Source: Burkholderiales bacterium (lineage in GTDB: Bacteria > Pseudomonadota > Gammaproteobacteria > Burkholderiales > SG8-39). Taken from it: a stretch of 64,000 bases of DNA. Made by a program: the position numbers and the translations under genes. The notes under the pieces are model-generated. The model worked only from the letters and a program-made list of their open reading frames with translations. It searched no databases and had not been told where the DNA came from. Where the stretch lies: NCBI GenBank assembly GCA_017880775.1, contig JADGRQ010000004.1, positions 62,001 through 126,000 of the forward strand, given 5' to 3'. This document shows, piece after piece, positions 1-64,000 of the stretch (positions are counted from its first letter, which is position 1; the number at the start of each line of letters is the position of its first letter).

Positions 1-1166
1 GCCTCGCCGGCCGGGTGCTGGTAGCGCACAACGCGCGCTTCGATTACGGCTTCCTGCGCCACGAATTCGAGCGGGCGGGGCTGCGTTTTTCGGCGCGCAC
101 GCTGTGCACGGTGAAGCTCTCGCGCAGGCTGTACCCGGAGCACGCGCGCCACAGCCTGGACGCGGTGATGGCGCGCCACCGCCTCGAGTGCAGCGCGCGC
201 CATCGCGCGCTCGGCGACGCGGAAGTCGTATGGCAATTCCTGCGCGTAGCAGGCGCAGAGCGCGGCGAGGATGCGCTCGCATACGCCGCGACGCAGATCG
301 CAAAGCAGCCGACGCTTCCCGCGCACATCGATCGCGCCGCGATCGATGCGATCCCCGACGCGCCGGGCGTATACCTGTTTTACGGCGAGGGCGGCACGCC
401 GCTCTACGTCGGCAAGAGCGTGACCATGCGCACGCGCGTGCTGCAGCACTTCGCCGGCGACCTGCGCTCGCCGAAGGAAATGCAGCTTGCGCGCGAGGTG
501 CGCTCGATCGAATGGCAGCGCACCGCGGGCGCGCTGGGCGCGCTGCTCAGGGAAGCCGAGCTGGTCAAGCAGCTGCTGCCGGTATTCAACCGCCGCTTGC
601 GGCGCGCGGCCGATCCATGCAGCTTCAGTTTCGCGCCGCCGGATGCGCTGCGGTTGGTTTCGCTCGACGGGCTCGACGCCGCTGGCGCGTCCCACCTGCA
701 CGGCATGTTCCGCACGCGCCGCGCGGCGCTCGACGCGCTGCGCGGCCTGGCCGACGAGCACGGCCTGTGCCTGCAGAGCCTGGGGTTCGACAAGACGCGC
801 GGCGCCAAAGGCGCGTGTTTCCGGCACCAGATCAGGCGATGCGCCGGGCTGTGCGCAGGCGCCGAGACCCCGCAAGCGCACCATGCGCGCCTGGTTGCCG
901 CGCTCGCGGGCATCAGGACCGCGGCCTGGCCGTGGCGCGGCCCGATCGGCGTGATCGAAACCGAACCCGAGAGCGATGCGACGGACGTGCACGTGATCGA
1001 CCACTGGTGCTACCGCGGCACGGCGAATTCCGAGGCCGAGGTCGGCGAGCTGCTCGAAGGCGCGCGGCTGCGTTTCGACATCGACCAGTACAAGCTGCTG
1101 GTGCGCCACCTTCGCAAGGGGGGTGTGCAGGTACGTTCACTGTCATCCCCGCTTGCGCGGGAATGA
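1..1166 (+). CDS. DnaQ-like exonuclease fused to GIY-YIG nuclease domain (5' partial)
   Basis: The reading frame is open to the left window edge, so the N-terminus is missing. The visible part starts inside a DEDDh 3'-5' exonuclease domain (HNARFDYGF is the ExoII motif; HRALGDAE carries the ExoIII His and Asp). At about residues 115-195 of the visible part a GIY-YIG endonuclease domain follows (GVYLF and PLYVGKS, then a conserved Arg). Such fusions occur in proteobacteria as Cho/UvrC-related or DNA polymerase III epsilon-like proteins, with a presumed role in DNA repair; the exact substrate is not known here. The last residues (SLSSPLARE) and the stop codon come from a palindromic repeat, so the native C-terminus was probably replaced. 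Confidence 0.85.
   Translation, partial: LAGRVLVAHNARFDYGFLRHEFERAGLRFSARTLCTVKLSRRLYPEHARHSLDAVMARHRLECSARHRALGDAEVVWQFLRVAGAERGEDALAYAATQIAKQPTLPAHIDRAAIDAIPDAPGVYLFYGEGGTPLYVGKSVTMRTRVLQHFAGDLRSPKEMQLAREVRSIEWQRTAGALGALLREAELVKQLLPVFNRRLRRAADPCSFSFAPPDALRLVSLDGLDAAGASHLHGMFRTRRAALDALRGLADEHGLCLQSLGFDKTRGAKGACFRHQIRRCAGLCAGAETPQAHHARLVAALAGIRTAAWPWRGPIGVIETEPESDATDVHVIDHWCYRGTANSEAEVGELLEGARLRFDIDQYKLLVRHLRKGGVQVRSLSSPLARE
1143..1166. repeat. REP-like palindromic repeat, copy 1
   Basis: Imperfect inverted repeat with the pattern TCAT-C-CCCGC, loop TTGC, then GCGGG-A-ATGA. It belongs to the GTCATTCCCGC...GCGGGAATGAC type of short interspersed palindromes found in many proteobacterial genomes. 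It lies over the 3' end of the exonuclease gene and provides its TGA stop. A second copy is at 60624-60645. Confidence 0.75.
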
Positions 1167-1176
1167 CCGGACCGCG

Positions 1177-2199
1177 ATGCACGCAGAACTCGTGGTGCCG
1201 GCGCTGCTGCCGCGCGGTGACGCGCAGCAGTTTCCATCGCAGCTTCCAAAGACGCCGGCGCTCGAACAGCTGCTCGCGCGCGCGCGCCGACGTTCGGACG
1301 CGCGATGCAGCTACGAGCAATGGATTGCCGCCGCGTGCGGTTTTGGCGAGGATGGGCGGTTGCCCGCCGGCGCGCTCACGCTGCTTGCCGAAGGCCGAGC
1401 GCCGGGTGACGCGGTGTGGATGCGCGCCGACCCGGTGCACCTGCGCCTCGGGCGCACCGACCTCAGCTTCGTTCCGGCGTCGGCGTTCGATCTGGACGCC
1501 CGGGAGAGCGCGGCGCTCGCCGATGCACTCTCCCGGCACTTCGCGGGCGAGTTCGAGTTCTTTGCGGTCAATCCGCGCCACTGGTGCGTACGGCTCGCCG
1601 CGGTGCCGCAGGTAACGGCGCGCTCGACCGCCGAGGTCGCCGGGTGCGACGTGGACGCCAACCTGCCGCAGGGCGAGGACGCGAAGCTCTGGCACGCGCG
1701 GCTGAACGAAATCCAGATGCTGCTGCACCGCCACCCGGTGAACGAAGCACGCGAAGCGCGCGGCGCTCCGGCGGTGAACAGCGTCTGGTTCTGGGGCGCT
1801 GGAAAAATTCCGGCCGGGTGTGAATTCCGCTGGCGCTCGGTGAGCGCCGATGAGCCGGTTGCGCGCGGTCTGGCGCTGTGCGCCGGACGGCGCGCGCAAG
1901 TCTTGCCGCAATCCGCCGAAGCATGGCTCGCGCAACTCCCCGAGGCGGGTCACGACCTGGTGGTGCTCGACGCGCTTCGCATGCCATTGGCGCTGGGCGA
2001 CGCCGCCGCCTGGAACGAGCGCCTGGTGGAACTGGAGGCCAGGTGGTTCGGGCCGCTGCTCGGTGCACTGCGCAAAGGACGCATCGGCATGCTCACACTG
2101 CACGCACCCGACGGCCGCGACGCCCTCTCGGCGGAGACCGTGCGCAGCGACCTGCGGCGCTTCTGGCGCCGCCGCAAACCGCTCTCCGCATACGCGTAG
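1177..2199 (+). CDS. RpfE-type conserved protein next to recJ
   Basis: A 340-residue protein with the marker motif NSVWFWGAG near its middle. This is typical of the family annotated 'regulatory protein RpfE type' (or loosely phosphoglycerate-mutase-like) that sits just upstream of recJ in betaproteobacteria. The biochemical role is unknown. The ATG at 1177 was chosen because codons upstream of it lie in the palindromic repeat. Only 9 bp separate it from recJ, so the two are probably co-transcribed. No signal peptide or membrane segment is visible. Confidence 0.75.
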   Translation: MHAELVVPALLPRGDAQQFPSQLPKTPALEQLLARARRRSDARCSYEQWIAAACGFGEDGRLPAGALTLLAEGRAPGDAVWMRADPVHLRLGRTDLSFVPASAFDLDARESAALADALSRHFAGEFEFFAVNPRHWCVRLAAVPQVTARSTAEVAGCDVDANLPQGEDAKLWHARLNEIQMLLHRHPVNEAREARGAPAVNSVWFWGAGKIPAGCEFRWRSVSADEPVARGLALCAGRRAQVLPQSAEAWLAQLPEAGHDLVVLDALRMPLALGDAAAWNERLVELEARWFGPLLGALRKGRIGMLTLHAPDGRDALSAETVRSDLRRFWRRRKPLSAYA

Positions 2200-2208
2200 A
2201 CTCGGGCG

Positions 2209-3909
2209 ATGCGCATCATCGTGCGTCCCTATCCGGAAAAGGACCGCGACGCCTTGCTGCGCGCGGGCGTGCATCCGCTGCTCGCGCGCCTGTACGCCGC
2301 GCGACGCGTCCGCAGCGCGGCCGAACTCGACACCGACGTGAAGCACCTGATCCCGCCCGCGGGGCTGAAGAATTCGCAAGCCGCCGCGACGCTGCTGGCC
2401 GATTCGATCGCGGCCGGCAAGCGGCTGTTGGTAGTGGCCGACTACGACTGCGACGGCGCCACCGCCTGCGCGGTGGCCATGCGCGCGCTTGCGGCGTTCG
2501 GCGCGAAAGTCGATTACCTCGTGCCCGACCGCTTCACGATGGGCTACGGCCTGTCGCCGGAACTGGTCGAGCTCGCCGCCGAGCGTGCGCCCGACCTTCT
2601 CATCACCGTGGACCACGGCATCGCGAGCGTCGCGGGAGTGGCGCGCGCAAGCGAACTCGGCATCGCCACGCTGATCACCGACCACCACCTGCCGGGCGCA
2701 GAGCTTCCCGCGGCCGGGTGCATCGTCAATCCGAACCAGCCGGGCTGCGATTTCCCTTCCAAGAACCTCGCGGGCGTCGGCGTGATGTTCTACGTGCTGC
2801 TCGCGCTGCGCGCCGAACTGCGCTCGCGCGGCGCGTTTGCGGGCCGCGCAGAACCCAACCTCGCCGCGCTCACCGACCTGGTCGCGCTCGGCACCATCGC
2901 CGACGTGGTGCCGCTCGATGCGAACAACCGGATTCTCGTCGCGCAAGGACTCAGGCGCATCCGCGCGGGGCAGGCCAAGCCCGGCATCAACGCGCTGTTC
3001 GCGGCCGCGGGACGAGAACCGCGCGCCGCCAGCGGCTTCGACCTCGGTTTCGTCGCCGGCCCGCGCCTGAATGCCGCCGGGAGGCTTGCGGACATGAGCC
3101 TCGGCGTCGAGTGCCTGATCACCGACGATGTCGCGCGCGCCGCGCAATGCGCGCAGGAGCTCGACCGGCTCAACCGCGAACGGCGCAGGATCGAAGCCGG
3201 GATGCTGGAGAGCGCAGCAGCCGCGCTCGACGCGCTGCCCGATGGGACCGGCGCGGCGGTGGCCCTGTACGACGCGACCTGGCACCAGGGTGTAGTCGGC
3301 ATCCTCGCTGCGCGTGTGCGCGAGCGGCTGCACCGGCCGGCGGTGTGCTTTGCGCCGGCCGGCGAGGAGGAGGGGGTACGCGTGTTGCGCGGATCAGGTC
3401 GCTCGATTCCGGGGTTGCACCTGCGCGACTGCCTCGATCTGGTCGCGAAACGCTCACCGGACGTGATCCGGCGCTTCGGCGGGCATGCGCAGGCCGCGGG
3501 CCTGACGATTGCCGAGGGCGACTTCGAGCGCTTTGCGCAAGGCTTCGAGCGCGCCGCCGCTGAACTGATCCCGCCCGAGGCGCTTGCGCGCGTCGTGGAG
3601 ACCGACGGCGGGCTCGAATCGGGATACTTCACGCTCGACACCGCGCGCATGCTCGATGAGCGGATCTGGGGCCAGGGCTTTCCAGCGCCCGTGTTCTGCG
3701 ATACGTTCGTGGTCGAAAACCAGCGCGTGGTCGGCGACAAGCACCTGAAGCTGCGGCTCGAGAAGGACGGACGGCGGCATCAGGCGATCTTCTTCAACAC
3801 GCTCGGGCCGCTCTCACCCAGGGTACGCGCCGCTTACCGACTGTCGATCAACGAATACAACGGCCTGAAAAGCGTGCAGCTCACCGTAGAGCACGCCGAG
3901 ACTGCGTAA
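2209..3909 (+). CDS. recJ: Single-stranded-DNA-specific exonuclease RecJ
   Basis: RecJ degrades single-stranded DNA 5' to 3' in RecF-pathway recombination and mismatch repair. At 566 residues it has normal length. DHH-superfamily metal motifs are present: VADYDCDGATA near residue 78, VDHG near 139 and TDHHLPG near 161. DHHA1 features follow (RSIPGLHLRDCL, then RRFGGHAQAAG) with a C-terminal OB-like region. It lies directly after the RpfE-type gene, an arrangement common in betaproteobacteria. Confidence 0.95.
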   Translation: MRIIVRPYPEKDRDALLRAGVHPLLARLYAARRVRSAAELDTDVKHLIPPAGLKNSQAAATLLADSIAAGKRLLVVADYDCDGATACAVAMRALAAFGAKVDYLVPDRFTMGYGLSPELVELAAERAPDLLITVDHGIASVAGVARASELGIATLITDHHLPGAELPAAGCIVNPNQPGCDFPSKNLAGVGVMFYVLLALRAELRSRGAFAGRAEPNLAALTDLVALGTIADVVPLDANNRILVAQGLRRIRAGQAKPGINALFAAAGREPRAASGFDLGFVAGPRLNAAGRLADMSLGVECLITDDVARAAQCAQELDRLNRERRRIEAGMLESAAAALDALPDGTGAAVALYDATWHQGVVGILAARVRERLHRPAVCFAPAGEEEGVRVLRGSGRSIPGLHLRDCLDLVAKRSPDVIRRFGGHAQAAGLTIAEGDFERFAQGFERAAAELIPPEALARVVETDGGLESGYFTLDTARMLDERIWGQGFPAPVFCDTFVVENQRVVGDKHLKLRLEKDGRRHQAIFFNTLGPLSPRVRAAYRLSINEYNGLKSVQLTVEHAETA

Positions 3910-3939
3910 CCCACCGGCTGAACCGAAAGAAGAGATCCC

Positions 3940-4779
3940 ATGATTCGAGCACTGTTCGTCGCGTTCATCCTTTGCTTCGCCGCTGCAACCGCCGCGCAGA
4001 CGCCGGTCAATGCCGGTCCCTACGTGCCCTCGCCCAGCAGCGTGGTGTCGGACATGCTCACGCTCGCCGCCGTGGGCCCGAACGACTTCGTCATCGACCT
4101 CGGCTCGGGCGACGGCCGCATCGTGCTCACCGCGGCCAAGGTGTTCGGCGCGCGCGGCTTCGGCGTGGAGATCAAGGACGATCTGGTGAAACTGTCCAAC
4201 GAGGCGGCGCAGAAGCAGGGCGTCGCCGACCGGGTGAAGTTCATGAAGCAGGACCTGTTCAAGACCGACGTGTCGCAGGCCACGGTGCTCACGATGTATC
4301 TGCTTCCGAACACGGTGAACATGCTGAGCGACAAGTTGTTGAAGGAACTGAAGATCGGCACACGCATCATCTCGCACGATTACCCGTTGTCGGGTTGGCT
4401 GCCGGAGCGGACGATTGAAATGGACCTGCAGGAAAAAGTGGACATCAGCGGGGTCACGACCACGATCATCTACCTGTACGTCGTGCCTGCAATGGTGGCG
4501 GGCAACTGGAACGCCAGCGTACCGGCGAGCGTGGCGAAACAGGCGATGTCGATCGAACTGAAGCAGCACATTACGAGAGTCTCCGGAAACGCGAAGGTGG
4601 ATGGCAAACTCGTAGCGCTGGAGGGCATCCGGCTGAAGGGAGACCAGCTTCGCTTCAATCTCGCGGGCAGGAAGGGCATCGAATTCACCGGATCCGTCAG
4701 AGGCAATCTGATCGAAGGCGAAGTCGCCGCGGCGGGAGTGAAAACGCCGTGGTCGGCGAAGCTCGCGACGGGGTCGTGA
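3940..4779 (+). CDS. Exported protein with class I SAM-methyltransferase fold
   Basis: The 279-residue product starts with a clear signal peptide (hydrophobic run ending near AATAAQ at residue 20). The mature part has a Rossmann SAM-binding motif I (VIDLGSGDGRIVL, about residues 51-63) and an acidic motif II (GVEIKDD), followed by a C-terminal beta-rich extension of unknown role (about residues 185-279). The methyltransferase fold is clear, but an exported enzyme would have no known periplasmic SAM supply. The true substrate is unknown. The gene follows recJ by 30 bp with a purine-rich ribosome-binding site (aagaagaga). Confidence 0.75.
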   Translation: MIRALFVAFILCFAAATAAQTPVNAGPYVPSPSSVVSDMLTLAAVGPNDFVIDLGSGDGRIVLTAAKVFGARGFGVEIKDDLVKLSNEAAQKQGVADRVKFMKQDLFKTDVSQATVLTMYLLPNTVNMLSDKLLKELKIGTRIISHDYPLSGWLPERTIEMDLQEKVDISGVTTTIIYLYVVPAMVAGNWNASVPASVAKQAMSIELKQHITRVSGNAKVDGKLVALEGIRLKGDQLRFNLAGRKGIEFTGSVRGNLIEGEVAAAGVKTPWSAKLATGS

Positions 4780-4789
4780 CGGCAGCGGC

Positions 4790-4999
4790 ATGCAGCGCAA
4801 ACGCGTAAATTCATCCCGGCTCCGCTCCGTCGGCTACGACGAGCGCTCGGAGACGCTGGAAGTCGAGATGTCCGACGGCACCGTGTTCCAGTACGGCAAG
4901 GTCTCCCCCGAGGTGCACCGGCGCTTCATGAATGCGCCGAACCCGACCACCTACTTCGACGACAAGATCGCCGAGGAGTACCCCTCGAAACGGGTGTAG
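4790..4999 (+). CDS. KTSC domain protein
   Basis: A 69-residue protein that is essentially one KTSC domain. It has the usual SSRLRSVGYD opening, a YDERSETLEVEMSDG beta-hairpin, the FQYGKVSPEVHRRFM stretch and a final YFDDKI. KTSC domains are small and of unknown biochemical function, sometimes linked to lysyl-tRNA synthetase, which fits with lysS lying 1.2 kb downstream. The TAG stop is followed by 35 more sense codons in the same frame (5000-5107). Confidence 0.8.
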   Translation: MQRKRVNSSRLRSVGYDERSETLEVEMSDGTVFQYGKVSPEVHRRFMNAPNPTTYFDDKIAEEYPSKRV

Positions 5000-5107
5000 T
5001 GCGCGGCGTTTCACATCGTCCCGATTACCGACGGCAACGCAGTGCGCATCGACGGGGCTTACGAGAATTTCCTGGGCATGGCGATACTGTTCGACGATCC
5101 GGTCTGA
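5000..5107 (+). other. In-frame open stretch after the KTSC stop codon
   Basis: After the TAG of the KTSC gene the same frame stays open for 35 codons to a TGA. The translation looks protein-like (for example HIVPITDGNAVRIDG and NFLGMAILFDD) with GC-rich third positions, and there is no convincing start codon of its own. It may be a gene remnant, a separate small ORF with an unusual start, or a read-through extension. Confidence 0.35.
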
Positions 5108-5136
5108 GCGCTCGCCGTGCGGTAGAATTGCTCGCC

Positions 5137-6241
5137 ATGGAAGCCGAACGCATCAACCTCATCGCCTCGACGCTCTCCGACCTCGCCGCACGGTCGGCCG
5201 AGCTGCGGAGGTATCTTTGACTTCGAGGGCAAGCGCAAGCGCCTCGCCGAAGTAGAGAAAGCTCTCGAAGACCCCGGCGTCTGGTCCGACGCCAAACGCG
5301 CGCAGGAACTCGGGCGCGAGAAAAAGCAGCTCGAATCCATGGTCGCAAGGCTGGTCGATTCGAGTGCGCGTGTGCGCGACGCACAGGAGTTGTTCGCCCT
5401 CGCCCGCGACGACAACGACGATGCGACCACACAATCGATCGAAGCCGAAACCGCGCAGCTGCGCGACATGGTGGAGAAGCTCGAGTTCCAGCGCATGTTC
5501 TCCAACCCGCTCGACCCGAACAACTGTTTCCTGGATATCCAGGCCGGACAGGGCGGCACCGAGGCGCAGGACTGGGCGGCGATGCTCGAGCGCATGTACA
5601 TCAAATATTGCGACCGGAAGGGCTTCAGGGTCGAGGTGATGGAGCAGTCCGACGGCGAAGTCGCGGGCATCAAGAGCGCCACGCTGAAGATCGACGGTGA
5701 CTACGCCTACGGCCACCTGCGCACCGAGGTCGGCATCCACCGCCTGGTGAGGAAATCGCCGTTCGACTCCAATGCGCGCCGCCACACCTCGTTTGCCAGC
5801 GCATTCGTCTATCCGGAGATCGACGACACCATCGAGGTCGAGATCAATCCGGCCGACCTGCGGGTCGACGTCTACCGCGCCTCGGGCGCGGGCGGCCAGC
5901 ACGTCAACAAGACGGAATCCGCGGTGCGCATCACCCACCTGCCGACCAACATCGTGGTGCAGAGCCAGAGCGACCGCTCGCAGCACCGCAACCGCGCCTC
6001 GTGCATGGCGATGCTGAAATCACGCCTGTACGAACTGGAGATCCGCAAGCGCATGGCCGCGCAGAGCAAGCTGGAGGATTCCAAGACCGACATCGGCTGG
6101 GGCCACCAGATCCGCTCCTACGTGCTCGACCAGTCGCGCATCAAGGACCTGCGCACCGGGGTGGAAATCGGCAACACGCAAAGCGTCCTCGACGGCGACC
6201 TCGACGTTTTCATCAGCGCCAGCCTGAAGCAGGGAGTATGA
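5137..6241 (+). CDS. prfB: Peptide chain release factor 2 (programmed +1 frameshift)
   Basis: RF2 terminates translation at UGA and UAA. The first 27 codons (from ATG at 5137, [11 protein letters not shown]) end at an in-frame TGA at 5218-5220. Translation resumes in the +1 frame at GAC 5219, giving [16 protein letters not shown] and the rest of the protein. The RF2 stop-recognition tripeptide SPF (RKSPFDSN) and the catalytic GGQ ([10 protein letters not shown]) are both present. The conceptual product is about 367 residues, normal for RF2. The 3' end overlaps the lysS start (ATGA), so prfB and lysS are translationally coupled. Confidence 0.95.
5206..5221 (+). promoter_or_regulatory. prfB autoregulatory frameshift signal
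   Basis: The site has an internal Shine-Dalgarno-like GGAGG followed by TATCTTTGAC. The slippery CTT-TGA-C is identical in its core to the known bacterial RF2 site. When RF2 is scarce the ribosome pauses at the UGA and slips forward one base, so RF2 controls its own level. Confidence 0.95.
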
Positions 6242-7752
6242 CGATGGCAATGCAACCGCAGCCGCCCGAGCCGCAGGACGAAAACAGGCTGATCGAGGAG
6301 CGGCGCGCAAAGCTGGCAAAGCTGCGCGAGACGGGCGCCGCGTTCCCGAACGACTTCCGCCGCACGCACCTGATGGACGAGCTGGCGCGCGAGTTCGGCG
6401 CGCTCGACAAACCCGCGCTCGAAGCGAGGAACACCGTGGTGGCGGTGGCCGGACGGATGATGCTCAAGCGCGTGATGGGCAAGGCGAGCTTCGCGACATT
6501 GCAGGACGGTACCGGACAGCTCCAGATCTATGTCTCGAACGACGCAAGCGGCCTCGAGACGCACGAGCAGTTCAAGCACTGGGACCTGGGCGATATCGTC
6601 GGAGTCGAAGGGGCGCTGTTCAAGACCAACAAGGGGGAGCTGACGGTGCAGGCGAACAAGCTGCGCCTTCTGGTCAAGGCCTTGCGGCCGCTTCCGGAAA
6701 AGTTTCACGGGCTGCAGGACCAGGAAGCACGCTACCGGCAGCGCTACCTCGACCTGATCGTCAATGAATCTGCACAACGCGTATTCAGCGTGCGCTCGAA
6801 GGTGGTCCAGGCATTGCGCGAGGCGATGAATGCCGAGGGCTACCTCGAGGTCGAGACGCCGATGATGCAACCGATCCCGGGCGGCGCGACGGCGCGACCG
6901 TTTGTCACGCATCACAATGCGCTCGACATGCGGCTCTACCTGCGCGTCGCACCGGAGCTGTACCTCAAGCGTCTGGTGGTCGGCGGCATCGAGCGCGTCT
7001 ACGAAATCAACCGGAATTTCAGGAACGAAGGCATCTCCACCCGCCACAATCCGGAGTTCACGATGATGGAGTGGTACTGCGCGTACGAGACCTTCGAGTA
7101 CATGATTTCGCATACCGAGCGTTTGGTGCGCGGCGCCGCGCGCGCGGTGCTCGGCGTGGAAACGGTGGACTACCAGGGCCGGCAGCTCGACTTCGGCAAA
7201 CCGTTCGCACGGATCTCGATCCCGGACGCGATCCGCAAGTTTGGCGGAAGCGCGTACACGACCGCCGACCTGCGCGATCGCGCGTTCCTCGCGCGGCAGC
7301 TGAAGTCGCTCGGCGTGGAGGTCAGCCATGCGCACGGCTGGGGCTCGCTGCAGCTGGTGCTGTTCGAAGCGATCGCCGAAAAGCACCTGGTGGAACCCAC
7401 CTTCGTGCTCGGCTACCCTGCGGAGGTGTCGCCACTCGCGCGGCGCAGCGATGCCGACACGGAGCTGGTCGACCGCTTCGAGTTGTTCATCGATGCGAAG
7501 GAAATCGCCAACGGCTTTTCCGAACTGAACGATCCGGAAGACCAGGCCGCGCGCTTCCTCGAGCAGGCGAAAATGAAAGACGCCGGCGACCAGGAGGCCA
7601 TGTTCTACGATGCCGATTACATACGCGCCCTCGAATACGGCATGCCTCCGACCGCCGGCGCGGGACTCGGCATCGACCGGCTGGTGATGCTGCTGACCGA
7701 CTCGCCGTCGATACGGGACGTGATTCTGTTTCCCCACCTGCGGGCGGAGTAA
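6238..7752 (+). CDS. lysS: Lysyl-tRNA synthetase, class II
   Basis: Charges tRNA-Lys in the cytoplasm. The 504-residue product has the N-terminal OB-fold anticodon-binding domain (about 70-180). The class II catalytic domain has motif 2 ([15 protein letters not shown]), the MMEWY stretch and motif 3 near the C-terminus ([13 protein letters not shown]). The ATG at 6238 overlaps the prfB stop and is preceded by an AGGGAG ribosome-binding site inside prfB. The prfB-lysS order is conserved in many proteobacteria. Confidence 0.95.
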
Positions 7753-7759
7753 AAACTCG

Positions 7760-8299
7760 TTACAAACGCTTACGGCGGATCGCGAAATCGGCCTTGATGT
7801 AGCCGCGAATCGTGGTCTTGCGCTCTCCGGACAAAGATGTGGCATCGAGAAGATCGAGCACCTGGTCGCGCCGGATGATGCCGAGGCGGGCCATTTCGCG
7901 GTTGAAGACAACGTCCTTTTCTCTCCGCGCAACGTACTTCGAGATCGCCAGATCGTGCGGATCGAGGCAAAGCCCGGTCGCGCCGTCCGTGTCACCCGGT
8001 CCGAGGGGGACGAGCCGGTCCTTCCAGCCCTTTGGCAAGACCGCCGTTGCTTCATCCACGGGATCGGCGTAATAGCCGAAGGTCTCATGAAACGGAGAAT
8101 CCACACCGATGACGTTCAGCCATTCGGTGCGATCACGCTCGTTTTGCGCGATCAGGTCCACCTCGATGGACATCAGGATGGTGTCCGGCACGTCGGGACG
8201 GCTTGCGTGCAGAGACTGGCTGCCGATGATGATGAACCGGGTTTCGCCGGTGATGCGCCGCGCGGCGCGAAGGACGTGATCAAGCTGCGATTTCTTCAC
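7760..8299 (-). CDS. DUF6036-type nucleotidyltransferase, probable toxin of a TA-like pair
   Basis: About 179 residues from a GTG at 8299, inside the end of the upstream AbrB-type gene. It has a nucleotidyltransferase-like opening (FIIIGSQSLHAS) and an acidic SIEVDLI segment, then FHETFGYYADPVDEAT, KGWKDRLVPL and LDPHDLAISKYVA. This pattern is typical of the DUF6036 nucleotidyltransferase family found beside small DNA-binding partners. The overlap with the regulator implies translational coupling. By analogy with other nucleotidyltransferase toxin systems it may modify a tRNA or other nucleic acid. The family match is firm; the toxic role is inference. Confidence 0.65.
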   Translation of the reverse strand: MKKSQLDHVLRAARRITGETRFIIIGSQSLHASRPDVPDTILMSIEVDLIAQNERDRTEWLNVIGVDSPFHETFGYYADPVDEATAVLPKGWKDRLVPLGPGDTDGATGLCLDPHDLAISKYVARREKDVVFNREMARLGIIRRDQVLDLLDATSLSGERKTTIRGYIKADFAIRRKRL

Positions 8300-8720
8300 G
8301 CAACCGCTCCAGCACATCGCGCGGCAGCATTCCCGCGTACGGCGGAGACTGGCGCAGCCGATTGCCCCGGTCGTCGGTCCCGACCATCGCGCCGAAAAGC
8401 GCTTCGTCGCTGCCCTGCTGCAGAATTTCCAGCCATTCGTCATAGGCGCCGCACCAGACCCCGGACTTCTTCCACCGCGCGAGGTTATCGAGCGACCTGC
8501 GGCGGATGTTCGCGGGCTTGTGCCGCGCCAGCACCTCGAGCGAAATCCGCCGCTTGAGTTCGTCGAGCTCCGCATGCCCGTGGGCCTTGCGGCCCGGCGG
8601 CCAGATGCCGGCATGGTTGGCCTCCAGCGTCCCGCCTTCGCGCATGTCCCACGAATTCAGCAGTTCGCGCGGCACGATCACGCCGAGGGAGTTGCCGATC
8701 TTTCTGACCTGGAGTTTCAT
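8280..8720 (-). CDS. AbrB/MazE-type DNA-binding protein, probable antitoxin
   Basis: 146 residues. The N-terminus is a SpoVT/AbrB swapped-hairpin domain (MKLQVRKIGNSLGVIVPREL). The C-terminal part (residues 60-146; RRRSLDNLARWKKSGVW, YDEWLEIL, GNRLRQSPPYAGMLP) is a conserved extension often encoded upstream of DUF6036 nucleotidyltransferases. It probably neutralises that protein and represses the operon: a perfect inverted repeat covers its promoter (8736-8757). It overlaps the downstream gene by 20 bp. Confidence 0.65.
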   Translation of the reverse strand: MKLQVRKIGNSLGVIVPRELLNSWDMREGGTLEANHAGIWPPGRKAHGHAELDELKRRISLEVLARHKPANIRRRSLDNLARWKKSGVWCGAYDEWLEILQQGSDEALFGAMVGTDDRGNRLRQSPPYAGMLPRDVLERLREEIAA

Positions 8721-8735
8721 GAGGCCGCCACTGGT

Positions 8736-8766
8736 GAGTTATAACGGAGTATAACTCGGTAATCAA
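8736..8766 (-). promoter_or_regulatory. Promoter and inverted-repeat operator of the AbrB/DUF6036 pair
   Basis: On the minus strand a good sigma-70 promoter is visible: TTGATT (8766-8761), a 17-bp spacer and TATAAC (8743-8738). A perfect inverted repeat, GAGTTATA at 8736-8743 and TATAACTC at 8750-8757 with a 6-bp centre, covers the -10 box and part of the spacer, 15 bp before the start codon. This placement predicts autorepression by the AbrB-type protein. Confidence 0.7.
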
Positions 8767-8791
8767 GACATGGACACGATCGAGAGACAGG

Positions 8792-8826
8792 ATGACAGTA
8801 AGGCAGCAATACATTAAACTGCTTAC
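8792..8826 (+). promoter_or_regulatory. Probable vapBC operator/promoter
   Basis: An imperfect inverted repeat (GTAAGGCAG at 8798-8806 and CTGCTTAC at 8819-8826) ends exactly at the vapB start codon. ATGACA (8792-8797) and TAAACT (8815-8820) could be -35 and -10 boxes with a 17-bp spacer. That would place the transcript start at or next to the ATG, and no Shine-Dalgarno sequence is visible. A leaderless, autorepressed vapBC message is suggested. Confidence 0.45.
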
Positions 8827-9090
8827 ATGCGTACCACTCTTGATCTGCCCGACGAACTCCTGAAGCGCGCCAAGATTGAAGCCGTTCAGCGCGGGACGAG
8901 CCTGCGCGACCTGGTGGGCGCGGCACTCAAGCGCGAACTGAATCAACCATCGGAGCCGAAGCCGTTGCGCAAGCGAGCGAAATTTCCCATCTTCGACTCG
9001 AAGGCCGCGGGTTCACTTCGTCTGACCAACGCCAAGATCGCGAAACTCGAAGCCGACGAAGACGCCCGGCGCCATGGGCGCGCTCGCTGA
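8827..9090 (+). CDS. vapB: Ribbon-helix-helix antitoxin (VapB-like)
   Basis: 87 residues. The N-terminal 45 residues form a ribbon-helix-helix (MRTTLDLPDELLKRAKIEA, then TSLRDLVGAALKREL). The positively charged C-terminal tail would bind the toxin. It overlaps the downstream PIN-domain gene by 17 bp, the usual antitoxin-first order. It is expected to bind the inverted repeat just upstream and repress its own operon. Confidence 0.85.
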   Translation: MRTTLDLPDELLKRAKIEAVQRGTSLRDLVGAALKRELNQPSEPKPLRKRAKFPIFDSKAAGSLRLTNAKIAKLEADEDARRHGRAR

Positions 9091-9502
9091 CGTAAACGTC
9101 CTCGTAGCACTGATGCACGCGCGCCACGTGCACTCGGCCCTGGCGGTGCGCTGGCTCGCCGTACACGACGAGCCGGCCGCGGTTGTGATCTGCCGCGTCT
9201 CCCAGATGGGCGCGCTGCGTATCCTGACTCATCCTTCGGCCATGAAGGATGAGGTCAAGAGCGCGTCCGAGTTTTGGGATGGTTGGGAACGGCTGATGGA
9301 GGATGACCGTTTCGCGCCGGTCGCTGAGCCAGCCGGCCTGGAGAATGCGTGGCGCGCGCTCACCGCAGCGTTGCCGAAAGGCAAGCCGGCGGAGACCGAC
9401 TGCTATCTTGCTGCCTTCGCGATCGCCGGAAAGCACAGCCTCGTCAGTTTCGACCAGGGCTTGCGGCGATTCGCCGGTCTAGATCTCATCACTCCTACCT
9501 GA
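9074..9502 (+). CDS. vapC: PIN-domain ribonuclease toxin (VapC-like)
   Basis: 142 residues with PIN-domain acidic residues: ADVNVLVAL at the N-terminus, ETDCYLAAFA near residue 115 and SFDQGLRRF near 130. VapC toxins cleave structured RNA such as tRNA or the sarcin-ricin loop when freed from VapB. The start lies inside vapB, so the two are translationally coupled. The target of this copy cannot be deduced from sequence. Confidence 0.85.
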   Translation: MGALADVNVLVALMHARHVHSALAVRWLAVHDEPAAVVICRVSQMGALRILTHPSAMKDEVKSASEFWDGWERLMEDDRFAPVAEPAGLENAWRALTAALPKGKPAETDCYLAAFAIAGKHSLVSFDQGLRRFAGLDLITPT

Positions 9503-9604
9503 TCGCCCCGGGGGTTTGTCGGACTCACGTCGGACAGACTCCTTCATTGAAGGCTTCGATCGCATATCCCCACCGATCATGCCGCTTCGAATCGGTCGCC
9601 ACGC

Positions 9605-10495
9605 ATGTCCTCCCCTTCCCCCGCCGTCCACAACGCCCCGCTCAAAGGCATCGCGCTGATGATCGTCGCCGTCGGCCTGTTCACGCTGATGGACACGATC
9701 GCGAAGTACCTCGCGCGCAGCTATCCGGTGGCCGGCATCGTGTGGGCGCGCTACGCGGCGAATCTGTTGCTGCTCAGCGCGCTGCTGGCGGCGCGCGGCG
9801 AGCTGAAGTTCATGCGCACCCGCCGCCCCGGCGTCCAGGTGTTGCGCGGCGCGCTGCTCGCAGCGGCAACCTTCCTGTACTTCACGTCGCTTACCGTACT
9901 TCCGTTGGCCGAGGCCGCGGCGATCGCCTTCGTGCTGCCGCTGTTCGTCACAGTGCTGGCCGTGCCGATGCTTGGCGAGCGGCTGGATGCACCGCGCATG
10001 GTGGCTATCGTGATCGGCCTGGCGGGCGCGCTGCTGGTGGTGCGCCCTGGGACCGCGATCTTCACACCCTACGCGGTGCTGCCGGTGTTGATGGCACTCG
10101 CCAACGCGCTCTACCAGATCCTCACGCGCAAGATCGCGGGCGTCGAGCCGCCGCTCACCTCCTTGTTCTATGGAGCGCTGGTCGGCGCCGTGGTGTTCTC
10201 GTTCGCACTGCCGTTCGCATGGGTCACGCCGAGCGGCTGGTGGCACTGGACGCTGATCGCGGTGATCGGCGCTCTCGCCACCGCGGGCCATTTCATCTTG
10301 ATCCGCGCGTTCGACTACGCGCCCGCGACGCTGCTCGCGCCGTTCGTCTACACCGGCCTGGTCTGGTCGATGGGATTGGGACTGGCGGTATTCGGCGACT
10401 TTCCGGACGCTTGGGCGCTGGCCGGCATGGGCGTGATCGTCGCTTCGGGTCTGGCGCTTGCGGCGCGGCAGCGGCTGGCGGTCAAGAAGACCTAG
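9605..10495 (+). CDS. DMT-superfamily (EamA) transporter
   Basis: 296 residues, ten predicted hydrophobic segments in two EamA repeats. The first helix carries GIALMIVAVGLFTLMDTIAK, and ARYAANLLLL and LGERLDAPRMVAI follow as in the drug/metabolite exporter family. It is an inner-membrane carrier of unknown substrate. It converges on the enoyl-CoA hydratase gene; the two stop codons overlap by 4 bp. Confidence 0.85.
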   Translation: MSSPSPAVHNAPLKGIALMIVAVGLFTLMDTIAKYLARSYPVAGIVWARYAANLLLLSALLAARGELKFMRTRRPGVQVLRGALLAAATFLYFTSLTVLPLAEAAAIAFVLPLFVTVLAVPMLGERLDAPRMVAIVIGLAGALLVVRPGTAIFTPYAVLPVLMALANALYQILTRKIAGVEPPLTSLFYGALVGAVVFSFALPFAWVTPSGWWHWTLIAVIGALATAGHFILIRAFDYAPATLLAPFVYTGLVWSMGLGLAVFGDFPDAWALAGMGVIVASGLALAARQRLAVKKT

Positions 10496-11259
10496 GGTTT
10501 CCTTTTCTTCCCCGCCAGAAACGCCGCCATCCTCTCGTGCGGCTCTGAACCCGCGTAGGCCGCGGCGAACGCGTCGATGCCTGCGGCAATTCCCGCGGGC
10601 AGCGGCTCTTCCTCCCATTGCTTGATCAGCAGCTTCTGCGCCCGCAGCGCCTCCGGTCCGTTGGCGAGCAGCGCCTTCACGGCGCCGTCCACCGCCATGT
10701 CGAGCGCCTCGCGCGGCACGACCTGCTCGACCAGGCCCCAGTCGAGCGCCTGGCGCGCACCGATCGAGTTTCCGGTGAGCAGCAGCCAGCGGGCGCGCCC
10801 GGCGCCGATCAGGCGCGGCAGCAGCGCCGCCTCGACCACCGACGGAATGCCGAGCTTAACCTCGGGCATGCCGAATTCCGCCTCCTCGGCGGCGATGCGA
10901 ATATCGCAGCACGCGACGAGTTCGAGGCCCGCGCCGAGCGCGACACCCTGGACGCGCGCGATCACCGGCGCGGGAAAGCGCCGCAGTGCGTCGCAGGCGC
11001 GGTGCACACGGATGATGAACGCGCGCGCCGAAACCTCGTCCAGCGCGGCCATCTCGTCGATATAGGCGCCGCCGACGAAGGCCTTGTCGCCCGCACCGGT
11101 GAGCACCAGCACACGCGGCACGGGTTCGATGGACAGTTCCTCCAGCACCGCGTAGAACTCGTCGAGCAGCGCGCTGGTCAGCGCGTTGGACTTCGCGGCG
11201 TGATCGATCACCACGCGCGCGACGTCGCGTTCACGTTGGGCGACGATCCTGGCGCTCAT
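10492..11259 (-). CDS. Enoyl-CoA hydratase/isomerase family protein
   Basis: 255 residues from the ATG at 11259 (MSARIVAQRERD); longer upstream starts would add a non-homologous N-terminus. Crotonase features are visible: AGDKAFVGGAYIDEM, GVALGAGLELVACCDIRIA (oxyanion hole), and EFGMPEVKLGIPS with its catalytic-loop Glu. It probably hydrates or isomerises an acyl-CoA intermediate. The thiolases nearby fit a role in short-chain acyl-CoA turnover. Confidence 0.85.
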   Translation of the reverse strand: MSARIVAQRERDVARVVIDHAAKSNALTSALLDEFYAVLEELSIEPVPRVLVLTGAGDKAFVGGAYIDEMAALDEVSARAFIIRVHRACDALRRFPAPVIARVQGVALGAGLELVACCDIRIAAEEAEFGMPEVKLGIPSVVEAALLPRLIGAGRARWLLLTGNSIGARQALDWGLVEQVVPREALDMAVDGAVKALLANGPEALRAQKLLIKQWEEEPLPAGIAAGIDAFAAAYAGSEPHERMAAFLAGKKRKP

Positions 11260-11305
11260 GCGGGGCTCGTGGGAGTGGGTCGGAAAGCGCGTATATTCTA
11301 GTGCC

Positions 11306-11593
11306 ATGCCGCGCGCGACCTGGAACGGCGCCGTGATTGCCGAAAGCGAGGCCTTCGAGCTGGTCGAGGGCAATGTGTATTTCCCGCCCGGGGCGCTCGA
11401 CCGGCGCTACCTGCAGCCCTCCGCCACGCGCACCGTCTGCGGCTGGAAGGGGACCGCGAGCTACTACGACGTGAAGGTGGAAGGGAAGGTCAACAAGGAT
11501 GCCGCGTGGTACTACCCTTCCCCCAAACCTGCGGCCGCGAACATCGCAGGTTACGTCGCGTTCTGGAAAGGCGTCACCGTCGAACAGGGCTGA
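11306..11593 (+). CDS. DUF427 domain protein
   Basis: 95 residues, a single DUF427 domain: ATWNGAVIAESEAFELVEGN, FPPGALDRRYL, TVCGWKGTASYYDV and AAWYYPSPKPAA are all family features. The function is not established. The start at 11306 gives the usual domain length. It is the only plus-strand gene between two minus-strand blocks, converging on the thiolase gene 4 bp away. Confidence 0.85.
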   Translation: MPRATWNGAVIAESEAFELVEGNVYFPPGALDRRYLQPSATRTVCGWKGTASYYDVKVEGKVNKDAAWYYPSPKPAAANIAGYVAFWKGVTVEQG

Positions 11594-11597
11594 GCGC

Positions 11598-12785
11598 CTA
11601 ATTCAGGCGCTCGAATATCGCCGCGATCCCCTGCCCGCCCCCGATGCACATGGTGACCAGCGCATAGCGCTTTTGCGTGCGCTGCAGTTCGTAGAGCGCC
11701 TTGACGGTGAGGATGCAGCCGGTCGCGCCGATCGGATGCCCGAGCGCTACCGCGCCGCCGTTTGGATTGACCTTGGCGGGATCGAGGCCTAGATCCTTCG
11801 TCACCGCCATCGCCTGTGCCGCGAAGGCCTCATTCGATTCGATCACGTCCATGTCGGCGGGCTTCAGGCCGGACTTCTCGAACACGCGCTTCACCGCCGG
11901 GATCGGGCCGAGCCCCATCAGCTGCGGCTCGACGCCGGCGTGCGCATAGGCCACCAGCCGCGCCATCGGCCTCGCGCCGGCCTTCTCGGCCGCCTTGGCC
12001 TCCATCAGCACCACCGCCGCGGCTGCATCGTTGAGCCCTGACGCGTTGCCGGCGGTCACGGTGCCGTCCTTCTTGAATACGGTCTTCAACTTGCTCATGT
12101 CCGCGAGCGTCACGTCCTTGCGCACGTGCTCGTCGAGCGTGAACTGCCCGGTGCCTTTCCTCGACTTCACCTCGACCGCCACGATCTGGGACTGGAAATA
12201 GCCGTTGTCGAGAGCATTGGCAGCGCGGCGGTGGCTCTCTACGGCAAACGCGTCCTGCTGCTCGCGCGTGAGGCCGTACTTGGCCGCGACGTTCTCCGCG
12301 GTCACGCCCATGTGGCCGTTGCCGAACGGATCGTGCAGCGCACCGGTCATCGCATCGACGATGGCGCCGTCGCCCATGCGCTGGCCCCAGCGCCCGGAGG
12401 GCATGAAATACGCCGCGCGGCTCATGCTCTCGGCGCCCGCGCCGATCGCGACGTCAGTGTCGCCGAGCAGGATATGCTGGGAGGCCGAGACGATCGCCTG
12501 CAACCCGCTGCCGCACAGGCGGTTGACCGTGAGGCAGGGCGTGGCGACGGGCAGGCCGGCGTCGATCGCTGCGACGCGCGACATGTACATGTCGCGCGCT
12601 TCGCCGTGGATCACGCTTCCGACCACGACGTGGCCGACCGTGGCCCCGTCGATCTTCGCGCGCGAAAGCGCTTCCTTGATCGCGATTGAGCCGAGCCTGG
12701 TCGGTGCAACGTCCTTGAGCGAGCCGCCGTAATCGCCGATCGCAGTCCTCGCACCCGCCACTACCACCACTTCACGCTGTGCCAT
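11598..12785 (-). CDS. Acetyl-CoA C-acyltransferase (thiolase), second copy
   Basis: 395 residues with the nucleophilic Cys in NRLCGSGLQAI (near 90), the GHPIGATG His near 350 and the CIGGGQG Cys near 380. It catalyses reversible condensation of two acyl-CoA units. It is related to but distinct from the phaA copy at 16368-17546, and may act on longer acyl-CoAs (as BktB does) or in fatty-acid breakdown. It lies last in the leftward pha/rimO block, 24 bp after rimO. Confidence 0.85.
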   Translation of the reverse strand: MAQREVVVVAGARTAIGDYGGSLKDVAPTRLGSIAIKEALSRAKIDGATVGHVVVGSVIHGEARDMYMSRVAAIDAGLPVATPCLTVNRLCGSGLQAIVSASQHILLGDTDVAIGAGAESMSRAAYFMPSGRWGQRMGDGAIVDAMTGALHDPFGNGHMGVTAENVAAKYGLTREQQDAFAVESHRRAANALDNGYFQSQIVAVEVKSRKGTGQFTLDEHVRKDVTLADMSKLKTVFKKDGTVTAGNASGLNDAAAAVVLMEAKAAEKAGARPMARLVAYAHAGVEPQLMGLGPIPAVKRVFEKSGLKPADMDVIESNEAFAAQAMAVTKDLGLDPAKVNPNGGAVALGHPIGATGCILTVKALYELQRTQKRYALVTMCIGGGQGIAAIFERLN

Positions 12786-12809
12786 TGCGCACCTCCAGTC
12801 AGAAAACCA

Positions 12810-14138
12810 TCATGCGGCGAGGCGCGCGAACAGGTCGTGTTCGTCGGCCGCCTCGACCACCACCTGCGCGAAATCGCCGGGCTTCAACCGCTGCCCGTCA
12901 CGCACGCGCACCACGCCGTCGATCTCGGGCGCATCCGCGCTCGAGCGCGCGACGGCGCCGCCTTTTCCATTAGCATCGACCAGTACCTGCAACCGCCTGC
13001 CGACCTTCGCCTGCAGGCGCCGCGCGCTGATGCCCGCCTGGACCTGCATGAAGCGCGCGCGGCGCTCCTGCCTGAGTTCCTCGGGTACCGGGTCGGGCAG
13101 CGCATTTGCCTTTGCACCTTCGACCGGCGAGTACGCGAAGCAGCCGACGCGGTCGAGTTGCGCTTCCTCGAGAAATTCGAGCAGTTCCTCGAACTCGGCC
13201 TCGGTCTCGCCCGGGAAACCGGCGATGAAGGTGCTGCGGATCGTGATCTCCGGACACGCTGCGCGCCAGGCGCGGATGCGCGCAAGGTTGTCCTCGGCGC
13301 TCGCCGGGCGCTTCATCAGCTTGAGTATGCGCGCACTGGCATGCTGGAACGGCACGTCGAGGTAGGGAAGCACGCGGCCCTCGGCCATCAGAGGGATCAC
13401 GTCGTCTACGTGCGGATAGGGGTAGACGTAGTGAAGGCGCACCCAGACGCCGAATTCGCCGAGCGCGCGGACGAGTTCCGTCATGCGTGTCTTCAGCGGC
13501 CGGCCATTCCAGAAACCAGTGCGATACTTCACGTCCACCCCGTACGCGCTGGTGTCCTGCGAGATCACCAGCAGCTCCTTCACGCCCGCTTTTACGAGGT
13601 TTTCCGCCTCCTGCATCACTTCGCCCACCGGGCGCGATACCAGGTCGCCGCGCATCGAAGGGATGATGCAGAACGTGCAGCGGTGGTTGCAGCCTTCCGA
13701 GATTTTCAGGTACGCGAAGTGCTTCGGCGTGAGCCGGATGCCCTGCGGTGGAACCAGGTCCGTATACGGGTCGTGGGGTTTGGGCAACGCCGCGTGCACC
13801 GCGCGCATGACGCCATCCAGGTCGTGCGGACCGGTGACCGCGAGCACCGATGGATGGATTTTCCTGACCACGCCGTTCTTCGCGCCGAGGCAGCCGGTCA
13901 CGATCACGCGGCCATTTTCCTCGAGCGCTTCGCCGATCGCATCGAGCGATTCGGCGACCGCATCGTCGATGAAGCCGCAGGTGTTCACGATCACGAGGTC
14001 TGCGTCGCGGTAGGTCTTCGAGGTCGCGTAGCCTTCGGCCCGCAGGCGGGTCAGGATCTGCTCGGAATCGACCAGTGCCTTCGGGCAACCGAGCGAGACG
14101 AAGCCGACCCTCGGCGCCGCGTCGGGCGCGCGGGCCAT
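12810..14138 (-). CDS. rimO: Ribosomal protein S12 methylthiotransferase RimO
   Basis: 442 residues. The N-terminal UPF0004 domain holds the auxiliary cluster cysteines ([19 protein letters not shown] and GCLGAKNG). The radical SAM core has [12 protein letters not shown] (CxxxCxxC) near residue 150, and a C-terminal TRAM domain follows. It adds a methylthio group to an aspartate of ribosomal protein S12. The ATG at 14138 overlaps the phaR stop codon by one base, so translation is coupled to phaR, as in other betaproteobacteria where rimO follows the pha operon. Confidence 0.93.
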
Positions 14139-14707
14139 TACTTCTTTTCTTCGGGCGGCTTGACGCCCGGCGGCGGGAAGCCGGGCAGGGTGAACCCGGC
14201 GAACATGTTGCGCGTCTGGTTCTGCATCTGGTCCTGCAGCTGCTGGAACATGCGCTGGCTCTGTTCCATGTAGGACTGCATCATGCTTTGCATCGCCGGT
14301 CCCTGCAAGTTCATGAACTGGGTCCACATCTCGTTCGGCACGCGCGAGCTGTCGCCATACAGCTTCTTCGACTGCTCCTGCATCGTCTTTTGCATGTCCT
14401 GGAACGCGTGGATGTTCTTCTCGAGGTAGGTTCCCATCATCCCCTGCATGGCGTTGCCGTAGGAACGGATCAGCTGCGAAAGCACGTCCGAGGAAAACAT
14501 CGGCGCGCCGCCGGACTCTTCCTCCAGGATCACCTGCAGCAGGATATGGCGCGTCAGGTCATCGTTGGTCTTGGCGTCGACCACCTGGAACTCCTCCTGC
14601 TTGAGGACCATCTGCTTGACGTCCACCAGCGTGATATAGCTGGAGGTCTTGGTGTCGTACAGGCGCCGATTCGGGTATTTCTTGATCAAACGCAGCTGGT
14701 TGTCCAT
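14138..14707 (-). CDS. phaR: PHA synthesis regulator PhaR
   Basis: 189 residues. The N-terminal PHB/PHA accumulation regulator DNA-binding domain is clear ([20 protein letters not shown], then LVDVKQMVL). The PHB_acc repeats and a Met/Gln-rich helical C-terminus bind PHA granules. PhaR represses phasin and its own or pha genes until granules titrate it. It is cotranscribed with phaB and overlaps rimO by one base. A possible target palindrome lies before phaC (19339-19355). Confidence 0.93.
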
Positions 14708-14734
14708 GTCTTGCGGTCCGCCTTCCGTTAACCT

Positions 14735-15478
14735 TCAATACATGTGCTGGCCGCCGTTGATCGAGATGTTCGCCCCGGTCACGAATGCGGCCTCTTCCGA
14801 GCACAGGTAGATGATCAATCCGGCCACTTCGTCAGGTTTACCCAGCCGGTTGACCGGGATCTGCGGCAGGATCTTGGTGTCGAGAATTTCCTTCGGGATC
14901 GCCGTCACCATCTTGGTACCGATGTAGCCCGGCGAGATCGTGTTGACGGTCACGTTCTTGCGCGCAACCTCCAGCGCCAGCGCCTTGGTGAAGCCGTGAA
15001 TGCCGGCCTTCGCCGCCGAGTAGTTGGTCTGCCCGAATGCGCCCTTCTGGCCGTTGACCGACGAGACGTTGATCACCCGCCCCCAACTCCGCTCGCTCAT
15101 GCCGTCCATCACCTGCTTGGTCATGTTGAAGCAGGAATCGAGGTTGGTGTGCATCACGGCGTCCCAATCCGCCTTGGTCATCTTCTTGAACGTCATGTCG
15201 CGCGTGATGCCTGCGTTGTTCACCAGGATGTCGATCGGGCCGACCGCCTTGGTCATCTGCGCGACCTTCGTGGCGCAGTCCTCGAAGTCGGCCACGTCCA
15301 CCGGATAGGCGGCAAAACTGTGGCCCTTGGACTTCATCTCGTCGAGCCAGGACCTGTACTTGGTATTGCTCGGCGAATAGGTGACCACCACCTTGTACCC
15401 GGCGTCGGCCATCTTGGTCGAGATCGATTCGCCCAGCCCGCCCATGCCACCCGTTACCATTGCAATTCGCTGCGCCAT
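14735..15478 (-). CDS. phaB: Acetoacetyl-CoA reductase, copy 1
   Basis: 247-residue short-chain dehydrogenase: N-terminal TGGMGGLGESI Rossmann motif, NNAGITRD, catalytic Ser (VSSVNGQKGAFGQ) and YSAAK (Tyr/Lys). The GQTNYSAAKAGIHGFTKALA stretch is diagnostic for PhaB. It reduces acetoacetyl-CoA to (R)-3-hydroxybutyryl-CoA with NADPH, the monomer for PhaC. A second phaB copy lies just upstream. Confidence 0.92.
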   Translation of the reverse strand: MAQRIAMVTGGMGGLGESISTKMADAGYKVVVTYSPSNTKYRSWLDEMKSKGHSFAAYPVDVADFEDCATKVAQMTKAVGPIDILVNNAGITRDMTFKKMTKADWDAVMHTNLDSCFNMTKQVMDGMSERSWGRVINVSSVNGQKGAFGQTNYSAAKAGIHGFTKALALEVARKNVTVNTISPGYIGTKMVTAIPKEILDTKILPQIPVNRLGKPDEVAGLIIYLCSEEAAFVTGANISINGGQHMY

Positions 15479-15535
15479 GGCGCTCCTCCGTTGGTTCTTG
15501 GTCCCCGCCGCGGTTGTCCCCGGTGCCCCACAAGT

Positions 15536-16348
15536 TCAGGACATGTACATGCCGCCGTTGATCGCGATATTCGCACCCGTAATATAACTGGCTTCTTCCG
15601 ATACGAGGTAGGCAATCAGCGTCGCGATCTCATCGGGCTGCGCAAGGCGCCCCATCGGGATCTGCTCGACGATGGCCTTGAGGATTTCCGGGCGGATCGC
15701 GCGCACCATGGCCGTTTCGACGTAGCCCGGCGAGATGGTGTTCACCGTCACGCCCTTCTTGACCACCTCCTGCGCAAGGGCCTTGGTGAAGCCGTGCATG
15801 CCGGCCTTGGCCGCTGAATAGTTGGTCTGCCCGAACTGCCCTTTCAGCGCGTTGACCGAAGAGATGTTGACGATGCGGCCCCAGCCGCGGTCGGTCATGG
15901 CCTCGATCACCTGGCGCGTCACGTTGAACACCGAATTCAGGTTGGTGTTGATGACCGAGTACCAATCGCTCGGCGACATGCGCTTGAACACCCCGTCGCG
16001 GGTGATGCCGGCTGCGTTCACGAGAATCTCGACCGGTCCGACCGTGGCGGACACGCGGTAGAACATATCCGCGCACGATGCGAAGTCCTCGACGTTGCTT
16101 TCCGCCGCCCAGACCTGGTGGCCGCGCTCGCGCATCGTGTGCAGCCACTCGTCCTTCTTGTCATATCCGGGCAGGCAGCCCGCCACCACCTTGTGGCCGG
16201 CGGCGGCGAGTCTCTTGCAGACTGCGGTGCCGATGCCGCCCATCCCGCCGGATATGAACGCCACGCGCGAGGTCACGCGTTTCGCTTCCCCGGCCCAGTC
16301 TTCCACCGCGTCGCTCGTTCGCTCCGCCAGCTCTGCTTGCGTCGTCAT
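15536..16348 (-). CDS. phaB: Acetoacetyl-CoA reductase, copy 2 with N-terminal extension
   Basis: 270 residues from ATG at 16348. The last 245 residues align with the neighbouring copy (SGGMGGIG, NAAGITRDGVFKRM, NISSVNALKGQFGQ, NYSAAKAG). About 25 extra residues precede the Rossmann fold (MTTQAELAERTSDAVEDWAG). All short-chain-dehydrogenase catalytic residues are kept. The tandem pair is best explained by a gene duplication; differences in cofactor or chain preference are possible but not visible. Confidence 0.9.
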   Translation of the reverse strand: MTTQAELAERTSDAVEDWAGEAKRVTSRVAFISGGMGGIGTAVCKRLAAAGHKVVAGCLPGYDKKDEWLHTMRERGHQVWAAESNVEDFASCADMFYRVSATVGPVEILVNAAGITRDGVFKRMSPSDWYSVINTNLNSVFNVTRQVIEAMTDRGWGRIVNISSVNALKGQFGQTNYSAAKAGMHGFTKALAQEVVKKGVTVNTISPGYVETAMVRAIRPEILKAIVEQIPMGRLAQPDEIATLIAYLVSEEASYITGANIAINGGMYMS

Positions 16349-16367
16349 CGATCTGTCTCTTCGGAGA

Positions 16368-17546
16368 TTAGGGGCGCTCGACCGCCAACGCGACGCCCAT
16401 GCCGCCGCCGATACACAGCGATGCCAGGCCTCTCTTCGCGTCGCGCTTCGCCATTTCATGCAGCAGCGTGACCAGGATGCGGCAACCCGACGCGCCGATC
16501 GGGTGGCCGAGCGCTATCGCGCCGCCATTGACGTTGACCCTGGAGGTATCCCAGCCCATCTGCCGGTTTACCGCTATGGCCTGTGCCGCGAACGCCTCGT
16601 TGATCTCCATCAAGTCGAGATCTTTCGGCTCCCAGCCCGCGCGCGCGAGGCAGCGCTTGGAAGCCGGCACCGGGCCCATGCCCATGTATTTCGGATCGAC
16701 GCCGGCCGACGCGTAGGCCTTGATCCGCGCGAGCACCTTGAGGCCGAGTTCTTTGGCCTTGCGCGCCGAGGTCAGCAGCACCACCGCCGCCCCGTCATTG
16801 ATGCCCGACGCATTTCCGGCGGTCACGGTCCCGTCCTTCTTGAACGCCGCCTTCAGGCTCGCCATCGATTCGAGCGTCGAGCCGTGGCGCGGGTACTCGT
16901 CGGTATTGAACATCACCGGACCCTTGCGCGATGCGATCTCCACGGTCGCGATTTCGTCGGCGAACCTGCCGGCCTTCTGCGCAGCCTCGGTTTTCTGCTG
17001 CGAGAACGCGGCGAACTCGTCCTGCTCGGCGCGGGTCACGCCGTATTCCTCGGCGACGTTTTCAGCAGTGACGCCCATGTGGTACTGGTTGTAGACGTCC
17101 CACAGGCCGTCGACGATCATCGAGTCGGTCATTTTCGCGTCGCCCATGCGAAACCCGTCGCGCGAACCCATGATCAGGTGGGGCGTGAGGCTCATCGACT
17201 CCTGGCCGCCCGCGATCACGATGTCGGAGTCTCCGTTGGCGATCGCCTGCGCGCCGAGCATCGCGGCCTTCAGGCCGGAGCCGCACACCTTGTTGATGGT
17301 CATCGCGGGAATCATGTCCGGCAGGCCGGCCTTGATGGCCGCCTGGCGCGCGCCGTTCTGGCCGATCCCCGCAGTCAGCACCTGCCCCAGGATCACCTCG
17401 GAAACCTGTTCGGGTTTCACCCCTGAGCGCGCGAGCAGTTGCTTGATGACGGTCGCTCCCAGGTCCGACGCCGGCGTCTTCGCCAGCGTGCCGCCGAATT
17501 TGCCGATGGCCGTACGCACGGCGCCAACGATCACTACTTCTTCCAT
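16368..17546 (-). CDS. phaA: Acetyl-CoA acetyltransferase (beta-ketothiolase) PhaA
   Basis: 392 residues with the active-site Cys ([12 protein letters not shown]), His (LGHPIGASG) and second Cys ([16 protein letters not shown]). It condenses two acetyl-CoA to acetoacetyl-CoA, the first step of polyhydroxybutyrate synthesis. It sits between phaC and phaB in the same direction, 31 bp after phaC, and is clearly the operon's own thiolase. Confidence 0.93.
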
Positions 17547-17577
17547 TTGAAGCTCCTTTGAGGTTGATGGCCGTTCA

Positions 17578-19308
17578 TCAGGCCGCTTTTTCCTTCACGT
17601 AACGTCCCGGCGCGGGTTCGATCGGCCGATGCTGCGCATTGCCGAGCTGCGTGCGCGCCGCGAGTTCGCCGCCCTTGAATTGCGCAAGCCACTGCGACCA
17701 GACCGGCCACCAGCTTCCGGGCTGCTCCTGCGCCTGCTCGAGCCAGGCCTCCGGCGCCTCCGGACAGGCGGTGCCGACCCAGTAGCTGCGCCGGTTCTTG
17801 CCGGGCGGATTGATCACCCCAGCGATGTGCCCGCTCGCACCGAGTACGAAGCGCACATCGCCGCCGAGCAGTCTGGTCGAGCCGTAAGCGCTTTTCCACG
17901 GCACGATGTGGTCCTCGCGCGAGCCGTATACGAAGCTCGGGAGCCCGATGCCGCCGAGATCGACCGGCACGCCGCAGTTCGTGAGCGCGCCGGGAATCCG
18001 CAGCTTGTTCTCGAGATACGTGTTGCGCAGGTAATAGCAGTACATCGGCCCGGGAAGATTGGTGCTGTCGGAGTTCCAGTACAGCAGATCGAACGCGTCG
18101 GGCGTGCGCCCCTTGAGGTAGTTGTTGACCACGTAGGGCCAGATCAGATCGTTGGCGCGCAGTGCGGAGAACACGAATGCAAGATCGGCGCCCGGAAATA
18201 TTCCGCCTGCGCCGATGCTCGCCTCCCGCGCGGCGACGTTCGCCTCGTCGACGAAGTAGCCGAGCTGGCCGGGCTCGCTGAAATCGAGCATGGTGGTGAG
18301 CAAGGTGACGCTCTCGGCAGGCCGCTCGCCCTTCGCGGCGAGCACGGCAAGCGCCGCACCGAGCAAGGTGCCGCCGACGCAGAAACCCAGCGCGTTGACC
18401 CGGTCGCTGCCCGCGATCGCGCGCGCCACTTGCAGGGCCTCGATCACGCCCTGCGCCAGATAGTCGTCCCAGGTGAGGCGGCCGTGTTCGGCCTTGACGT
18501 TGCGCCACGACAGCATGAACACGGTGTGGCCCTGTTCGACCGCATAGCGCACGAATGAGTTCTCCGGCTGCAGGTCGAGGATGTAGAACTTGTTGATGCA
18601 CGGCGGCACGATCACCAGCGGGCGCTGCCCGACCTGCGCGCTCGACGGGGAATACTGGATCAGCTGGATCAGCGGGTTTTCATACACCACCGCGCCCGGT
18701 GATACCGCGAGGTTGCGTCCGACCTCGAAGGCCGATTCGTCGGTCATGCTGATGCGGCCCTTGCGCGCATCGGCAATCATGTTGGCAATGCCGAGGGTGA
18801 TGCTCTCGCCCTTGGATTCGATCGCCTGGCGCATCACCTCCGGGTTGGTGGCTGCGAAATTCGCCGGACACATCGCGTCGATCCATTGCCTCAGCGCGAA
18901 GCGCAGTCGGTCCTTGGCCGGCGCCTCGAGCGTCGAGTCCTCCACCATTCGATCGAGGGTCTGCGCCGAGATCAGGTAGGACTGTTTGGCGTAGTCGTAA
19001 TACGGGTTCTCGCGCCACTCGCGCGCCGCGAAGCGCCGATCGCCTTTGCCGGGTTCCGCGACCGGGGCATGCATCGCGCCGTTTTCGCGTGCGAGCATTC
19101 CGCCCCAGAGTTGGGATTGCTTCTCGATCAGTTCGCGTTGCAGCGCGGCGAAACGCTCCGGATTGGCGCCAACGCCCGACAGCCAGGCAGCCGCGTCCTG
19201 ACCGAACGGCATCGACGCGAGGATGCTCATCCACCCCTGCGATGCGACGTTTCCCGTCTTGGCAATTGCGGCGATGAAAGCTTCCGGCGTCGGTAACGGC
19301 TCCGCCAT
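17578..19308 (-). CDS. phaC: Class I poly(R)-hydroxyalkanoate synthase PhaC
   Basis: 576 residues, typical for class I. The N-terminal PhaC_N region is followed by an alpha/beta hydrolase core. The lipase-like box GFCVGG carries the catalytic Cys at about residue 310, with Asp in [10 protein letters not shown] and His in [13 protein letters not shown]. It polymerises (R)-3-hydroxyacyl-CoA on the granule surface. First gene of the leftward operon phaC-phaA-phaB-phaB-phaR-rimO; promoter candidate at 19339-19366. Confidence 0.95.
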
Positions 19309-19338
19309 TCAGATTCCGGGGATTGAAATAACCGTTCA

Positions 19339-19366
19339 TTTTGCGCCGCACAAAAACGGCCGTCAA
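19339..19366 (-). promoter_or_regulatory. phaC promoter with TGC/GCA palindrome
   Basis: On the minus strand TTGACG (19366-19361) is a good -35 box, followed about 18 bp later by an AT-rich -10 region (AAAATG). A near-perfect palindrome TTTTGCGCCGCACAAAA (19339-19355 plus strand) lies between and over the -10. Palindromes with TGC/GCA half-sites are reported PhaR targets in other genera, so it may be a PhaR operator. Confidence 0.45.
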
Positions 19367-19375
19367 CCCTGCAGA

Positions 19376-20152
19376 TCAGTGGGCGTGGGCGTCGCCGATC
19401 AGCATCCTTGCCAGCGCGATGCTTGCCACTCCCAGAGCGATGAGCAGCGACTGGGACGCGGTTGCACGCAACTCCGGGCGTTTGTGCAGCCCGGGGATCA
19501 GATCAGCGACCGCGATATAGATCATGCTCGCGGCCACGACGCCGAGGAGCAACGGCACCCATTCCTCGGCCGCGCGCAGCGTGAAATAGCCGAGCACTCC
19601 GCCGACCAGCGTCGCCGCGGTGGAGAGCAGGTTCATCGCCAGCGCCCTGGCGCGGGAATAGCCCGAGTGCAGCAGTATCAGGAAATCGCCGACTTCCTGC
19701 GGGATCTCGTGCGCCACGATGGCGAGCGCAGTGATGATGCCGAGTTGGATGCTTTGCAGGAAGGCCGCCGCGATCAGCAGGCCGTCGACGAAATTGTGCA
19801 CCGCGTCGCCGACCACGATCATCAGGCCGCTACGGCCGTGATCGTGTGTCTCGCCGTGCCATTCGCGGCCCTCGCCTTGCTCGGTGTGGGAGTGGCGCCA
19901 CAACATCAGCTTCTCGAGGATGAAGAACAGGAAGATTCCGCCCAGGATGGTGAGCGAGACCTTATGCGGGTCGGCAACCTCGAACGCGTGCGGAATCACC
20001 TCGAGGAAGGCCGCGCCAAGCAGGGCGCCGATCGCCAGGCTCACCAGCATCGGCACCCATGCTGCGCGCACCGTGAGCGCAAATATCGCCGCGCAGCCCA
20101 CCGAGAGAGCACCGCCCGCGATGCTCGTCGCCACGATCCACGCAAGAGTCAT
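19376..20152 (-). CDS. ZIP-family metal transporter
   Basis: 258 residues, eight hydrophobic segments. The His-rich loop between segments III and IV (HSHTEQGEG, then HGETHDHGR) and the metal-site helices (VGDAVHNFVDG and IVAHEIPQEVGD) are hallmarks of ZIP transporters. It probably imports zinc or a related divalent metal across the inner membrane. It lies 67 bp upstream of phaC in the other transcription unit's leader region and shows no link to PHA metabolism. Confidence 0.9.
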   Translation of the reverse strand: MTLAWIVATSIAGGALSVGCAAIFALTVRAAWVPMLVSLAIGALLGAAFLEVIPHAFEVADPHKVSLTILGGIFLFFILEKLMLWRHSHTEQGEGREWHGETHDHGRSGLMIVVGDAVHNFVDGLLIAAAFLQSIQLGIITALAIVAHEIPQEVGDFLILLHSGYSRARALAMNLLSTAATLVGGVLGYFTLRAAEEWVPLLLGVVAASMIYIAVADLIPGLHKRPELRATASQSLLIALGVASIALARMLIGDAHAH

Positions 20153-20186
20153 GCGCGGCGATTATACGCATCGATCCAAGCGCCCC

Positions 20187-20864
20187 TCAGTCGATCCAGA
20201 TCAGCGCCGCCATGCGGCCGCAGACGCGCTCGCGCCGAAAGGAAAAGAAGCGCGCGGGTTCGCTGTAGGTGCAGAAGTTGCCGCCAAATACGCGCCTCAC
20301 GCCGCGCGCGGCGAGCCGCTGGCGCGCAAGCGCATACAGATCGAGCAGCCAGTGGCCGCGGCGCGTGGCACGAATTGCGGATTCCGCGGCGGGGTCCCGC
20401 GCGAGGAACGCGGCGCGAACCTCATCACCGACTTCATAGACGCGCGGGCCGATTGCCGGTCCGAGCCATGCGAGCAGTTCGCCGGGCTCGCCGCCAAGTG
20501 CATCGAGCGTACGCTCGATCACGCCGTGCGCGAGGCCACGCCAGCCGGCGTGCGCCACGCCGACCGCGCGCCCCGCCGCGTCGGCGATCAGCACCGGCAT
20601 GCAATCGGCAACCAGCACCGCGCATACCACGCCCGACGCGCGCGCGATGGAGGCATCGGCCTCGGGTTCCCCGTCGGCCGCGCCCGCATCGACCACGTTC
20701 GTGCCGTGCACCTGACACAACCAGCGTGGCTCCGCGGGCAGGTATTTGCGCAACTGCTGGCGCACCTTCCCGTCTTTCGCGTCGCCGAACGCGCGCGTGG
20801 TGACCAGCGCGCGCACTGCGCCCGGCACCGGCCATTCCGGGACGATCAGGCTGTCATCGGCCAT
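20187..20864 (-). CDS. pgeF: Multicopper polyphenol oxidase / purine nucleoside phosphorylase family (PgeF, YfiH)
   Basis: 225 residues. The metal-site pattern of the YfiH/LACC1 family is complete: QVHGTNVVD, LVADCMPVLIAD, HAGWRGLAHGVI. The family has reported laccase-like, purine nucleoside phosphorylase and peptidoglycan-quality-control activities. The start (20864) overlaps rluD by 11 bp, the conserved rluD-pgeF order. Neighbourhood with phaC is typical of Burkholderiales. Confidence 0.9.
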   Translation of the reverse strand: MADDSLIVPEWPVPGAVRALVTTRAFGDAKDGKVRQQLRKYLPAEPRWLCQVHGTNVVDAGAADGEPEADASIARASGVVCAVLVADCMPVLIADAAGRAVGVAHAGWRGLAHGVIERTLDALGGEPGELLAWLGPAIGPRVYEVGDEVRAAFLARDPAAESAIRATRRGHWLLDLYALARQRLAARGVRRVFGGNFCTYSEPARFFSFRRERVCGRMAALIWID

Positions 20865-21834
20865 CGCGCAAGCGTTGCAGCAAATCGTCGAAGTCACCCG
20901 GCAGCTCGCAGCGGAACGCGCGGCGCCGGCCGCTGGACGGGTGATCGAACGCGAGCTCCGCTGCGTGCAGCGCCTGCCGGCCGAACGGCTTTCCCGCAAA
21001 CGGCAGCGCCCTCGCGCCGCGGCGGTATACCGGGTCACCGACCAGCGGATGGCCGATCGATTGGAGATGCACGCGGATCTGGTGCGTGCGCCCGGTCTCC
21101 AGCCGGCAGCGCAACAGCGTCGCCGCCGCGAAGCGCTCGAGCACCTCGTAGTTCGTGCGCGCAGGCTTGCCGCGCGGATTGACTGACATGCGGGTGCGGC
21201 TGCGGGCATCGCGGCCGATCGGCGCGTCGACGGTCCCGCCCGCGACGACCTTGCCGTGGGCGAGCGCGAGGTAAACGCGTCGCACGCTGCGCGCCTGCAA
21301 CTGGCGCACCAGGTGAGTCTGCGCCGCGAGCGTCTTGGCCACCACCATCAGGCCGCTGGTGTCCTTGTCCAGTCGGTGCACGATGCCGGCCCGCGGCACC
21401 CCGGCAAGGCGCGGCGCGTGCGCCAGAAGCGCATTCATCAGTGTGCGGTCCGGATTGCCGGCGCCCGGATGCACGACCAGGCCGGCGGGCTTGTCGATCA
21501 CGATCAGCGCGTCGTCCTCATAGACGATCGCAAGCGGCAGCGCTTGCGCATGCGGGGCGCTCGCGCCGCTCGGCTCGGGCACGCACAGTTCGATGCGCTC
21601 GCCGCCCCACACCTTGCGCCGAGGCGCCGCCGACGCACCGTCCACCAGAATGTTTCCGGCCTTGAGCCATGCCTGCAGGCGGCTGCGCGAATGCAGTGGA
21701 AACATTTCAGCCAGCGCCTGATCCAATCGCAAGCCGGCGAGCCCGGTTGGAATCGCCGCTCGTTCGCGCCCGTCCGCCGAGTCCGCGGCGCTCTCGAGCG
21801 GGTTATAATTATTAGTTCTGGAAACCCTGTTCAT
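20854..21834 (-). CDS. rluD: 23S rRNA pseudouridine synthase RluD
   Basis: 326 residues: N-terminal S4 domain (RLDQALAEMFPLHSRSR) and RluA-type catalytic domain with the essential Asp in HRLDKDTSGLMVV and the GRTHQIRVH motif. It isomerises U1911, U1915 and U1917 of 23S rRNA helix 69. The only usable start codon in frame is the ATG at 21834, which overlaps the divergent bamD ATG. It is translationally coupled to pgeF. Confidence 0.92.
   Translation of the reverse strand: MNRVSRTNNYNPLESAADSADGRERAAIPTGLAGLRLDQALAEMFPLHSRSRLQAWLKAGNILVDGASAAPRRKVWGGERIELCVPEPSGASAPHAQALPLAIVYEDDALIVIDKPAGLVVHPGAGNPDRTLMNALLAHAPRLAGVPRAGIVHRLDKDTSGLMVVAKTLAAQTHLVRQLQARSVRRVYLALAHGKVVAGGTVDAPIGRDARSRTRMSVNPRGKPARTNYEVLERFAAATLLRCRLETGRTHQIRVHLQSIGHPLVGDPVYRRGARALPFAGKPFGRQALHAAELAFDHPSSGRRRAFRCELPGDFDDLLQRLRDGR
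21804..21809 (+). promoter_or_regulatory. bamD -10 box within rluD
   Basis: A perfect TATAAT lies 24 bp before the bamD start, inside the first codons of the divergent rluD. No good -35 box is seen at the expected distance, so strength is uncertain. Confidence 0.4.
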
Positions 21835-22657
21835 GCGCTCTAGTTTAACCACCTGGCGGGTCCTCGCCATCGCACTCACCGCCGCATTCACTCTGGGCGG
21901 CTGCGGCATTTTCGGTTCCGACAAGACCGATGAGACCGCGGGCTGGTCGGCGAACAAGCTCTATGCCGAGGCCAAGGACGCGATGAACTCGAGCGACTAT
22001 GCCAAAGCCATCAAGTATTACGAAAAACTCGAGGCGCGTTACCCGTATGGCCGCTTTGCCCAGCAGGCTCAGCTCGAGATCGCCTATGCGTACTGGAAGG
22101 ACAACGAGCGCGCGTCCGCGATCGCCGCAGCCGATCGCTTCATCAAAATGCACCCGAACCACGAGAGCGTCGACTACGCCCATTACCTCAAGGGGCTGAT
22201 CAACTTCAACGACAAGCAGGGCATCTTCGGATTCCTCGGCAGCGACGATCTATCGGACCGCGACCCGAAGGGCGCGCGCGAGGCCTTCAGCGCGTTCAAG
22301 GAGCTGGTCACGCGCTTTCCGGATTCGAAATATGCGCCCGATGCGGCCGCACGCATGAAGTACCTGGTGAATGCTCTGGCGCAGCACGAGGTGAACGTGG
22401 CGCGCTACTACATGAAACGCAACGCCTACATCGCCGCGGCGAACCGCGCGCAGTTCGCCGTGCAGTCCTATCCGCAGGCGCCAGCGATCGAGGAGGCGGT
22501 GTTCGTCATGGTGAAAGCCTATGACGCGCTCGGCATGACCGACTTGCGCGACGCGGCCGACCGCGTGATGCGCGGCAACTTTCCCGAGAGCAAGTATCTC
22601 ACCGGCAAGACCGACAAGAGCGTTCCGTGGTGGAAGCTATGGGACCCGGACTGGTGA
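21833..22657 (+). CDS. bamD: Outer-membrane assembly lipoprotein BamD
   Basis: 274 residues. It has a lipoprotein signal with lipobox LGGC (Cys near residue 23), then TPR helices (KLYAEAKDAMNSSDYAKAIKYY, FAQQAQLEIAYAYWK). Domain features DRDPKGAREAFSAFKELV and RYYMKRNAYIAA are characteristic of BamD/YfiO. It is the essential lipoprotein of the BAM complex that inserts beta-barrel proteins into the outer membrane. It is transcribed divergently from rluD. Confidence 0.95.
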   Translation: MRSSLTTWRVLAIALTAAFTLGGCGIFGSDKTDETAGWSANKLYAEAKDAMNSSDYAKAIKYYEKLEARYPYGRFAQQAQLEIAYAYWKDNERASAIAAADRFIKMHPNHESVDYAHYLKGLINFNDKQGIFGFLGSDDLSDRDPKGAREAFSAFKELVTRFPDSKYAPDAAARMKYLVNALAQHEVNVARYYMKRNAYIAAANRAQFAVQSYPQAPAIEEAVFVMVKAYDALGMTDLRDAADRVMRGNFPESKYLTGKTDKSVPWWKLWDPDW

Positions 22658-22667
22658 CGGGGATGCG

Positions 22668-23633
22668 TCAGACGCGGATCCCTTCATCCGCGATGTAGTC
22701 GCGGATGATGGTCGCCACGTCGGGGTCGGCCTTGAACCCCATCGCCAGCGCGCGCGGCGTGGCGAAGCTGACGGGCCAGGTCTTCACGATCGCCTGAATG
22801 CGCGCGTCGGGCTTCCACGCCACGCGCTTCGCAACCTCCGGTCCCGCAACGCGCGCGAGCGCGTCGAGCCCGTCCTTGATGCTCACCGTGATTCCCGGCA
22901 GATTGACCACGCGCCGCGTGCCCCAGGCCTCAGCCGGGAGCTCGTGCGCGTGGATGAAGGCCTCCACCACGCGTCGCGGCGAGAGCATCCAGATGCCGGT
23001 ATCGGCGCCGACCGGGCATTCGCAGGCAACGCCATTGAGCGGCTCGCGGAAGATCGCGCTCGCAAACGACGAGGCGGCGAGATTCGGCTTGCCCGGCCGC
23101 ACCACGATCGTCGGCAGGCGCAGCGAGCGGCCGTCCATGAAGCCCTTGCGCGAGTAGTCGGTCAGCAGGTATTCGCTCACCACCTTCTGCATGCCGTAGG
23201 ACGTCTGCGGGTTCGGGGTGATCGAGTCGTCGAGCACCGCAGGCAGGTCGCCGCCGAACGCAGCCACTGAGCTTGCGAACACCACCCGCGGCGGGCGCGC
23301 CGCGCGGCGGGCGCGCTCGAGCAGCAGGCGCATCGCATCGAGATTGACGCGCATGCCGAGGTCGAAATCGGCTTCCGCCCCACCGCTCACGACGGCAGCG
23401 AGGTGGAAGATCGAAGCGGTGTCGGGCGTGACGACGCGCTCGATCACCGCCGCGTCCGCGATGTCGGCCTTGACGATTTCCAGCCGCGCATCGGAGGGCA
23501 GGTTCGGCGCGAACGCTGTGTCGAGAAGCGTGATGCGCGCGATGGGCTGTTGCATGAGCGAGCCGCGCGCGAGCAGCGCTTTTGCGAGCCTCAGGCCGAT
23601 GAACCCGCCTCCGCCGGTGATGACGACCTTCAT
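22668..23633 (-). CDS. denD: D-erythronate dehydrogenase-like NAD-dependent epimerase/dehydratase
   Basis: 321-residue extended short-chain dehydrogenase with GGGGFIGLRLAKAL, ASSVAAFGG (Ser) and SYGMQKVVSEYLLTDYSRKGFMDGRSLRLPT (Tyr/Lys active site). The latter run is very typical of DenD. DenD oxidises D-erythronate in tetronate catabolism; no kinase or isomerase partners lie nearby. Its ATG overlaps the stop of the helicase gene (ATGA), an odd pairing probably without functional meaning. Confidence 0.8.
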   Translation of the reverse strand: MKVVITGGGGFIGLRLAKALLARGSLMQQPIARITLLDTAFAPNLPSDARLEIVKADIADAAVIERVVTPDTASIFHLAAVVSGGAEADFDLGMRVNLDAMRLLLERARRAARPPRVVFASSVAAFGGDLPAVLDDSITPNPQTSYGMQKVVSEYLLTDYSRKGFMDGRSLRLPTIVVRPGKPNLAASSFASAIFREPLNGVACECPVGADTGIWMLSPRRVVEAFIHAHELPAEAWGTRRVVNLPGITVSIKDGLDALARVAGPEVAKRVAWKPDARIQAIVKTWPVSFATPRALAMGFKADPDVATIIRDYIADEGIRV

Positions 23634-25600
23634 GCCGTTTCCTTGGTTGTGGGAACGGGCGGCATTCTAACCGGGTCCGCAGCCGCGAAGAACGCCGTCG
23701 CCTCGACCGTCTCACGCGTGATGCGCATCGGCGGCAGGCTCGCGCGCACCAGCCGGCCGTAGGAGCGGGTGAACAGCCGCGGGTCGCACAGGACCAGCAC
23801 GCCGCGGTCGGTTTCGTCGCGTATCAGCCGCCCGGCACCTTGCTTGAGTTGCAGGATCGCCTGCGGAAGCTGCAGTTCGGAAAACGGATTGCCGCCGCGC
23901 GCACGCAGCGCGTCGATGCGCGCCGCAAGCACCGGGTCGTCGGGCGGCGCGAACGGCAGCTTGTCGATCACCACCACCGACAGCGCGTCGCCTCGCACGT
24001 CGACACCCTCCCAGAAGGAGGCGCTTCCAAGCAGCACCGCGTTGCCCAGCGCGCGGAACCGCTCGAGCAGTTCGCTGCGCGAGCCGCTGCCCTGAACCAG
24101 CAGCGGCAGTCCGTCGGCCGCCAGCCGCCCCGCGAGCAGTTCCTCCGCGCGGCGCAGCGCACGCAGCGTCGTAAACAGCAAGAACGCACCGCCGCCGGCC
24201 GCCCGGAGCACCGGATAGGCGGCGTCGATGACCGCCGCGGTATGCCCGGGGTCGTTCGGCTGCGGCAGCCCCTGGGGCACGAACAACAGCGCCTGGCGCG
24301 CGAAATCGAACGGGCTCTCCCAGCGCCGGGATTGCGCAGCATCGATCCCGAGCTCGCGCTTGAAATGCGAGAAATCGTCTCCGACGGCGAGCGTGGCGGA
24401 GGTGAAAATCCAGGCGCGCGGATGGTCATCCATCTGGCGGCGGAAGATCTCGCCGGGAGAAAGCGGCGTGACATGCAACTGAGCCGAATGACCGAACACC
24501 TCGACCCAGCGCACCAGTTCGGCCGCATCGGCCTCGCGCCAGCGCACGAGGCGCGCTGCGAGATCCTCGGCGCGCCGGGCGCACGACGCGAGACCCTCGG
24601 AGCGCTCGGCCTGCGCCGCGAGCGGACTGCGCAACGCAGACACGGCGCCATCGAGTGCAGCCAGCGCCGGCTCGAACTCGGCGATGCGCAGCGCCTGTGC
24701 GGCGGAGAGTTTGGCCGCGTCTTCGGGGAAAGCGAGCCGCAGGTCGCGCGCACGGCGCTCCAGCACGGTTGCGTCGCGATCCAGGTCCTGTGCGCCCCCG
24801 CCGGCGGCGCGCAATTCCAGCCGCGTGTCGCGCGCCAGCTCGATCGCCTGCGCGGTGGCGAAGGTCTCACCGAAGAACAGCCGCGCGATGTCCGGCAGCT
24901 GGTGCGCCTCATCGAGAATCACCGTATTGCACGCCGGCAGAAGTTCGGCGATGCCTTCGGCGCGCAAGGCAATATCGGCAAAGAACAGATGATGGTTGAT
25001 CACCACCACGTCGGCAGCCTGCGCGTCACGCCGCGCGGCGAATACGAAACACTCGGAGTATCGCGGGCATTCCTGCCCGAGGCAGTTCTCGCGCGTCGAA
25101 GTCGCGTGCACCCAGACGGGCGCGTCCTCGGGAACGTCGGCGAGATCCGCGCGGTCGCCGGTCCGCGAGGTTGCGGCAAACGCCTTGATGCGGCGCAACT
25201 GCGCGACCTCTTCCCGCGAGTCGAGGCGCGCCTCCGCAATGGCGCGATCCAGGCGGTGGTGGCAGACATAGTTCGCGCGCCCTTTGAGCAACGCGAGCCG
25301 CGCGCCCGAAGCGAGCGCATCGCGCACCGCCGGGAGGTCGCGGTCGAAAAGCTGGTCCTGCAGGGTCTTGGTGCCGGTCGAGACGATCACCTTGCCGCCT
25401 GCCAGCAGCGCGGGAACCAGATACGCAAAGGTCTTTCCGGTACCGGTGCCCGCTTCCGCAACCAGCACGCCGGTATCCCCAATGGTCTCCAGCACGCACT
25501 GCGCGAACTCGATCTGCTGGGGTCTTTCCCTGTAGCCGGGTATGCGCGCCGCAAGCGGCCCCGCGGCGGCGAATACGCGCTCGAGAAGCGCGGCGTTCAG
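23630..25600 (-). CDS. dinG: DinG/YoaA-type ATP-dependent DNA helicase
   Basis: XPD-like superfamily 2 helicase with Walker A (AEAGTGTGKTF), DEAH box (ILDEAHQLPD) and four Fe-S cysteines (NYVC, then NCLGQECPRYSEC). The Q-motif (ERPQQIEFA) lies upstream of the first standard start (GTG 25495), so the real N-terminus must be earlier. The only candidates upstream are non-standard: CTG at 25600 (LNAALLERVFAAAG, used here) or a more distal CTG. This CTG overlaps the TGA of a 20-codon leader ORF. It unwinds DNA, including R-loop and damaged structures. Confidence 0.85.
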   Translation of the reverse strand: MNAALLERVFAAAGPLAARIPGYRERPQQIEFAQCVLETIGDTGVLVAEAGTGTGKTFAYLVPALLAGGKVIVSTGTKTLQDQLFDRDLPAVRDALASGARLALLKGRANYVCHHRLDRAIAEARLDSREEVAQLRRIKAFAATSRTGDRADLADVPEDAPVWVHATSTRENCLGQECPRYSECFVFAARRDAQAADVVVINHHLFFADIALRAEGIAELLPACNTVILDEAHQLPDIARLFFGETFATAQAIELARDTRLELRAAGGGAQDLDRDATVLERRARDLRLAFPEDAAKLSAAQALRIAEFEPALAALDGAVSALRSPLAAQAERSEGLASCARRAEDLAARLVRWREADAAELVRWVEVFGHSAQLHVTPLSPGEIFRRQMDDHPRAWIFTSATLAVGDDFSHFKRELGIDAAQSRRWESPFDFARQALLFVPQGLPQPNDPGHTAAVIDAAYPVLRAAGGGAFLLFTTLRALRRAEELLAGRLAADGLPLLVQGSGSRSELLERFRALGNAVLLGSASFWEGVDVRGDALSVVVIDKLPFAPPDDPVLAARIDALRARGGNPFSELQLPQAILQLKQGAGRLIRDETDRGVLVLCDPRLFTRSYGRLVRASLPPMRITRETVEATAFFAAADPVRMPPVPTTKETA

Positions 25601-25659
25601 CGCTGCAACTCCTCGGCCCCGAGGCCGATCGCAAGCGAAAGAAAAACAAGTGTTTTCAT
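25597..25659 (-). CDS. 20-codon leader ORF upstream of the helicase
   Basis: ATG at 25659 encodes a hydrophobic 20-residue peptide beginning MKTLVFLSLAIG. Its TGA stop (25599-25597) overlaps the proposed CTG start of the helicase in a CTGA arrangement, suggesting translational coupling. It could equally be chance. Confidence 0.35.
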   Translation of the reverse strand: MKTLVFLSLAIGLGAEELQR

Positions 25660-25701
25660 CAAGCAGGTTCCTGGGTGCATCTTACTGTGCAACGCGCCGA
25701 C

Positions 25702-25730
25702 TTTACAGATACAGGCTTGTCGATTAAATT
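25702..25730 (+). promoter_or_regulatory. Sigma-70-like promoter before the NlpC/P60 gene
   Basis: TTTACA (25702-25707), 17-bp spacer, TAAATT (25725-25730). The start codon at 25740 is only 9 bp after the -10 box, so the message would have almost no leader. Confidence 0.5.
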
Positions 25731-25739
25731 ACCTGAAGT

Positions 25740-26279
25740 ATGGGCTATAAGCTACTGTCATTTCTATTGTTTTCGTCAGCATTGGCGGGCTGCGGCGGGG
25801 TTCTGGTGCAGCCGCCCGCGCCGATCGCTGGGGAGTATCCAGCGGCGGAAGCACAAGCGCCCCAGCCTGCGGCTTCACCGTCGAGTCACGCGCCGGCAAC
25901 CAACTCGGAACTGATGTTCCAGGTGCTGACCTCGCTCGGCATCGACTACCAGAACGGCGGACGCTCACCCAATACGGGATTCGACTGCAGCGGCCTCGTG
26001 GCGCACGTGTACCTCGAAGCGTTCGGCGTCCGGCTCCCGCACAATACGCTCGCGCAGAGCCGGACCGGCGCGCCCGTCGAGCACAGCAACCTCGCGCCGG
26101 GCGATCTCGTGTTCTATAACACCCTCAACCAGCCGTACTCGCACGTAGGCATTTATCTCGGCGATGGGCGATTCGTCCACGCGCCGAAGTCCGGCGCGCA
26201 GGTGCGTGTCGAGCGCATGCAAACCCGATATTGGATCGAGCGCTACAACGGCGCGCGCCGTATCCCTCAATCTCTCTAG
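25740..26279 (+). CDS. NlpC/P60 (C40) peptidoglycan hydrolase lipoprotein
   Basis: 179 residues. Lipoprotein signal with lipobox LAGC (Cys about 18), a Pro/Ala-rich linker, then the NlpC/P60 domain with catalytic Cys in GFDCSGLVAHVY, His in YSHVGIYLGDGRFVHAP and the usual LAPGDLVFY. It probably cleaves the D-Glu-mesoDAP bond of peptidoglycan stem peptides at the outer-membrane face (Spr/MepS-like). It converges on the TonB-like gene with a 4-bp overlap. Confidence 0.88.
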   Translation: MGYKLLSFLLFSSALAGCGGVLVQPPAPIAGEYPAAEAQAPQPAASPSSHAPATNSELMFQVLTSLGIDYQNGGRSPNTGFDCSGLVAHVYLEAFGVRLPHNTLAQSRTGAPVEHSNLAPGDLVFYNTLNQPYSHVGIYLGDGRFVHAPKSGAQVRVERMQTRYWIERYNGARRIPQSL

Positions 26280-27061
26280 GCGTTTTCATCTCTCAGGTTG
26301 AAGATGAAGTTGATGTCGAGGCTGAATTCCCTGCCGCGCAACGCGTCGGGAATTGCCACCAGGGGTTTTGTCTTCTTGAGCGTCTCGATCGCCGCCTGAT
26401 CGAGGACCTCGTGCCCGGAAGTCGTCTTGATCGAAATACTGCTGATCATCATGTTTGCGCCGATCACCATGCGAACGACGACTTTGCCTTCCCAATTGTT
26501 GTCCAACGCGGCGCGCGGGTATTTCTTGTAGCGCTTCGCCGCCGAATAGATCGCGATCCGATACTGATCGAGCGTCCCGGCGTCTGCGGCGACGGACGGC
26601 GCGGGTTGCGTGTCGGCTTTCGCGACCGGGCCCGGTGAGAGCGGCGCAGAGGTCGGCGCGTTCGGCGCGGCAGGCTGGGAAGACTCTGAGGCAGGCTTGG
26701 GCGTTTCGCTCGAGGCCGCAGTTGGCGCCGGCGTTGCGGGAACCAGCGGCGCATTGGGTGCGGCCTTGGAAAGCGGGACGGCTGCTGGTTGAGGTTTCGC
26801 GACCCGCCGGGATCGCGCAGGCGCCTGCGCGCGCGGCCCGGGCGCAGCCTCTACCGGTGCAGGCGCAGCGAGCGGGCGCGGCGTTACGAGGCGTGCAAGG
26901 ATCGGTCCGGGCGCCGGGTTCGATTTGCTGGCGGCGTCGCGATGCGCAAAGCCGGCGAACAGCAAAGCCGCGTGCAACACGATCGAAGCGAGCACGGCGT
27001 ACGCGAATACGCGCTGCTCGCCCTCACGCGCGAACGTGCCGCTGCCCAGCACCATCGCCAT
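26276..27061 (-). CDS. TonB C-terminal domain energy-transducer protein
   Basis: 261 residues from ATG 27061. One N-terminal membrane helix (VFAYAVLASIVLHAALLFAGF), a long Pro/Ala/Ser-rich periplasmic linker and a C-terminal TonB domain (YKKYPRAALDNNWEGKVVVR, DQAAIETLKKTKPLVAIP). It would couple the proton gradient to an outer-membrane receptor. No exbB, exbD or receptor is adjacent. Some members of this architecture serve other envelope roles. Confidence 0.8.
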   Translation of the reverse strand: MAMVLGSGTFAREGEQRVFAYAVLASIVLHAALLFAGFAHRDAASKSNPAPGPILARLVTPRPLAAPAPVEAAPGPRAQAPARSRRVAKPQPAAVPLSKAAPNAPLVPATPAPTAASSETPKPASESSQPAAPNAPTSAPLSPGPVAKADTQPAPSVAADAGTLDQYRIAIYSAAKRYKKYPRAALDNNWEGKVVVRMVIGANMMISSISIKTTSGHEVLDQAAIETLKKTKPLVAIPDALRGREFSLDINFIFNLRDENA

Positions 27062-27110
27062 GGACGCCTCTCGAAACCGAGCGGGTGAATATACCCCAGC
27101 GCAACCGGTG

Positions 27111-29426
27111 CTAGCCAGCCACGATGCGCCAGACTTTTTCAGCTGTGATCGGCATCTCGATGTGCGCGACTCCATAGGGCGAAAGCGCGTCCAGCACCGC
27201 ATGCACCACCGCGGGCACCGCGCCGATGGTGCCGATTTCCCCGCAGCCTTTGACCCCGAGCAGGTTGGTTCTGCATGGCACGCTCTCGTCGAAGTGCGTG
27301 GCCATCTGAGGGAACTGGTCGGCGCGCGGCACGCAGTAATCCATCAGCGAGCCGGTGAGCAGCTGCCCGCTCTCGGCATCGTAGATCGCCTGCTCGTACA
27401 GCGCCTGACCGACGCCCTGCGCGATGCCGCCATGGATCTGCCCTTCGACGATCATGTGGTTGATGATCCGTCCGATATCGTCGAAGCTGGTAACGTTCAC
27501 CAGCTCGATCTCGCCCGTTTCCGGGTCGATCTCGAGCTCGCACACCTGCGCACCGTTGGGCCACGACGGAGAAGACGGCGTTTCGGTCGCCGTCACGCGA
27601 ATCTGACGCCCGGCCTGCCGCGCCGCGAGCTCCGCGAGCCCGATCGAACGGTCGGTGCCTGCGATGCGGAACCGCCCGTTGAGGTACTCGATGTCGGTGG
27701 CTGCGGACTCCAGCGCTTGCGCTGCCAGCTCCGTGCCGCGCGCGATGGTCTCGCGGCCCGCCGCAACGATCGCGGAGCCGCCGACGAATGCGGAGCGGGA
27801 ACCGACGCTGCCCGTGCCGTTCGCCTGATCGGTATCGCCCTGCACGATTTTCACTTTCCCGGCCGGGATCTGCAGCACCTCGGTAATGAGTTGCACGTAG
27901 CTCGTCTCCAGGCCCTGGCCCATCGCCTGCGTACCGGAAAAAACGGTGACCGTGCCATCGGCATCGACGCGTATGTCCACCGTCTCGGTCGGCAGCGCGC
28001 CGGTCCATTCGATATAAACCGCCAGCCCGCGGCCGCGCAATTTTCCACGGCGCTTCGCTTCCTCGCGGCGCGCAGCGAACCCGTTCCAGTCGGCAGCCGC
28101 GAGCGCGCCGTCGAGCATGCGCTCGAATTCGCCCGCATCGTAGGTTTCGCCGAGGTGAGTGCGATAGGGAAACTGCCCCGGCTGGATCAGGTTGCGGCGG
28201 CGCAGCTCTACCGAATCGATCTTCATCTCGTGCGCCGCCTTTTCGATCAGGCGCTCCATCAGGTAGTTCCCCTCGGGGCGTCCGGCGCCGCGGTACGCGC
28301 CGGTGGCCATCGTATGCGTGAGCGCGCCGCGCACGCGATAGTCGATCACCGGCACGTGATAAACCGTGGTCTGCACCTTCGGACCGAGGACCAGCGGGAT
28401 GATCGCGGATGACCCGACCGGCACCGAGCCGAAGTTGGCGAGCCCCTCCATCCTGAGCGCGAGGATGCGGCCCTTTGGGTCAAGCGCGAGCTCGGCCTTG
28501 AAATGCTGGTCGCGGCCCATGTGCGTGGCGAGAAATTCCTCGCTGCGATCGGCGCGCCACTTCACCGGCCGCCCGAGCTTGCGCGCCGCATAGCAGGCGA
28601 GCGCATCCTCCGGATACAGGCCGGTCTTCATGCCGAACCCGCCGCCGATGTCGCCGACCACAACGCGAAACTGCTGCGGCGGCGTGTTGAACACCGCCGC
28701 CAGCGCGTCGCGGGTACCCGTCGGCTGCTGGGTCTGCGTATAGAGCGTCCAGCGCCCGGCTTCGAACTGTGCCAGCGCGCAACGCGGCTCGAGCGCCGTC
28801 GCGATCAGACGCTGGTTGTGCAATTCGAGCCGGGTGACGTGCGCGGCTTGCGCGAACGCCGCCGTCACGGCGGCAGCGTCGCCATAGCGCTGCTCGGCGG
28901 AGATATTGCCCGCAGCCTGCGCCGAGACCTGCGGCGCGCCCGGCAGGATCGCCTTGCGCGGATCGATCACGCACGGCAGTTCCTCGTAGTCGATTTCCAG
29001 CAGTTCGGCTGCATCCTGCGCCTGAACCTGCGTCTGCGCGACGATCGCCGCGACCGGATGCCCGACATAGAGCGCCGTTCCGTCGGCGAGCAGCGTTCGC
29101 AGCGGCGCAGCCATCGGCGAACCGTCGGCGCGCTTGAACAACGGCGGAATCGGAATGTGCCCCACGCCATCGGCAGACAGATCGCCGCTCGTCCACACCG
29201 CGAGCACCCCCGTGGCGGTGCGCGCCGCATCCGCATTCACCGAAGCGGTGCGCGCATGCGCGTACGGAGAGCGCACCACGACCATCCATGCCTGGTTCGG
29301 CAGGTTGCGGTCGTCGCTGTAGAGCCCGTTGCCGGCGAGCAGCCGGTCGTCTTCGAGGCGCTTTTGCGTGCGCGAAGAGCCGAAACGGGCTGAGGACGGG
29401 TCGAATTGGACTGCGGGAGCGCTCAT
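27111..29426 (-). CDS. Xanthine dehydrogenase-family molybdopterin-binding subunit (large)
   Basis: 771 residues from ATG 29426. The aldehyde oxidase/xanthine dehydrogenase a/b hammerhead comes first, then the Mo-binding domain with GGGFGMK, GAYRGAGRPEGNYLMERL and the catalytic-Glu motif GVKGCGEIGTIGA near the C-terminus. The CoxL signature VAYRCSFR is absent, so it is not a form I CO dehydrogenase. No FAD or 2Fe-2S subunit gene is adjacent, so the electron-transfer partners must be elsewhere. The substrate (aldehyde or N-heterocycle) is unknown. Confidence 0.85.
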   Translation of the reverse strand: MSAPAVQFDPSSARFGSSRTQKRLEDDRLLAGNGLYSDDRNLPNQAWMVVVRSPYAHARTASVNADAARTATGVLAVWTSGDLSADGVGHIPIPPLFKRADGSPMAAPLRTLLADGTALYVGHPVAAIVAQTQVQAQDAAELLEIDYEELPCVIDPRKAILPGAPQVSAQAAGNISAEQRYGDAAAVTAAFAQAAHVTRLELHNQRLIATALEPRCALAQFEAGRWTLYTQTQQPTGTRDALAAVFNTPPQQFRVVVGDIGGGFGMKTGLYPEDALACYAARKLGRPVKWRADRSEEFLATHMGRDQHFKAELALDPKGRILALRMEGLANFGSVPVGSSAIIPLVLGPKVQTTVYHVPVIDYRVRGALTHTMATGAYRGAGRPEGNYLMERLIEKAAHEMKIDSVELRRRNLIQPGQFPYRTHLGETYDAGEFERMLDGALAAADWNGFAARREEAKRRGKLRGRGLAVYIEWTGALPTETVDIRVDADGTVTVFSGTQAMGQGLETSYVQLITEVLQIPAGKVKIVQGDTDQANGTGSVGSRSAFVGGSAIVAAGRETIARGTELAAQALESAATDIEYLNGRFRIAGTDRSIGLAELAARQAGRQIRVTATETPSSPSWPNGAQVCELEIDPETGEIELVNVTSFDDIGRIINHMIVEGQIHGGIAQGVGQALYEQAIYDAESGQLLTGSLMDYCVPRADQFPQMATHFDESVPCRTNLLGVKGCGEIGTIGAVPAVVHAVLDALSPYGVAHIEMPITAEKVWRIVAG

Positions 29427-29526
29427 GCAACCTCGCGGGAAAGCCAAATGGAAACGCCCCACGGAGGGGCGCTGCGGGATGATACAGGGAAAACCCGCAA
29501 GAACGCTTCGCCCCTAGAATGCGCGA

Positions 29527-29721
29527 ATGAACAGCCTCGTCATCGGCCTCGTCGTATCGACGATCGCGTACTTCGTCGCGAGCCATTACATCAAGCGCTA
29601 TCTGGACGAAGCAGGCATATCGAAGAGCATGCCGCGCAGCCTCGTCATATTCGTTCTGGCCGTGGCGATTTCCTACGGTGTCGCGTTCATCGTCGATTGG
29701 GTCGCCGGCTTGCTGGGGTAG
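29527..29721 (+). CDS. Small two-helix membrane protein
   Basis: 64 residues with two membrane segments (LVIGLVVSTIAYFVASHY and LVIFVLAVAISYGVAFIV) joined by a charged loop (KRYLDEAGISK). Not recognised as a named family. The gene ends 3 bp before the next one and is probably co-transcribed with it. Confidence 0.6.
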   Translation: MNSLVIGLVVSTIAYFVASHYIKRYLDEAGISKSMPRSLVIFVLAVAISYGVAFIVDWVAGLLG

Positions 29722-29724
29722 GTA

Positions 29725-30396
29725 TTGACAATCATCCGCCTCGGCCGGGCAATCGTGGCGGCACTACTCCTGCCGGTCGGGGCACACGCACAGCCGGAGA
29801 TTGCGCTCGTAGAGCGGCAAAGCCTCTGCGTCGCGGAACCTGGCACGCCCGTGGCAGCTTCGCATCGGCTGCATCTCACCCTGGTCAATATCGAGGGCAG
29901 CGGCTGGACTCGCGAACGGGCGCTCGATGCGCTGCGCGAGACGGCGGCAATCCTCGGCCAGTGCGGCGTCGCCGTACGTGACGCGCAGTGGCTCAGTCTA
30001 TCCGCACCGCCGCGCTATCTGGATTTTTCCACGCCGGTCGCACGCGACCTCGCGCGGTCGTACCCCGTGAAGCGCCCGGCGATTTACCTGGTGCGCGACA
30101 CGCTCAGCCGGCCCGCGTTCGACGCCGAAGCGATCGGCCGCGGCAACAGCCGCAGCCGGCCCGAGCTTGCAGACACGGTCTGGATCACGGCCGCGGCTCG
30201 CGACGCGGGCATCGTGCTCGCGCATGAACTCGCGCACGTGCTGATGGACAACGGCGAGCACAGCGACGAACCGGGGAATCTCATGCGCGATCAAACCGCT
30301 GCGGGTAGTACCGCGCTTTCCGCGAAGCAATGCGCCCGCATGCGCGGGACCGGGAGCGACAACGGGCTAATGCAGTCCTTGCAGCAGGAGCGCTAA
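29725..30396 (+). CDS. Secreted protein with HExxH zinc-protease-like motif
   Basis: 223 residues from a TTG start. N-terminal signal peptide (AIVAALLLPVGAHAQ, cleavage near residue 22). Near residue 165 it carries GIVLAHELAHVLMDNGEHSD: an HELAH zinc motif with a further His eight residues later, then a NLM segment (PGNLMRDQ) like the Met-turn of metzincins. This suggests a secreted metalloprotease-like enzyme. Substrate unknown. Its 3' end overlaps senB convergently by 30 bp. Confidence 0.6.
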   Translation: MTIIRLGRAIVAALLLPVGAHAQPEIALVERQSLCVAEPGTPVAASHRLHLTLVNIEGSGWTRERALDALRETAAILGQCGVAVRDAQWLSLSAPPRYLDFSTPVARDLARSYPVKRPAIYLVRDTLSRPAFDAEAIGRGNSRSRPELADTVWITAAARDAGIVLAHELAHVLMDNGEHSDEPGNLMRDQTAAGSTALSAKQCARMRGTGSDNGLMQSLQQER

Positions 30397-31314
30397 TGCC
30401 CGGCGTTCGGCAGCCGGCGCGAACAGCGCACTTCTCGCGAGCACCGCGCGCTTCAGCCGCCGGTAGAAGTCCGCGTCGGTCGCCGCACGGTCGATCAGTC
30501 TTGCGAGCCTCAGGTCGTCGAACAGCGGGAAATAGCCGGGATACCCGGCCCCCAGCATCCCGATGTTGCCCGACACGCGCGAAGCGAGGATCGGGACTCC
30601 GATCCGGCTCGCTTCACAGATCACGTTGGCTCCGCCTTCCATGACCGAGCTCACGACCAACAGATGGCTCGCCGCCAGCCGCCGCAATGCGTCGGCGTGC
30701 GGCTTGCTGCCGAGCCAGCGGTAGCGCGGCTCGCGCTGCATCCAGCGCCGCGCGATGCCCGCCATCTCCGGTGTCAGCGCGTCGCCCAGTTGCACCAGCT
30801 CGATGCCGGTGGGTTGCGGCACATGCCCGAGCGCGATTACCGCCCGGAACGGGTCTTTCTCCTCCCTCAGATGCCCGACCACGGCCACGCGGAACCGGTT
30901 CCGCGGCGGACGATGGCGAACGCGGGTGTCCGAGGACTGGAAAATCACGCGCGTCTTCGCTCGAAGGCGTTTCGGCAGCTCGCGCAGCCCTGCAGGTTGG
31001 AGCACGACCAGCCGCGATGCGAGCTCCAGGGATTGCCGGGCCGCGGGATGGGTCCGGATGTCGCGATACAGGTCGGTACCCGTCAGCACCACGATCAACG
31101 GCCGGTGCGGGTGCGAGTGGTGAAACTCTTCGACGGACCAGCTGCTCTTACGGGCGTGCAGTGCGATCATTGCATCGGCGGTCGCGCCGTCCCACTGCTG
31201 CGCAACCGCGACGCGGTGCCCGAGACTGCGCAGGAATTTCGCCCAGCGCCCGGCCGTATGCTGGTTGCCGCTGCGCGGCGCGGCGCCCGCCGGCATCACC
31301 ATCGAGATTTTCAT
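30367..31314 (-). CDS. senB: Selenosugar synthase SenB (selenoneine biosynthesis glycosyltransferase)
   Basis: 315-residue GT4-like glycosyltransferase of the TIGR04348 type: MVMPAGAAPRSGNQHTA near the start, LTGTDLYRDI, VVGHLREEKDPFRAV, SVMEGGANVICEA. SenB uses selenophosphate and UDP-sugar to make a selenosugar (1-seleno-beta-D-GlcNAc), a Se-donor for selenoneine. It is divergent from senA with a 50-bp intergenic region. SenC (the SelD-like selenophosphate synthase) is not in the window. The family assignment rests on motifs and the senA neighbour. Confidence 0.82.
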   Translation of the reverse strand: MKISMVMPAGAAPRSGNQHTAGRWAKFLRSLGHRVAVAQQWDGATADAMIALHARKSSWSVEEFHHSHPHRPLIVVLTGTDLYRDIRTHPAARQSLELASRLVVLQPAGLRELPKRLRAKTRVIFQSSDTRVRHRPPRNRFRVAVVGHLREEKDPFRAVIALGHVPQPTGIELVQLGDALTPEMAGIARRWMQREPRYRWLGSKPHADALRRLAASHLLVVSSVMEGGANVICEASRIGVPILASRVSGNIGMLGAGYPGYFPLFDDLRLARLIDRAATDADFYRRLKRAVLARSALFAPAAERRALALLLQGLH

Positions 31315-31364
31315 GGACCAAACCCTCGGCTACACTCCGCGAACATAGCAGACCTGCCGCCACG

Positions 31365-32651
31365 ATGATGAAACTGCCTGTTCGCGCTGATCCCTCTATC
31401 CTCGCCACGGAACTGATCGCGGCCCGCGCGCGCTGCGCGCGAATCACGGATGATCTGCGCGACGAGCGCCTGCTCGGACCTCGGCTTGCGATCGTCAATC
31501 CGCCGCTGTGGGAGATCGGTCATGTCGCATGGTTCCAGGAACACTGGTGCCTGCGCTACCGGGAAACGGGCATGCTCAGCGCTTCAATGCTGCCGATGGC
31601 CGATGCGCTGTACGATTCGGCCAAGGTTGCTCATGACATTCGCTGGGACCTGCCGCTTCCCACGCTCGACCATACCCGCGGCTACCGGGGCGATGTTCTG
31701 GATCGCGTGCTGCGCCGGCTCGAGCGGGAGCCGGAAAATACCGCGCTGCAGTATTTCGTGCAGCTGGCGGTTTTTCACGAGGACATGCACGCCGAAGCTT
31801 TCCACTACACGCGGCAAACGCTGGGCTATGCCGATCCGTTTCCGGACGCCGATGCAGTGCCCGCGCCGCGCGAACGTGCGAGCGGCGACGCGGAGCTTTC
31901 CGGCGGCAGATTCCTGCTTGGCGCGGCGCCCGATGGCGGTTTCGTGTTCGACAACGAGAAGTGGTCGCATGAGGTGCAGGTGGCGCCATTTTGCATCGCC
32001 CGTGCCGCGGTCAGCAACGCCGAGTACCTCGAGTTCGTGGCGGCCGGCGGCTATCTTCGGCGCGAATGGTGGAGCGACGAGGGCTGGACGTGGCGCACCG
32101 CAGCGGGACTGCGGGCGCCCCGTTACTGGATCGGGCAGGATGATTCCTGGCGGCTGCGCCGCTTCGACCGGACTGTGCCGCTCCCACCCGATCGTCCCGT
32201 CGTTCACGTCAACTGGCACGAGGCGCGGGCCTGGTGCCGCTTCGCGCATCGCCGCCTGCCGACCGAAACCGAGTGGGAATACGCGGCCGCGTCAGCCCAT
32301 GAAAAACGGCGCTTCCCGTGGGGCAGCGCGGCGCCGACGCCTGGACGCGCCAACCTTGAGGCTTCCAGTCTCGCAGCAGTCGATGCCTTCCCGGATGGCG
32401 ACGCAGCATGCGGTTGCCGGCAGATGATGGGCAATGTCTGGGAATGGACTGCGAGCACCTTCAACCCATATCCCGGATTCGTGCCGGACCCGTACCGGGA
32501 ATATTCGGAGCCGTGGTTCGGAACGCATCGAGTCCTGCGCGGCGGCAGCTTCGCGACTACAAGGCGCCTGCTGCGCAATACCTGGCGCAATTTCTACACC
32601 CCCGAGCGCGGCGACATGTTCGCGGGTTTCCGCACCTGTGCGATCGATTGA
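31365..32651 (+). CDS. senA: Selenoneine synthase SenA (EgtB-like)
   Basis: 428 residues: N-terminal DinB-like domain with the His3-type iron site HxxxHxE (FHEDMHAEAF, residues about 140) and a further His in EIGHVAWFQEH. The C-terminal FGE-sulfatase domain has WHEARAWCRFAHRRLPTETEWEYAA, GNVWEWT and VLRGGSF. These features are shared by EgtB and SenA. The SenB neighbour argues for SenA, which couples hercynine to a selenosugar to form the selenoxide precursor of selenoneine. No egtD or egtA gene is near. Confidence 0.8.
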   Translation: MMKLPVRADPSILATELIAARARCARITDDLRDERLLGPRLAIVNPPLWEIGHVAWFQEHWCLRYRETGMLSASMLPMADALYDSAKVAHDIRWDLPLPTLDHTRGYRGDVLDRVLRRLEREPENTALQYFVQLAVFHEDMHAEAFHYTRQTLGYADPFPDADAVPAPRERASGDAELSGGRFLLGAAPDGGFVFDNEKWSHEVQVAPFCIARAAVSNAEYLEFVAAGGYLRREWWSDEGWTWRTAAGLRAPRYWIGQDDSWRLRRFDRTVPLPPDRPVVHVNWHEARAWCRFAHRRLPTETEWEYAAASAHEKRRFPWGSAAPTPGRANLEASSLAAVDAFPDGDAACGCRQMMGNVWEWTASTFNPYPGFVPDPYREYSEPWFGTHRVLRGGSFATTRRLLRNTWRNFYTPERGDMFAGFRTCAID

Positions 32652-32698
32652 CTGCCGGCACGGTTGCATTGCGCGCTGGAAAAATATTTCCCCGGCGA

Positions 32699-32725
32699 TG
32701 TCGATTTTCCCACCCCAGCTGCGTC
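32699..32725 (+). promoter_or_regulatory. ECF42-type promoter
   Basis: TGTCGA (32699-32704), 17-bp spacer, CGTC (32722-32725) matches the -35/-10 pattern reported for ECF42 sigma factors. It lies before the DGPF gene whose downstream neighbour encodes an ECF42-like sigma factor. Below it a perfect hairpin (ACCCCG-N5-CGGGGT, 32735-32751) would form in the leader. Confidence 0.6.
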
Positions 32726-32774
32726 GTAGCACTGACCCCGGACCTCGGGGTGTCTACAACCTGGAGGCATGACC

Positions 32775-33140
32775 ATGCAATACATGATCCTGATCTACGG
32801 CGACGAAAAGAACTTCGCCCAGATGGCGAGCAGTCCGGAGGCGCAGAAGCAGATGTATGCCGCGTTCACCAAATATACCAAGGACATGCGCGACGCCGGC
32901 ATCATGCGCGCGGGCAGCGAGCTCAAACCCACCAGCACCGCGACCACGGTGAGGGTGAAAAACGGCAAGACGGTGACCACCGACGGGCCGTTCGCCGAAA
33001 CCAAGGAACAGCTCGGCGGCTACTACATCATCGATGTGCCCAACCTGGACGAGGCAGTGAAGTGGGCCGCGCGCTGCCCCGCCGCGCAGGGAGGATCGAT
33101 CGAGGTGCGTCCGGTCGGCGTGATGCCTGCGACCGCCTGA
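32775..33140 (+). CDS. YciI-like DGPF-domain protein
   Basis: 121 residues. ATG 32775 is preferred over 32769 because the GGAGG ribosome-binding site is then 7 bp away. DGPF signature TTDGPFAETKEQLGGYYIIDV is intact, plus MILIYGDE at the start. DGPF proteins are the standard partners of ECF42 sigma factors, one copy or more per locus; their molecular role is unknown. It is followed 40 bp later by the sigma gene. Confidence 0.85.
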   Translation: MQYMILIYGDEKNFAQMASSPEAQKQMYAAFTKYTKDMRDAGIMRAGSELKPTSTATTVRVKNGKTVTTDGPFAETKEQLGGYYIIDVPNLDEAVKWAARCPAAQGGSIEVRPVGVMPATA

Positions 33141-33180
33141 GCAGGCTGCTCTGACAGGCCGCGGGAGCCGGTGACCGGCC

Positions 33181-34419
33181 ATGCTGACTCCCGTGATCGA
33201 GAACATCTGCCGCGCGGAAGGCGCGCGCGTGCTCGCAGGCCTGATCCGGCGATTTGGTGATTTCGACCTGGCCGAGGATGCGTTGCAGGACGCCTTCGCC
33301 AAAGCGATCGAGCTCTGGCCGGCCCAGGGACTGCCGGCGGCACCGGCGGCGTGGCTCACGACCGTGGCGCAGCGACGCGCGCTCGATCTGATGCGCCGGC
33401 GCCGGGCCGGACCGCACTACACCGACGAACCGCCCGACGTCGCCGCGCATGAATCCGATGATGAAGGGCATGCGGCGGAGATTTCCGGCATCGAGGATGA
33501 CCGGCTGCGGCTGCTATTTACCTGTTGCCACCCGGCGATTGCGCAGGCGGCCCAGATGGCGCTCGCGCTGCGCACGCTTTGCGGACTGTCCACGCGCGAG
33601 ATCGCGCGCGCGTTTCTCGAGCCCGAGGCGACGACCGCGCAACGTCTGGTGCGCGTCAAGAAGAAAATCCTCGAAACACGCATCCCCTACGAGGTGCCCT
33701 CCGGCGAGTCGCTGCCCGAACGGCTGCAGGCGGTGCTCGGCGTGGTCTATCTGGTGTTCAACGAAGGCTATGCCGGCACCGATGCGCCGGGGCTGGTCCG
33801 CCCCGACCTGTGCACCGAGGCAATCCGCCTCGCGCGCCTGCTGGTCGAGTTGATGCCGCAGGAATCCGAAGCGCTCGGGCTGCTGGCGCTGATGCTGCTG
33901 CACGATGCGCGCCGCGCCACGCGCGTCGGTGACGACGGTGCGATCGTGCCGCTGGAGGAGCAGGACCGGACACGCTGGAACCGCGAGGAGATCGCCGAGG
34001 GCCTCGAACTGCTCGACTCCGCGCTTGCGCTGCGCCGGCGCGGACCGTATCAGTTGCAGGCCGCCATCGCCGCGTTGCATGCCCGTGCGTCGCGCGCCGC
34101 GGATACCGACTGGAAACAGATTGCAGCGCTGTACGGCGGGTTGCTGCGCGAGCAGCCGGGCGCGGTGGTGGAGCTGAACGCGGCTGTGGCGCTCGCCATG
34201 GCCGAAGGCGCAGAGCGTGGGCTGGAATGGATGGCGCGCCTTGGCGAGCGCGAGGAACTCTCCGGGTACTACCTGCTGCCGGCGGCGCGGGCCGACCTGC
34301 TGCGCCGGCTCGGGCGGCTCGCCGAGGCGCGCGACGCCTACCGGGCCGCACTGGCGCTGGTGCGCAATCCCGCCGAGCGCGGCTATCTCGATCGGCGCCT
34401 GGCCGAGTGCGGAGGGTGA
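33181..34419 (+). CDS. ECF42-type RNA polymerase sigma factor
   Basis: 412 residues. N-terminal sigma-2 (ARVLAGLIRRFGDFDLAEDALQDAF) and sigma-4 (LCGLSTREIARAFLEPEATTAQRLVRVKKKI). Long C-terminal helical extension (DUF6596/TPR-like, about 190-412) typical of the ECF42 group, in which it replaces an anti-sigma factor. It probably recognises the TGTCGA-N17-CGTC element before the DGPF gene, making the locus self-regulated. Confidence 0.85.
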   Translation: MLTPVIENICRAEGARVLAGLIRRFGDFDLAEDALQDAFAKAIELWPAQGLPAAPAAWLTTVAQRRALDLMRRRRAGPHYTDEPPDVAAHESDDEGHAAEISGIEDDRLRLLFTCCHPAIAQAAQMALALRTLCGLSTREIARAFLEPEATTAQRLVRVKKKILETRIPYEVPSGESLPERLQAVLGVVYLVFNEGYAGTDAPGLVRPDLCTEAIRLARLLVELMPQESEALGLLALMLLHDARRATRVGDDGAIVPLEEQDRTRWNREEIAEGLELLDSALALRRRGPYQLQAAIAALHARASRAADTDWKQIAALYGGLLREQPGAVVELNAAVALAMAEGAERGLEWMARLGEREELSGYYLLPAARADLLRRLGRLAEARDAYRAALALVRNPAERGYLDRRLAECGG

Positions 34420-34435
34420 CGAATGTGCTCGTTGT

Positions 34436-35425
34436 TCAGTTGGAGGAAATCTTCGCCTCGCGCACGATCTTCGAGTAGACCTCCTGCTCGGCGCGGATCA
34501 GCGCACTGACCTCCTCGGGCGGAGAGCCGTACGCCTCGTGCCCGAGCTTGGCGTAGGCCTCCTTCGCCTCGGGCATCGCAAGAAACTTCCGCGCCTCCGC
34601 ATTCAGGCGCCCGACGATGTCGGCAGGCGTGCCGGCCGGTGCGAACAGCGCGAACCAGACGTCGAGCGCGTAGCCGGGATGGCCGAGTTCGGCTACCGTG
34701 GGCACCTCGGGCGCCGAACTCCAGCGCTCCCGCGAGGTCACCGCGAGCGCGCGCAGCCTTCCGTCCTTGATGTGCGGCGCGACCACCACCCAGTCTGCCA
34801 TCATCGCGGTGGTGCGGCCGGACAGCAGGTCGGGCAGCGCGGGCGCGAACCCCTTGTACGGAACGTGCACCATGTCCATGCCGGTAGAGCGGTTGAGGAT
34901 TTCCATGCCCAGGTGCGAGAGCAATCCGGTGCCGTTCGAGGCGTACGAGTAGTGGCCGGGCTTGGCCCGCACCAGCGCCACCAGTTCGGCGAGCGATGCC
35001 GCCGGCACCGAAACCGGCGCGACCAGGAAAAACGGGAAACGCGAAACCATCGAGATCGGGGCGAAATCGCGCAGCGGGTCGTAGGGCAGCTTCCCCTGGA
35101 ACACGAAGGGCTGGATGGACATCGTCGAACCGCCGGTGAGCAGCAGCGTATAGCCGTCCGCAGGCGACCGGGCGACCGCTTCGGTGCCGATCAGCGTGTT
35201 GCCGCCAGGCTTGTGCTCGACCACGCAAGGCTGGCCGAGCGCCTGGCTGAGGTGGTTCGCGACCAGCCGGGCGGCGCCATCCGCCCCGCCGCCCGGCGGA
35301 TAGGGGGTCACCACGCGAACCGGCTTCGACGGATAGGCCTGCCCTGAGCCGGTCGAAGCCGGTTGCGCCTGCGCCAGTCCAACGCTCGCAACGAGTAACG
35401 CCACGACGGCCGCAATGACTTTCAT
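34436..35425 (-). CDS. Bug-family (TctC) periplasmic solute-binding protein
   Basis: 329 residues. Signal peptide (cleavage near QAQ at residue 20), then the TctC fold (YPSKPVRVVTPYPPGGGADG, GGNTLIGTEAVARSPADGYT, VPYKGFAPALPDLLSGR). Such proteins bind carboxylates for the tripartite tricarboxylate transporters; TctA/TctB are not adjacent. The short insert ASTGSGQA between signal peptide and fold is encoded by a repeat (35338-35360). Its ATG overlaps the stop of the upstream response regulator. Confidence 0.9.
   Translation of the reverse strand: MKVIAAVVALLVASVGLAQAQPASTGSGQAYPSKPVRVVTPYPPGGGADGAARLVANHLSQALGQPCVVEHKPGGNTLIGTEAVARSPADGYTLLLTGGSTMSIQPFVFQGKLPYDPLRDFAPISMVSRFPFFLVAPVSVPAASLAELVALVRAKPGHYSYASNGTGLLSHLGMEILNRSTGMDMVHVPYKGFAPALPDLLSGRTTAMMADWVVVAPHIKDGRLRALAVTSRERWSSAPEVPTVAELGHPGYALDVWFALFAPAGTPADIVGRLNAEARKFLAMPEAKEAYAKLGHEAYGSPPEEVSALIRAEQEVYSKIVREAKISSN
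35338..35360. repeat. Repeat element inside the Bug gene
   Basis: The stretch CCCTGAGCCGGTCGAAG (inverse CTTCGACCGGCTCAGGG) is a widespread short interspersed palindromic-type repeat in high-GC bacteria. Here it is read in frame as part of ASTGSGQA. Confidence 0.6.
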
Positions 35426-35862
35426 AGCCAGTTGGCGCGGATCACGCGCAGCATCTCGATGTACTCGCGGTAGTCGGACGGCTTGACGAAATACGAGGTC
35501 ACGCCGAGGTTTTGCGCCTGCCGGATCTCCTCGGCATGGTAGCCGCCGGTGAGCACCACCACGGCGATATCCATGGTGCCCGGATCGGCCCGGATCTGCC
35601 GCAGCACCTCCATGCCGGGCAGGAGCGGCATGTGGAGGTCGAGGATCACAAGTTTCGGCGGCGTGGGGTCGGCGCGGTCCGCGTAATAGCCGGTGCAGAA
35701 CACGTAATCGAGCGCCTCCGCGCCGTCATGCACGATCGCAACTTTCGGCATCGGCTGCACGCTTTTGAGCGCCTCGAGCGCAAGACCGCAGTCGCTCGGA
35801 TTGTCGTCAACGATCAGGACTTGCGCTGCGGGCACCGACATTGTTGAGTATCCGGATGTCAT
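35422..35862 (-). CDS. Single-domain response regulator (CheY/Rcp1-like)
   Basis: 146-residue receiver domain: acidic pocket VLIVDDNPSD, phospho-acceptor Asp in LVILDLHMPLLPG (about residue 73), Thr in VVLTGGY and Lys in SYFVKPSDY. No output domain. No histidine kinase is adjacent. It overlaps the downstream Bug gene by ATGA. The Rcp1-like style (LEALKS, YGADRADPTPP insertion) is used by bacteriophytochrome-like kinases. Confidence 0.88.
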   Translation of the reverse strand: MTSGYSTMSVPAAQVLIVDDNPSDCGLALEALKSVQPMPKVAIVHDGAEALDYVFCTGYYADRADPTPPKLVILDLHMPLLPGMEVLRQIRADPGTMDIAVVVLTGGYHAEEIRQAQNLGVTSYFVKPSDYREYIEMLRVIRANWL

Positions 35863-35983
35863 GCACGGAAATAATAGCCGATATCGAGGATTCCTCGGGC
35901 GTCAGCCGACGACGCGCTGCACAATGCGATCCTGGACCGGCTAGAAAGGCCGACGCCTCCCGAATGAACTGCATCCGCCCGCG

Positions 35984-36865
35984 ATGACGCCACCGGCCTG
36001 GCGACCTGACAATTTCCGGCGCGGCATCGCCTTTGCCGTCGTCTCGATGTTCCTGTTCGCGGTCATGGATGCGGTGTCGCGCGTTCTTACACGGGACATG
36101 GGCCTGGGCGTGGCGCAGATCCTGTGGGCGCGCTTCGTGATTTTCTTTTTCTTCGCCCTCGCCATCATCGGCCCGCGCGCGTTTCTTGCGTCGTTCCGCT
36201 CGGCGCTGCCGCGCGTCCAGATCCTGCGCGGCGTGGCCCTCGTCTTCGAGATCGGCATCTTCATTCTCGCCGTCCGTTACCTGCCGATCGGCGACGTGCA
36301 CGCAGTGGCGGCGGCTGCGCCGCTGATCGTGCTCGCCCTCTCGGGCTTCATGCTGCGCGAGCGCGTGACGCTCGCGATCTGGTCGGCGGTCGCCGTGGGC
36401 ATAGCGGGCGTGCTCATCGTCGTGCGGCCGGGTCTGCGCGAATTCAGCTGGTTCCACGCCCTGCCGGTCCTGGGCGCGATCAGCTGGGGCTTCTACCAGA
36501 CACTGGTCCGCATGGTCGCCCGGCTCGATTCCGCCAACACGACGCTCGCGTATACCGTCGTCATCGGATTGGCGCTGACCACCTGCGTAGGCCCTTTCTT
36601 CTGGTCCGATCCGAGCCTCGCGGCCTGGGGACTGCTGCTGCTGTCGGGACTGCTTGGCGCCGGGGCGCATCTGACGTTGATCAAGGCGTACGAGGCCTGC
36701 TCCGCACCGCGTCTGCAACCCTACGGCTACACGCTGGTGCTGTGGGCAATCGTGATCGGCTGGGTCGGACTCGGTGAGTTTCCCGATGCCTGGACCCTCG
36801 CCGGAGCGGCCGTCATTGTCGCCGCCGGCCTGTTCGCATTGGTGCGGGAACGCCAAATGGCATGA
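35984..36865 (+). CDS. DMT-superfamily (EamA) transporter, second copy
   Basis: 293 residues, ten hydrophobic segments in two EamA repeats (FRRGIAFAVVSMFLFAVMDA, YLPIGDVHAVAAAAPLIVLALSGF). The substrate is unknown. It resembles the transporter at 9605-10495 in layout but differs in sequence. It converges on the ATP-grasp gene; the two genes abut without a spacer. Confidence 0.85.
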   Translation: MTPPAWRPDNFRRGIAFAVVSMFLFAVMDAVSRVLTRDMGLGVAQILWARFVIFFFFALAIIGPRAFLASFRSALPRVQILRGVALVFEIGIFILAVRYLPIGDVHAVAAAAPLIVLALSGFMLRERVTLAIWSAVAVGIAGVLIVVRPGLREFSWFHALPVLGAISWGFYQTLVRMVARLDSANTTLAYTVVIGLALTTCVGPFFWSDPSLAAWGLLLLSGLLGAGAHLTLIKAYEACSAPRLQPYGYTLVLWAIVIGWVGLGEFPDAWTLAGAAVIVAAGLFALVRERQMA

Positions 36866-38122
36866 TCAACTCCCGGAGACATGCGCTTCCATCGCCGGAT
36901 ACTCGGCGCGGATGTCGAAGCGCAGCCTGCGATGGGCGACGCGCAGCGCTTGTTCCGCCTCCGCGGCGCTCGAAGCGCGGGAGAAGATGAAGCCCAGGTA
37001 GCTCGACCCGTCGGGGGGCGGCGCGATGATCTGGCCGGGTTCCGCCGTGAGGATCACCTCCGTAACTGCAAGCACCGCTCGTGCTTCAGCCAGACCCTCG
37101 ACGCCATGGTAGATGCCACGCCGCGGTACGGGAATCATCATCACGCCTGCGGCGCCCTCCGCATTCGAAATCGGGAGCGGTTCGCCCACCACGCGGCGCA
37201 GGATCAGTTCCTCCAGGGTCATGCCCAGCGAATGCGTGAGCACGCGACCGCATAGGCCGCCGATGGATCGGGGCGCCACTTCCAGCAACCAGATGCCCTG
37301 ATCATTGACCCGCATTTCGGCGTGGATCGGACCATCGGTGAGCCCGGCGGAGCGGCACACCCCAGCCACTTCGTGACGGATGCGGCTCTGAAACTCTGCC
37401 GGCAGCCGTGAGGGCGTGATGTAGAGCGTTTCCTCGAAGTAAGGCCCGTCCAGCGGATCGGGCTTGTCGAACAGCGCGAGCGCCGTCAGCTCGCCTTTGT
37501 CCAGCGCACCTTCAAGCGCGTACTCGCGTCCGGGTATGAAGCCCTCGATGACCAGGCCCAGGCCTTCCGCATCGCGGTCGGCCCGCGACTGGATGGCCCG
37601 CACCCGGTTCACCGCTTGCACCAGCTGTTCGGAATCGTCGGCACGAATCACACCGCGGCTCGCAGACAAACGCCGCGCCTTCACCACCACGGGAAACTTC
37701 AAATTTGGAACCAGCGTCCGGGGGTCTTCACCGGTCGACAGGTGATGGAATTCGGGACACAGGAATTCCAGTTCCTGCAACAGCTGGCGGAACGCGAGCT
37801 TGTCGCGCACCCGGCGCACCGCGTGGGAGGAATTTCCCGGCAGGCCAAGACGCGCCGCAAGCAGCGCCGCAAGCTCGACGCCCGAATCGTCCACCGCCAG
37901 CACGGCATCGGGGTTGACTTTGATCTCCCGCAGAACAGTGTCAGCCGCTTGCTCGGGCTGGTCGAAATGCAACGCCATGATCGGAGACAGGCCCCAGGAT
38001 GGGGCCAGTTGGTGGCAGTAGTTGGCCGCAGCCACGATCTCCACGCCCAGCTTGTTTGCGGCGGCCAGAAAATCGTTATTGCGGTAGCCGGTGGTCGGCA
38101 GAAGCAGCAGGACGCGCTTCAT
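36866..38122 (-). CDS. ATP-grasp ligase-like protein
   Basis: 418 residues from ATG 38122 (MKRVLLLLPTTGYRNND). Three-part ATP-grasp layout: an N-terminal Rossmann-like domain, then NSSHAVRRVRDKLAFRQLLQ, KFPVVVKARRLSASRGVIRA (nucleotide-binding loop) and ALEGAL, PIHAEMRVNDQGIWLLEVAPRSIGG (Mg-binding Glu/Asn). It would join a carboxylate to an amine or thiol through an acyl-phosphate. Similar to carnosine-synthase or biotin-carboxylase-like families; the substrates are unknown and no partner genes are adjacent. Confidence 0.75.
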   Translation of the reverse strand: MKRVLLLLPTTGYRNNDFLAAANKLGVEIVAAANYCHQLAPSWGLSPIMALHFDQPEQAADTVLREIKVNPDAVLAVDDSGVELAALLAARLGLPGNSSHAVRRVRDKLAFRQLLQELEFLCPEFHHLSTGEDPRTLVPNLKFPVVVKARRLSASRGVIRADDSEQLVQAVNRVRAIQSRADRDAEGLGLVIEGFIPGREYALEGALDKGELTALALFDKPDPLDGPYFEETLYITPSRLPAEFQSRIRHEVAGVCRSAGLTDGPIHAEMRVNDQGIWLLEVAPRSIGGLCGRVLTHSLGMTLEELILRRVVGEPLPISNAEGAAGVMMIPVPRRGIYHGVEGLAEARAVLAVTEVILTAEPGQIIAPPPDGSSYLGFIFSRASSAAEAEQALRVAHRRLRFDIRAEYPAMEAHVSGS

Positions 38123-38264
38123 GGATCGGGTATTGTGCGCTTGTTGGGTGCGACCGGCGCTGCCTGAAGCTTGGCGCGCACGCGCTTGCCTGAACGGGGT
38201 CATCGGATGCTGGATTTGCCACAATGTGACTTGCCCACCCCCGATGCCGCCACACTAACGCGGC

Positions 38265-38399
38265 ATGGCGCCGGCAGCCCTCGCCTTCTGGGAGGCGTCC
38301 TTGCGCAAGGCGGTTGCCACGGACGCCTTGAAGAAAGAGCTCGACGAGCAGCACTCGGCGATCAAAGCGCTGCTGACCGACCGCGGGCTGGTCAAGTAG
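38265..38399 (+). pseudogene. Remnant of a Bug (TctC) solute-binding protein gene
   Basis: A 44-codon frame encodes LAFWEASLRKAVATDA and then LDEQHSAIKALLTDRGLVK, which matches the C-terminal end of Bug proteins with the intervening segment deleted. The stop codon is at 38397-38399. The rest of the gap between the ATP-grasp gene and the DHH gene (38123-38495) shows nothing recognisable. Confidence 0.65.
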
Positions 38400-38495
38400 C
38401 CGCCGCCATCCTACGGTTTCGCGCCGCGACGCCGATAATGGGAGAATGCTGTCGAAGTGTGGCCCGGTACCTTTCAACCATCGGCAGGAGGTCTC

Positions 38496-39422
38496 ATGGG
38501 TAAATTACGCTTGGTGACACGCAGCGATTTCGACGGTCTGGTGTGCGCAGTGCTGCTGAAGCATCTCGACATGATCGAGGAAATCAAGTTCGTTCACCCC
38601 AAAGACATGCAGGACGGGAAGATCGTCATCGGCCCGAACGACATCACGACCAACCTGCCTTACGTGGCGGGAGCGCACCTGGTTTTCGACCATCACTCCT
38701 CCGAAACCGTGCGCGGACGCGCCGCGTCGCCCAATTACTTGATCGACCCGCACGCGCCCTCGGCGGCCCGCATGGTGTACGGCCATTTCGGCGGGGGCAA
38801 GGCGTTCCCGGCAAAGTGGGACGGCATGATGGCGGCGGTGGACAAGGCGGATTCGGCGCAGTTTTCTCGCGAGGAAATCCTCCGTCCCGCAGGCTGGGTG
38901 CTGCTCAATTACCTGATGGATCCGCGCACCGGCCTCGGGCGGTTCAGAGACTTCCGAATCTCGAACTACCAGCTGATGATGGACCTGATCGATTACTGCA
39001 AGAACCACAGCATCGAGCAGATCATGCAGCATCCGGATGTCAAAGAGCGATCGGACATGTTTTTCGAGCACGAGGAGAAGTTCAAGGATCAGCTCAAGCG
39101 CTGCTCGAAAGTCTCGGGCAACCTCGTCGTTCTGGACCTGCGCAACGAGGAAGTCATCTTCGCGGGCAATCGTTTCATGATTTACGCGCTCTTCCCCGAT
39201 GCCAGCATCTCGATCCACGTGCTGTGGGGCGTGAAGCAGCAGAACACGGTTTTCGCCACCGGCAAATCCATCGTTAACCGGAGCTCGAAAACGAACATCG
39301 GCGAGCTAATGCTCCAGTATGGCGGCGGCGGCCACGAGAATGCCGGAACCTGCCAGGTTGCGAACGACCAGGCGGCGGACGTGCTCCCGAAGCTGGTGAA
39401 AAAAATCAACAGTGACGGCTGA
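38496..39422 (+). CDS. DHH-family phosphohydrolase
   Basis: 308 residues from ATG 38496, preceded by a strong AGGAGGT site. It contains DHH-type metal motifs TRSDFDGLVCAVLL and LVFDHHSSETV, then DKADSAQ, with a C-terminal GGGGHENAGTCQV region like DHHA1. The relatives include exopolyphosphatases and oligoribonucleases/cyclic-di-nucleotide phosphodiesterases, so the substrate is likely a phosphate ester but not determined. No signal peptide. Confidence 0.8.
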   Translation: MGKLRLVTRSDFDGLVCAVLLKHLDMIEEIKFVHPKDMQDGKIVIGPNDITTNLPYVAGAHLVFDHHSSETVRGRAASPNYLIDPHAPSAARMVYGHFGGGKAFPAKWDGMMAAVDKADSAQFSREEILRPAGWVLLNYLMDPRTGLGRFRDFRISNYQLMMDLIDYCKNHSIEQIMQHPDVKERSDMFFEHEEKFKDQLKRCSKVSGNLVVLDLRNEEVIFAGNRFMIYALFPDASISIHVLWGVKQQNTVFATGKSIVNRSSKTNIGELMLQYGGGGHENAGTCQVANDQAADVLPKLVKKINSDG

Positions 39423-39433
39423 CGGCGCCGGTC

Positions 39434-39453
39434 CCCTCAAGGTACGCTGAGGG
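39434..39453 (+). terminator. Hairpin after the DHH gene
   Basis: Perfect 6-bp stem CCCTCA/TGAGGG with an 8-base loop, 12 bp after the stop codon. There is no T-run, so a Rho-independent role is uncertain. Confidence 0.35.
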
Positions 39454-39589
39454 AGGCTGAGGCGCGCGGTCCGGAGCGTGCGATGATCACATTGCGCGCA
39501 GTGAGCCGCGGCCCAATCCCGCGGCGGTCCATGCACTGCGCAAAGGCAGCCGTATAGATTGTCCCATCCCTTTATCAAAGGAGGTTGTC

Positions 39590-40657
39590 ATGAAACATTG
39601 GGTCGCCGGATTGCTTGTGCTGTCGTGCTCTCCGCTCCTCGCGCAACAACAAGTGCCGATCATCGCGTTCGACTCGGTGCCGAACGTTCTCAAATTGCCT
39701 AAGGACCTGCATCTGGGAGAAGTCACCGGCGTAGCGGTGAATTCCAAGGGTCATATTTTCGTTCTGTCCCGGGGCAACACGACGGGGCCGGCGTACGCCG
39801 CCGCCGCCGCGCAGTTGCTGGAATTCGCGCCCGACGGCAAGTTCGTCCGCGAGATCGGCAAGAATCTGTACGCCTGGTCGTTCGGACATGCCGTTCGCGT
39901 CGATCGCGACGACAACATCTGGGCCGTGGACAAGGGCTCGGACATGGTGATCAAGTTCAATCCGCAGGGTCATGTCGTGATGGTATTCGGCCGCAAACAG
40001 GAAGCCTCCGACGAAGACACCGCGCCGGTCAAGCACCCCAAGCCGCCGTTGCCCGCGGAAGATGGGCGCTTCCGGCAGGTGACCGACGTGACATGGGACC
40101 CGGCGGGCAACATCTACATCAGCGACGGCTACATCAATTCGCGCGTCGCGAAAGCCGACAAGAACGGCAACTGGCTCAAGTCCTGGGGCGATCGCGGCGA
40201 GAAGCCTGGGGAGTTCAACACGCCGCACAATATCGCCGCCGATGCGCAAGGGAACATCTATGTCGCGGATCGCTTTAACCGGCGCATCCAGGTGTTCGAC
40301 GGCGAAGGCAATTTCCTGCGCGCCATCACCATCGACGTCCCCTTCGACCACAACGTACGCCCAGCGATCGGCAACAAGCTGGACCCGGATGCAACCAAGG
40401 GGACGTTCGCTCCCGGCGCGCCGTGGACGCTGTGCATCACGCCCGGACCGAACCAGGTTCTGTTCGCCTCCGACGCTTACCCCGGACGACTGTACAAACT
40501 GAGTCTGGACGGCAAGGTGCTGGGCGTGGTCGGCGAAGCTGGCAAGCAGCTAAAGCAGTTCGGCTGGATTCACGCGATCGCCTGCCCGTCGGAGAACGTT
40601 GTCTTCGTGGCAGAACTGCTGAACTGGCGAGTGCAGAAGCTTATTCTCCATCGGTAG
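39590..40657 (+). CDS. Secreted NHL-repeat beta-propeller protein
   Basis: 355 residues. Signal peptide (VAGLLVLSCSPLLAQQ), then six-bladed NHL-type propeller repeats: VTGVAVNSKGHIFVLSRG, FGHAVRVDRDDNIWAVDKG, VTDVTWDPAGNIYISDGY, FNTPHNIAADAQGNIYVADR. Such propellers resemble the lyase domain of peptidylglycine alpha-amidating enzymes, but catalytic activity cannot be inferred. A strong AAAGGAGG site precedes the ATG. It converges on the radical SAM gene. Confidence 0.82.
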   Translation: MKHWVAGLLVLSCSPLLAQQQVPIIAFDSVPNVLKLPKDLHLGEVTGVAVNSKGHIFVLSRGNTTGPAYAAAAAQLLEFAPDGKFVREIGKNLYAWSFGHAVRVDRDDNIWAVDKGSDMVIKFNPQGHVVMVFGRKQEASDEDTAPVKHPKPPLPAEDGRFRQVTDVTWDPAGNIYISDGYINSRVAKADKNGNWLKSWGDRGEKPGEFNTPHNIAADAQGNIYVADRFNRRIQVFDGEGNFLRAITIDVPFDHNVRPAIGNKLDPDATKGTFAPGAPWTLCITPGPNQVLFASDAYPGRLYKLSLDGKVLGVVGEAGKQLKQFGWIHAIACPSENVVFVAELLNWRVQKLILHR

Positions 40658-40679
40658 GCTGTCAACGCGCCCGGCCGCC

Positions 40680-42086
40680 TCAGAACGCCTGAAGCTGCTG
40701 GTCGGTAGGCTCGGCGCAGCAGTACCACGGCTCCGACAGCCGGGGAATCGGAGATCCGAGGTTGCCGCCGAGTTCCGGCGCGAGGCGCCCTGCGGCCTCG
40801 TGAGCCATGCGCCAGATGCCGGCGAACACATCGCGGCGCGCGACGCCGTCCTGTTCGGATCGCGCTACCCACGCGGTGATCTCCTGCTGCATGCGATCGA
40901 CACGCGGATCGGCATGGTCCCAGGGATAGCCCAGCATCCCGGAATCGAAGACCTTGAGCTTTTCCTTGAACCCGGGGAGTTTCAGCAGATACGATCCTGC
41001 GGGAACGAGCAGGCGGATGGTGAGCTGCACCGGGGGCACGCTCTCCACGAGCTGCAGTTCCAGCAGCCGCTCCAGCAGCGCGATGTAGCCATCAAGGGTC
41101 GTCCAAGGGGTGAAGGCCACGAAGGTCGGGGCGAGCGCAATGCCTGCTGCGCGGGTCAGCGCAACCGCGCGGTCGAAGTCCAGGCTCGTATGGTTCTTGT
41201 CGAGAATGCGCAGGATCTCGTCGTCCACAGCCTCCACCGCGGAGGTGATGAACACGCAGCCGCAGCGCCGCAACTCGGGCAGCAGCTCGGCATGATCGAT
41301 GAGGTGCTGGATCTTGATGGTGGCATCGAACGTGACATCCGGAAACGCCTGGTGCAACGCGCGCGCGAGCTTGATGCCGTGGGTGGGCCCGTTGAAAAAA
41401 TCCGGGTCGCCGAATGAAATATGTCTTGCCCCTTCCGTCACCTGCTGCCGGATGTCTTGCATCACCACCTCTGCCGGGACGATGCGGAAGATTCCCTGGT
41501 AAACCGGGACCACGGGGCAATGCCGGCACAGGTGCTTGCAACCCCGGCTGCCCTCGGCAAACCCGACCACCCGGGTAGATCCGTCGGGCAGCACCAGGTG
41601 GGCGTAGCTGGAGAGCTTCGGCAGGCCGCTGCGGTCCGGCACCTCGAAGCGGATCTTCTCCAGGCTGATCACCGGCTCGCGTTGCGTGGTTGCCGCGGCA
41701 GGTTCGCGCAGGCGCCGGACGAGGGACAGCAGCGCCGGCTCGACTTCCCCGCCCAGCACCGTGCCCACGCCCAACCCGCGCAGCAGCGCTTCGTTCATCG
41801 GCGCGTACAGTCCGTACACGCAGATGTGCGCTTTCGGGGCGAGCTCCCTGATGCGGGGCAGCGCCTGCATCGCGATGCGGGTGGCGGTATGCATGCCCAC
41901 GTACAGCGCCACCAGTCCCGCGTGCCGCAGGATCTCCGGATCGAGCTTCTGCAGCGAAAGATCGAGGCAGCTGACCGCGCAGCCCTCGCGCTTCAGCCAT
42001 GCGGCGGGCTCGGCCAGCGCAAACGGCTGCCGCCCGAGCTCATACGGGTTGATGAGGACGACCTCGAAGGGGGCGTTGCGGTCCAA
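40680..42086 (-). CDS. B12-binding radical SAM protein with CCAEP tail
   Basis: 468 residues from a TTG start. N-terminal B12-binding domain (VVLINPYELGRQPFALAEPA), radical SAM core with GCKHLCRHC (CxxxCxxC) near residue 185, and a C-terminus ending EPWYCCAEPTDQQLQAF. The tail matches the CUAEP/CCAEP-tail radical SAM (seleno)protein family, in which the first or second Cys is a selenocysteine in some members. Here both positions are TGC, so it is the cysteine form. The substrate is unknown. It is directly followed upstream by the DUF971 gene (TAG-TTG junction). Confidence 0.82.
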   Translation of the reverse strand: MDRNAPFEVVLINPYELGRQPFALAEPAAWLKREGCAVSCLDLSLQKLDPEILRHAGLVALYVGMHTATRIAMQALPRIRELAPKAHICVYGLYAPMNEALLRGLGVGTVLGGEVEPALLSLVRRLREPAAATTQREPVISLEKIRFEVPDRSGLPKLSSYAHLVLPDGSTRVVGFAEGSRGCKHLCRHCPVVPVYQGIFRIVPAEVVMQDIRQQVTEGARHISFGDPDFFNGPTHGIKLARALHQAFPDVTFDATIKIQHLIDHAELLPELRRCGCVFITSAVEAVDDEILRILDKNHTSLDFDRAVALTRAAGIALAPTFVAFTPWTTLDGYIALLERLLELQLVESVPPVQLTIRLLVPAGSYLLKLPGFKEKLKVFDSGMLGYPWDHADPRVDRMQQEITAWVARSEQDGVARRDVFAGIWRMAHEAAGRLAPELGGNLGSPIPRLSEPWYCCAEPTDQQLQAF

Positions 42087-42491
42087 CTACTTCGACTTCG
42101 GCCGCTGCGCGAACGGCGCAGCATCACCCGGCTCGCGGCTCGCCCCGGCCTCCGTGAGGCGCTTGAGATAGTGCTGCCACATCTCCTCCTGCCGCAGGCC
42201 GTAGTCGTACAGCGTGTCCCACGAGTAGATGCCGGTGTCATGGCCGTCGGAGAACGTGAGCTGGATCGCGTAACTGCCCGTCGGTTCGATCTTGGTGATC
42301 TCCACGAGTTTCTTCCCCACCTGCAGCACTTCCTGCCCCGGGCCGTGGCCGCGAACCTCGGCCGAAGGCGAATACACCCGCAGGAACTCGCACGGCAGCG
42401 AAAACGTCTTGCCGTTGGCGAACGAGATTTCCAGCACCCGCGACTGTTGGTGCAGCTTGATCTCAGTGGGTTGTGCGGAAGTGCTGTCCAT
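42087..42491 (-). CDS. DUF971 domain protein
   Basis: 134 residues. DUF971 (gamma-butyrobetaine hydroxylase N-terminal-like) domain: EIKLHQQSRVLEISFANG, LPCEFLRVYSPSAEVRGHG, VEITKIEPTGSYAIQLTFSDGHDTGIYSWD, LYDYG. Members are linked to Fe-S assembly or act as zinc-binding modules; the role is unproven. It adjoins the radical SAM gene and follows the Fe-trafficking gene by 3 bp, suggesting one operon. Confidence 0.85.
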   Translation of the reverse strand: MDSTSAQPTEIKLHQQSRVLEISFANGKTFSLPCEFLRVYSPSAEVRGHGPGQEVLQVGKKLVEITKIEPTGSYAIQLTFSDGHDTGIYSWDTLYDYGLRQEEMWQHYLKRLTEAGASREPGDAAPFAQRPKSK

Positions 42492-42494
42492 GGC

Positions 42495-42770
42495 CTACTT
42501 CTGCTGCGGCGGAACGTAGCCGGAGGCCGTGTCGGCGCCGCCACCGAAGAAGTGCCCCTCCATCTGCTTCGCGAGGTAGTCGCGCGCCTTCTTGTCGGCG
42601 AGGTTGAGCCGGTTCTCGTTCACCAGCATCTTCTGGTGCTCGAGCCAGTGTTTCCACGCTTCCTTCGACACGTTTTCGAAAATGCGCTTGCCGAGCTCGC
42701 CGGGATAGGTGGGGAAATCAAGCCCTTCGGCCTCGCGCCCGAGTTTGATGCACTTGACCATGCGCGCCAT
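42495..42770 (-). CDS. yggX: Oxidative-damage protection / Fe(II)-trafficking protein YggX
   Basis: 91 residues from ATG 42770: [57 protein letters not shown] and YVPP at the end. YggX protects Fe-S proteins from oxidative damage. It forms an operon with DUF971 and the radical SAM gene. Confidence 0.92.
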
Positions 42771-42852
42771 AAGGGGACTCCACGGGACGGCCGCCGCAGG
42801 CGCGACGGCCAGTAGATCGAGTATAGCAATGCCGCAACCCAAACGGCGCCGG

Positions 42853-43875
42853 CTACGGGATCAACAACACCTTGCCGATGTTCTTGCGGTCCTGGATATA
42901 GTGGTGCGCTGCCGGCGCTTCGTCGAAGCGAAACGTCCGCGCTATGTGCGGCCGTACCACGCCCTTCTTCCAGAGTTCGAGCAGCTGGTCGGCCCAGCCA
43001 CGGATGCGGTCGACCTCGCCCCACAGGTGGCCGAGGTTGACGCCGAATACGCCCTTGTTCTCATTGAGAAGCGAGGTCGGCGTGAACTGAAACCACGGCA
43101 TGCTCGCCATCGTTCGCAGCATGCTGACGATGCTCCGCTGCTTGCCGGTGGCTGCCGACGAGATGCCGAACATGCCGAGCCGCCCGGTTGGCGAGAGCAG
43201 GCGGTAGCTCTTCTTGAACGAATCGCCGCCGACCGCATCGAGAATGAGTTCGACCCCACGGCCTCCGGTTATCTCGCGCGTGCGCGTTTCAAAGTCTTCG
43301 CGGCGGTAGTCGATCAGGTGATCTACGCCGAAGCCTCGCAGCGCGGCATGTTTGGAACCGGACGCCGTGCCGATTACGGTGGCGCCGATATGTCTGGCAA
43401 TCTGTGTCGCCGCGATGCCTACCCCGCCGCCGGCCGAATGCACGAGCATGGTCTCGCCGGCCTTCAAACCGCCCATGACGACAATCAACTGCCATGCCGT
43501 GAAATAGTTGACGGGGATTGCCGCGCCCTGCTCGGCCGACATGCCCTCGGGGCGCGCGAAAACCCGTTTGGCGGGAACGCACACCACGTCGGCATAACCA
43601 CCGAAGTGCGTCAGCGCGAAGACGTCGCGGCCGATCCAACCGGGATCGACGCCCGCTCCCACCGCGTCGACACGGCCGCCGACTTCGTAGCCCGCCACCA
43701 CCGGGATGGCGGGCAGGTCGGGGTACAGACCCATCCGCCCCAGAATATCGGCGAAGTTGACTCCGCTCGCTTCGACGCGGATTCGAAGCGCGCCGGCTCC
43801 CGCTTCCGGATCGGGCGCCTGTTTGACCCTGAGAACCTCCGGGGCGCCCGGTTCCGTGATCCAGATTTGTCGCAT
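42853..43875 (-). CDS. Zinc-binding-type alcohol dehydrogenase / quinone oxidoreductase-like protein
   Basis: 340 residues: medium-chain dehydrogenase N-terminal GroES-like domain and Rossmann domain with [62 protein letters not shown]. No catalytic zinc ligands are clear, so it resembles NADPH:quinone reductases (VAT-1-like). It follows the Ehr operon by 36 bp in the same direction; whether it belongs to it is uncertain. Confidence 0.85.
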
Positions 43876-43911
43876 ATGTCGAGTCTCCCCCGCTACGCGG
43901 GCCGAGTCCAG

Positions 43912-44427
43912 TCAGGTTTTCCTGCCGATGGCCTCGAGGATGCCGCGCATCAGATCGAGCGGCGTCGGCGGGCAGCCGCGGATGACTGCATCGACGGGGA
44001 TCACGTTCGATACCGCGCCGCACGAGGCGTAGCTGGTGCCGAACTCGCCGCCGTTGGCGCCGCACTCGCCGACAGCGATGACGAGCCTCGGTTCGGGCGT
44101 CGCATCGTAAGTGCGGCGCAGCGCCGCCTCCATGTGGCGCGACACGGGGCCGGTAACCAGCAGCATGTCGGCATGGCGCGGGCTGGCGACGAAATGCACC
44201 CCGAATCGTTCGATGCCATAGTACGGGTTGTCGAGCGCGTGGATTTCAAGTTCGCAACCATTGCATGAGCCCGCATCCACTTCGCGGATGGCGAGGCTGC
44301 CGCCAAACAGTTCGCCGATGTGCGCCGCCAGCTGTTCGCCAATTTCGCTCAGCGCCGGTTCGTCGAGCCTCGGGACCGGCTCGGTGATGATGCCGATGCG
44401 CTGGATTTTTCCGAAGATGCGCAGCAT
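43912..44427 (-). CDS. hyfI: Hydrogenase-4-like small subunit (HyfI/NuoB-like)
   Basis: 171 residues. All ligands of the N2-type 4Fe-4S cluster are visible: AGSCNGCELEIHAL, VGECGANGGEFG and RGCPPTPLDLM. NuoB/HyfI-family protein that carries electrons from the large subunit side to the membrane arm or to the quinone site. It is the last gene of the operon, 3 bp after the large-subunit gene. No ferredoxin-type subunit (HyfA/HyfH) is in the operon. Confidence 0.88.
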   Translation of the reverse strand: MLRIFGKIQRIGIITEPVPRLDEPALSEIGEQLAAHIGELFGGSLAIREVDAGSCNGCELEIHALDNPYYGIERFGVHFVASPRHADMLLVTGPVSRHMEAALRRTYDATPEPRLVIAVGECGANGGEFGTSYASCGAVSNVIPVDAVIRGCPPTPLDLMRGILEAIGRKT

Positions 44428-44430
44428 GGT

Positions 44431-46017
44431 CTACAGGTCGTGCCCCGAATACGATCCGTTCACCGACTTGTTGCAAACTGGGAAGTCGGGGACGATGTTG
44501 TCGTGGATCAGCAGCTCGAGCGCCGGCCAGGTGGTCCACGACGGGTCGCGCGGGAAAAAGCGCGCGATCCGCCCGTCTTCGCCGAAGCGCACGAAAGTCA
44601 TGATCTCTCCGCGCCAGCCCTCGACTAGGCCGAGGCCTTCGGCGCCCGGCGCGGGCGCACCCCAGCCGGCGCGGATCGGCCCGGCGGGCAGCCCGGCGAG
44701 CAGCGCCTCGATCAGATCGAAGGAGGCGGCGATTTCCTCGAGCCGCGTGCGCGCGCGCGCGTTGACGTCGCCATAGTGATGCAGGGGCACCGCGACTTTG
44801 AGGCGGTCGTAGGGCGGGTAAGGCGCATCGCGCCGTACATCGAAATTCATGCCCGACGCGCGCCCGACGTAGCCGACGCAGCCGAGCGCCTTCGCGTATT
44901 CGGGCTTCAACACGCCGGCGCCCCGCACCCGGTCGGCGACCGACGGCAGATCGTTGACGATCGCCATCAGCTTGCCGATCTGTTTGCGCAGGGCGTCGGC
45001 CTCATCGCGCATTGCCGAAATGAAGCGCTCGTCCAGGTCCACGCCCACGCCGCCGGGAACGATGCAATCCATCATGAAGCGGTGGCCGAAGGCCTCGCGC
45101 GACACGCGCTGCCACTGCTCGCGCAGCCGCGCGAACTGGATAAAACCGAAGGCGAACGCAATGTCGTTGAGCATCGCGCCGATGTCGCCGACATGATTGG
45201 CGACACGCTCGCGTTCGCACATCAGGGCGCGCAGCCAGAGCGCGCGTTGCGGCACTTCCACGCGGGCCGCCTTTTCCATCGCCATGCACGCCGCCCACGC
45301 ATGCGCGACCGTAGAGTCGCCCGAAACGCGCCCCGCCAGCCGTGCCAGACCCCCGGCATCGCGGCCCTCGGCGATCTTCTCGATACCTTTGTGCACATAG
45401 CCGAGGCGCTCTTCGAGGTTGAGCACGGTCTCGCCCACTGCCTGAAAGCGAAAGTGCCCCGGCTCGATCACGCCGGCATGCACCGGCCCGACCGGTATCT
45501 CGTAGACGCCGCTGCCGTGAGCAGGCAGAAAGTTGTACTGGTGATCGGCCGGCGTCTGCGCCGGCGGCCGGCCGGCCGCGGGGAAATCGCGCCGCAAGGG
45601 ATACTCGGAATCCTTCCAGGCCTGATGCCGCGTCCAGCGGCGTGCGTCCGGGTGGTCGGTGAAGACCACGCCCAGCATGTCCCGGAGATGGCGCTCGGGA
45701 CGGTCGGCGCCGGGATAGGAAGGCGTGTGCGACGGGAGCGCCGGCGTGGCGCGGGGTACCGCGGTGCGCGCTACAAGGTAGGCGCCGGCATGTTCGAAAC
45801 AAGCGCTGATGCGGATCGCATCGGCCACATCCTCGCCCCAGCACGCGACCCAGCGACACCCCCAGACGCTCGCCTCGTTGCCGAGCCGGCCCCAGTCTTC
45901 GGCCTGAACCGCGACGAGTTGCGCCGGCGCGAGCCCGCGCGCGGCCTGCTGTTCGCAGATCAGGTCCGCAGCCGCGAGGCGCTGCAGAAACGGCGCGAAC
46001 GATTCCGTCGGCGTCAT
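44431..46017 (-). CDS. hyfG: Hydrogenase-4-like large subunit (HyfG), Ni ligands lost
   Basis: 528 residues from ATG 46017, ATGA overlap with hyfF. N-terminal NuoC-like domain (about 1-150, up to LRRDFP), then the NuoD/NiFe-large-subunit fold (HYNFLP-like, ETVLNLEERLGYVHKGIEKI, ERVANHVGDIGAMLND). The motif that in hydrogenases reads RxCGxC is RVSGDSTVAHAW, and the C-terminal DPCxxC is NGSYSGHDL. All four Ni-binding cysteines are replaced, so it is not a hydrogenase but an energy-converting hydrogenase-related (Ehr) subunit, probably handling another electron reaction. Confidence 0.88.
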   Translation of the reverse strand: MTPTESFAPFLQRLAAADLICEQQAARGLAPAQLVAVQAEDWGRLGNEASVWGCRWVACWGEDVADAIRISACFEHAGAYLVARTAVPRATPALPSHTPSYPGADRPERHLRDMLGVVFTDHPDARRWTRHQAWKDSEYPLRRDFPAAGRPPAQTPADHQYNFLPAHGSGVYEIPVGPVHAGVIEPGHFRFQAVGETVLNLEERLGYVHKGIEKIAEGRDAGGLARLAGRVSGDSTVAHAWAACMAMEKAARVEVPQRALWLRALMCERERVANHVGDIGAMLNDIAFAFGFIQFARLREQWQRVSREAFGHRFMMDCIVPGGVGVDLDERFISAMRDEADALRKQIGKLMAIVNDLPSVADRVRGAGVLKPEYAKALGCVGYVGRASGMNFDVRRDAPYPPYDRLKVAVPLHHYGDVNARARTRLEEIAASFDLIEALLAGLPAGPIRAGWGAPAPGAEGLGLVEGWRGEIMTFVRFGEDGRIARFFPRDPSWTTWPALELLIHDNIVPDFPVCNKSVNGSYSGHDL

Positions 46018-47486
46018 CGCGGCAAGGCCCCCGAGATGAGCAGCGTGGCCTGCTCGAACCAGCCCGAGAGAAAGGCCGGAATCGACAGGCCGAGCCAGAG
46101 CACCAGAAGCAGATGCACGGCCACCGGCAACATGTTGGCCTCGACGGGTTTCTGCCCCGGCGGCGGCTCGCCGAAGACCATCGGTTGAAGGTTGCGGAAC
46201 AGCCCGGCGAACGCGACGCCGAACCCGACCAGCAGCGGAATCGCGAGCCATGGCCAGGACTGCATGGTCGCCACCAGCAGCAGGAACTCGCTGATGAACA
46301 CGCCGAACGGCGGGAAACCCGCGATCGCGACGGTGCCGATCAACAGCCCCCAGCCGATCGCCGGCTGGGTGCGGATGAGGCCGCGAATCCGGTCGATGCG
46401 CTGCGTGCCGGCGAGTTGCGAGGCATGGCCGACGGTGACGAAGATTGCCGACTTGGTGAGCGAGTGCACGGTCATGTGCAACAGCGCGCCATAGGTCGCG
46501 AGCGGCACGCCCATCCCGAAGGCGAAGGTCATCAGCCCCATGTGCTCGATCGAGGAATAGCTGTACATGCGCTTGATGTCGTGCTGGCGGTGCAGGAACA
46601 GGCCCGCCACCATGAACGACAGCAATCCGAAGCCCATCATCAGGTGGCCGGCGAGGTTCGTTTGCAGCGAGGCGTCGACCAGCATTTTGACGCGCACCAG
46701 GGAGTACAGCGCGACGTTGAGCAGCAGCCCGGAGAGCACGGCCGACATCGGCGTCGGCCCCTCGGAGTGCGCATCCGGCAGCCAGTTGTGCAGCGGCACC
46801 AGACCGACCTTGGTGCCGTAGCCTACCAGCAGAAAGACGAAGGCCAGCGTGACCACCGCCGGATCCAGGATGCCGGCCCCGGCGCCGTGCAACACGGTCC
46901 ACAACATGGTGTCGTCGCGCTCCGCGCCGAGTTTGTTCTCCGCGGCGAAATACACGAGCACGGTGCCGAACAGGGCCTGGGCGATGCCGACGCCGCAGAG
47001 AATGAAATACTTCCACGCCGCCTCGATCGCCTCCGGCGTGCGATAGAGCGAGACCAGCAGCACGGTGGTGAGGGTGGCGGCCTCCATCGCCACCCACAGG
47101 ATGCCGAGGTTGTTGGTCGACAGCGCGAGCAGCATCGAGAAGATGAAGCACTGGTACATCGAGTGGTAGAGGCGCAGGCGCCGGTCGGTGACGCGCCCGC
47201 GCTCGACTTCATGGCGCATGTAGGGGCGCGAAAAGATCGCCGAGGTCATTCCTACGAACGCCGTGAGGATGACCAGATAAACGTTGAACGCATCGATGTA
47301 AAACATCCGGCCGCTGGAAAGCTGCGGCCCGTGCGCGAAGACATCGAGCGCCATGGCGAGCGAGGCGCCGAAGGTCACCGCGCATGTCGCCACGTTGATC
47401 CAGCCGCCGAGCGGGCGATGGCCGATGAACACGAGCAGCAGGCCGCCTACGAGCGGCGCGAGCAGGGTGATCTCGAGCAGCGTCAC
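46014..47486 (-). CDS. hyfF: Hydrogenase-4-like membrane subunit (HyfF, antiporter-like)
   Basis: 490 residues from GTG 47486, whose GTGA overlaps the hyfE stop. About 14 membrane helices with proton-antiporter-family motifs: TLTTVLLVSLYRTPEAIEAAWKYF, VGYGTKVGLVPLHNWLPDAHSEGPTPMSAVLSG (conserved Lys and Pro-Asp loop), LFLHRQHDIKRMYSYSSIEHMG. It corresponds to NuoL/M/N-like subunits that translocate protons or Na+. Part of the hyfB-C-E-F-G-I operon. Confidence 0.88.
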   Translation of the reverse strand: MTLLEITLLAPLVGGLLLVFIGHRPLGGWINVATCAVTFGASLAMALDVFAHGPQLSSGRMFYIDAFNVYLVILTAFVGMTSAIFSRPYMRHEVERGRVTDRRLRLYHSMYQCFIFSMLLALSTNNLGILWVAMEAATLTTVLLVSLYRTPEAIEAAWKYFILCGVGIAQALFGTVLVYFAAENKLGAERDDTMLWTVLHGAGAGILDPAVVTLAFVFLLVGYGTKVGLVPLHNWLPDAHSEGPTPMSAVLSGLLLNVALYSLVRVKMLVDASLQTNLAGHLMMGFGLLSFMVAGLFLHRQHDIKRMYSYSSIEHMGLMTFAFGMGVPLATYGALLHMTVHSLTKSAIFVTVGHASQLAGTQRIDRIRGLIRTQPAIGWGLLIGTVAIAGFPPFGVFISEFLLLVATMQSWPWLAIPLLVGFGVAFAGLFRNLQPMVFGEPPPGQKPVEANMLPVAVHLLLVLWLGLSIPAFLSGWFEQATLLISGALPR

Positions 47487-48211
47487 GAATGCTCTCCCGG
47501 AGGACGCGCGCCGGCCGCTTCCTGCAACGGCATCGGCTCGTCCGCCTCGGACAGGCGGTTCAACCGGACCACGTCGAGCGAATCGAATGAATCCCGCAGG
47601 TGAATGAAGAACACGCCGAACAGGATCGCCGCGACCAGGACGTCGAAGGCCACGCCGAGTTCGACGATGAGCGGCATGCCGTAGGTCGAGACCACCGCCG
47701 AAAAGAACAGCCCGTTCTCCATCGACATGAAGCCGATCACCTGCGCCACTGCGTTCCTGCGCACGCACATGAGCAGCATGCCGATGAGTTCGACGGCGAT
47801 GCTCACGGCGATGGTGTTGCGGGTGGCGAGCCCGGACAGGCGCACGATCGGCAGCGCCACGTAGTAGCTGAAAATGACGAGGCCGGCGCCGCCGAGCAGC
47901 AGCAGCGACGGATGCCTGATGAGCTCGGCGTCGTATTGCATGTTGAGCTGTACGCTGAGGCGGTACAGCAGCCACGGGATCAACACCACCTTGAGCACGA
48001 TCGTGAGCGCCGCCGAAACATACAGGTCGGGATGCTTCGAAACGTAGGCGACCAGTACCGTCACCACCGCGAGCAGCAGACCCTGCCAGGCGAAGGTGAA
48101 AATGAGCGGCAGCGTGCGCGCCTGGCCCAGCATGATGAACGAGGTGAACAGCACCAGCGCGGCAAACAGGATGATGGCCTGGCTGAACAGGCCGAGCTCG
48201 GCGAGCGCCAT
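47483..48211 (-). CDS. hyfE: Hydrogenase-4-like membrane subunit (HyfE)
   Basis: 242 residues, six or seven hydrophobic segments and a polar C-terminal tail. HyfE-like features: RNTIAVSIAVELIGMLLMCVRRNAVAQVIGFMSMENGLFF and VLVAAILFGVFFIHL. NuoK-related subunit. It starts directly after hyfC without a gap and overlaps hyfF by 4 bp. Confidence 0.85.
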   Translation of the reverse strand: MALAELGLFSQAIILFAALVLFTSFIMLGQARTLPLIFTFAWQGLLLAVVTVLVAYVSKHPDLYVSAALTIVLKVVLIPWLLYRLSVQLNMQYDAELIRHPSLLLLGGAGLVIFSYYVALPIVRLSGLATRNTIAVSIAVELIGMLLMCVRRNAVAQVIGFMSMENGLFFSAVVSTYGMPLIVELGVAFDVLVAAILFGVFFIHLRDSFDSLDVVRLNRLSEADEPMPLQEAAGARPPGEHS

Positions 48212-49171
48212 CTAGCCTCCCGTCTCCAGTACCACGTGCGTGAGCATGCCGAGCACCGAAAGCAGAAAGGCGAAGCCGAGGAACTGCGGCACGCGGAACA
48301 GGCGCATCTTGGCGAGCACCGTCTCCCACGCCACCAACAGCACGCCGAGCAGCATCAGCTTGGCCGTGACCGCAACCGCGCCGACCGCCAGGGCCGCGGC
48401 GGTGAATTCCCTGGCGATGCCCCAGGGAAGGAAGAAATCGACGATGACCACCGCGTAGATCATCAGCTTGATCTGCGAAGCCCACTCGATCAGCGCCAGA
48501 TAGCGCCCGCCATATTCCAGAATCATGGCCTCGTGCAGCATGGTGAGTTCGAGGTGGGTTGCCGGGTTGTCCACCGGAATGCGGCTGCACTCGGCGACCG
48601 TCACCATGGCAAGCGCGAGCAACGCGAACAGAAACGACGGGCGCAGCACCAGGCCCGCCTGCAGCACGTACTCGGTGGCGATCGAAAGGTTGGTCGTGGC
48701 CGCCGTCATGGAGAGCGTGAACGCCGCCATCAGCAGAGCCGGTTCGGCAAGCGCGGAGACCATCATTTCGCGCGAGGCGCCCATGCCGCCGAACGCGGTG
48801 CCGATGTCCATGCCCGCAAGCGCGGTGAAAAAGCGGGCCAGCGCAAAAAAACCGACCAGCACGATCACGTCGGCAATCGCGGCCGTGGGCAGGCGCACGG
48901 CGATGAGCGGGACCACCGCTGCGGCGAGCAGCATGGCGCCGAACACGATGTAGGGAACGGCGCGGAACAGCCAGGACGCGTTCTCGGCGAGGACCATTCT
49001 CTTCTTCAGCAGCTTCGCGAGATCGCGGTACGGCTGCCACACCGACGGCGCCGCGCGGTTCTGCAGGCGGCACTTGACACACTTCACCCATCCGGCAAGA
49101 AGCGGTGCGGCGGCGACGAACAGCAGCGCCTGCGCCGCGGCAAGCACCCAGGCGATCAGCTGACTATCCAC
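48212..49171 (-). CDS. hyfC: Hydrogenase-4-like membrane subunit (HyfC, NuoH-like)
   Basis: 319 residues from GTG 49171, overlapping the end of hyfB by 16 bp. NuoH-family subunit with CVKCRLQNRAAPSVWQPYRDLAKLLKK (quinone-binding loop), AECSRIPVDNPATHLELTMLHEAMILEYGGR (the E-rich loop) and eight membrane helices. It contacts the peripheral arm and passes conformational coupling to the antiporter subunits. Confidence 0.88.
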   Translation of the reverse strand: MDSQLIAWVLAAAQALLFVAAAPLLAGWVKCVKCRLQNRAAPSVWQPYRDLAKLLKKRMVLAENASWLFRAVPYIVFGAMLLAAAVVPLIAVRLPTAAIADVIVLVGFFALARFFTALAGMDIGTAFGGMGASREMMVSALAEPALLMAAFTLSMTAATTNLSIATEYVLQAGLVLRPSFLFALLALAMVTVAECSRIPVDNPATHLELTMLHEAMILEYGGRYLALIEWASQIKLMIYAVVIVDFFLPWGIAREFTAAALAVGAVAVTAKLMLLGVLLVAWETVLAKMRLFRVPQFLGFAFLLSVLGMLTHVVLETGG

Positions 49172-51222
49172 AGGAAGAAAAGCAGCGTCGCGAACGAATA
49201 CTTGAGATAGGTATGAATGTTGCCGGTCTGGATCACCCCGATGCGCCGCGCGGCCGCGAGCACGAGATGTCCGATCGGGACATAGCACTTGAGCCACGAC
49301 CAGTCCTGCACGTGCAACTGGTAGTGGATGCTCTTCGCACGCGGGATCGGCCCGGCGCCGGCGACCGTTTCGACGTCTTCCTCGACCTTCCATACGGCGC
49401 CGAAAACGCGCCGGATCGGCTGACTGAACGCGGTGGAGGTGTACTGCATGCGGTGGTTGAGCTGACCGAAGCCGCAGTCCCAGGGGTCGCCGGTTCGCCA
49501 CGGAGCGGCGCGGCGCTTCAGGAACACGTAGCCCACGCCGAACACGACGACGATCGCGATCACCAGGAAGGGCGCGGAGTAGGAGGCGACCTCCGGCGAG
49601 ATCGGCGTCAGCCACAGCCAGCCCTGGACGGCGGCCGAGGGCAGCGCCTCGTGCACCAGCAGTTGCGTGATCGGGGCCATCGCCTCGATCACCGAGGTCG
49701 GGAACACGCCGAGCAGCAGGCACAAGGTCGCCAGCAGCCCCATGCCGCCGAGCATGCCCGCCGGCACCTCGCGCGCGTGGGCGACGCGCCGCGTGCGTGG
49801 CTTGCCCAGGAACGCTATGCCGAAGGCTTTTACGAAGCAGGCGGCGGCGAGCGCGGCGGCAAGCGCAAGCAGCGCGGCCGCAATCGGAATGATCGCGCGC
49901 AGCACGCCGTTCTTCAGCGCCGGCGCCTGCAATGCCGTCTGGAACGTCAGCCACTCCGAGACGAAGCCGTTGAACGGCGGCAGCGCCGAGATCGCGACGC
50001 AGCCGACCAGAAACATCAGTGCGGTGACCGGCATGCGATGAATCAGTCCGCCCATGTGTTCGAGGTCGCGTTCGTGCGTGCGGTAGAGCACCGCTCCGGC
50101 GCCGAGAAACAGCAGCCCCTTGAACAGCGCGTGGTTGAGCGTGTGGTAGAGCGCCGCCACCAGCCCGAGCGTGCCGAGCACCTTGTGCCCGCTGCCGAGG
50201 AAGATCATCGACAGCCCCAGGCCCATCAGGATGATGCCGATGTTTTCAATCGAGTGATAGGCGAGCAAGCGCTTGAGATCGTGCTGCATGATGGCGTACA
50301 GCACGCCGAGCAGCGCCGAGGCGGTGCCGACGATCAGCACCACGACCCCCCATTCCCAGCGCACGTGGCCGATCAGGTCGTAGCTCACGCGCACGATGCC
50401 GTAGATCCCCATCTTGATCATGGCCCCGCTCATCATGGCCGAGATGTGCGATGGCGCGACCGGGTGCGCATCGGGCAGCCAGACGTGCAGCGGCACGACG
50501 CCCGCCTTGACGCCGAAGCCGAAGAACGCGAAGGCAAAGGCCAGCGTCGCCCACAGCGGCGTGAGACTGGCAGAGCGCATCTGGTCGAAGCTCAAGCCGC
50601 CGCCGAAGGCGGCGAGCACGCCGAAGGAAATCAGGATGACCAGCGCGCCGACGTGCGCGAGCAGCAGGTAGAGGAAGGCCGCGTGACGGTTGGCGGCGTG
50701 CTGGTGCTGGTAGACCACCAGAAAATATCCGGAAAGCGACATCATCTCCCAGAAGATCATGAACACCAGGGCGTCATCGGCAAGCAGCAGCATCTGCATG
50801 CCGAGGACGAAGAGCGCGGTGAATACGCCGAGCGGAGGCAGGGGCTGTCTTGCTTCGCCGCGCGCGAACTCGCGCGTATAGCTGGGGCCGTAGAGGGAAA
50901 TGGCCAGCACCAGCGTGCCGAGCAGCAGCATGAAAAAGCCGGAGAGCGGATCGAGCCGGACGTACCACCTGAGCCACGGCGGGCCGAGCGCGAACTGGTC
51001 GGTGAGCGTGAGGTCGGCGAGCAGGGCCCAGCCGCCGGAGGCGATGCTGGCCGCCCCGGCGGCGAACAGGAACAGGAACGAGCCGAAATGCAGGAAGCCG
51101 GGGTGGCGGCGCACCGCGAACAGCGAGACGGCGCCGGAAAGCAAGCTGCATGCCGCTGCGGCATAGGCGAGAAGCAGAGGAGTCCCGCCTGCCGCGCTCA
51201 TCGCGAGAGCTCCGCCGACCAA
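49156..51222 (-). CDS. hyfB: Hydrogenase-4-like membrane subunit (HyfB, antiporter-like)
   Basis: 688 residues, about 16 membrane helices. MFWEMMSLSGYFLVVYQH, GFGVKAGVVPLHVWLPDAHPVAPSHISAMMSGAMIKMGIYG and HSIENIGIILMGLGL are the NuoL/HyfB signatures. First gene of the operon; there is no hyfA ferredoxin gene before it. The start (ATG 51222 or 51201) is uncertain by a few codons. The gap to the livF end is 78 bp. Confidence 0.88.
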   Translation of the reverse strand: MVGGALAMSAAGGTPLLLAYAAAACSLLSGAVSLFAVRRHPGFLHFGSFLFLFAAGAASIASGGWALLADLTLTDQFALGPPWLRWYVRLDPLSGFFMLLLGTLVLAISLYGPSYTREFARGEARQPLPPLGVFTALFVLGMQMLLLADDALVFMIFWEMMSLSGYFLVVYQHQHAANRHAAFLYLLLAHVGALVILISFGVLAAFGGGLSFDQMRSASLTPLWATLAFAFAFFGFGVKAGVVPLHVWLPDAHPVAPSHISAMMSGAMIKMGIYGIVRVSYDLIGHVRWEWGVVVLIVGTASALLGVLYAIMQHDLKRLLAYHSIENIGIILMGLGLSMIFLGSGHKVLGTLGLVAALYHTLNHALFKGLLFLGAGAVLYRTHERDLEHMGGLIHRMPVTALMFLVGCVAISALPPFNGFVSEWLTFQTALQAPALKNGVLRAIIPIAAALLALAAALAAACFVKAFGIAFLGKPRTRRVAHAREVPAGMLGGMGLLATLCLLLGVFPTSVIEAMAPITQLLVHEALPSAAVQGWLWLTPISPEVASYSAPFLVIAIVVVFGVGYVFLKRRAAPWRTGDPWDCGFGQLNHRMQYTSTAFSQPIRRVFGAVWKVEEDVETVAGAGPIPRAKSIHYQLHVQDWSWLKCYVPIGHLVLAAARRIGVIQTGNIHTYLKYSFATLLFFLWIVS

Positions 51223-51300
51223 AATTTCAACAGCACACCTGACTCTCCAACCTCAAAAACCGGGGAAACCCGATCAGTGTACGCCTGACCCCATCGGCGT

Positions 51301-53736
51301 TCAGGAGCGGGCGATCGCAGAGCCCAGATAAGCCTTCTCGAGTGCGCGGTCCGCAGCGATCGCGGTAGCGGGTCCGGACCCTACGATGTGCCCGGATTCG
51401 ATCACGTAGGCGCGATCGGCAAGCGCCAGCGCAAGCCCCGCCATCTGGTCCACCAGCAGTATGGTCATCGCTTCGGCGCGCAGCCGGTCGAGCGCGGCGA
51501 ACAGATCGTCGATCACGGTAGGCGCGAGGCCGAGCGACGGTTCATCGAGCAGCAGCAGCCGCGGCTTCGCCATCAGGCCGCGCGCGATTGCGAGCATCTG
51601 TTGCTCGCCGCCGGAAAGCAATCCTGCGCGCTGGTGCAGCCGGCCGCGCAGGCGCGGAAAGCGCCCGAGCATGGCATCGATCTCGGCCGCGCTCGCGCGC
51701 TTGCGCAGGAACGCGCCGAGCCGGAGGTTGTCGAGCACCGTGAATTCGGGAAACACCTGCCGGCCTTCGGGAACCAGCACCAGTCCCCGCGCGACCACCT
51801 GGTGCGCCGCAAGCCGCGAGATGTCCTCGCGGCCGAACGCGACGCCGCCCGAGACCGGGCGATGCAGGCCCGAGAGCGCGCGCATCAGCGTGGATTTTCC
51901 GGCGCCGTTCGCGCCGAGCACCGCCACCATCTCGCGCTCGCGCACCTGCAGGTCGATGCCCTTCAGCACCGGTTCCGCGCCGTAACCGGCCGCGAGTTTC
52001 CCGACCTCCAGCAGCGGCGCCCCGAGCGCGCCTTCGTCCGCTTTGTGCGCAGCGAGGAGCGTCCGGGCCTCCCCAAGATAGGCCTTGCGCACGGCCGGGT
52101 CGCGCTGCACCTCCGCCGGCAAGCCGGCGGCAATCTTTACCCCGGCATCGAGCACCACGACGTGGTCGGAGATGCCCATGACCACCTGCATGTCGTGTTC
52201 GACCAGCACCACTGCCACGCCGGCGTCGGCGATCCGCCGCAGCAGCCTCGCAAGCCCCTCCTTGTCCTCGCGCGACAGCCCCGCTGCCGGTTCATCCAGC
52301 AGCAGCACCGACGGCCGCGTCGCAAGCGCGCGCGCGATCTCCACCAGGCGTTTGTCGACGTGCGGCAGGTCGGCTGCACGCGCATCGATGTCGCCGCCAT
52401 AGCCGACAAACGCGAGCAACGATTCGATCTCCGCCGCGCCCGCAGCGCGCGGCCGCGCGATCGCGAGGTTCTCTGCGACGCTCATCGTGCCGAACAACTG
52501 TGTCGTCTGGTATGTTCGCGCCACCCCCGCGCGCGCGATGCGCCAGGCGTGCGCCCCCTGCAACTCGCGCTCGCCGAGCCGGATCCTCCCGGCGTCGGGG
52601 CGGTAGAAACCGCCGAGCATGTTGAGCACCGTGGTCTTGCCGGCACCGTTCGGCCCGATCAGGCTCGTCACCGCGCCAGAACGCGCTTCGAACGAAACGT
52701 CCATCGCGGCGCGCAGGCCGCCGAACGCGATGCTCAAGTCCTCGATCCTCAGCCCCTCTGAGCGTTGCGGCGCGATGGCGATGTCGCCGGCCCGCGGCGG
52801 CCGGACCGGTGCTTTCCGGCGCGCGAGGCGCAGCGCGGTGCCGACCACACCACCGGGTGCGGCCCAGAGCACGACCAGCAACAGTCCGCCGAAGAACAGC
52901 AGCCGGTATTCCGCGAGCGCCGCGAGCGCCTCGGGCAGCAACACGACGATGGCCGCGCCGACCAGCGGTCCGGCAACCGACCCGGCGCCGCCGATGATCA
53001 CCGCCAGCACGAACAGGATCGACTGGGAAAACGTGAACGTCGACGGCGTGACGAATCCCGAGAGCGGCGCGAACATCGCGCCGGCGATCCCGGCGCACAC
53101 CGCCGAAAGCACGAACGCCGCCGTCTTGACCCGCACCGGGTCGAGCCCGATCGATTCGGCGGCCACTTCCGAGTCCTTCACCGCGCGCATCGCGCTTCCC
53201 CAGCGGCTGCGCGACAACCTCCAGAACGCGAAGGTCGCCGCCGCGGCGAGCACAATGGCGGCGAGCGCCACGCCGCGCTCGCCGAACGCGACACCGAAGG
53301 CCGAGGGCTGCGCAATGCCCATGACCCCGTTCTGCCCGCCAGTGAGACCGCGCCACTCTACCGCGACGTTCTCGACGATGAAGCCGAACGCGATCGTGAC
53401 CATCGCCAGGTACGGTCCCTTGACCCGCAACGCCGGCAATGCGAGCAGCGCGCCCGTCACCCCGGCCACGAGCGCCGCGACCGGCAAGGCCGCCCAGAAA
53501 TTCCATTTGGCGGCCACCGTGAGGATCGCCACCGCATAGGCGCCGAGCGCGTAGAACCCGACGTGCCCGAACGAGATCTGCCCGGTCAGGCCGAGCAGCA
53601 CATTGAGTCCGATGCCGGCGATGGCCGTCAGCGCCAGCGTCGCCATGATGAAGACGTAGTAGCTGTTCGCCACCGCGGTGAACGCGAGCGCAGCGGCGAA
53701 GGCAGCGATGAACAGTGCCCAGGCAAGCAGCTTCAT
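51301..53736 (-). CDS. Fused LivM-LivG-LivF branched-chain amino acid ABC transporter
   Basis: 811 residues in one frame. Residues 1-315: LivM-type permease (LLGLTGQISFGHVGFYALGAYAVA, IGGAGSVAGPLVGAAIVVLLP). 330-565: LivG ATPase with Walker A GPNGAGKT and Walker B LLLDEPAAGLS, but a degenerate signature (DLPHVDKRLVEIARA). 575-811: LivF ATPase with GANGAGKS, LSGGEQQMLAIARG and LLLDEPSLGLAP. It would import branched-chain amino acids or related solutes with LivH and LivK. Its ATG overlaps the livH stop. The three-way fusion is unusual. Confidence 0.9.
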   Translation of the reverse strand: MKLLAWALFIAAFAAALAFTAVANSYYVFIMATLALTAIAGIGLNVLLGLTGQISFGHVGFYALGAYAVAILTVAAKWNFWAALPVAALVAGVTGALLALPALRVKGPYLAMVTIAFGFIVENVAVEWRGLTGGQNGVMGIAQPSAFGVAFGERGVALAAIVLAAAATFAFWRLSRSRWGSAMRAVKDSEVAAESIGLDPVRVKTAAFVLSAVCAGIAGAMFAPLSGFVTPSTFTFSQSILFVLAVIIGGAGSVAGPLVGAAIVVLLPEALAALAEYRLLFFGGLLLVVLWAAPGGVVGTALRLARRKAPVRPPRAGDIAIAPQRSEGLRIEDLSIAFGGLRAAMDVSFEARSGAVTSLIGPNGAGKTTVLNMLGGFYRPDAGRIRLGERELQGAHAWRIARAGVARTYQTTQLFGTMSVAENLAIARPRAAGAAEIESLLAFVGYGGDIDARAADLPHVDKRLVEIARALATRPSVLLLDEPAAGLSREDKEGLARLLRRIADAGVAVVLVEHDMQVVMGISDHVVVLDAGVKIAAGLPAEVQRDPAVRKAYLGEARTLLAAHKADEGALGAPLLEVGKLAAGYGAEPVLKGIDLQVREREMVAVLGANGAGKSTLMRALSGLHRPVSGGVAFGREDISRLAAHQVVARGLVLVPEGRQVFPEFTVLDNLRLGAFLRKRASAAEIDAMLGRFPRLRGRLHQRAGLLSGGEQQMLAIARGLMAKPRLLLLDEPSLGLAPTVIDDLFAALDRLRAEAMTILLVDQMAGLALALADRAYVIESGHIVGSGPATAIAADRALEKAYLGSAIARS

Positions 53737-54605
53737 ACCTTCTTCACCTCGGCCCGCCCGAACAGCCCGTTCGGCATCAACGCGAGCGCCACGATCACCA
53801 GCGCAAAGCTCAGGATCTGCGTATACCCGGAGCCGACAAACGCCGTGATCAGCGACTCGGTCACGCCGAAGATCAGGCCCGCGAGCATCACGCCCCAGGC
53901 GCTACCCATGCCGCCAAGGATCGCTACCGCGAACGCTTTCAGCCCGAACAGCGTCCCCATGTCCGAGTGCACGTTGTAGAGCGGCGCGATCATGATGCCG
54001 GCAACGCCCGCGAAAACGGTCGAAGCCGCGTAGGCGCCCGAGATGGCAAGGGGAACGTTCACGCCCATCAGGCGCGCTGCGTCCGCGTTCTGTACCACAG
54101 CGAGCATCGCCGTGCCCAGCCGGGTGCGGCGCGAGAACAGGTGCAGTCCCGCGGCGAGCGCAAGCCCGAGCGCGGGAATCGCGACCTGCAGCACCGACAG
54201 GTTGATGCCGAGCACCTGGAATGAGCCCGTGGCCCAGGACATGGCAAAGCCGCGCGGCTCCTTGCCGAACGTAAACAGCACCGTGTTGTCTGCCAGGATG
54301 CCCAGCGCGACGGTGGCCATCAGCCAGGCGTTCGAGCCGCGGCGGGCGAACGGCCGCACGGCGACGAGTTCGACCACCACGCCGTACAGCGCGCACAGCG
54401 CGAGCGCGAGCAGCACCGCCGGAACGAGCGGCCAGCCCAGCGTCACCGCGAACGTATAGGCGAACACCGCGCCCAGCATCATCGAACTGCCCTGGGCGAA
54501 ATTCACCGTGCCCGAGACCGAGTAGGTGACGTGAAAGCCCAGCGCGAGCAGCCCGTACATGCTGCCCAGGCCGAGCCCGGAGATGAGTGCCGAGGTGAGC
54601 AGCAA
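53733..54605 (-). CDS. livH: Branched-chain amino acid ABC permease LivH
   Basis: 290 residues, eight hydrophobic segments. SGTVNFAQGSSMMLGA and FAVAILGGMGSAWGVMLAGLIFGVTES are LivH features. It forms the heterodimeric permease with the LivM part of the fused protein. 25 bp after livK, overlapping the fused gene by 4 bp. Confidence 0.92.
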   Translation of the reverse strand: MLLTSALISGLGLGSMYGLLALGFHVTYSVSGTVNFAQGSSMMLGAVFAYTFAVTLGWPLVPAVLLALALCALYGVVVELVAVRPFARRGSNAWLMATVALGILADNTVLFTFGKEPRGFAMSWATGSFQVLGINLSVLQVAIPALGLALAAGLHLFSRRTRLGTAMLAVVQNADAARLMGVNVPLAISGAYAASTVFAGVAGIMIAPLYNVHSDMGTLFGLKAFAVAILGGMGSAWGVMLAGLIFGVTESLITAFVGSGYTQILSFALVIVALALMPNGLFGRAEVKKV

Positions 54606-54630
54606 ACTTACGCGCGCCTGCGGCGCAGCG

Positions 54631-55806
54631 CTACTTCTTCATTCCGACCGGCAGGATCTGGTTGTCGATGAACTGGGTCCAGACGTAATCGTTCTCGTTG
54701 ACCGCGTCGTGATTGCCCGGCGAGAACGGCTTGACGAAGCTCTTGATCAGGCCGTCGTAGCGGTCGATTTTGTAGTAGCCCTCGCGGATCGCCGGTCCCG
54801 CCGTGGACCCGGCCTTCTCGATCGCCATCGCGGTAAGCATCATCGCGTCGTACGCGTTCGCGACGCCTACGGCGGGCGTGACGTCGCCCGGCCCCTTCAC
54901 GTCGGGATACTTCGCCATCAGCGCCTTCATCACTTTCTCGCCGGCGGGAGACTGCTTGCCGAAGAAGCTGTAGGTCTGGATGAAGTGGACGTCCTTCGCG
55001 CTCGGCCCGGCGAGCTCGGTGAAGCGGCCGCCGGCGGGACCCCAGTGCGACACGATCGGCGGCTTCCAGCCCATGCGGTCGAGGGACTTCACGACCTGAG
55101 ACGATGGGCCGACGTTGCCGACCAGAAACAGGCAATCCGCCCCGGCCGCCTTGAGGCGCGTGAGCTGCGGCACCACGTCGATGTCGTCCTGCCCGAACTT
55201 CTCGATGCCCGCCGGCTTCATTCCCTTGGCGCTGAGCGCCGCCGTCAGGCCTTTTTCGTTCGACTCGCCCCACGGATTGTTGACCAGGATCATGCCGCAG
55301 CTCTTCGCGTTGAAGGTCTTCTGCGCGTACTGCAGCATCGCCTTGTTGACGATCTCGTCCACCGCCGAGACCCTGAACACGAAATTGGGATCGGCGCCGT
55401 TCCTGGTGATCGCCGTGCCCGCCGCCCACGGCCCCATGAACGGTATCTTCTCCTGGTTCACGATCGGAACGATCGCGAGCGACACCGGCGTGTCCAGACC
55501 GCCGAACAGCACGGCGACCTTCTCCTTGAAAATCAGTTCGCGTGCGGCGATCACCCCTTTCGCGGGCGTCGCTTCGTCGTCGCGCCGCACCAGCTCGAAC
55601 TTGCGGCCCTTCAGCACCCCGCCTTTCGCGTTGAGCTCATCGATGGCGATGGTGAGCCCGCGCGTGATCGCTTCGCCGGCGCGTGCCGACTGGCCCGACA
55701 GCGCGGTGACCAGGCCGATCTTGACCGTTTCCTGCGCCGTCGCCGGCAGGGCCGGGAAGACCAACGCGGTAGCGACCGAAGCGGCGAGAAAATGACGTCG
55801 TTTCAT
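54631..55806 (-). CDS. livK: Branched-chain amino acid-type periplasmic binding protein
   Basis: 391 residues. Twin-arginine-like N-terminus MKRRHFLAASVATALVFPAL, with cleavage near residue 24. Type 1 periplasmic binding fold: VKIGLVTALSGQSARAGEAITRGLTIAIDELNAKGGVLKGRKFELVRRDD. First gene of the three-gene liv operon. Substrate could be an amino acid, amide or aromatic acid; the sequence does not decide. Confidence 0.9.
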   Translation of the reverse strand: MKRRHFLAASVATALVFPALPATAQETVKIGLVTALSGQSARAGEAITRGLTIAIDELNAKGGVLKGRKFELVRRDDEATPAKGVIAARELIFKEKVAVLFGGLDTPVSLAIVPIVNQEKIPFMGPWAAGTAITRNGADPNFVFRVSAVDEIVNKAMLQYAQKTFNAKSCGMILVNNPWGESNEKGLTAALSAKGMKPAGIEKFGQDDIDVVPQLTRLKAAGADCLFLVGNVGPSSQVVKSLDRMGWKPPIVSHWGPAGGRFTELAGPSAKDVHFIQTYSFFGKQSPAGEKVMKALMAKYPDVKGPGDVTPAVGVANAYDAMMLTAMAIEKAGSTAGPAIREGYYKIDRYDGLIKSFVKPFSPGNHDAVNENDYVWTQFIDNQILPVGMKK

Positions 55807-55880
55807 GAGACCTCCTTGACCGGAATGGGTATCAGCTTAGCAGGACGCGTGCCAGCAGTGGAACATGATAGGCTTTCAGC

Positions 55881-56279
55881 ATGCGAGAAGCCGCCAGAAT
55901 CGTAGAAGAGTACCTGCGACTCCACATGATCCCGGACCCGGATTCGGCGCGCCAGTATTGCGCTCCGGATCTCGAGATCCGCTTCACCGGCAACCGGTTG
56001 ATGCACGATCCGGCCGAGGCGACCGCCTTCAATCGCGCCCGCTACAAGTGGGTGAAAAAGAAATTCGGACCCACCCACGTCGCCGAAGGCGCCACCGACG
56101 CGGAGACGGTCGTCTACCAGACGGGAACGCTGTACGGCGAATGGCTCGACGGGACGCCGTTCGAGGGCAACCGCTATGTGGACCGCTACTGGGTACGGCA
56201 CGGCAAGATCGCGAAGATGGAAGTCTGGAACGACAGCGCCGAGTGGCTGATGGTCCGGGCCGGCCTTGCGAAGCTCTGA
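55881..56279 (+). CDS. NTF2-like (SnoaL-type) protein
   Basis: 132 residues. NTF2-fold pattern: ARIVEEYLRLHMIPDPDSAR, YCAPDLEIRFTGNRLMHDPAEATAFN, DRYWVRHGKIAKMEVWND. Family members range from steroid isomerases to polyketide cyclases; no specific substrate is evident. It is followed by a hairpin and the deacetylase gene. Confidence 0.75.
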   Translation: MREAARIVEEYLRLHMIPDPDSARQYCAPDLEIRFTGNRLMHDPAEATAFNRARYKWVKKKFGPTHVAEGATDAETVVYQTGTLYGEWLDGTPFEGNRYVDRYWVRHGKIAKMEVWNDSAEWLMVRAGLAKL

Positions 56280-56292
56280 TTTGCTTGGTTGT

Positions 56293-56308
56293 GGTGCGTT
56301 GACGCACC
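56293..56308 (+). terminator. Short hairpin between the NTF2-like and deacetylase genes
   Basis: Perfect GGTGCG-TTGA-CGCACC stem-loop 14 bp after the stop codon of the NTF2-like gene; no T-run follows. Possibly a weak terminator. Confidence 0.3.
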
Positions 56309-56318
56309 GTTCCGGAAC

Positions 56319-57191
56319 ATGACCGGCCCGCTCAGGACCCACGGCCGCTACGAATACTCGGCCATCACGCGCCGGCCGGACTACACGTGGCCTGGCGGTC
56401 GCCGGCTCGCCGTTTACATCGGCTTCAACATCGAGCACTTCGCATTCGGCGAAGGGCTGGGCGCGGCGCTCGGGCCGCGCACGCCGGAGCCGGACGTGCT
56501 CAACTATTCCTGGCGCGATTACGGCAACCGCGTAGGGGTCTGGCGCTGCCTGGACCTGTTCGAGGCGCTGAAGCTGCCGGTCGGAGCGCTGGTCAACACC
56601 GCGCTCTACGACTACTGCCCCGAGGTGATCGAGGCTTTCGTGCGGCGCGGGGATGAGCTGATCGGCCATGGGCATACCAACTCGGAACGCCAGGGCGAGA
56701 TGAGCGAGGCTGAAGAAAGAAAATTGCTCGAGCAATGCCGTGACCGTATCGCGAAGGAGTCCGGAAAGGCACCGGCCGGGTGGCTGAGTCCGTGGATCTC
56801 CGAGAGCCTGGTTACTTCTGATTTATTGGCCGAGACCGGCTATCGCTATACGCTCAACTGGTGCCACGACGACCAGCCGGTCAAGTTTTCAACCCGCAGT
56901 GGAAACCTGTGGTCGATCCCGTATCCGCAGGAACTGAACGACATCCCGATGATCGTCGCGCGGCAGATGGACGGCCGCGATTTTTCCGACCTGATCGTCG
57001 ATAACTTCGACGAAATGGTCTTGCAGTCAGAAGCTCAGCCGCTGGTGATGGGCGTCGCGCTGCACCCGTATGTCGTCGGCCAGCCGTACAGGCTGCGGCA
57101 CCTGCGCCGCGCGCTGACGCACATCGCTCAGTCGCAGAAGGCGTGGTTTACCACGCCGGGCAGAATCTGCGATTTCGTCGCGAGCCTCTGA
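56319..57191 (+). CDS. Polysaccharide deacetylase-family (PuuE/allantoinase-like) protein
   Basis: 290 residues from ATG 56319. NodB-like fold: LAVYIGFNIEHFAFGEGLG, NYSWRDYGNRVGVWRCLDLFEALKLPVGALVNTALYD, RRGDELIGHGHTNSE (His metal site), LAETGYRYTLNWCHDDQP and MGVALHPYVVGQPYRL. The N-terminus (RPDYTWPGGRRLAVYIG) is typical of the PuuE/uricase-linked branch. It would hydrolyse an amide; the substrate is not known. The oxamate genes 3.5 kb away would fit ureide catabolism, but the link is weak. Confidence 0.78.
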   Translation: MTGPLRTHGRYEYSAITRRPDYTWPGGRRLAVYIGFNIEHFAFGEGLGAALGPRTPEPDVLNYSWRDYGNRVGVWRCLDLFEALKLPVGALVNTALYDYCPEVIEAFVRRGDELIGHGHTNSERQGEMSEAEERKLLEQCRDRIAKESGKAPAGWLSPWISESLVTSDLLAETGYRYTLNWCHDDQPVKFSTRSGNLWSIPYPQELNDIPMIVARQMDGRDFSDLIVDNFDEMVLQSEAQPLVMGVALHPYVVGQPYRLRHLRRALTHIAQSQKAWFTTPGRICDFVASL

Positions 57192-57421
57192 GATTCTGTT
57201 ACACGCACCGCATCGTGACGGTTTACCCCTCTGCGGCAGCGCCGAAGAGGTGCCAGCTTTCACGGTTTGTTAGGACCGTGTTGATGTACAGTGTCTCGAG
57301 GCAAGATGCGGAGCACGAAGGGTTTTCTTCGCGGGCATGACGGCCAGGATAAGGCGCAGGCGCCATGCTATGAATCAATCGCGCGCCCGACATTGAGTTA
57401 GGCTCCTCAAGGAAAACTCTC
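57192..57421. other. Spacer left of the cassette array
   Basis: 230 bp without a gene. It holds a hairpin (CACGGT-N8-ACCGTG at 57261-57280, loop with GTTAGGA) and the left core site GTTAGGC at 57397-57403. No attI and no integrase gene is recognisable. Nothing else was seen. Confidence 0.4.
57397..57403 (+). other. Left cassette boundary core site
   Basis: GTTAGGC (the GTTRRRY core) marks the 5' junction of the first cassette. It is the perfect complement of the GCCTAAC inverse core at the end of that cassette (58276-58282), as expected when the circular cassette integrated here. The upstream attC/attI partner is missing or unrecognisable. Confidence 0.65.
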
Positions 57422-58324
57422 GTGTCGCAATCGTTCTTTCTGTCCGGCTCAGCCGCGGACCCTGCGTATTTGGTAGCGCGAGACAGTCCGAATGCTGCAC
57501 CGCTTCGAGAAGAAGCAGAGTCCCTATGGAAAGACTATCGCTCATACGCAGACACTGCGTTTCGAGCGGGCGCGATGCAGCAGTTCCTTCAACGCTACTG
57601 GGAGATGTACGTCGCGGTTGCGCTGCTACGAGCGGGATTCGAGCTCACAAAGTATGGAGACGTGGGGCCCGAGTTTTCATTCGATCTCAAGGGAAGGCGT
57701 GTCTGGCTCGAAGCAGTGGCTCCGACGGCAGGGTCAGGCCGAGATGCCGTACCACCCATACTTCCAGGCCAGTACTTCACCGTCCCGACTGAGCGCATCG
57801 CACTTCGGTTTACAAACGCCTTTGCCGAGAAGCGAATCCGATATGCCGATGCCGTGGCGAAGGGTATCGTCGTGCCTGATGACGCATACGTGCTAGCGAT
57901 GAACTCCCGCGCCATACCTCACGGCCCACACAGCGGAACAATCCCGTTCTATGTCCAGTCTCTTCTGCCAATTGGCCAGCTAACGTTGTCTATCGACAAA
58001 AGGACAAAGCGGGAAGTCGATCGCTTTCACGCCTATCGCCCATCCGTCGAAAAGGTGAGTGGTGCGCCTGTTTCTACGAGCGCGTTCTTGGAGCCTGCAT
58101 CCTCGTTCTGCTCTGCCGTGTTGCACTCTGCAGTCGACTTCTGGAATCATCCGACGCGTATCGGCTCGGACTTCTCAGTTCTACACAACCCCAGCGCGGC
58201 GCACCCGATACATCGCGAAGTGTTTTCATGGTGCGAGCAGTTCCGCTTTGCTGATGATGCCCTTCACCGCGAGGAGCCTAACAAGCCGGTGCAACCGACG
58301 CGGGCGCGAGGCCGGCGCGGCTGA
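57422..58324 (+). CDS. Cassette 1 protein, PD-(D/E)XK nuclease-like?
   Basis: 300 residues from a GTG start 19 bp after the core site. The segment RAGFELTKYGDVGPEFSFDLKG then RRVWLEAVAPT resembles the D...ExX core of PD-(D/E)XK nucleases (with Val in place of the final Lys), but this is only a hint. The C-terminus (NKPVQPTRARGRRG) is encoded by the attC site, a frequent trait of cassette proteins. No signal peptide. Function unknown. Confidence 0.6.
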   Translation: MSQSFFLSGSAADPAYLVARDSPNAAPLREEAESLWKDYRSYADTAFRAGAMQQFLQRYWEMYVAVALLRAGFELTKYGDVGPEFSFDLKGRRVWLEAVAPTAGSGRDAVPPILPGQYFTVPTERIALRFTNAFAEKRIRYADAVAKGIVVPDDAYVLAMNSRAIPHGPHSGTIPFYVQSLLPIGQLTLSIDKRTKREVDRFHAYRPSVEKVSGAPVSTSAFLEPASSFCSAVLHSAVDFWNHPTRIGSDFSVLHNPSAAHPIHREVFSWCEQFRFADDALHREEPNKPVQPTRARGRRG

Positions 58325-58339
58325 CCGCCGGCGTTAGGC
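58276..58339 (+). repeat. attC site 1
   Basis: 64 bp. It begins with GCCTAAC (58276-58282) and ends with GTTAGGC (58333-58339), perfect 7-bp complements; the interior is GC-rich and can pair. It overlaps the last 16 codons of the cassette 1 gene. Confidence 0.85.
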
Positions 58340-58368
58340 CGCGCAAGCCACAATTTGGGGAAACTCCG

Positions 58369-58881
58369 ATGAAGACCATTTTTTCTAGACCACTATTATT
58401 TATTCTTGTAATGGTCTGTCCTATCTTCGGGCAGGCGAGCGAGCCGATGTATCACTCCGCCGATCCACTTCTTTTCGAGGTCATCGAAAATGGAGTAATT
58501 TCCAATAAACGTGTTTCTCTCGAAATTAATGCCAACGATAGAAACGGAACTAAATGGGCTGAATGTCTAATCACCGTCATCACCATAAACAACGAGAAGA
58601 AGCGTATTGAGTTGTATATGTATCATGCCTCAACGGAGGATGCGACGATCAAGAATCTCAGCGTTAGCTCCAAGGCAATTTCCTTCGAGATGATTCCATT
58701 CCCGTTGGCTCCGGATCGCCCCCTAAGATTTCTTGCTACGCGGCAAGACGAGTTATCACATTTGTACCAGGCGAATGCGGTTGGTTTGTGGAAGGGGCTG
58801 TTTAAGGAAACAGAATTGCAGAAAATCGAATGGAGGCAAGTGCCATCAATTACGCTACCTTTTTCCACAATAGGCAAATAG
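58369..58881 (+). CDS. Cassette 2 protein, exported, unknown function
   Basis: 170 residues. Signal peptide (LLFILVMVCPIFGQASE) followed by a beta-rich, mostly polar domain. It is noticeably AT-rich compared with the chromosome. No family recognised. It starts 29 bp after attC1 and ends 23 bp before attC2, the normal spacing of a cassette gene. Confidence 0.6.
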   Translation: MKTIFSRPLLFILVMVCPIFGQASEPMYHSADPLLFEVIENGVISNKRVSLEINANDRNGTKWAECLITVITINNEKKRIELYMYHASTEDATIKNLSVSSKAISFEMIPFPLAPDRPLRFLATRQDELSHLYQANAVGLWKGLFKETELQKIEWRQVPSITLPFSTIGK

Positions 58882-58904
58882 CAGTCAGTCAGCTGAACCG
58901 TGTG

Positions 58905-58967
58905 GCCTAACCACCGATTGCAGGCGACGCGCACGAAGCCGCGCGCGCCTGAACCGGGACGTTAGCC
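58905..58967 (+). repeat. attC site 2
   Basis: 63 bp. Starts GCCTAAC (58905-58911), ends GTTAGCC (58961-58967, one mismatch to GTTRRRY). Inner hairpin CAGGCG-A-CGCGC with GCGCGC-GCCTG. The 5' core complements the 3' core of attC1, as expected for cassette 2. Confidence 0.85.
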
Positions 58968-59002
58968 ATGTGTCCCCTGCCATCAGTCGTGGGTTTTCAA
59001 CT

Positions 59003-59725
59003 ATGTTAAGTCGCGCTGCATCAATTGTGTTTGGATGTGCACTTTCCATACTGGCAAGCACTGCGTGGGCCGAACAACCAGACGGTGAATATCTTGATGG
59101 AGGATCATCGAAGGTTGGTGTTATTTTGGTTCACGGTCGGTTCGGAGGGCGAGGAGACGCCAAGTCTCCGGTAGTGAATCCGTTGCGCATCGCCATTCAT
59201 AAGCACCTTGGTTTTCATACGCTGTCAATTACCTATCCCCAATCCGGCCGCAGCAGGAGCGCGGCTGATGAGGCTGGTAATTTCCCAGCCGCCTACCAGA
59301 GGCTTGATTCAGCGATAGCGTTTCTTACCAAAGAAAAGGGTGTAACGCAGATTTACGTCATGGGCCACAGTCTTGGCACCCGCATAACAATCTCCTATCT
59401 GGCCAATAAATCGGTGCCAGATCTCCGGGGCTACATCGGCGTCGGTATCTACGGTGGTGGCAAGTGTGAGGAGGGAGATGCGAATCCGCTCAATACTTTA
59501 TGCAATTTAAAAACTATTCTCAGGAACAATGCTAATTTTCCAGTCATTGATGTCGTTGCGATGAGTGATGAGAAGGATGTCCACTTCGCCAACGGAAGAA
59601 CTATATTAGTCTCACCAGCGTATAGGCAAGTTCGTATCGAGGATGCTGACCATCTATTCCGCAGAAAAGAGGATGACACGGTCAACACTGTCGTTGATTG
59701 GTTGAAACAACAACAGAACAAATAG
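59003..59725 (+). CDS. Cassette 3 protein, exported alpha/beta hydrolase
   Basis: 240 residues from ATG 59003 (an in-frame GTG at 58970 would add 11 residues before the signal peptide). Signal peptide (SIVFGCALSILASTAWA), then an alpha/beta-hydrolase fold: VILVHGRFGG, nucleophile in MGHSLGTRI, Asp in VVAMSDEKDVHF and His in RIEDADHLFRR. Likely esterase-like, acting in the periplasm or outside. It starts at attC2 and ends 1 bp before attC3. GC is lower than the flanks. Confidence 0.75.
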   Translation: MLSRAASIVFGCALSILASTAWAEQPDGEYLDGGSSKVGVILVHGRFGGRGDAKSPVVNPLRIAIHKHLGFHTLSITYPQSGRSRSAADEAGNFPAAYQRLDSAIAFLTKEKGVTQIYVMGHSLGTRITISYLANKSVPDLRGYIGVGIYGGGKCEEGDANPLNTLCNLKTILRNNANFPVIDVVAMSDEKDVHFANGRTILVSPAYRQVRIEDADHLFRRKEDDTVNTVVDWLKQQQNK

Positions 59726-59726
59726 T

Positions 59727-59792
59727 GGCTAACACTTTGCTCAACACTGACGCGCGCAAGAATAGCGCGCGCCGGTTAGCACAACGTTGGGC
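59727..59792 (+). repeat. attC site 3
   Basis: 66 bp. Starts GGCTAAC (59727-59733), which perfectly complements the GTTAGCC end of attC2 (the start of cassette 3); ends GTTGGGC (59786-59792). Inner stem CGCGCGC-N7-GCGCGCG. Confidence 0.85.
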
Positions 59793-59849
59793 GTCATGGC
59801 GAAACCAACACAGCGCATCGCATGAGATACATGGGAAGGAGAATGCTTT

Positions 59850-60044
59850 GTGACTGAAGACCAGTTCCTGCCGCCCCCTGCCACTGCGAACACTCAGCTG
59901 ACTCATCTTGAGCAATACAAGATGCTTCGCGAAGAAATCATGCAGAACATCCGTGTTATGGATCCGTACTTTCTTGCTCATCCAAGGAACTATCGCCTTC
60001 TCGCTTGGGGCAAAGCGCTGCCTCAATATCAAGTCACAATGTGA
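59850..60044 (+). CDS. Cassette 4 protein, small, probably truncated
   Basis: 64 residues from a GTG start preceded by AAGGAG. THLEQYKMLREEIMQNIR resembles the N-terminus of many short cassette proteins in which a membrane hairpin follows, but here it is cut short (RVMDPYFLAHPR...). The gene is followed by a hairpin rather than an attC. Function unknown; possibly broken by loss of the right array end. Confidence 0.5.
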   Translation: MTEDQFLPPPATANTQLTHLEQYKMLREEIMQNIRVMDPYFLAHPRNYRLLAWGKALPQYQVTM

Positions 60045-60062
60045 CGCGCCGCAAGCGGCGCG
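60045..60062 (+). repeat. Perfect hairpin at the right end of the array
   Basis: CGCGCCGC-AA-GCGGCGCG, an 8-bp perfect stem. It starts right after the stop of the cassette 4 gene. It resembles the inner stem of attC3 and may be an attC remnant, or a terminator. Confidence 0.4.
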
Positions 60063-60134
60063 GCCCTGAAGCGAAGCCTGGAGGGCAAGGAATTGCGTGG
60101 CGCTATACTTCGCCTGGAGAATGAGGATCACCCG

Positions 60135-60338
60135 ATGAACATGCCCGGAATTGAGTTTTTGCGCGACAGAAAAGGCCGTCGCAAAGCGGTTTTGATCGAC
60201 CTGAAGAAGCACAAGCGGCTTTGGGAAGATCTCTACGACGCTTATCTCGCGCACAACCGGCGCGCCGAGCGCCGTGAGTCCCTCGCGACCGTAAAACGCC
60301 TTGTCGAGGCCAGCGCCAAGCGTAAGGCGCGTGGCTGA
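60135..60338 (+). CDS. RelB/Phd-like antitoxin
   Basis: 67 residues from ATG 60135. NMPGIEFLRDRKGRRKAVLIDLKKH, then WEDLYDAYLAHNRRAE: a short helical antitoxin of the type preceding RelE/ParE toxins. It overlaps the toxin gene by 8 bp (GTGGCTGA). It immediately follows the cassette array and might help keep this region in the chromosome. Confidence 0.75.
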   Translation: MNMPGIEFLRDRKGRRKAVLIDLKKHKRLWEDLYDAYLAHNRRAERRESLATVKRLVEASAKRKARG

Positions 60339-60591
60339 CTACGCAGTCGTCTTTGCGCGATCCGCGCGTAAAGAGTTACAAAATCTTGATCCCCAAGTGG
60401 CCCGGCGCATCCTCAAAACAATTGAGGCGCTGTTGGCCAATCCCCGCCCATCAGGAGTTGTAAAGCTCGAAGGCGCAAGCGATCTCTGGCGGGTGCGTGT
60501 GGGCGAGTGGCGCGTGATCTACCGCATTTCTGACCGGGACCATTTGGTCGATGTCATTGCTGTTCGCCACCGCCGTGACGCATACCGATAG
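60331..60591 (+). CDS. relE: RelE/ParE-family toxin
   Basis: 86 residues from a GTG at 60331, at the end of the antitoxin gene. ADYAVVFARSARKELQNLDPQV, then VVKLEGASDLWRVRVGEWRVIYRISD and VDVIAVRHRRDAYR: a RelE fold with the conserved Arg-rich end. It would cleave mRNA at the ribosome (RelE) or act as a gyrase poison (ParE); RelE-like features dominate. It is not flanked by an attC on its right. Confidence 0.82.
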   Translation: MADYAVVFARSARKELQNLDPQVARRILKTIEALLANPRPSGVVKLEGASDLWRVRVGEWRVIYRISDRDHLVDVIAVRHRRDAYR

Positions 60592-60623
60592 CCGCTGCCC
60601 TCTAGCCGCCGCGTCTACTAGAG

Positions 60624-60645
60624 TCATTCCCGCGCAGGCGGAAAT
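60624..60645. repeat. REP-like palindromic repeat, copy 2
   Basis: TCATTCCCGC-GCAG-GCGG-A-AAT. Same type as the copy at 1143-1166 with one arm mismatch. It supplies the TGA stop and the final PPARE residues of allG (minus strand). Confidence 0.7.
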
Positions 60646-62081
60646 CCATCCGCCAGCGCCTCCACCGCCTGCGTAAAACACTCCAGCGGCACCCGCACAA
60701 TCCCCGCCCCGATCTGCCCAACCCCCGCCCGCTTGTGCGCAATGCCGGTAGTCACCACCGGCCGAATCCCCGTATCCACCACCTTCCTCACTTCGATCCC
60801 CGCCGGCGCACCAGCGAACTCCAAATTCGGCAGCGACATCACGGGATTCCTCGTCCAGGTGACGTGGTACATCTCGCGCGAGTACTCCACGGCTTGCGCA
60901 ACGCTTCCGCCCACCAACTGCACCAGCGCAGGCGAAGCCGCGAGCGCCTGCCCCCCATAGCCCGCGGTCTCGCAAATCGCGCTGTCGCCCAAATCGGCGT
61001 TTGCATCTTCCTGCGAGAACCCGGGAAAGAACAACCCGACCGGCGTATCCGACGGCGCCTCGAACCAGCGCCCACCCAGCCCGCTCACCCGGATCGCAGT
61101 AGTCACGCCGTTCCTCGCAATGGCGGTGACGATCGAAGACCCTTCCACGCCATGTGTCGCGTCCATGATCGCTTTGGACGCGACCATCGAAAGGTTGAGG
61201 AAGAACTGGCTCGTCGCAGCGATGAAGTCGAGCGCCTCGCGCGAGCGAGCGCGATCGAAGTCGCTCCCCGCGAGCGCGCCGCCGATCGCCATGTGAAACA
61301 GCGCCGTCGCCGCGGAGTTGCGGCTGTGCACTTCGTCGCCCATCAGCAGCGCCTGCGACTGGATCGCCTTTAGATCAACACCGCCCGGAATACAGCCAAG
61401 CGCCGCCTTGATCGCCGGCGCGAGCACCGCCGCGATCCACCTGAGCCGCTCGATCACGTCCGGCTCGTACGCGCCGAAGCGCAATACGCGGCCGATGCCT
61501 TCGGTGAAGTTCGTGTAGGCCAGGTTGCCGTGCGTCGCATTCTTCACTACGAAGACCGGCATCGACGGCGAAATCGCGCCCGACATCGGCCCCACCGCGC
61601 CGATGTCGTGGTTCGGCAGAAATTCGACCTCGCCGCGCGCGAGGCGCCCGGCCGCATCATCGGGCGTGTCTGCCCAGTTTTCATACAGCATCGCGCCGAT
61701 CATCGTGCCCTTCATCGGGTCGCACATGCGCGCCCACGGGATAGGCGCACCGGCATGGGTGAGCGTCTTCCTGCCGTTCGCCCACAGCTCGGGCCAGATC
61801 GCGTCGGCGCGCAGGCTCACGTCGGTCAGAACCGGTCGGGCAGCGAGCATGCGGTTGGCCGCCGCGTCGTTCGCCCGGTCGATGCGCGAGCCGAGCGCAT
61901 CCGGATCGTCCGCGTCGCCGGCCAGTTGGGCGAGCGTCCATGCGAGCCTGGGATTGCCGTCGCCGGCCGGCCGCCAGTCCAGGTGCACGAGCGGCGCACC
62001 CGCCTGCGCCACACTGGAAGTGAACATCTCGAGTCCGACGTTTACGACACCGAGCGTGTCGTGCAGCAGGTCGTGCTTCAT
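60624..62081 (-). CDS. allG: DUF1116 protein, oxamate carbamoyltransferase subunit AllG (YlbE)
   Basis: 485 residues from ATG 62081 (overlap ATGA with allH). DUF1116 features: LGVVNVGLEMFTSSVAQAG, NHDIGAVGPMSGAISPSMPVFVV, RNSAATALFHMAIG-like EVHSRNSAATALF and TRNPVMSLPNLEFAG. In E. coli, AllF, AllG and AllH (formerly FdrA, YlbE, YlbF) together form oxamate carbamoyltransferase. It makes carbamoyl phosphate and oxamate from oxalurate. The last residues come from a palindromic repeat. Confidence 0.85.
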   Translation of the reverse strand: MKHDLLHDTLGVVNVGLEMFTSSVAQAGAPLVHLDWRPAGDGNPRLAWTLAQLAGDADDPDALGSRIDRANDAAANRMLAARPVLTDVSLRADAIWPELWANGRKTLTHAGAPIPWARMCDPMKGTMIGAMLYENWADTPDDAAGRLARGEVEFLPNHDIGAVGPMSGAISPSMPVFVVKNATHGNLAYTNFTEGIGRVLRFGAYEPDVIERLRWIAAVLAPAIKAALGCIPGGVDLKAIQSQALLMGDEVHSRNSAATALFHMAIGGALAGSDFDRARSREALDFIAATSQFFLNLSMVASKAIMDATHGVEGSSIVTAIARNGVTTAIRVSGLGGRWFEAPSDTPVGLFFPGFSQEDANADLGDSAICETAGYGGQALAASPALVQLVGGSVAQAVEYSREMYHVTWTRNPVMSLPNLEFAGAPAGIEVRKVVDTGIRPVVTTGIAHKRAGVGQIGAGIVRVPLECFTQAVEALADGFPPARE

Positions 62082-62884
62082 GCCCGATTCCCTGAGAGAT
62101 CGGCGGTCACGCCGATCACGAATCCGGTCAGCATGTCCCATCCCGACGAATGCCCGAGCGCGGCGAGCGTGCGCGCGGCATCGATCGCCGCCGCATCATC
62201 ATCCGCAATCAGCGCGTCGGCCAGCGCGTGCAGCGATTCGAAGCTCGCGCCGGCGACCAGGTCTGCCAGCAGCGCCGCGCTGATCGCGTGACTTGCGCTC
62301 TGCGCCTCACGCACCAGGCGCTCGCCGATTGCGCGCCAGCGCGGGTCGCGGGACACGAGCCTGCGGCCGAACAGCGCTCCGCCGCACAGATCGTCGCCGG
62401 AAGGCGTCAACCCTGCTCCCAACCCGAGCAGCGCGCGCGAGGCCGAATGGACCGCACCCGCATCGTCCGCCCGGTATGCGGCGGCGAGCGCCTCCACCCG
62501 GTCGATCGCGTGGTCGAGCGGAAACTCAGGCCTGCGGCCGACCAGCAGTGCGCCGAAGCCACGCGGCTCGCCCAGGCTGGAGAGCGACTCCACCAGCCGC
62601 CGGCACGCTCCTGCGACGGATGCAGCGCGCGCCACTGGCGGCAACGCAGCCCTCCAGGCAGGGCGCGGCAGCGATTCGAACGACGCGACCCGGCCGCGCA
62701 AGACCGGCGCCGCAGTCAGCACGGCGCGCGGATGGCGCGCCGGCAGCTTCGATCCCACCCAGATGATCTCGCCTGCCGCGTCGAAATACGGCGCATCGGG
62801 AAACGCCGCCAGCGGATGCGCAACACCGCCGCTCGCCTTGAGCGCGGCGTGCGCCTTGACGCCGATACTGACCACTGCGTTCAC
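62078..62884 (-). CDS. allH: DUF2877 protein, oxamate carbamoyltransferase subunit AllH (YlbF)
   Basis: 268 residues from GTG 62884, which overlaps the arcC stop (GTGA). DUF2877 features: GAGLTPSGDDLCGGALFGRRL and a C-terminal GHSSGWDMLTGFVIGVTADL. It overlaps allG by 4 bp. Subunit of the ureide-catabolic oxamate carbamoyltransferase. Confidence 0.82.
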   Translation of the reverse strand: MNAVVSIGVKAHAALKASGGVAHPLAAFPDAPYFDAAGEIIWVGSKLPARHPRAVLTAAPVLRGRVASFESLPRPAWRAALPPVARAASVAGACRRLVESLSSLGEPRGFGALLVGRRPEFPLDHAIDRVEALAAAYRADDAGAVHSASRALLGLGAGLTPSGDDLCGGALFGRRLVSRDPRWRAIGERLVREAQSASHAISAALLADLVAGASFESLHALADALIADDDAAAIDAARTLAALGHSSGWDMLTGFVIGVTADLSGNRA

Positions 62885-63831
62885 GGGACAATCTCCGTAC
62901 CGGCATTTCCCGCGAGCGCGGCTTCGAGCTTTTCGAGCGAGGTGATTACCGTTCGCGGGCCGCCGCGTTCCATGAAGCGCAGCGCCGCCGTGATTTTCGG
63001 TCCCATGCTGCCGGGCGGAAACTGCCCTTCCGCGAGATGCTTTCGCGCCTCCGCCGCGCAGATGCGACTGACGAACTTCTGCGTCGGTTTGCCGAAGTCG
63101 ATCGCGACGCGCTCGACGCCGGTGAGCATCACCAGCGCTCCCGCGCCCACATCCGCCGCGAGCAGCGCGCCGGTCATGTCCTTGTCGATCACCGCCGGCA
63201 CGCCGCGATGGCAGCCGCGCTCGTCGCGCACCACCGGGATCCCGCCGCCGCCGGCCGCGATCGGGATCACCCCTGCCGCCAGCAGTGCAAGGATCGCCGG
63301 CGAATCGACAATCCCGAGCGGCTCGGGCGACGGCACCACGCGGCGATAGCCGCGCCCGGAATCCTCGGCGAAATCCCACCCGGTCTGCGCCGCGATGCTC
63401 TCGGCGTCCGCCTTGGAAAAGAACTTTCCGATCGGCTTCGTCGGATGGGTGAATGCCGGGTCGCGAGGATCGACCTCGACCTCGGTCACGATCGTGGAAA
63501 CCGTCTCGGTCATCCCGTGCAGCGCCAGCGCATTGGCCAGGCTCTGCTGCAGCATGTAGCCCATGCCCCCCTGCGAGTGCGCGACGCAGACATCCATCGG
63601 CATCGGCACCAGTTCGCGCGCGGTGCGCGCCATGCGAAACAGGATGTTGCCGACCACCGGCCCGTTTCCATGCGTGATCACCACGCGGTAGCCAGCCTTG
63701 ATGACCGCGACGAGGTGCTCGCACGCGGCGGCCATGATGTCGAGCTGTTCCTCGGCCGTGCCTTTGATCGAGGGCGGATAGACCGCGTTGCCGCCGAAAG
63801 CAACCACGATCCGTTTCGCGTCGAATTGCAT
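62881..63831 (-). CDS. allK: Carbamate kinase (AllK/ArcC type)
   Basis: 316 residues: RIVVAFGGNAVYPPS, VVITHGNGPVVGNILFRMA, SQGGMGYMLQQSL and VIPIAAGGGGIPVVRDERG, VIDKDMTGALLAADVGA (amino-acid-kinase fold, Lys/Asp active site). It transfers the phosphate of carbamoyl phosphate to ADP, giving ATP. In this operon it uses the carbamoyl phosphate from oxalurate. It is between allF and allH. Confidence 0.92.
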   Translation of the reverse strand: MQFDAKRIVVAFGGNAVYPPSIKGTAEEQLDIMAAACEHLVAVIKAGYRVVITHGNGPVVGNILFRMARTARELVPMPMDVCVAHSQGGMGYMLQQSLANALALHGMTETVSTIVTEVEVDPRDPAFTHPTKPIGKFFSKADAESIAAQTGWDFAEDSGRGYRRVVPSPEPLGIVDSPAILALLAAGVIPIAAGGGGIPVVRDERGCHRGVPAVIDKDMTGALLAADVGAGALVMLTGVERVAIDFGKPTQKFVSRICAAEARKHLAEGQFPPGSMGPKITAALRFMERGGPRTVITSLEKLEAALAGNAGTEIVP

Positions 63832-63845
63832 CGTCGGGGGAGCGA

Positions 63846-64000
63846 TCAGCGATTGGCGGCGACGCGCGCGGCCAACCGCGCCGCGGCCGTAGAGGTCGGC
63901 GCGAGCAGCATGCCGGCGTCGCGCAAGCTTGCGACCTGCCCGGCAAGACCCTGCGGATCGCCGTCAGTGCCGCAGACGAATCCGAGCACGATCAGCTTGC
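63846..64000 (-). CDS. allF: Oxamate carbamoyltransferase subunit AllF/FdrA (3' end only)
   Basis: The window ends inside this gene, and only the last 50 codons are visible. They read KLIVLGFVCGTDGDPQGLAGQVA-type then LRDAGMLLAPTSTAAARLAA, the C-terminal part of FdrA/AllF (acyl-CoA-synthetase-like). Together with allK, allH and allG it completes the oxamate carbamoyltransferase set. It is upstream of allK in the same direction. Confidence 0.8.
   Translation of the reverse strand, partial: KLIVLGFVCGTDGDPQGLAGQVASLRDAGMLLAPTSTAAARLAARVAANR

Follow-up and report, generated by a model that had tools for sequence, protein, structure and literature searches.

The cassette array and its attC sites

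The stretch of DNA analysed here (the window) is 64 kb long and corresponds to C54:62001-126000 of a 4.30 Mb draft genome that is 97.8% complete. Within it, a low-GC block of about 3.4 kb lies between a polysaccharide-deacetylase gene (end at 57191) and an AllG-family gene (60624-62141). The GC content of the individual units of the block is 0.48-0.58, compared with 0.63-0.67 in the neighbours, and along the region it goes down to 0.50-0.58 vs. about 0.65, in agreement with the drop in base composition across the array that had been remarked in a first-pass annotation of the sequence. The features of the block and its borders, in window coordinates, are as follows.

56289-57191, plus strand: left neighbour, polysaccharide-deacetylase-like gene, in the same direction as the cassettes (Pfam PF01522)
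57243-57263, minus strand: putative stub of a deleted intI, GTG start (57261-57263) and about six more codons (DNA alignment)
57276-57291, no strand: decayed LexA-like box CCGTGTTGATGTACAG (alignment; counterpart in the same-genus genome G001, CTGTATGGATGTACAG)
57292-57403, plus strand: putative fossil attI, crossover core GTTAGGC at 57397-57403 (homology)
57398-58333, plus strand: cassette 1, ORF 57422-58324, 300 aa, PD-T7-5/PD-T7-1-like (core boxes; PADLOC)
58276-58339, plus strand: attC1 (covariance model 40.5 bits, E 3e-7 in 139 kb)
58334-58961, plus strand: cassette 2, ORF 58369-58881, 170 aa, orphan (core boxes)
58905-58967, plus strand: attC2 (covariance model 31.9 bits, E 5e-5 in 139 kb)
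58962-59786, plus strand: cassette 3, alpha/beta hydrolase, ORF 58970 or 59003-59725 (Pfam PF00561)
59727-59792, plus strand: attC3, weak (covariance model 18.6 bits, E 0.005, filters off, 6 kb)
59787-60084, plus strand: unit 4, ORF 59850-60044, 64 aa, no family match; right end approximate
60042-60072, plus strand: putative eroded attC4, central hairpin kept, both core boxes lost (homology)
60135-60591, plus strand: probable unit 5, antitoxin 60135-60338 and ParE-type toxin 60337-60591 (Pfam PF05016, E 1.7e-14), own attC lost
60623-60648, no strand: dispersed palindromic repeat at the right border of the block (13 genome copies at ≤3 mismatches)
60624-62141, minus strand: right neighbour, AllG-family gene (Pfam PF06545; 84% identical in G001)

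The core boxes read from the DNA are GTTAGGC at 57397, GCCTAAC at 58276, GTTAGGC at 58333, GCCTAAC at 58905, GTTAGCC at 58961, GGCTAAC at 59727 and GTTGGGC at 59786. In each of the three between-cassette core pairs, which would join upon cassette circularisation, 7 of 7 positions are complementary, as the first-pass annotation had read them, and the R''/R' match within attC1, attC2 and attC3 is 7/7, 6/7 and 5/7, respectively. Because a strict hairpin scan of the window found attC1 only, and a loosened scan that picked up attC2 came with 1.4 chance matches per 64 kb, we used a covariance model trained on 11 attC sites from resistance cassettes of public plasmids, none of them from this genome. 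The model found attC sites at all three positions at which they had been proposed, attC3 weakly, and bore out the proposed coordinates. By score alone, attC3 is doubtful, but its R'' complements the R' of attC2 exactly, and this position in the core chain supports its reading as a probable attC. In the whole-genome covariance search, attC1 was the top match among the candidates scored; genome-wide attC counts come from a search whose first pass scored part of its candidates. RNAalifold on seven local attC sites gave no consensus structure, with the variable centres misaligned. An integron cassette array with self-consistent core sites is thus confirmed.

The cassette 1 protein resembles the anti-phage proteins PD-T7-5 (PADLOC, E 1.9e-7) and PD-T7-1 (E 6e-7), which a review lists among PD-(D/E)XK nuclease systems (PMC10952713), and its homologues on alphaproteobacterial plasmids match the same PADLOC models. 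In this family, GP(D/E) and WxE are conserved and the lysine of ExK is absent. Cassette 1 had no match in Pfam, and no relatives of it were found in viral contigs; an AlphaFold prediction made without an alignment had a mean pLDDT of 37.6. Cassette 2 had no Pfam match and no relative among 369 genomes of the class, and the best relative of the cassette 3 protein in the class sample is 47% identical. By eye, proteins 2 and 3 start with a signal-peptide-like stretch.

The right end of the array was described in the first-pass annotation as decayed, with a fourth unit devoid of attC; the decay stands, whereas the apparent remnant of an attC core at 60042-60072 had been overlooked. Positions 60041-60072 are 88% identical over 32 nt to an attC of the same genome (C74:184687-184749), and in the remaining fetched loci the 17-mer GCGCCGCAAGCGGCGCG of this site is confined to attC-like sites (by eye). 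The covariance model gave no significant match here, and we call the site an eroded attC4 on the strength of the alignment. Further to the right, the toxin-antitoxin pair is probably unit 5, because its relative in another genome (G013) is a cassette there, flanked by a model-found attC and by a second attC-like hairpin, recognised by eye, with the outer cores GTTATAGG and CCTATAAC. The array had been delimited at 57397-60044; with attC4 and the toxin-antitoxin unit, its right end would reach about 60591.

The block borders showed neither terminal inverted repeats nor a target duplication, and a transposon origin of the block is therefore unsupported. Nor was DNA resembling the block found in the phages or plasmids searched. 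The dispersed palindromic repeat, GTCATTCCCGCGCAGGCGGRAATCCA, is present at 60623-60648 and at 1149-1167 of the window, and the last codons of allG in this genome come from the copy at 60623.

The left boundary of the array

Positions 57245-57402 share 71% identity over 160 nt with the attI region of the intact integrase of G001 (G001:C22), and the left-boundary stretch is 68% identical, across 164 nt, to the DNA upstream of a broken integrase gene on contig C74 of the genome analysed here; none of 2000 shuffles matched the alignment score. Alignment to the intI starts of both G001:C22 and C74 passes the start codon and ends at 57243-57245. Upstream of this start, the LexA-like box has one mismatch; CTGT-N8-ACAG lies upstream of many integron integrases among those fetched. 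The similarity of the left boundary to the class 1 integron 5' region is weak (77% over 43 nt). Only about seven intI codons are recognisable: between about codon 7 and the stop codon of the deacetylase gene no intI sequence could be recognised, and no alignment was obtained for 57192-57242.

Judging by these alignments, the left boundary (57243-57403) consists of an attI to which the start of a deleted intI is still attached. The GTTAGGC at 57397 had been correctly read as a core box in the first-pass annotation, which had missed that it is the likely point of crossover in a fossil, IntI1-clade attI. The presence of an attI, a LexA-like box and an intI start at the left end argues that this CALIN arose by integrase deletion.

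Integrase genes and the same-genus genome

The first-pass annotation had described the array as lacking an integrase. This holds for the 64-kb window, in which no intI gene was found, but not for the genome, which has two integron integrase (TIGR02249) matches, C54:46997-47845 and C74:53528-54073, both damaged. The C54 gene, the nearest integrase gene, is on the same contig as the array, 72 kb to its left (L009:4976-5902, G000:C54:46976-47902, minus strand), and has an open frame of 308 aa. It encodes the motifs of the catalytic part, is about 30 residues short between this and the N-terminal part, and in the tree belongs to a clade other than that of IntI1; the protein is probably inactive. 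Its attI region shows no similarity to the attI of the array. The integrases of G001:C22 and C74 fall in one clade with IntI1 (support 99/98, 36 rows) in a 107-row tree, and the former shares about 72% identity with IntI1. The contig G001:C22 is itself identical to JACPYS010000012.1, from a groundwater Betaproteobacteria metagenome-assembled genome; the present genome belongs to the same genus.

These genes bear on two alternatives. An integrase encoded elsewhere in the genome might have inserted the cassettes at a secondary site other than attI; this is the first of the three routes to a CALIN listed in PMC8618304. Integrase genes do exist elsewhere in the genome, but such an insertion would not bring the full-length attI and the intI start that are seen at the left end, and the C54 integrase is of another clade with a dissimilar attI region, so that we regard this route as very unlikely. 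Somewhat less remote, though still unlikely, is that the C54 integrase continues to rearrange the array in trans: its frame is open and the motifs of its catalytic part are present, but the apparent gap of about 30 residues and its placement in another clade speak against such activity.

Other integron features accompany these genes. Beside the C54 integrase gene lie attC sites at L009:7269-7325 and 11835-11898, and the C54 array contains a group II intron (L009:8596-10370, with a maturase on the minus strand and Rfam D1-D4 matches) that may be an attC-targeting class C intron. Genes for ABC_sub_bind-type substrate-binding proteins seemingly are cassettes in two integrons, that on C54 of the present genome (L009:7490-8470) and that of G001:C22 (L059:240-1225; by eye). 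The third integron locus of the genome (L010:8462-11141, G000:C74) has the broken IntI1-clade integrase, an intact-looking attI and LexA box, and cassettes that encode an AbiU2-like HEPN protein (first), a GNAT acetyltransferase and a thioesterase. Many genomes around this one have integrons: an integrase scored above the cut-off in 35 of the 61 genomes searched, and attC at E 0.001 in 38 of 61. A complete genome of the same order has an integrase and 48 attC matches, most of which fall into a single array of about 27 kb (G057:C1:276139-304891).

In G001, the deacetylase gene (87% identical) abuts allG, the two genes converging end to end with no block between them; window DNA 57174-60662 has no counterpart there, and on either side of the block collinearity with G001 extends over kilobases. 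The 3.4 kb may be either an insertion here or a loss in G001: G001 is the single same-genus genome compared, and in the other relatives examined the deacetylase gene and allG are not together.

The same comparison weighs on two further explanations. We consider it very unlikely that genome rearrangement, and not deletion of intI, parted the array from an intact integrase. The integron loci of this genome are indeed scattered, but the two borders are collinear with G001, and had the genome been rearranged, the remainder of an IntI1-clade intI, broken at the corresponding point, would be expected elsewhere, whereas the sole other gene of this clade, that on C74, comes with an attI and an array of its own. 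The possibility that the region is an ordinary block of conserved chromosomal genes with terminator palindromes, a gene block being what the first-pass annotation had conceded it might turn out to be in relatives, can be practically dismissed: it has in its favour the absence of Rfam matches in the window at the gathering score and nothing else, and it is refuted by the covariance model, the core chain, the attI homology, and the flanking genes lying side by side without the block in G001.

Proposed history and comparison with known integrons

We consider it highly probable that the block is a relic of an IntI1-clade integron from which intI was deleted and in which the array was left behind; it is assigned to this clade because the nearest intact integrase of its attI, that of G001:C22, falls in the IntI1 clade. 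A complete chromosomal integron of this clade (class 1-like, betaproteobacterial) would once have stood between the deacetylase gene and allG. Its integrase, under LexA control, would have put in cassettes at attI, at least three and probably five of which were captured. A later deletion appears to have taken intI from about codon 7 on, whereas the start codon, the LexA-like box, attI and the array stayed. At the right end, decay seems to have removed the core boxes of attC4 and presumably the last attC, and the array, without its own integrase, would be frozen in place. A cassette promoter of the class 1 type, inside intI, would have gone with the deletion, and expression would therefore now most likely depend on promoters within the cassettes or on read-through from the co-directional deacetylase gene.

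We put forward only tentatively, as a possible but doubtful reading, that the array has been kept for its cargo, with cassette 1 a new integron-borne anti-phage gene of the PD-(D/E)XK type held with the help of the toxin-antitoxin pair. Defence cassettes in first position may be a pattern in these integrons, given that the C74 relic starts with the AbiU2-like HEPN gene.

The origin of CALINs by intI loss is usually inferred from absence. Here the loss appears legible, with the crossover site, the LexA-like box and the first codons surviving, and G001 shows both an intact integron of the clade and the flanking genes without the block. A search for attI fossils to the left of CALINs could sort CALINs by origin. 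The locus also contributes chromosomal relics of the IntI1 clade from a genus of Betaproteobacteria in which the other member compared is a groundwater organism, a useful background for the origin of class 1 integrons, the descent of which from a betaproteobacterial chromosome is already known (PMC5460862; PMC8618304).

By definition the array is a CALIN, and it is better termed a decayed integron. Like other CALINs, it has a row of at least two attC sites (attC1 and attC2 strong, attC3 weak) and no adjoining integrase gene; unlike them, it retains an apparent attI, a LexA-like box and the first intI codons, which make its origin visible. Compared with a complete integron, the putative attI site is in place, whereas of the intI beside it about seven codons are left. 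With the IntI1-clade chromosomal integrons of Betaproteobacteria, the relatives of class 1, it shares the homology of attI and intI start and a nearest intact integrase that groups with IntI1, and it differs from them in the deletion of the integrase. It is not a class 1 integron proper, for which IntI1 at about 98% identity or more is the threshold (PMC8618304): its own intI is gone, and the nearest intact relative lies far below that value, at about 72%. The three CALIN routes of PMC8618304 include loss of intI, and frequent inactivation of intI is known in Xanthomonas, in which deleted or truncated integrase genes likewise stand beside frozen arrays (PMC12444791). The Xanthomonas integrases, however, are at one conserved place downstream of ilvD (PMC12444791), whereas the present genome has three integron loci at separate places. 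The kind is thus already known, and the present array is a new, well-preserved and unusually legible example of it.
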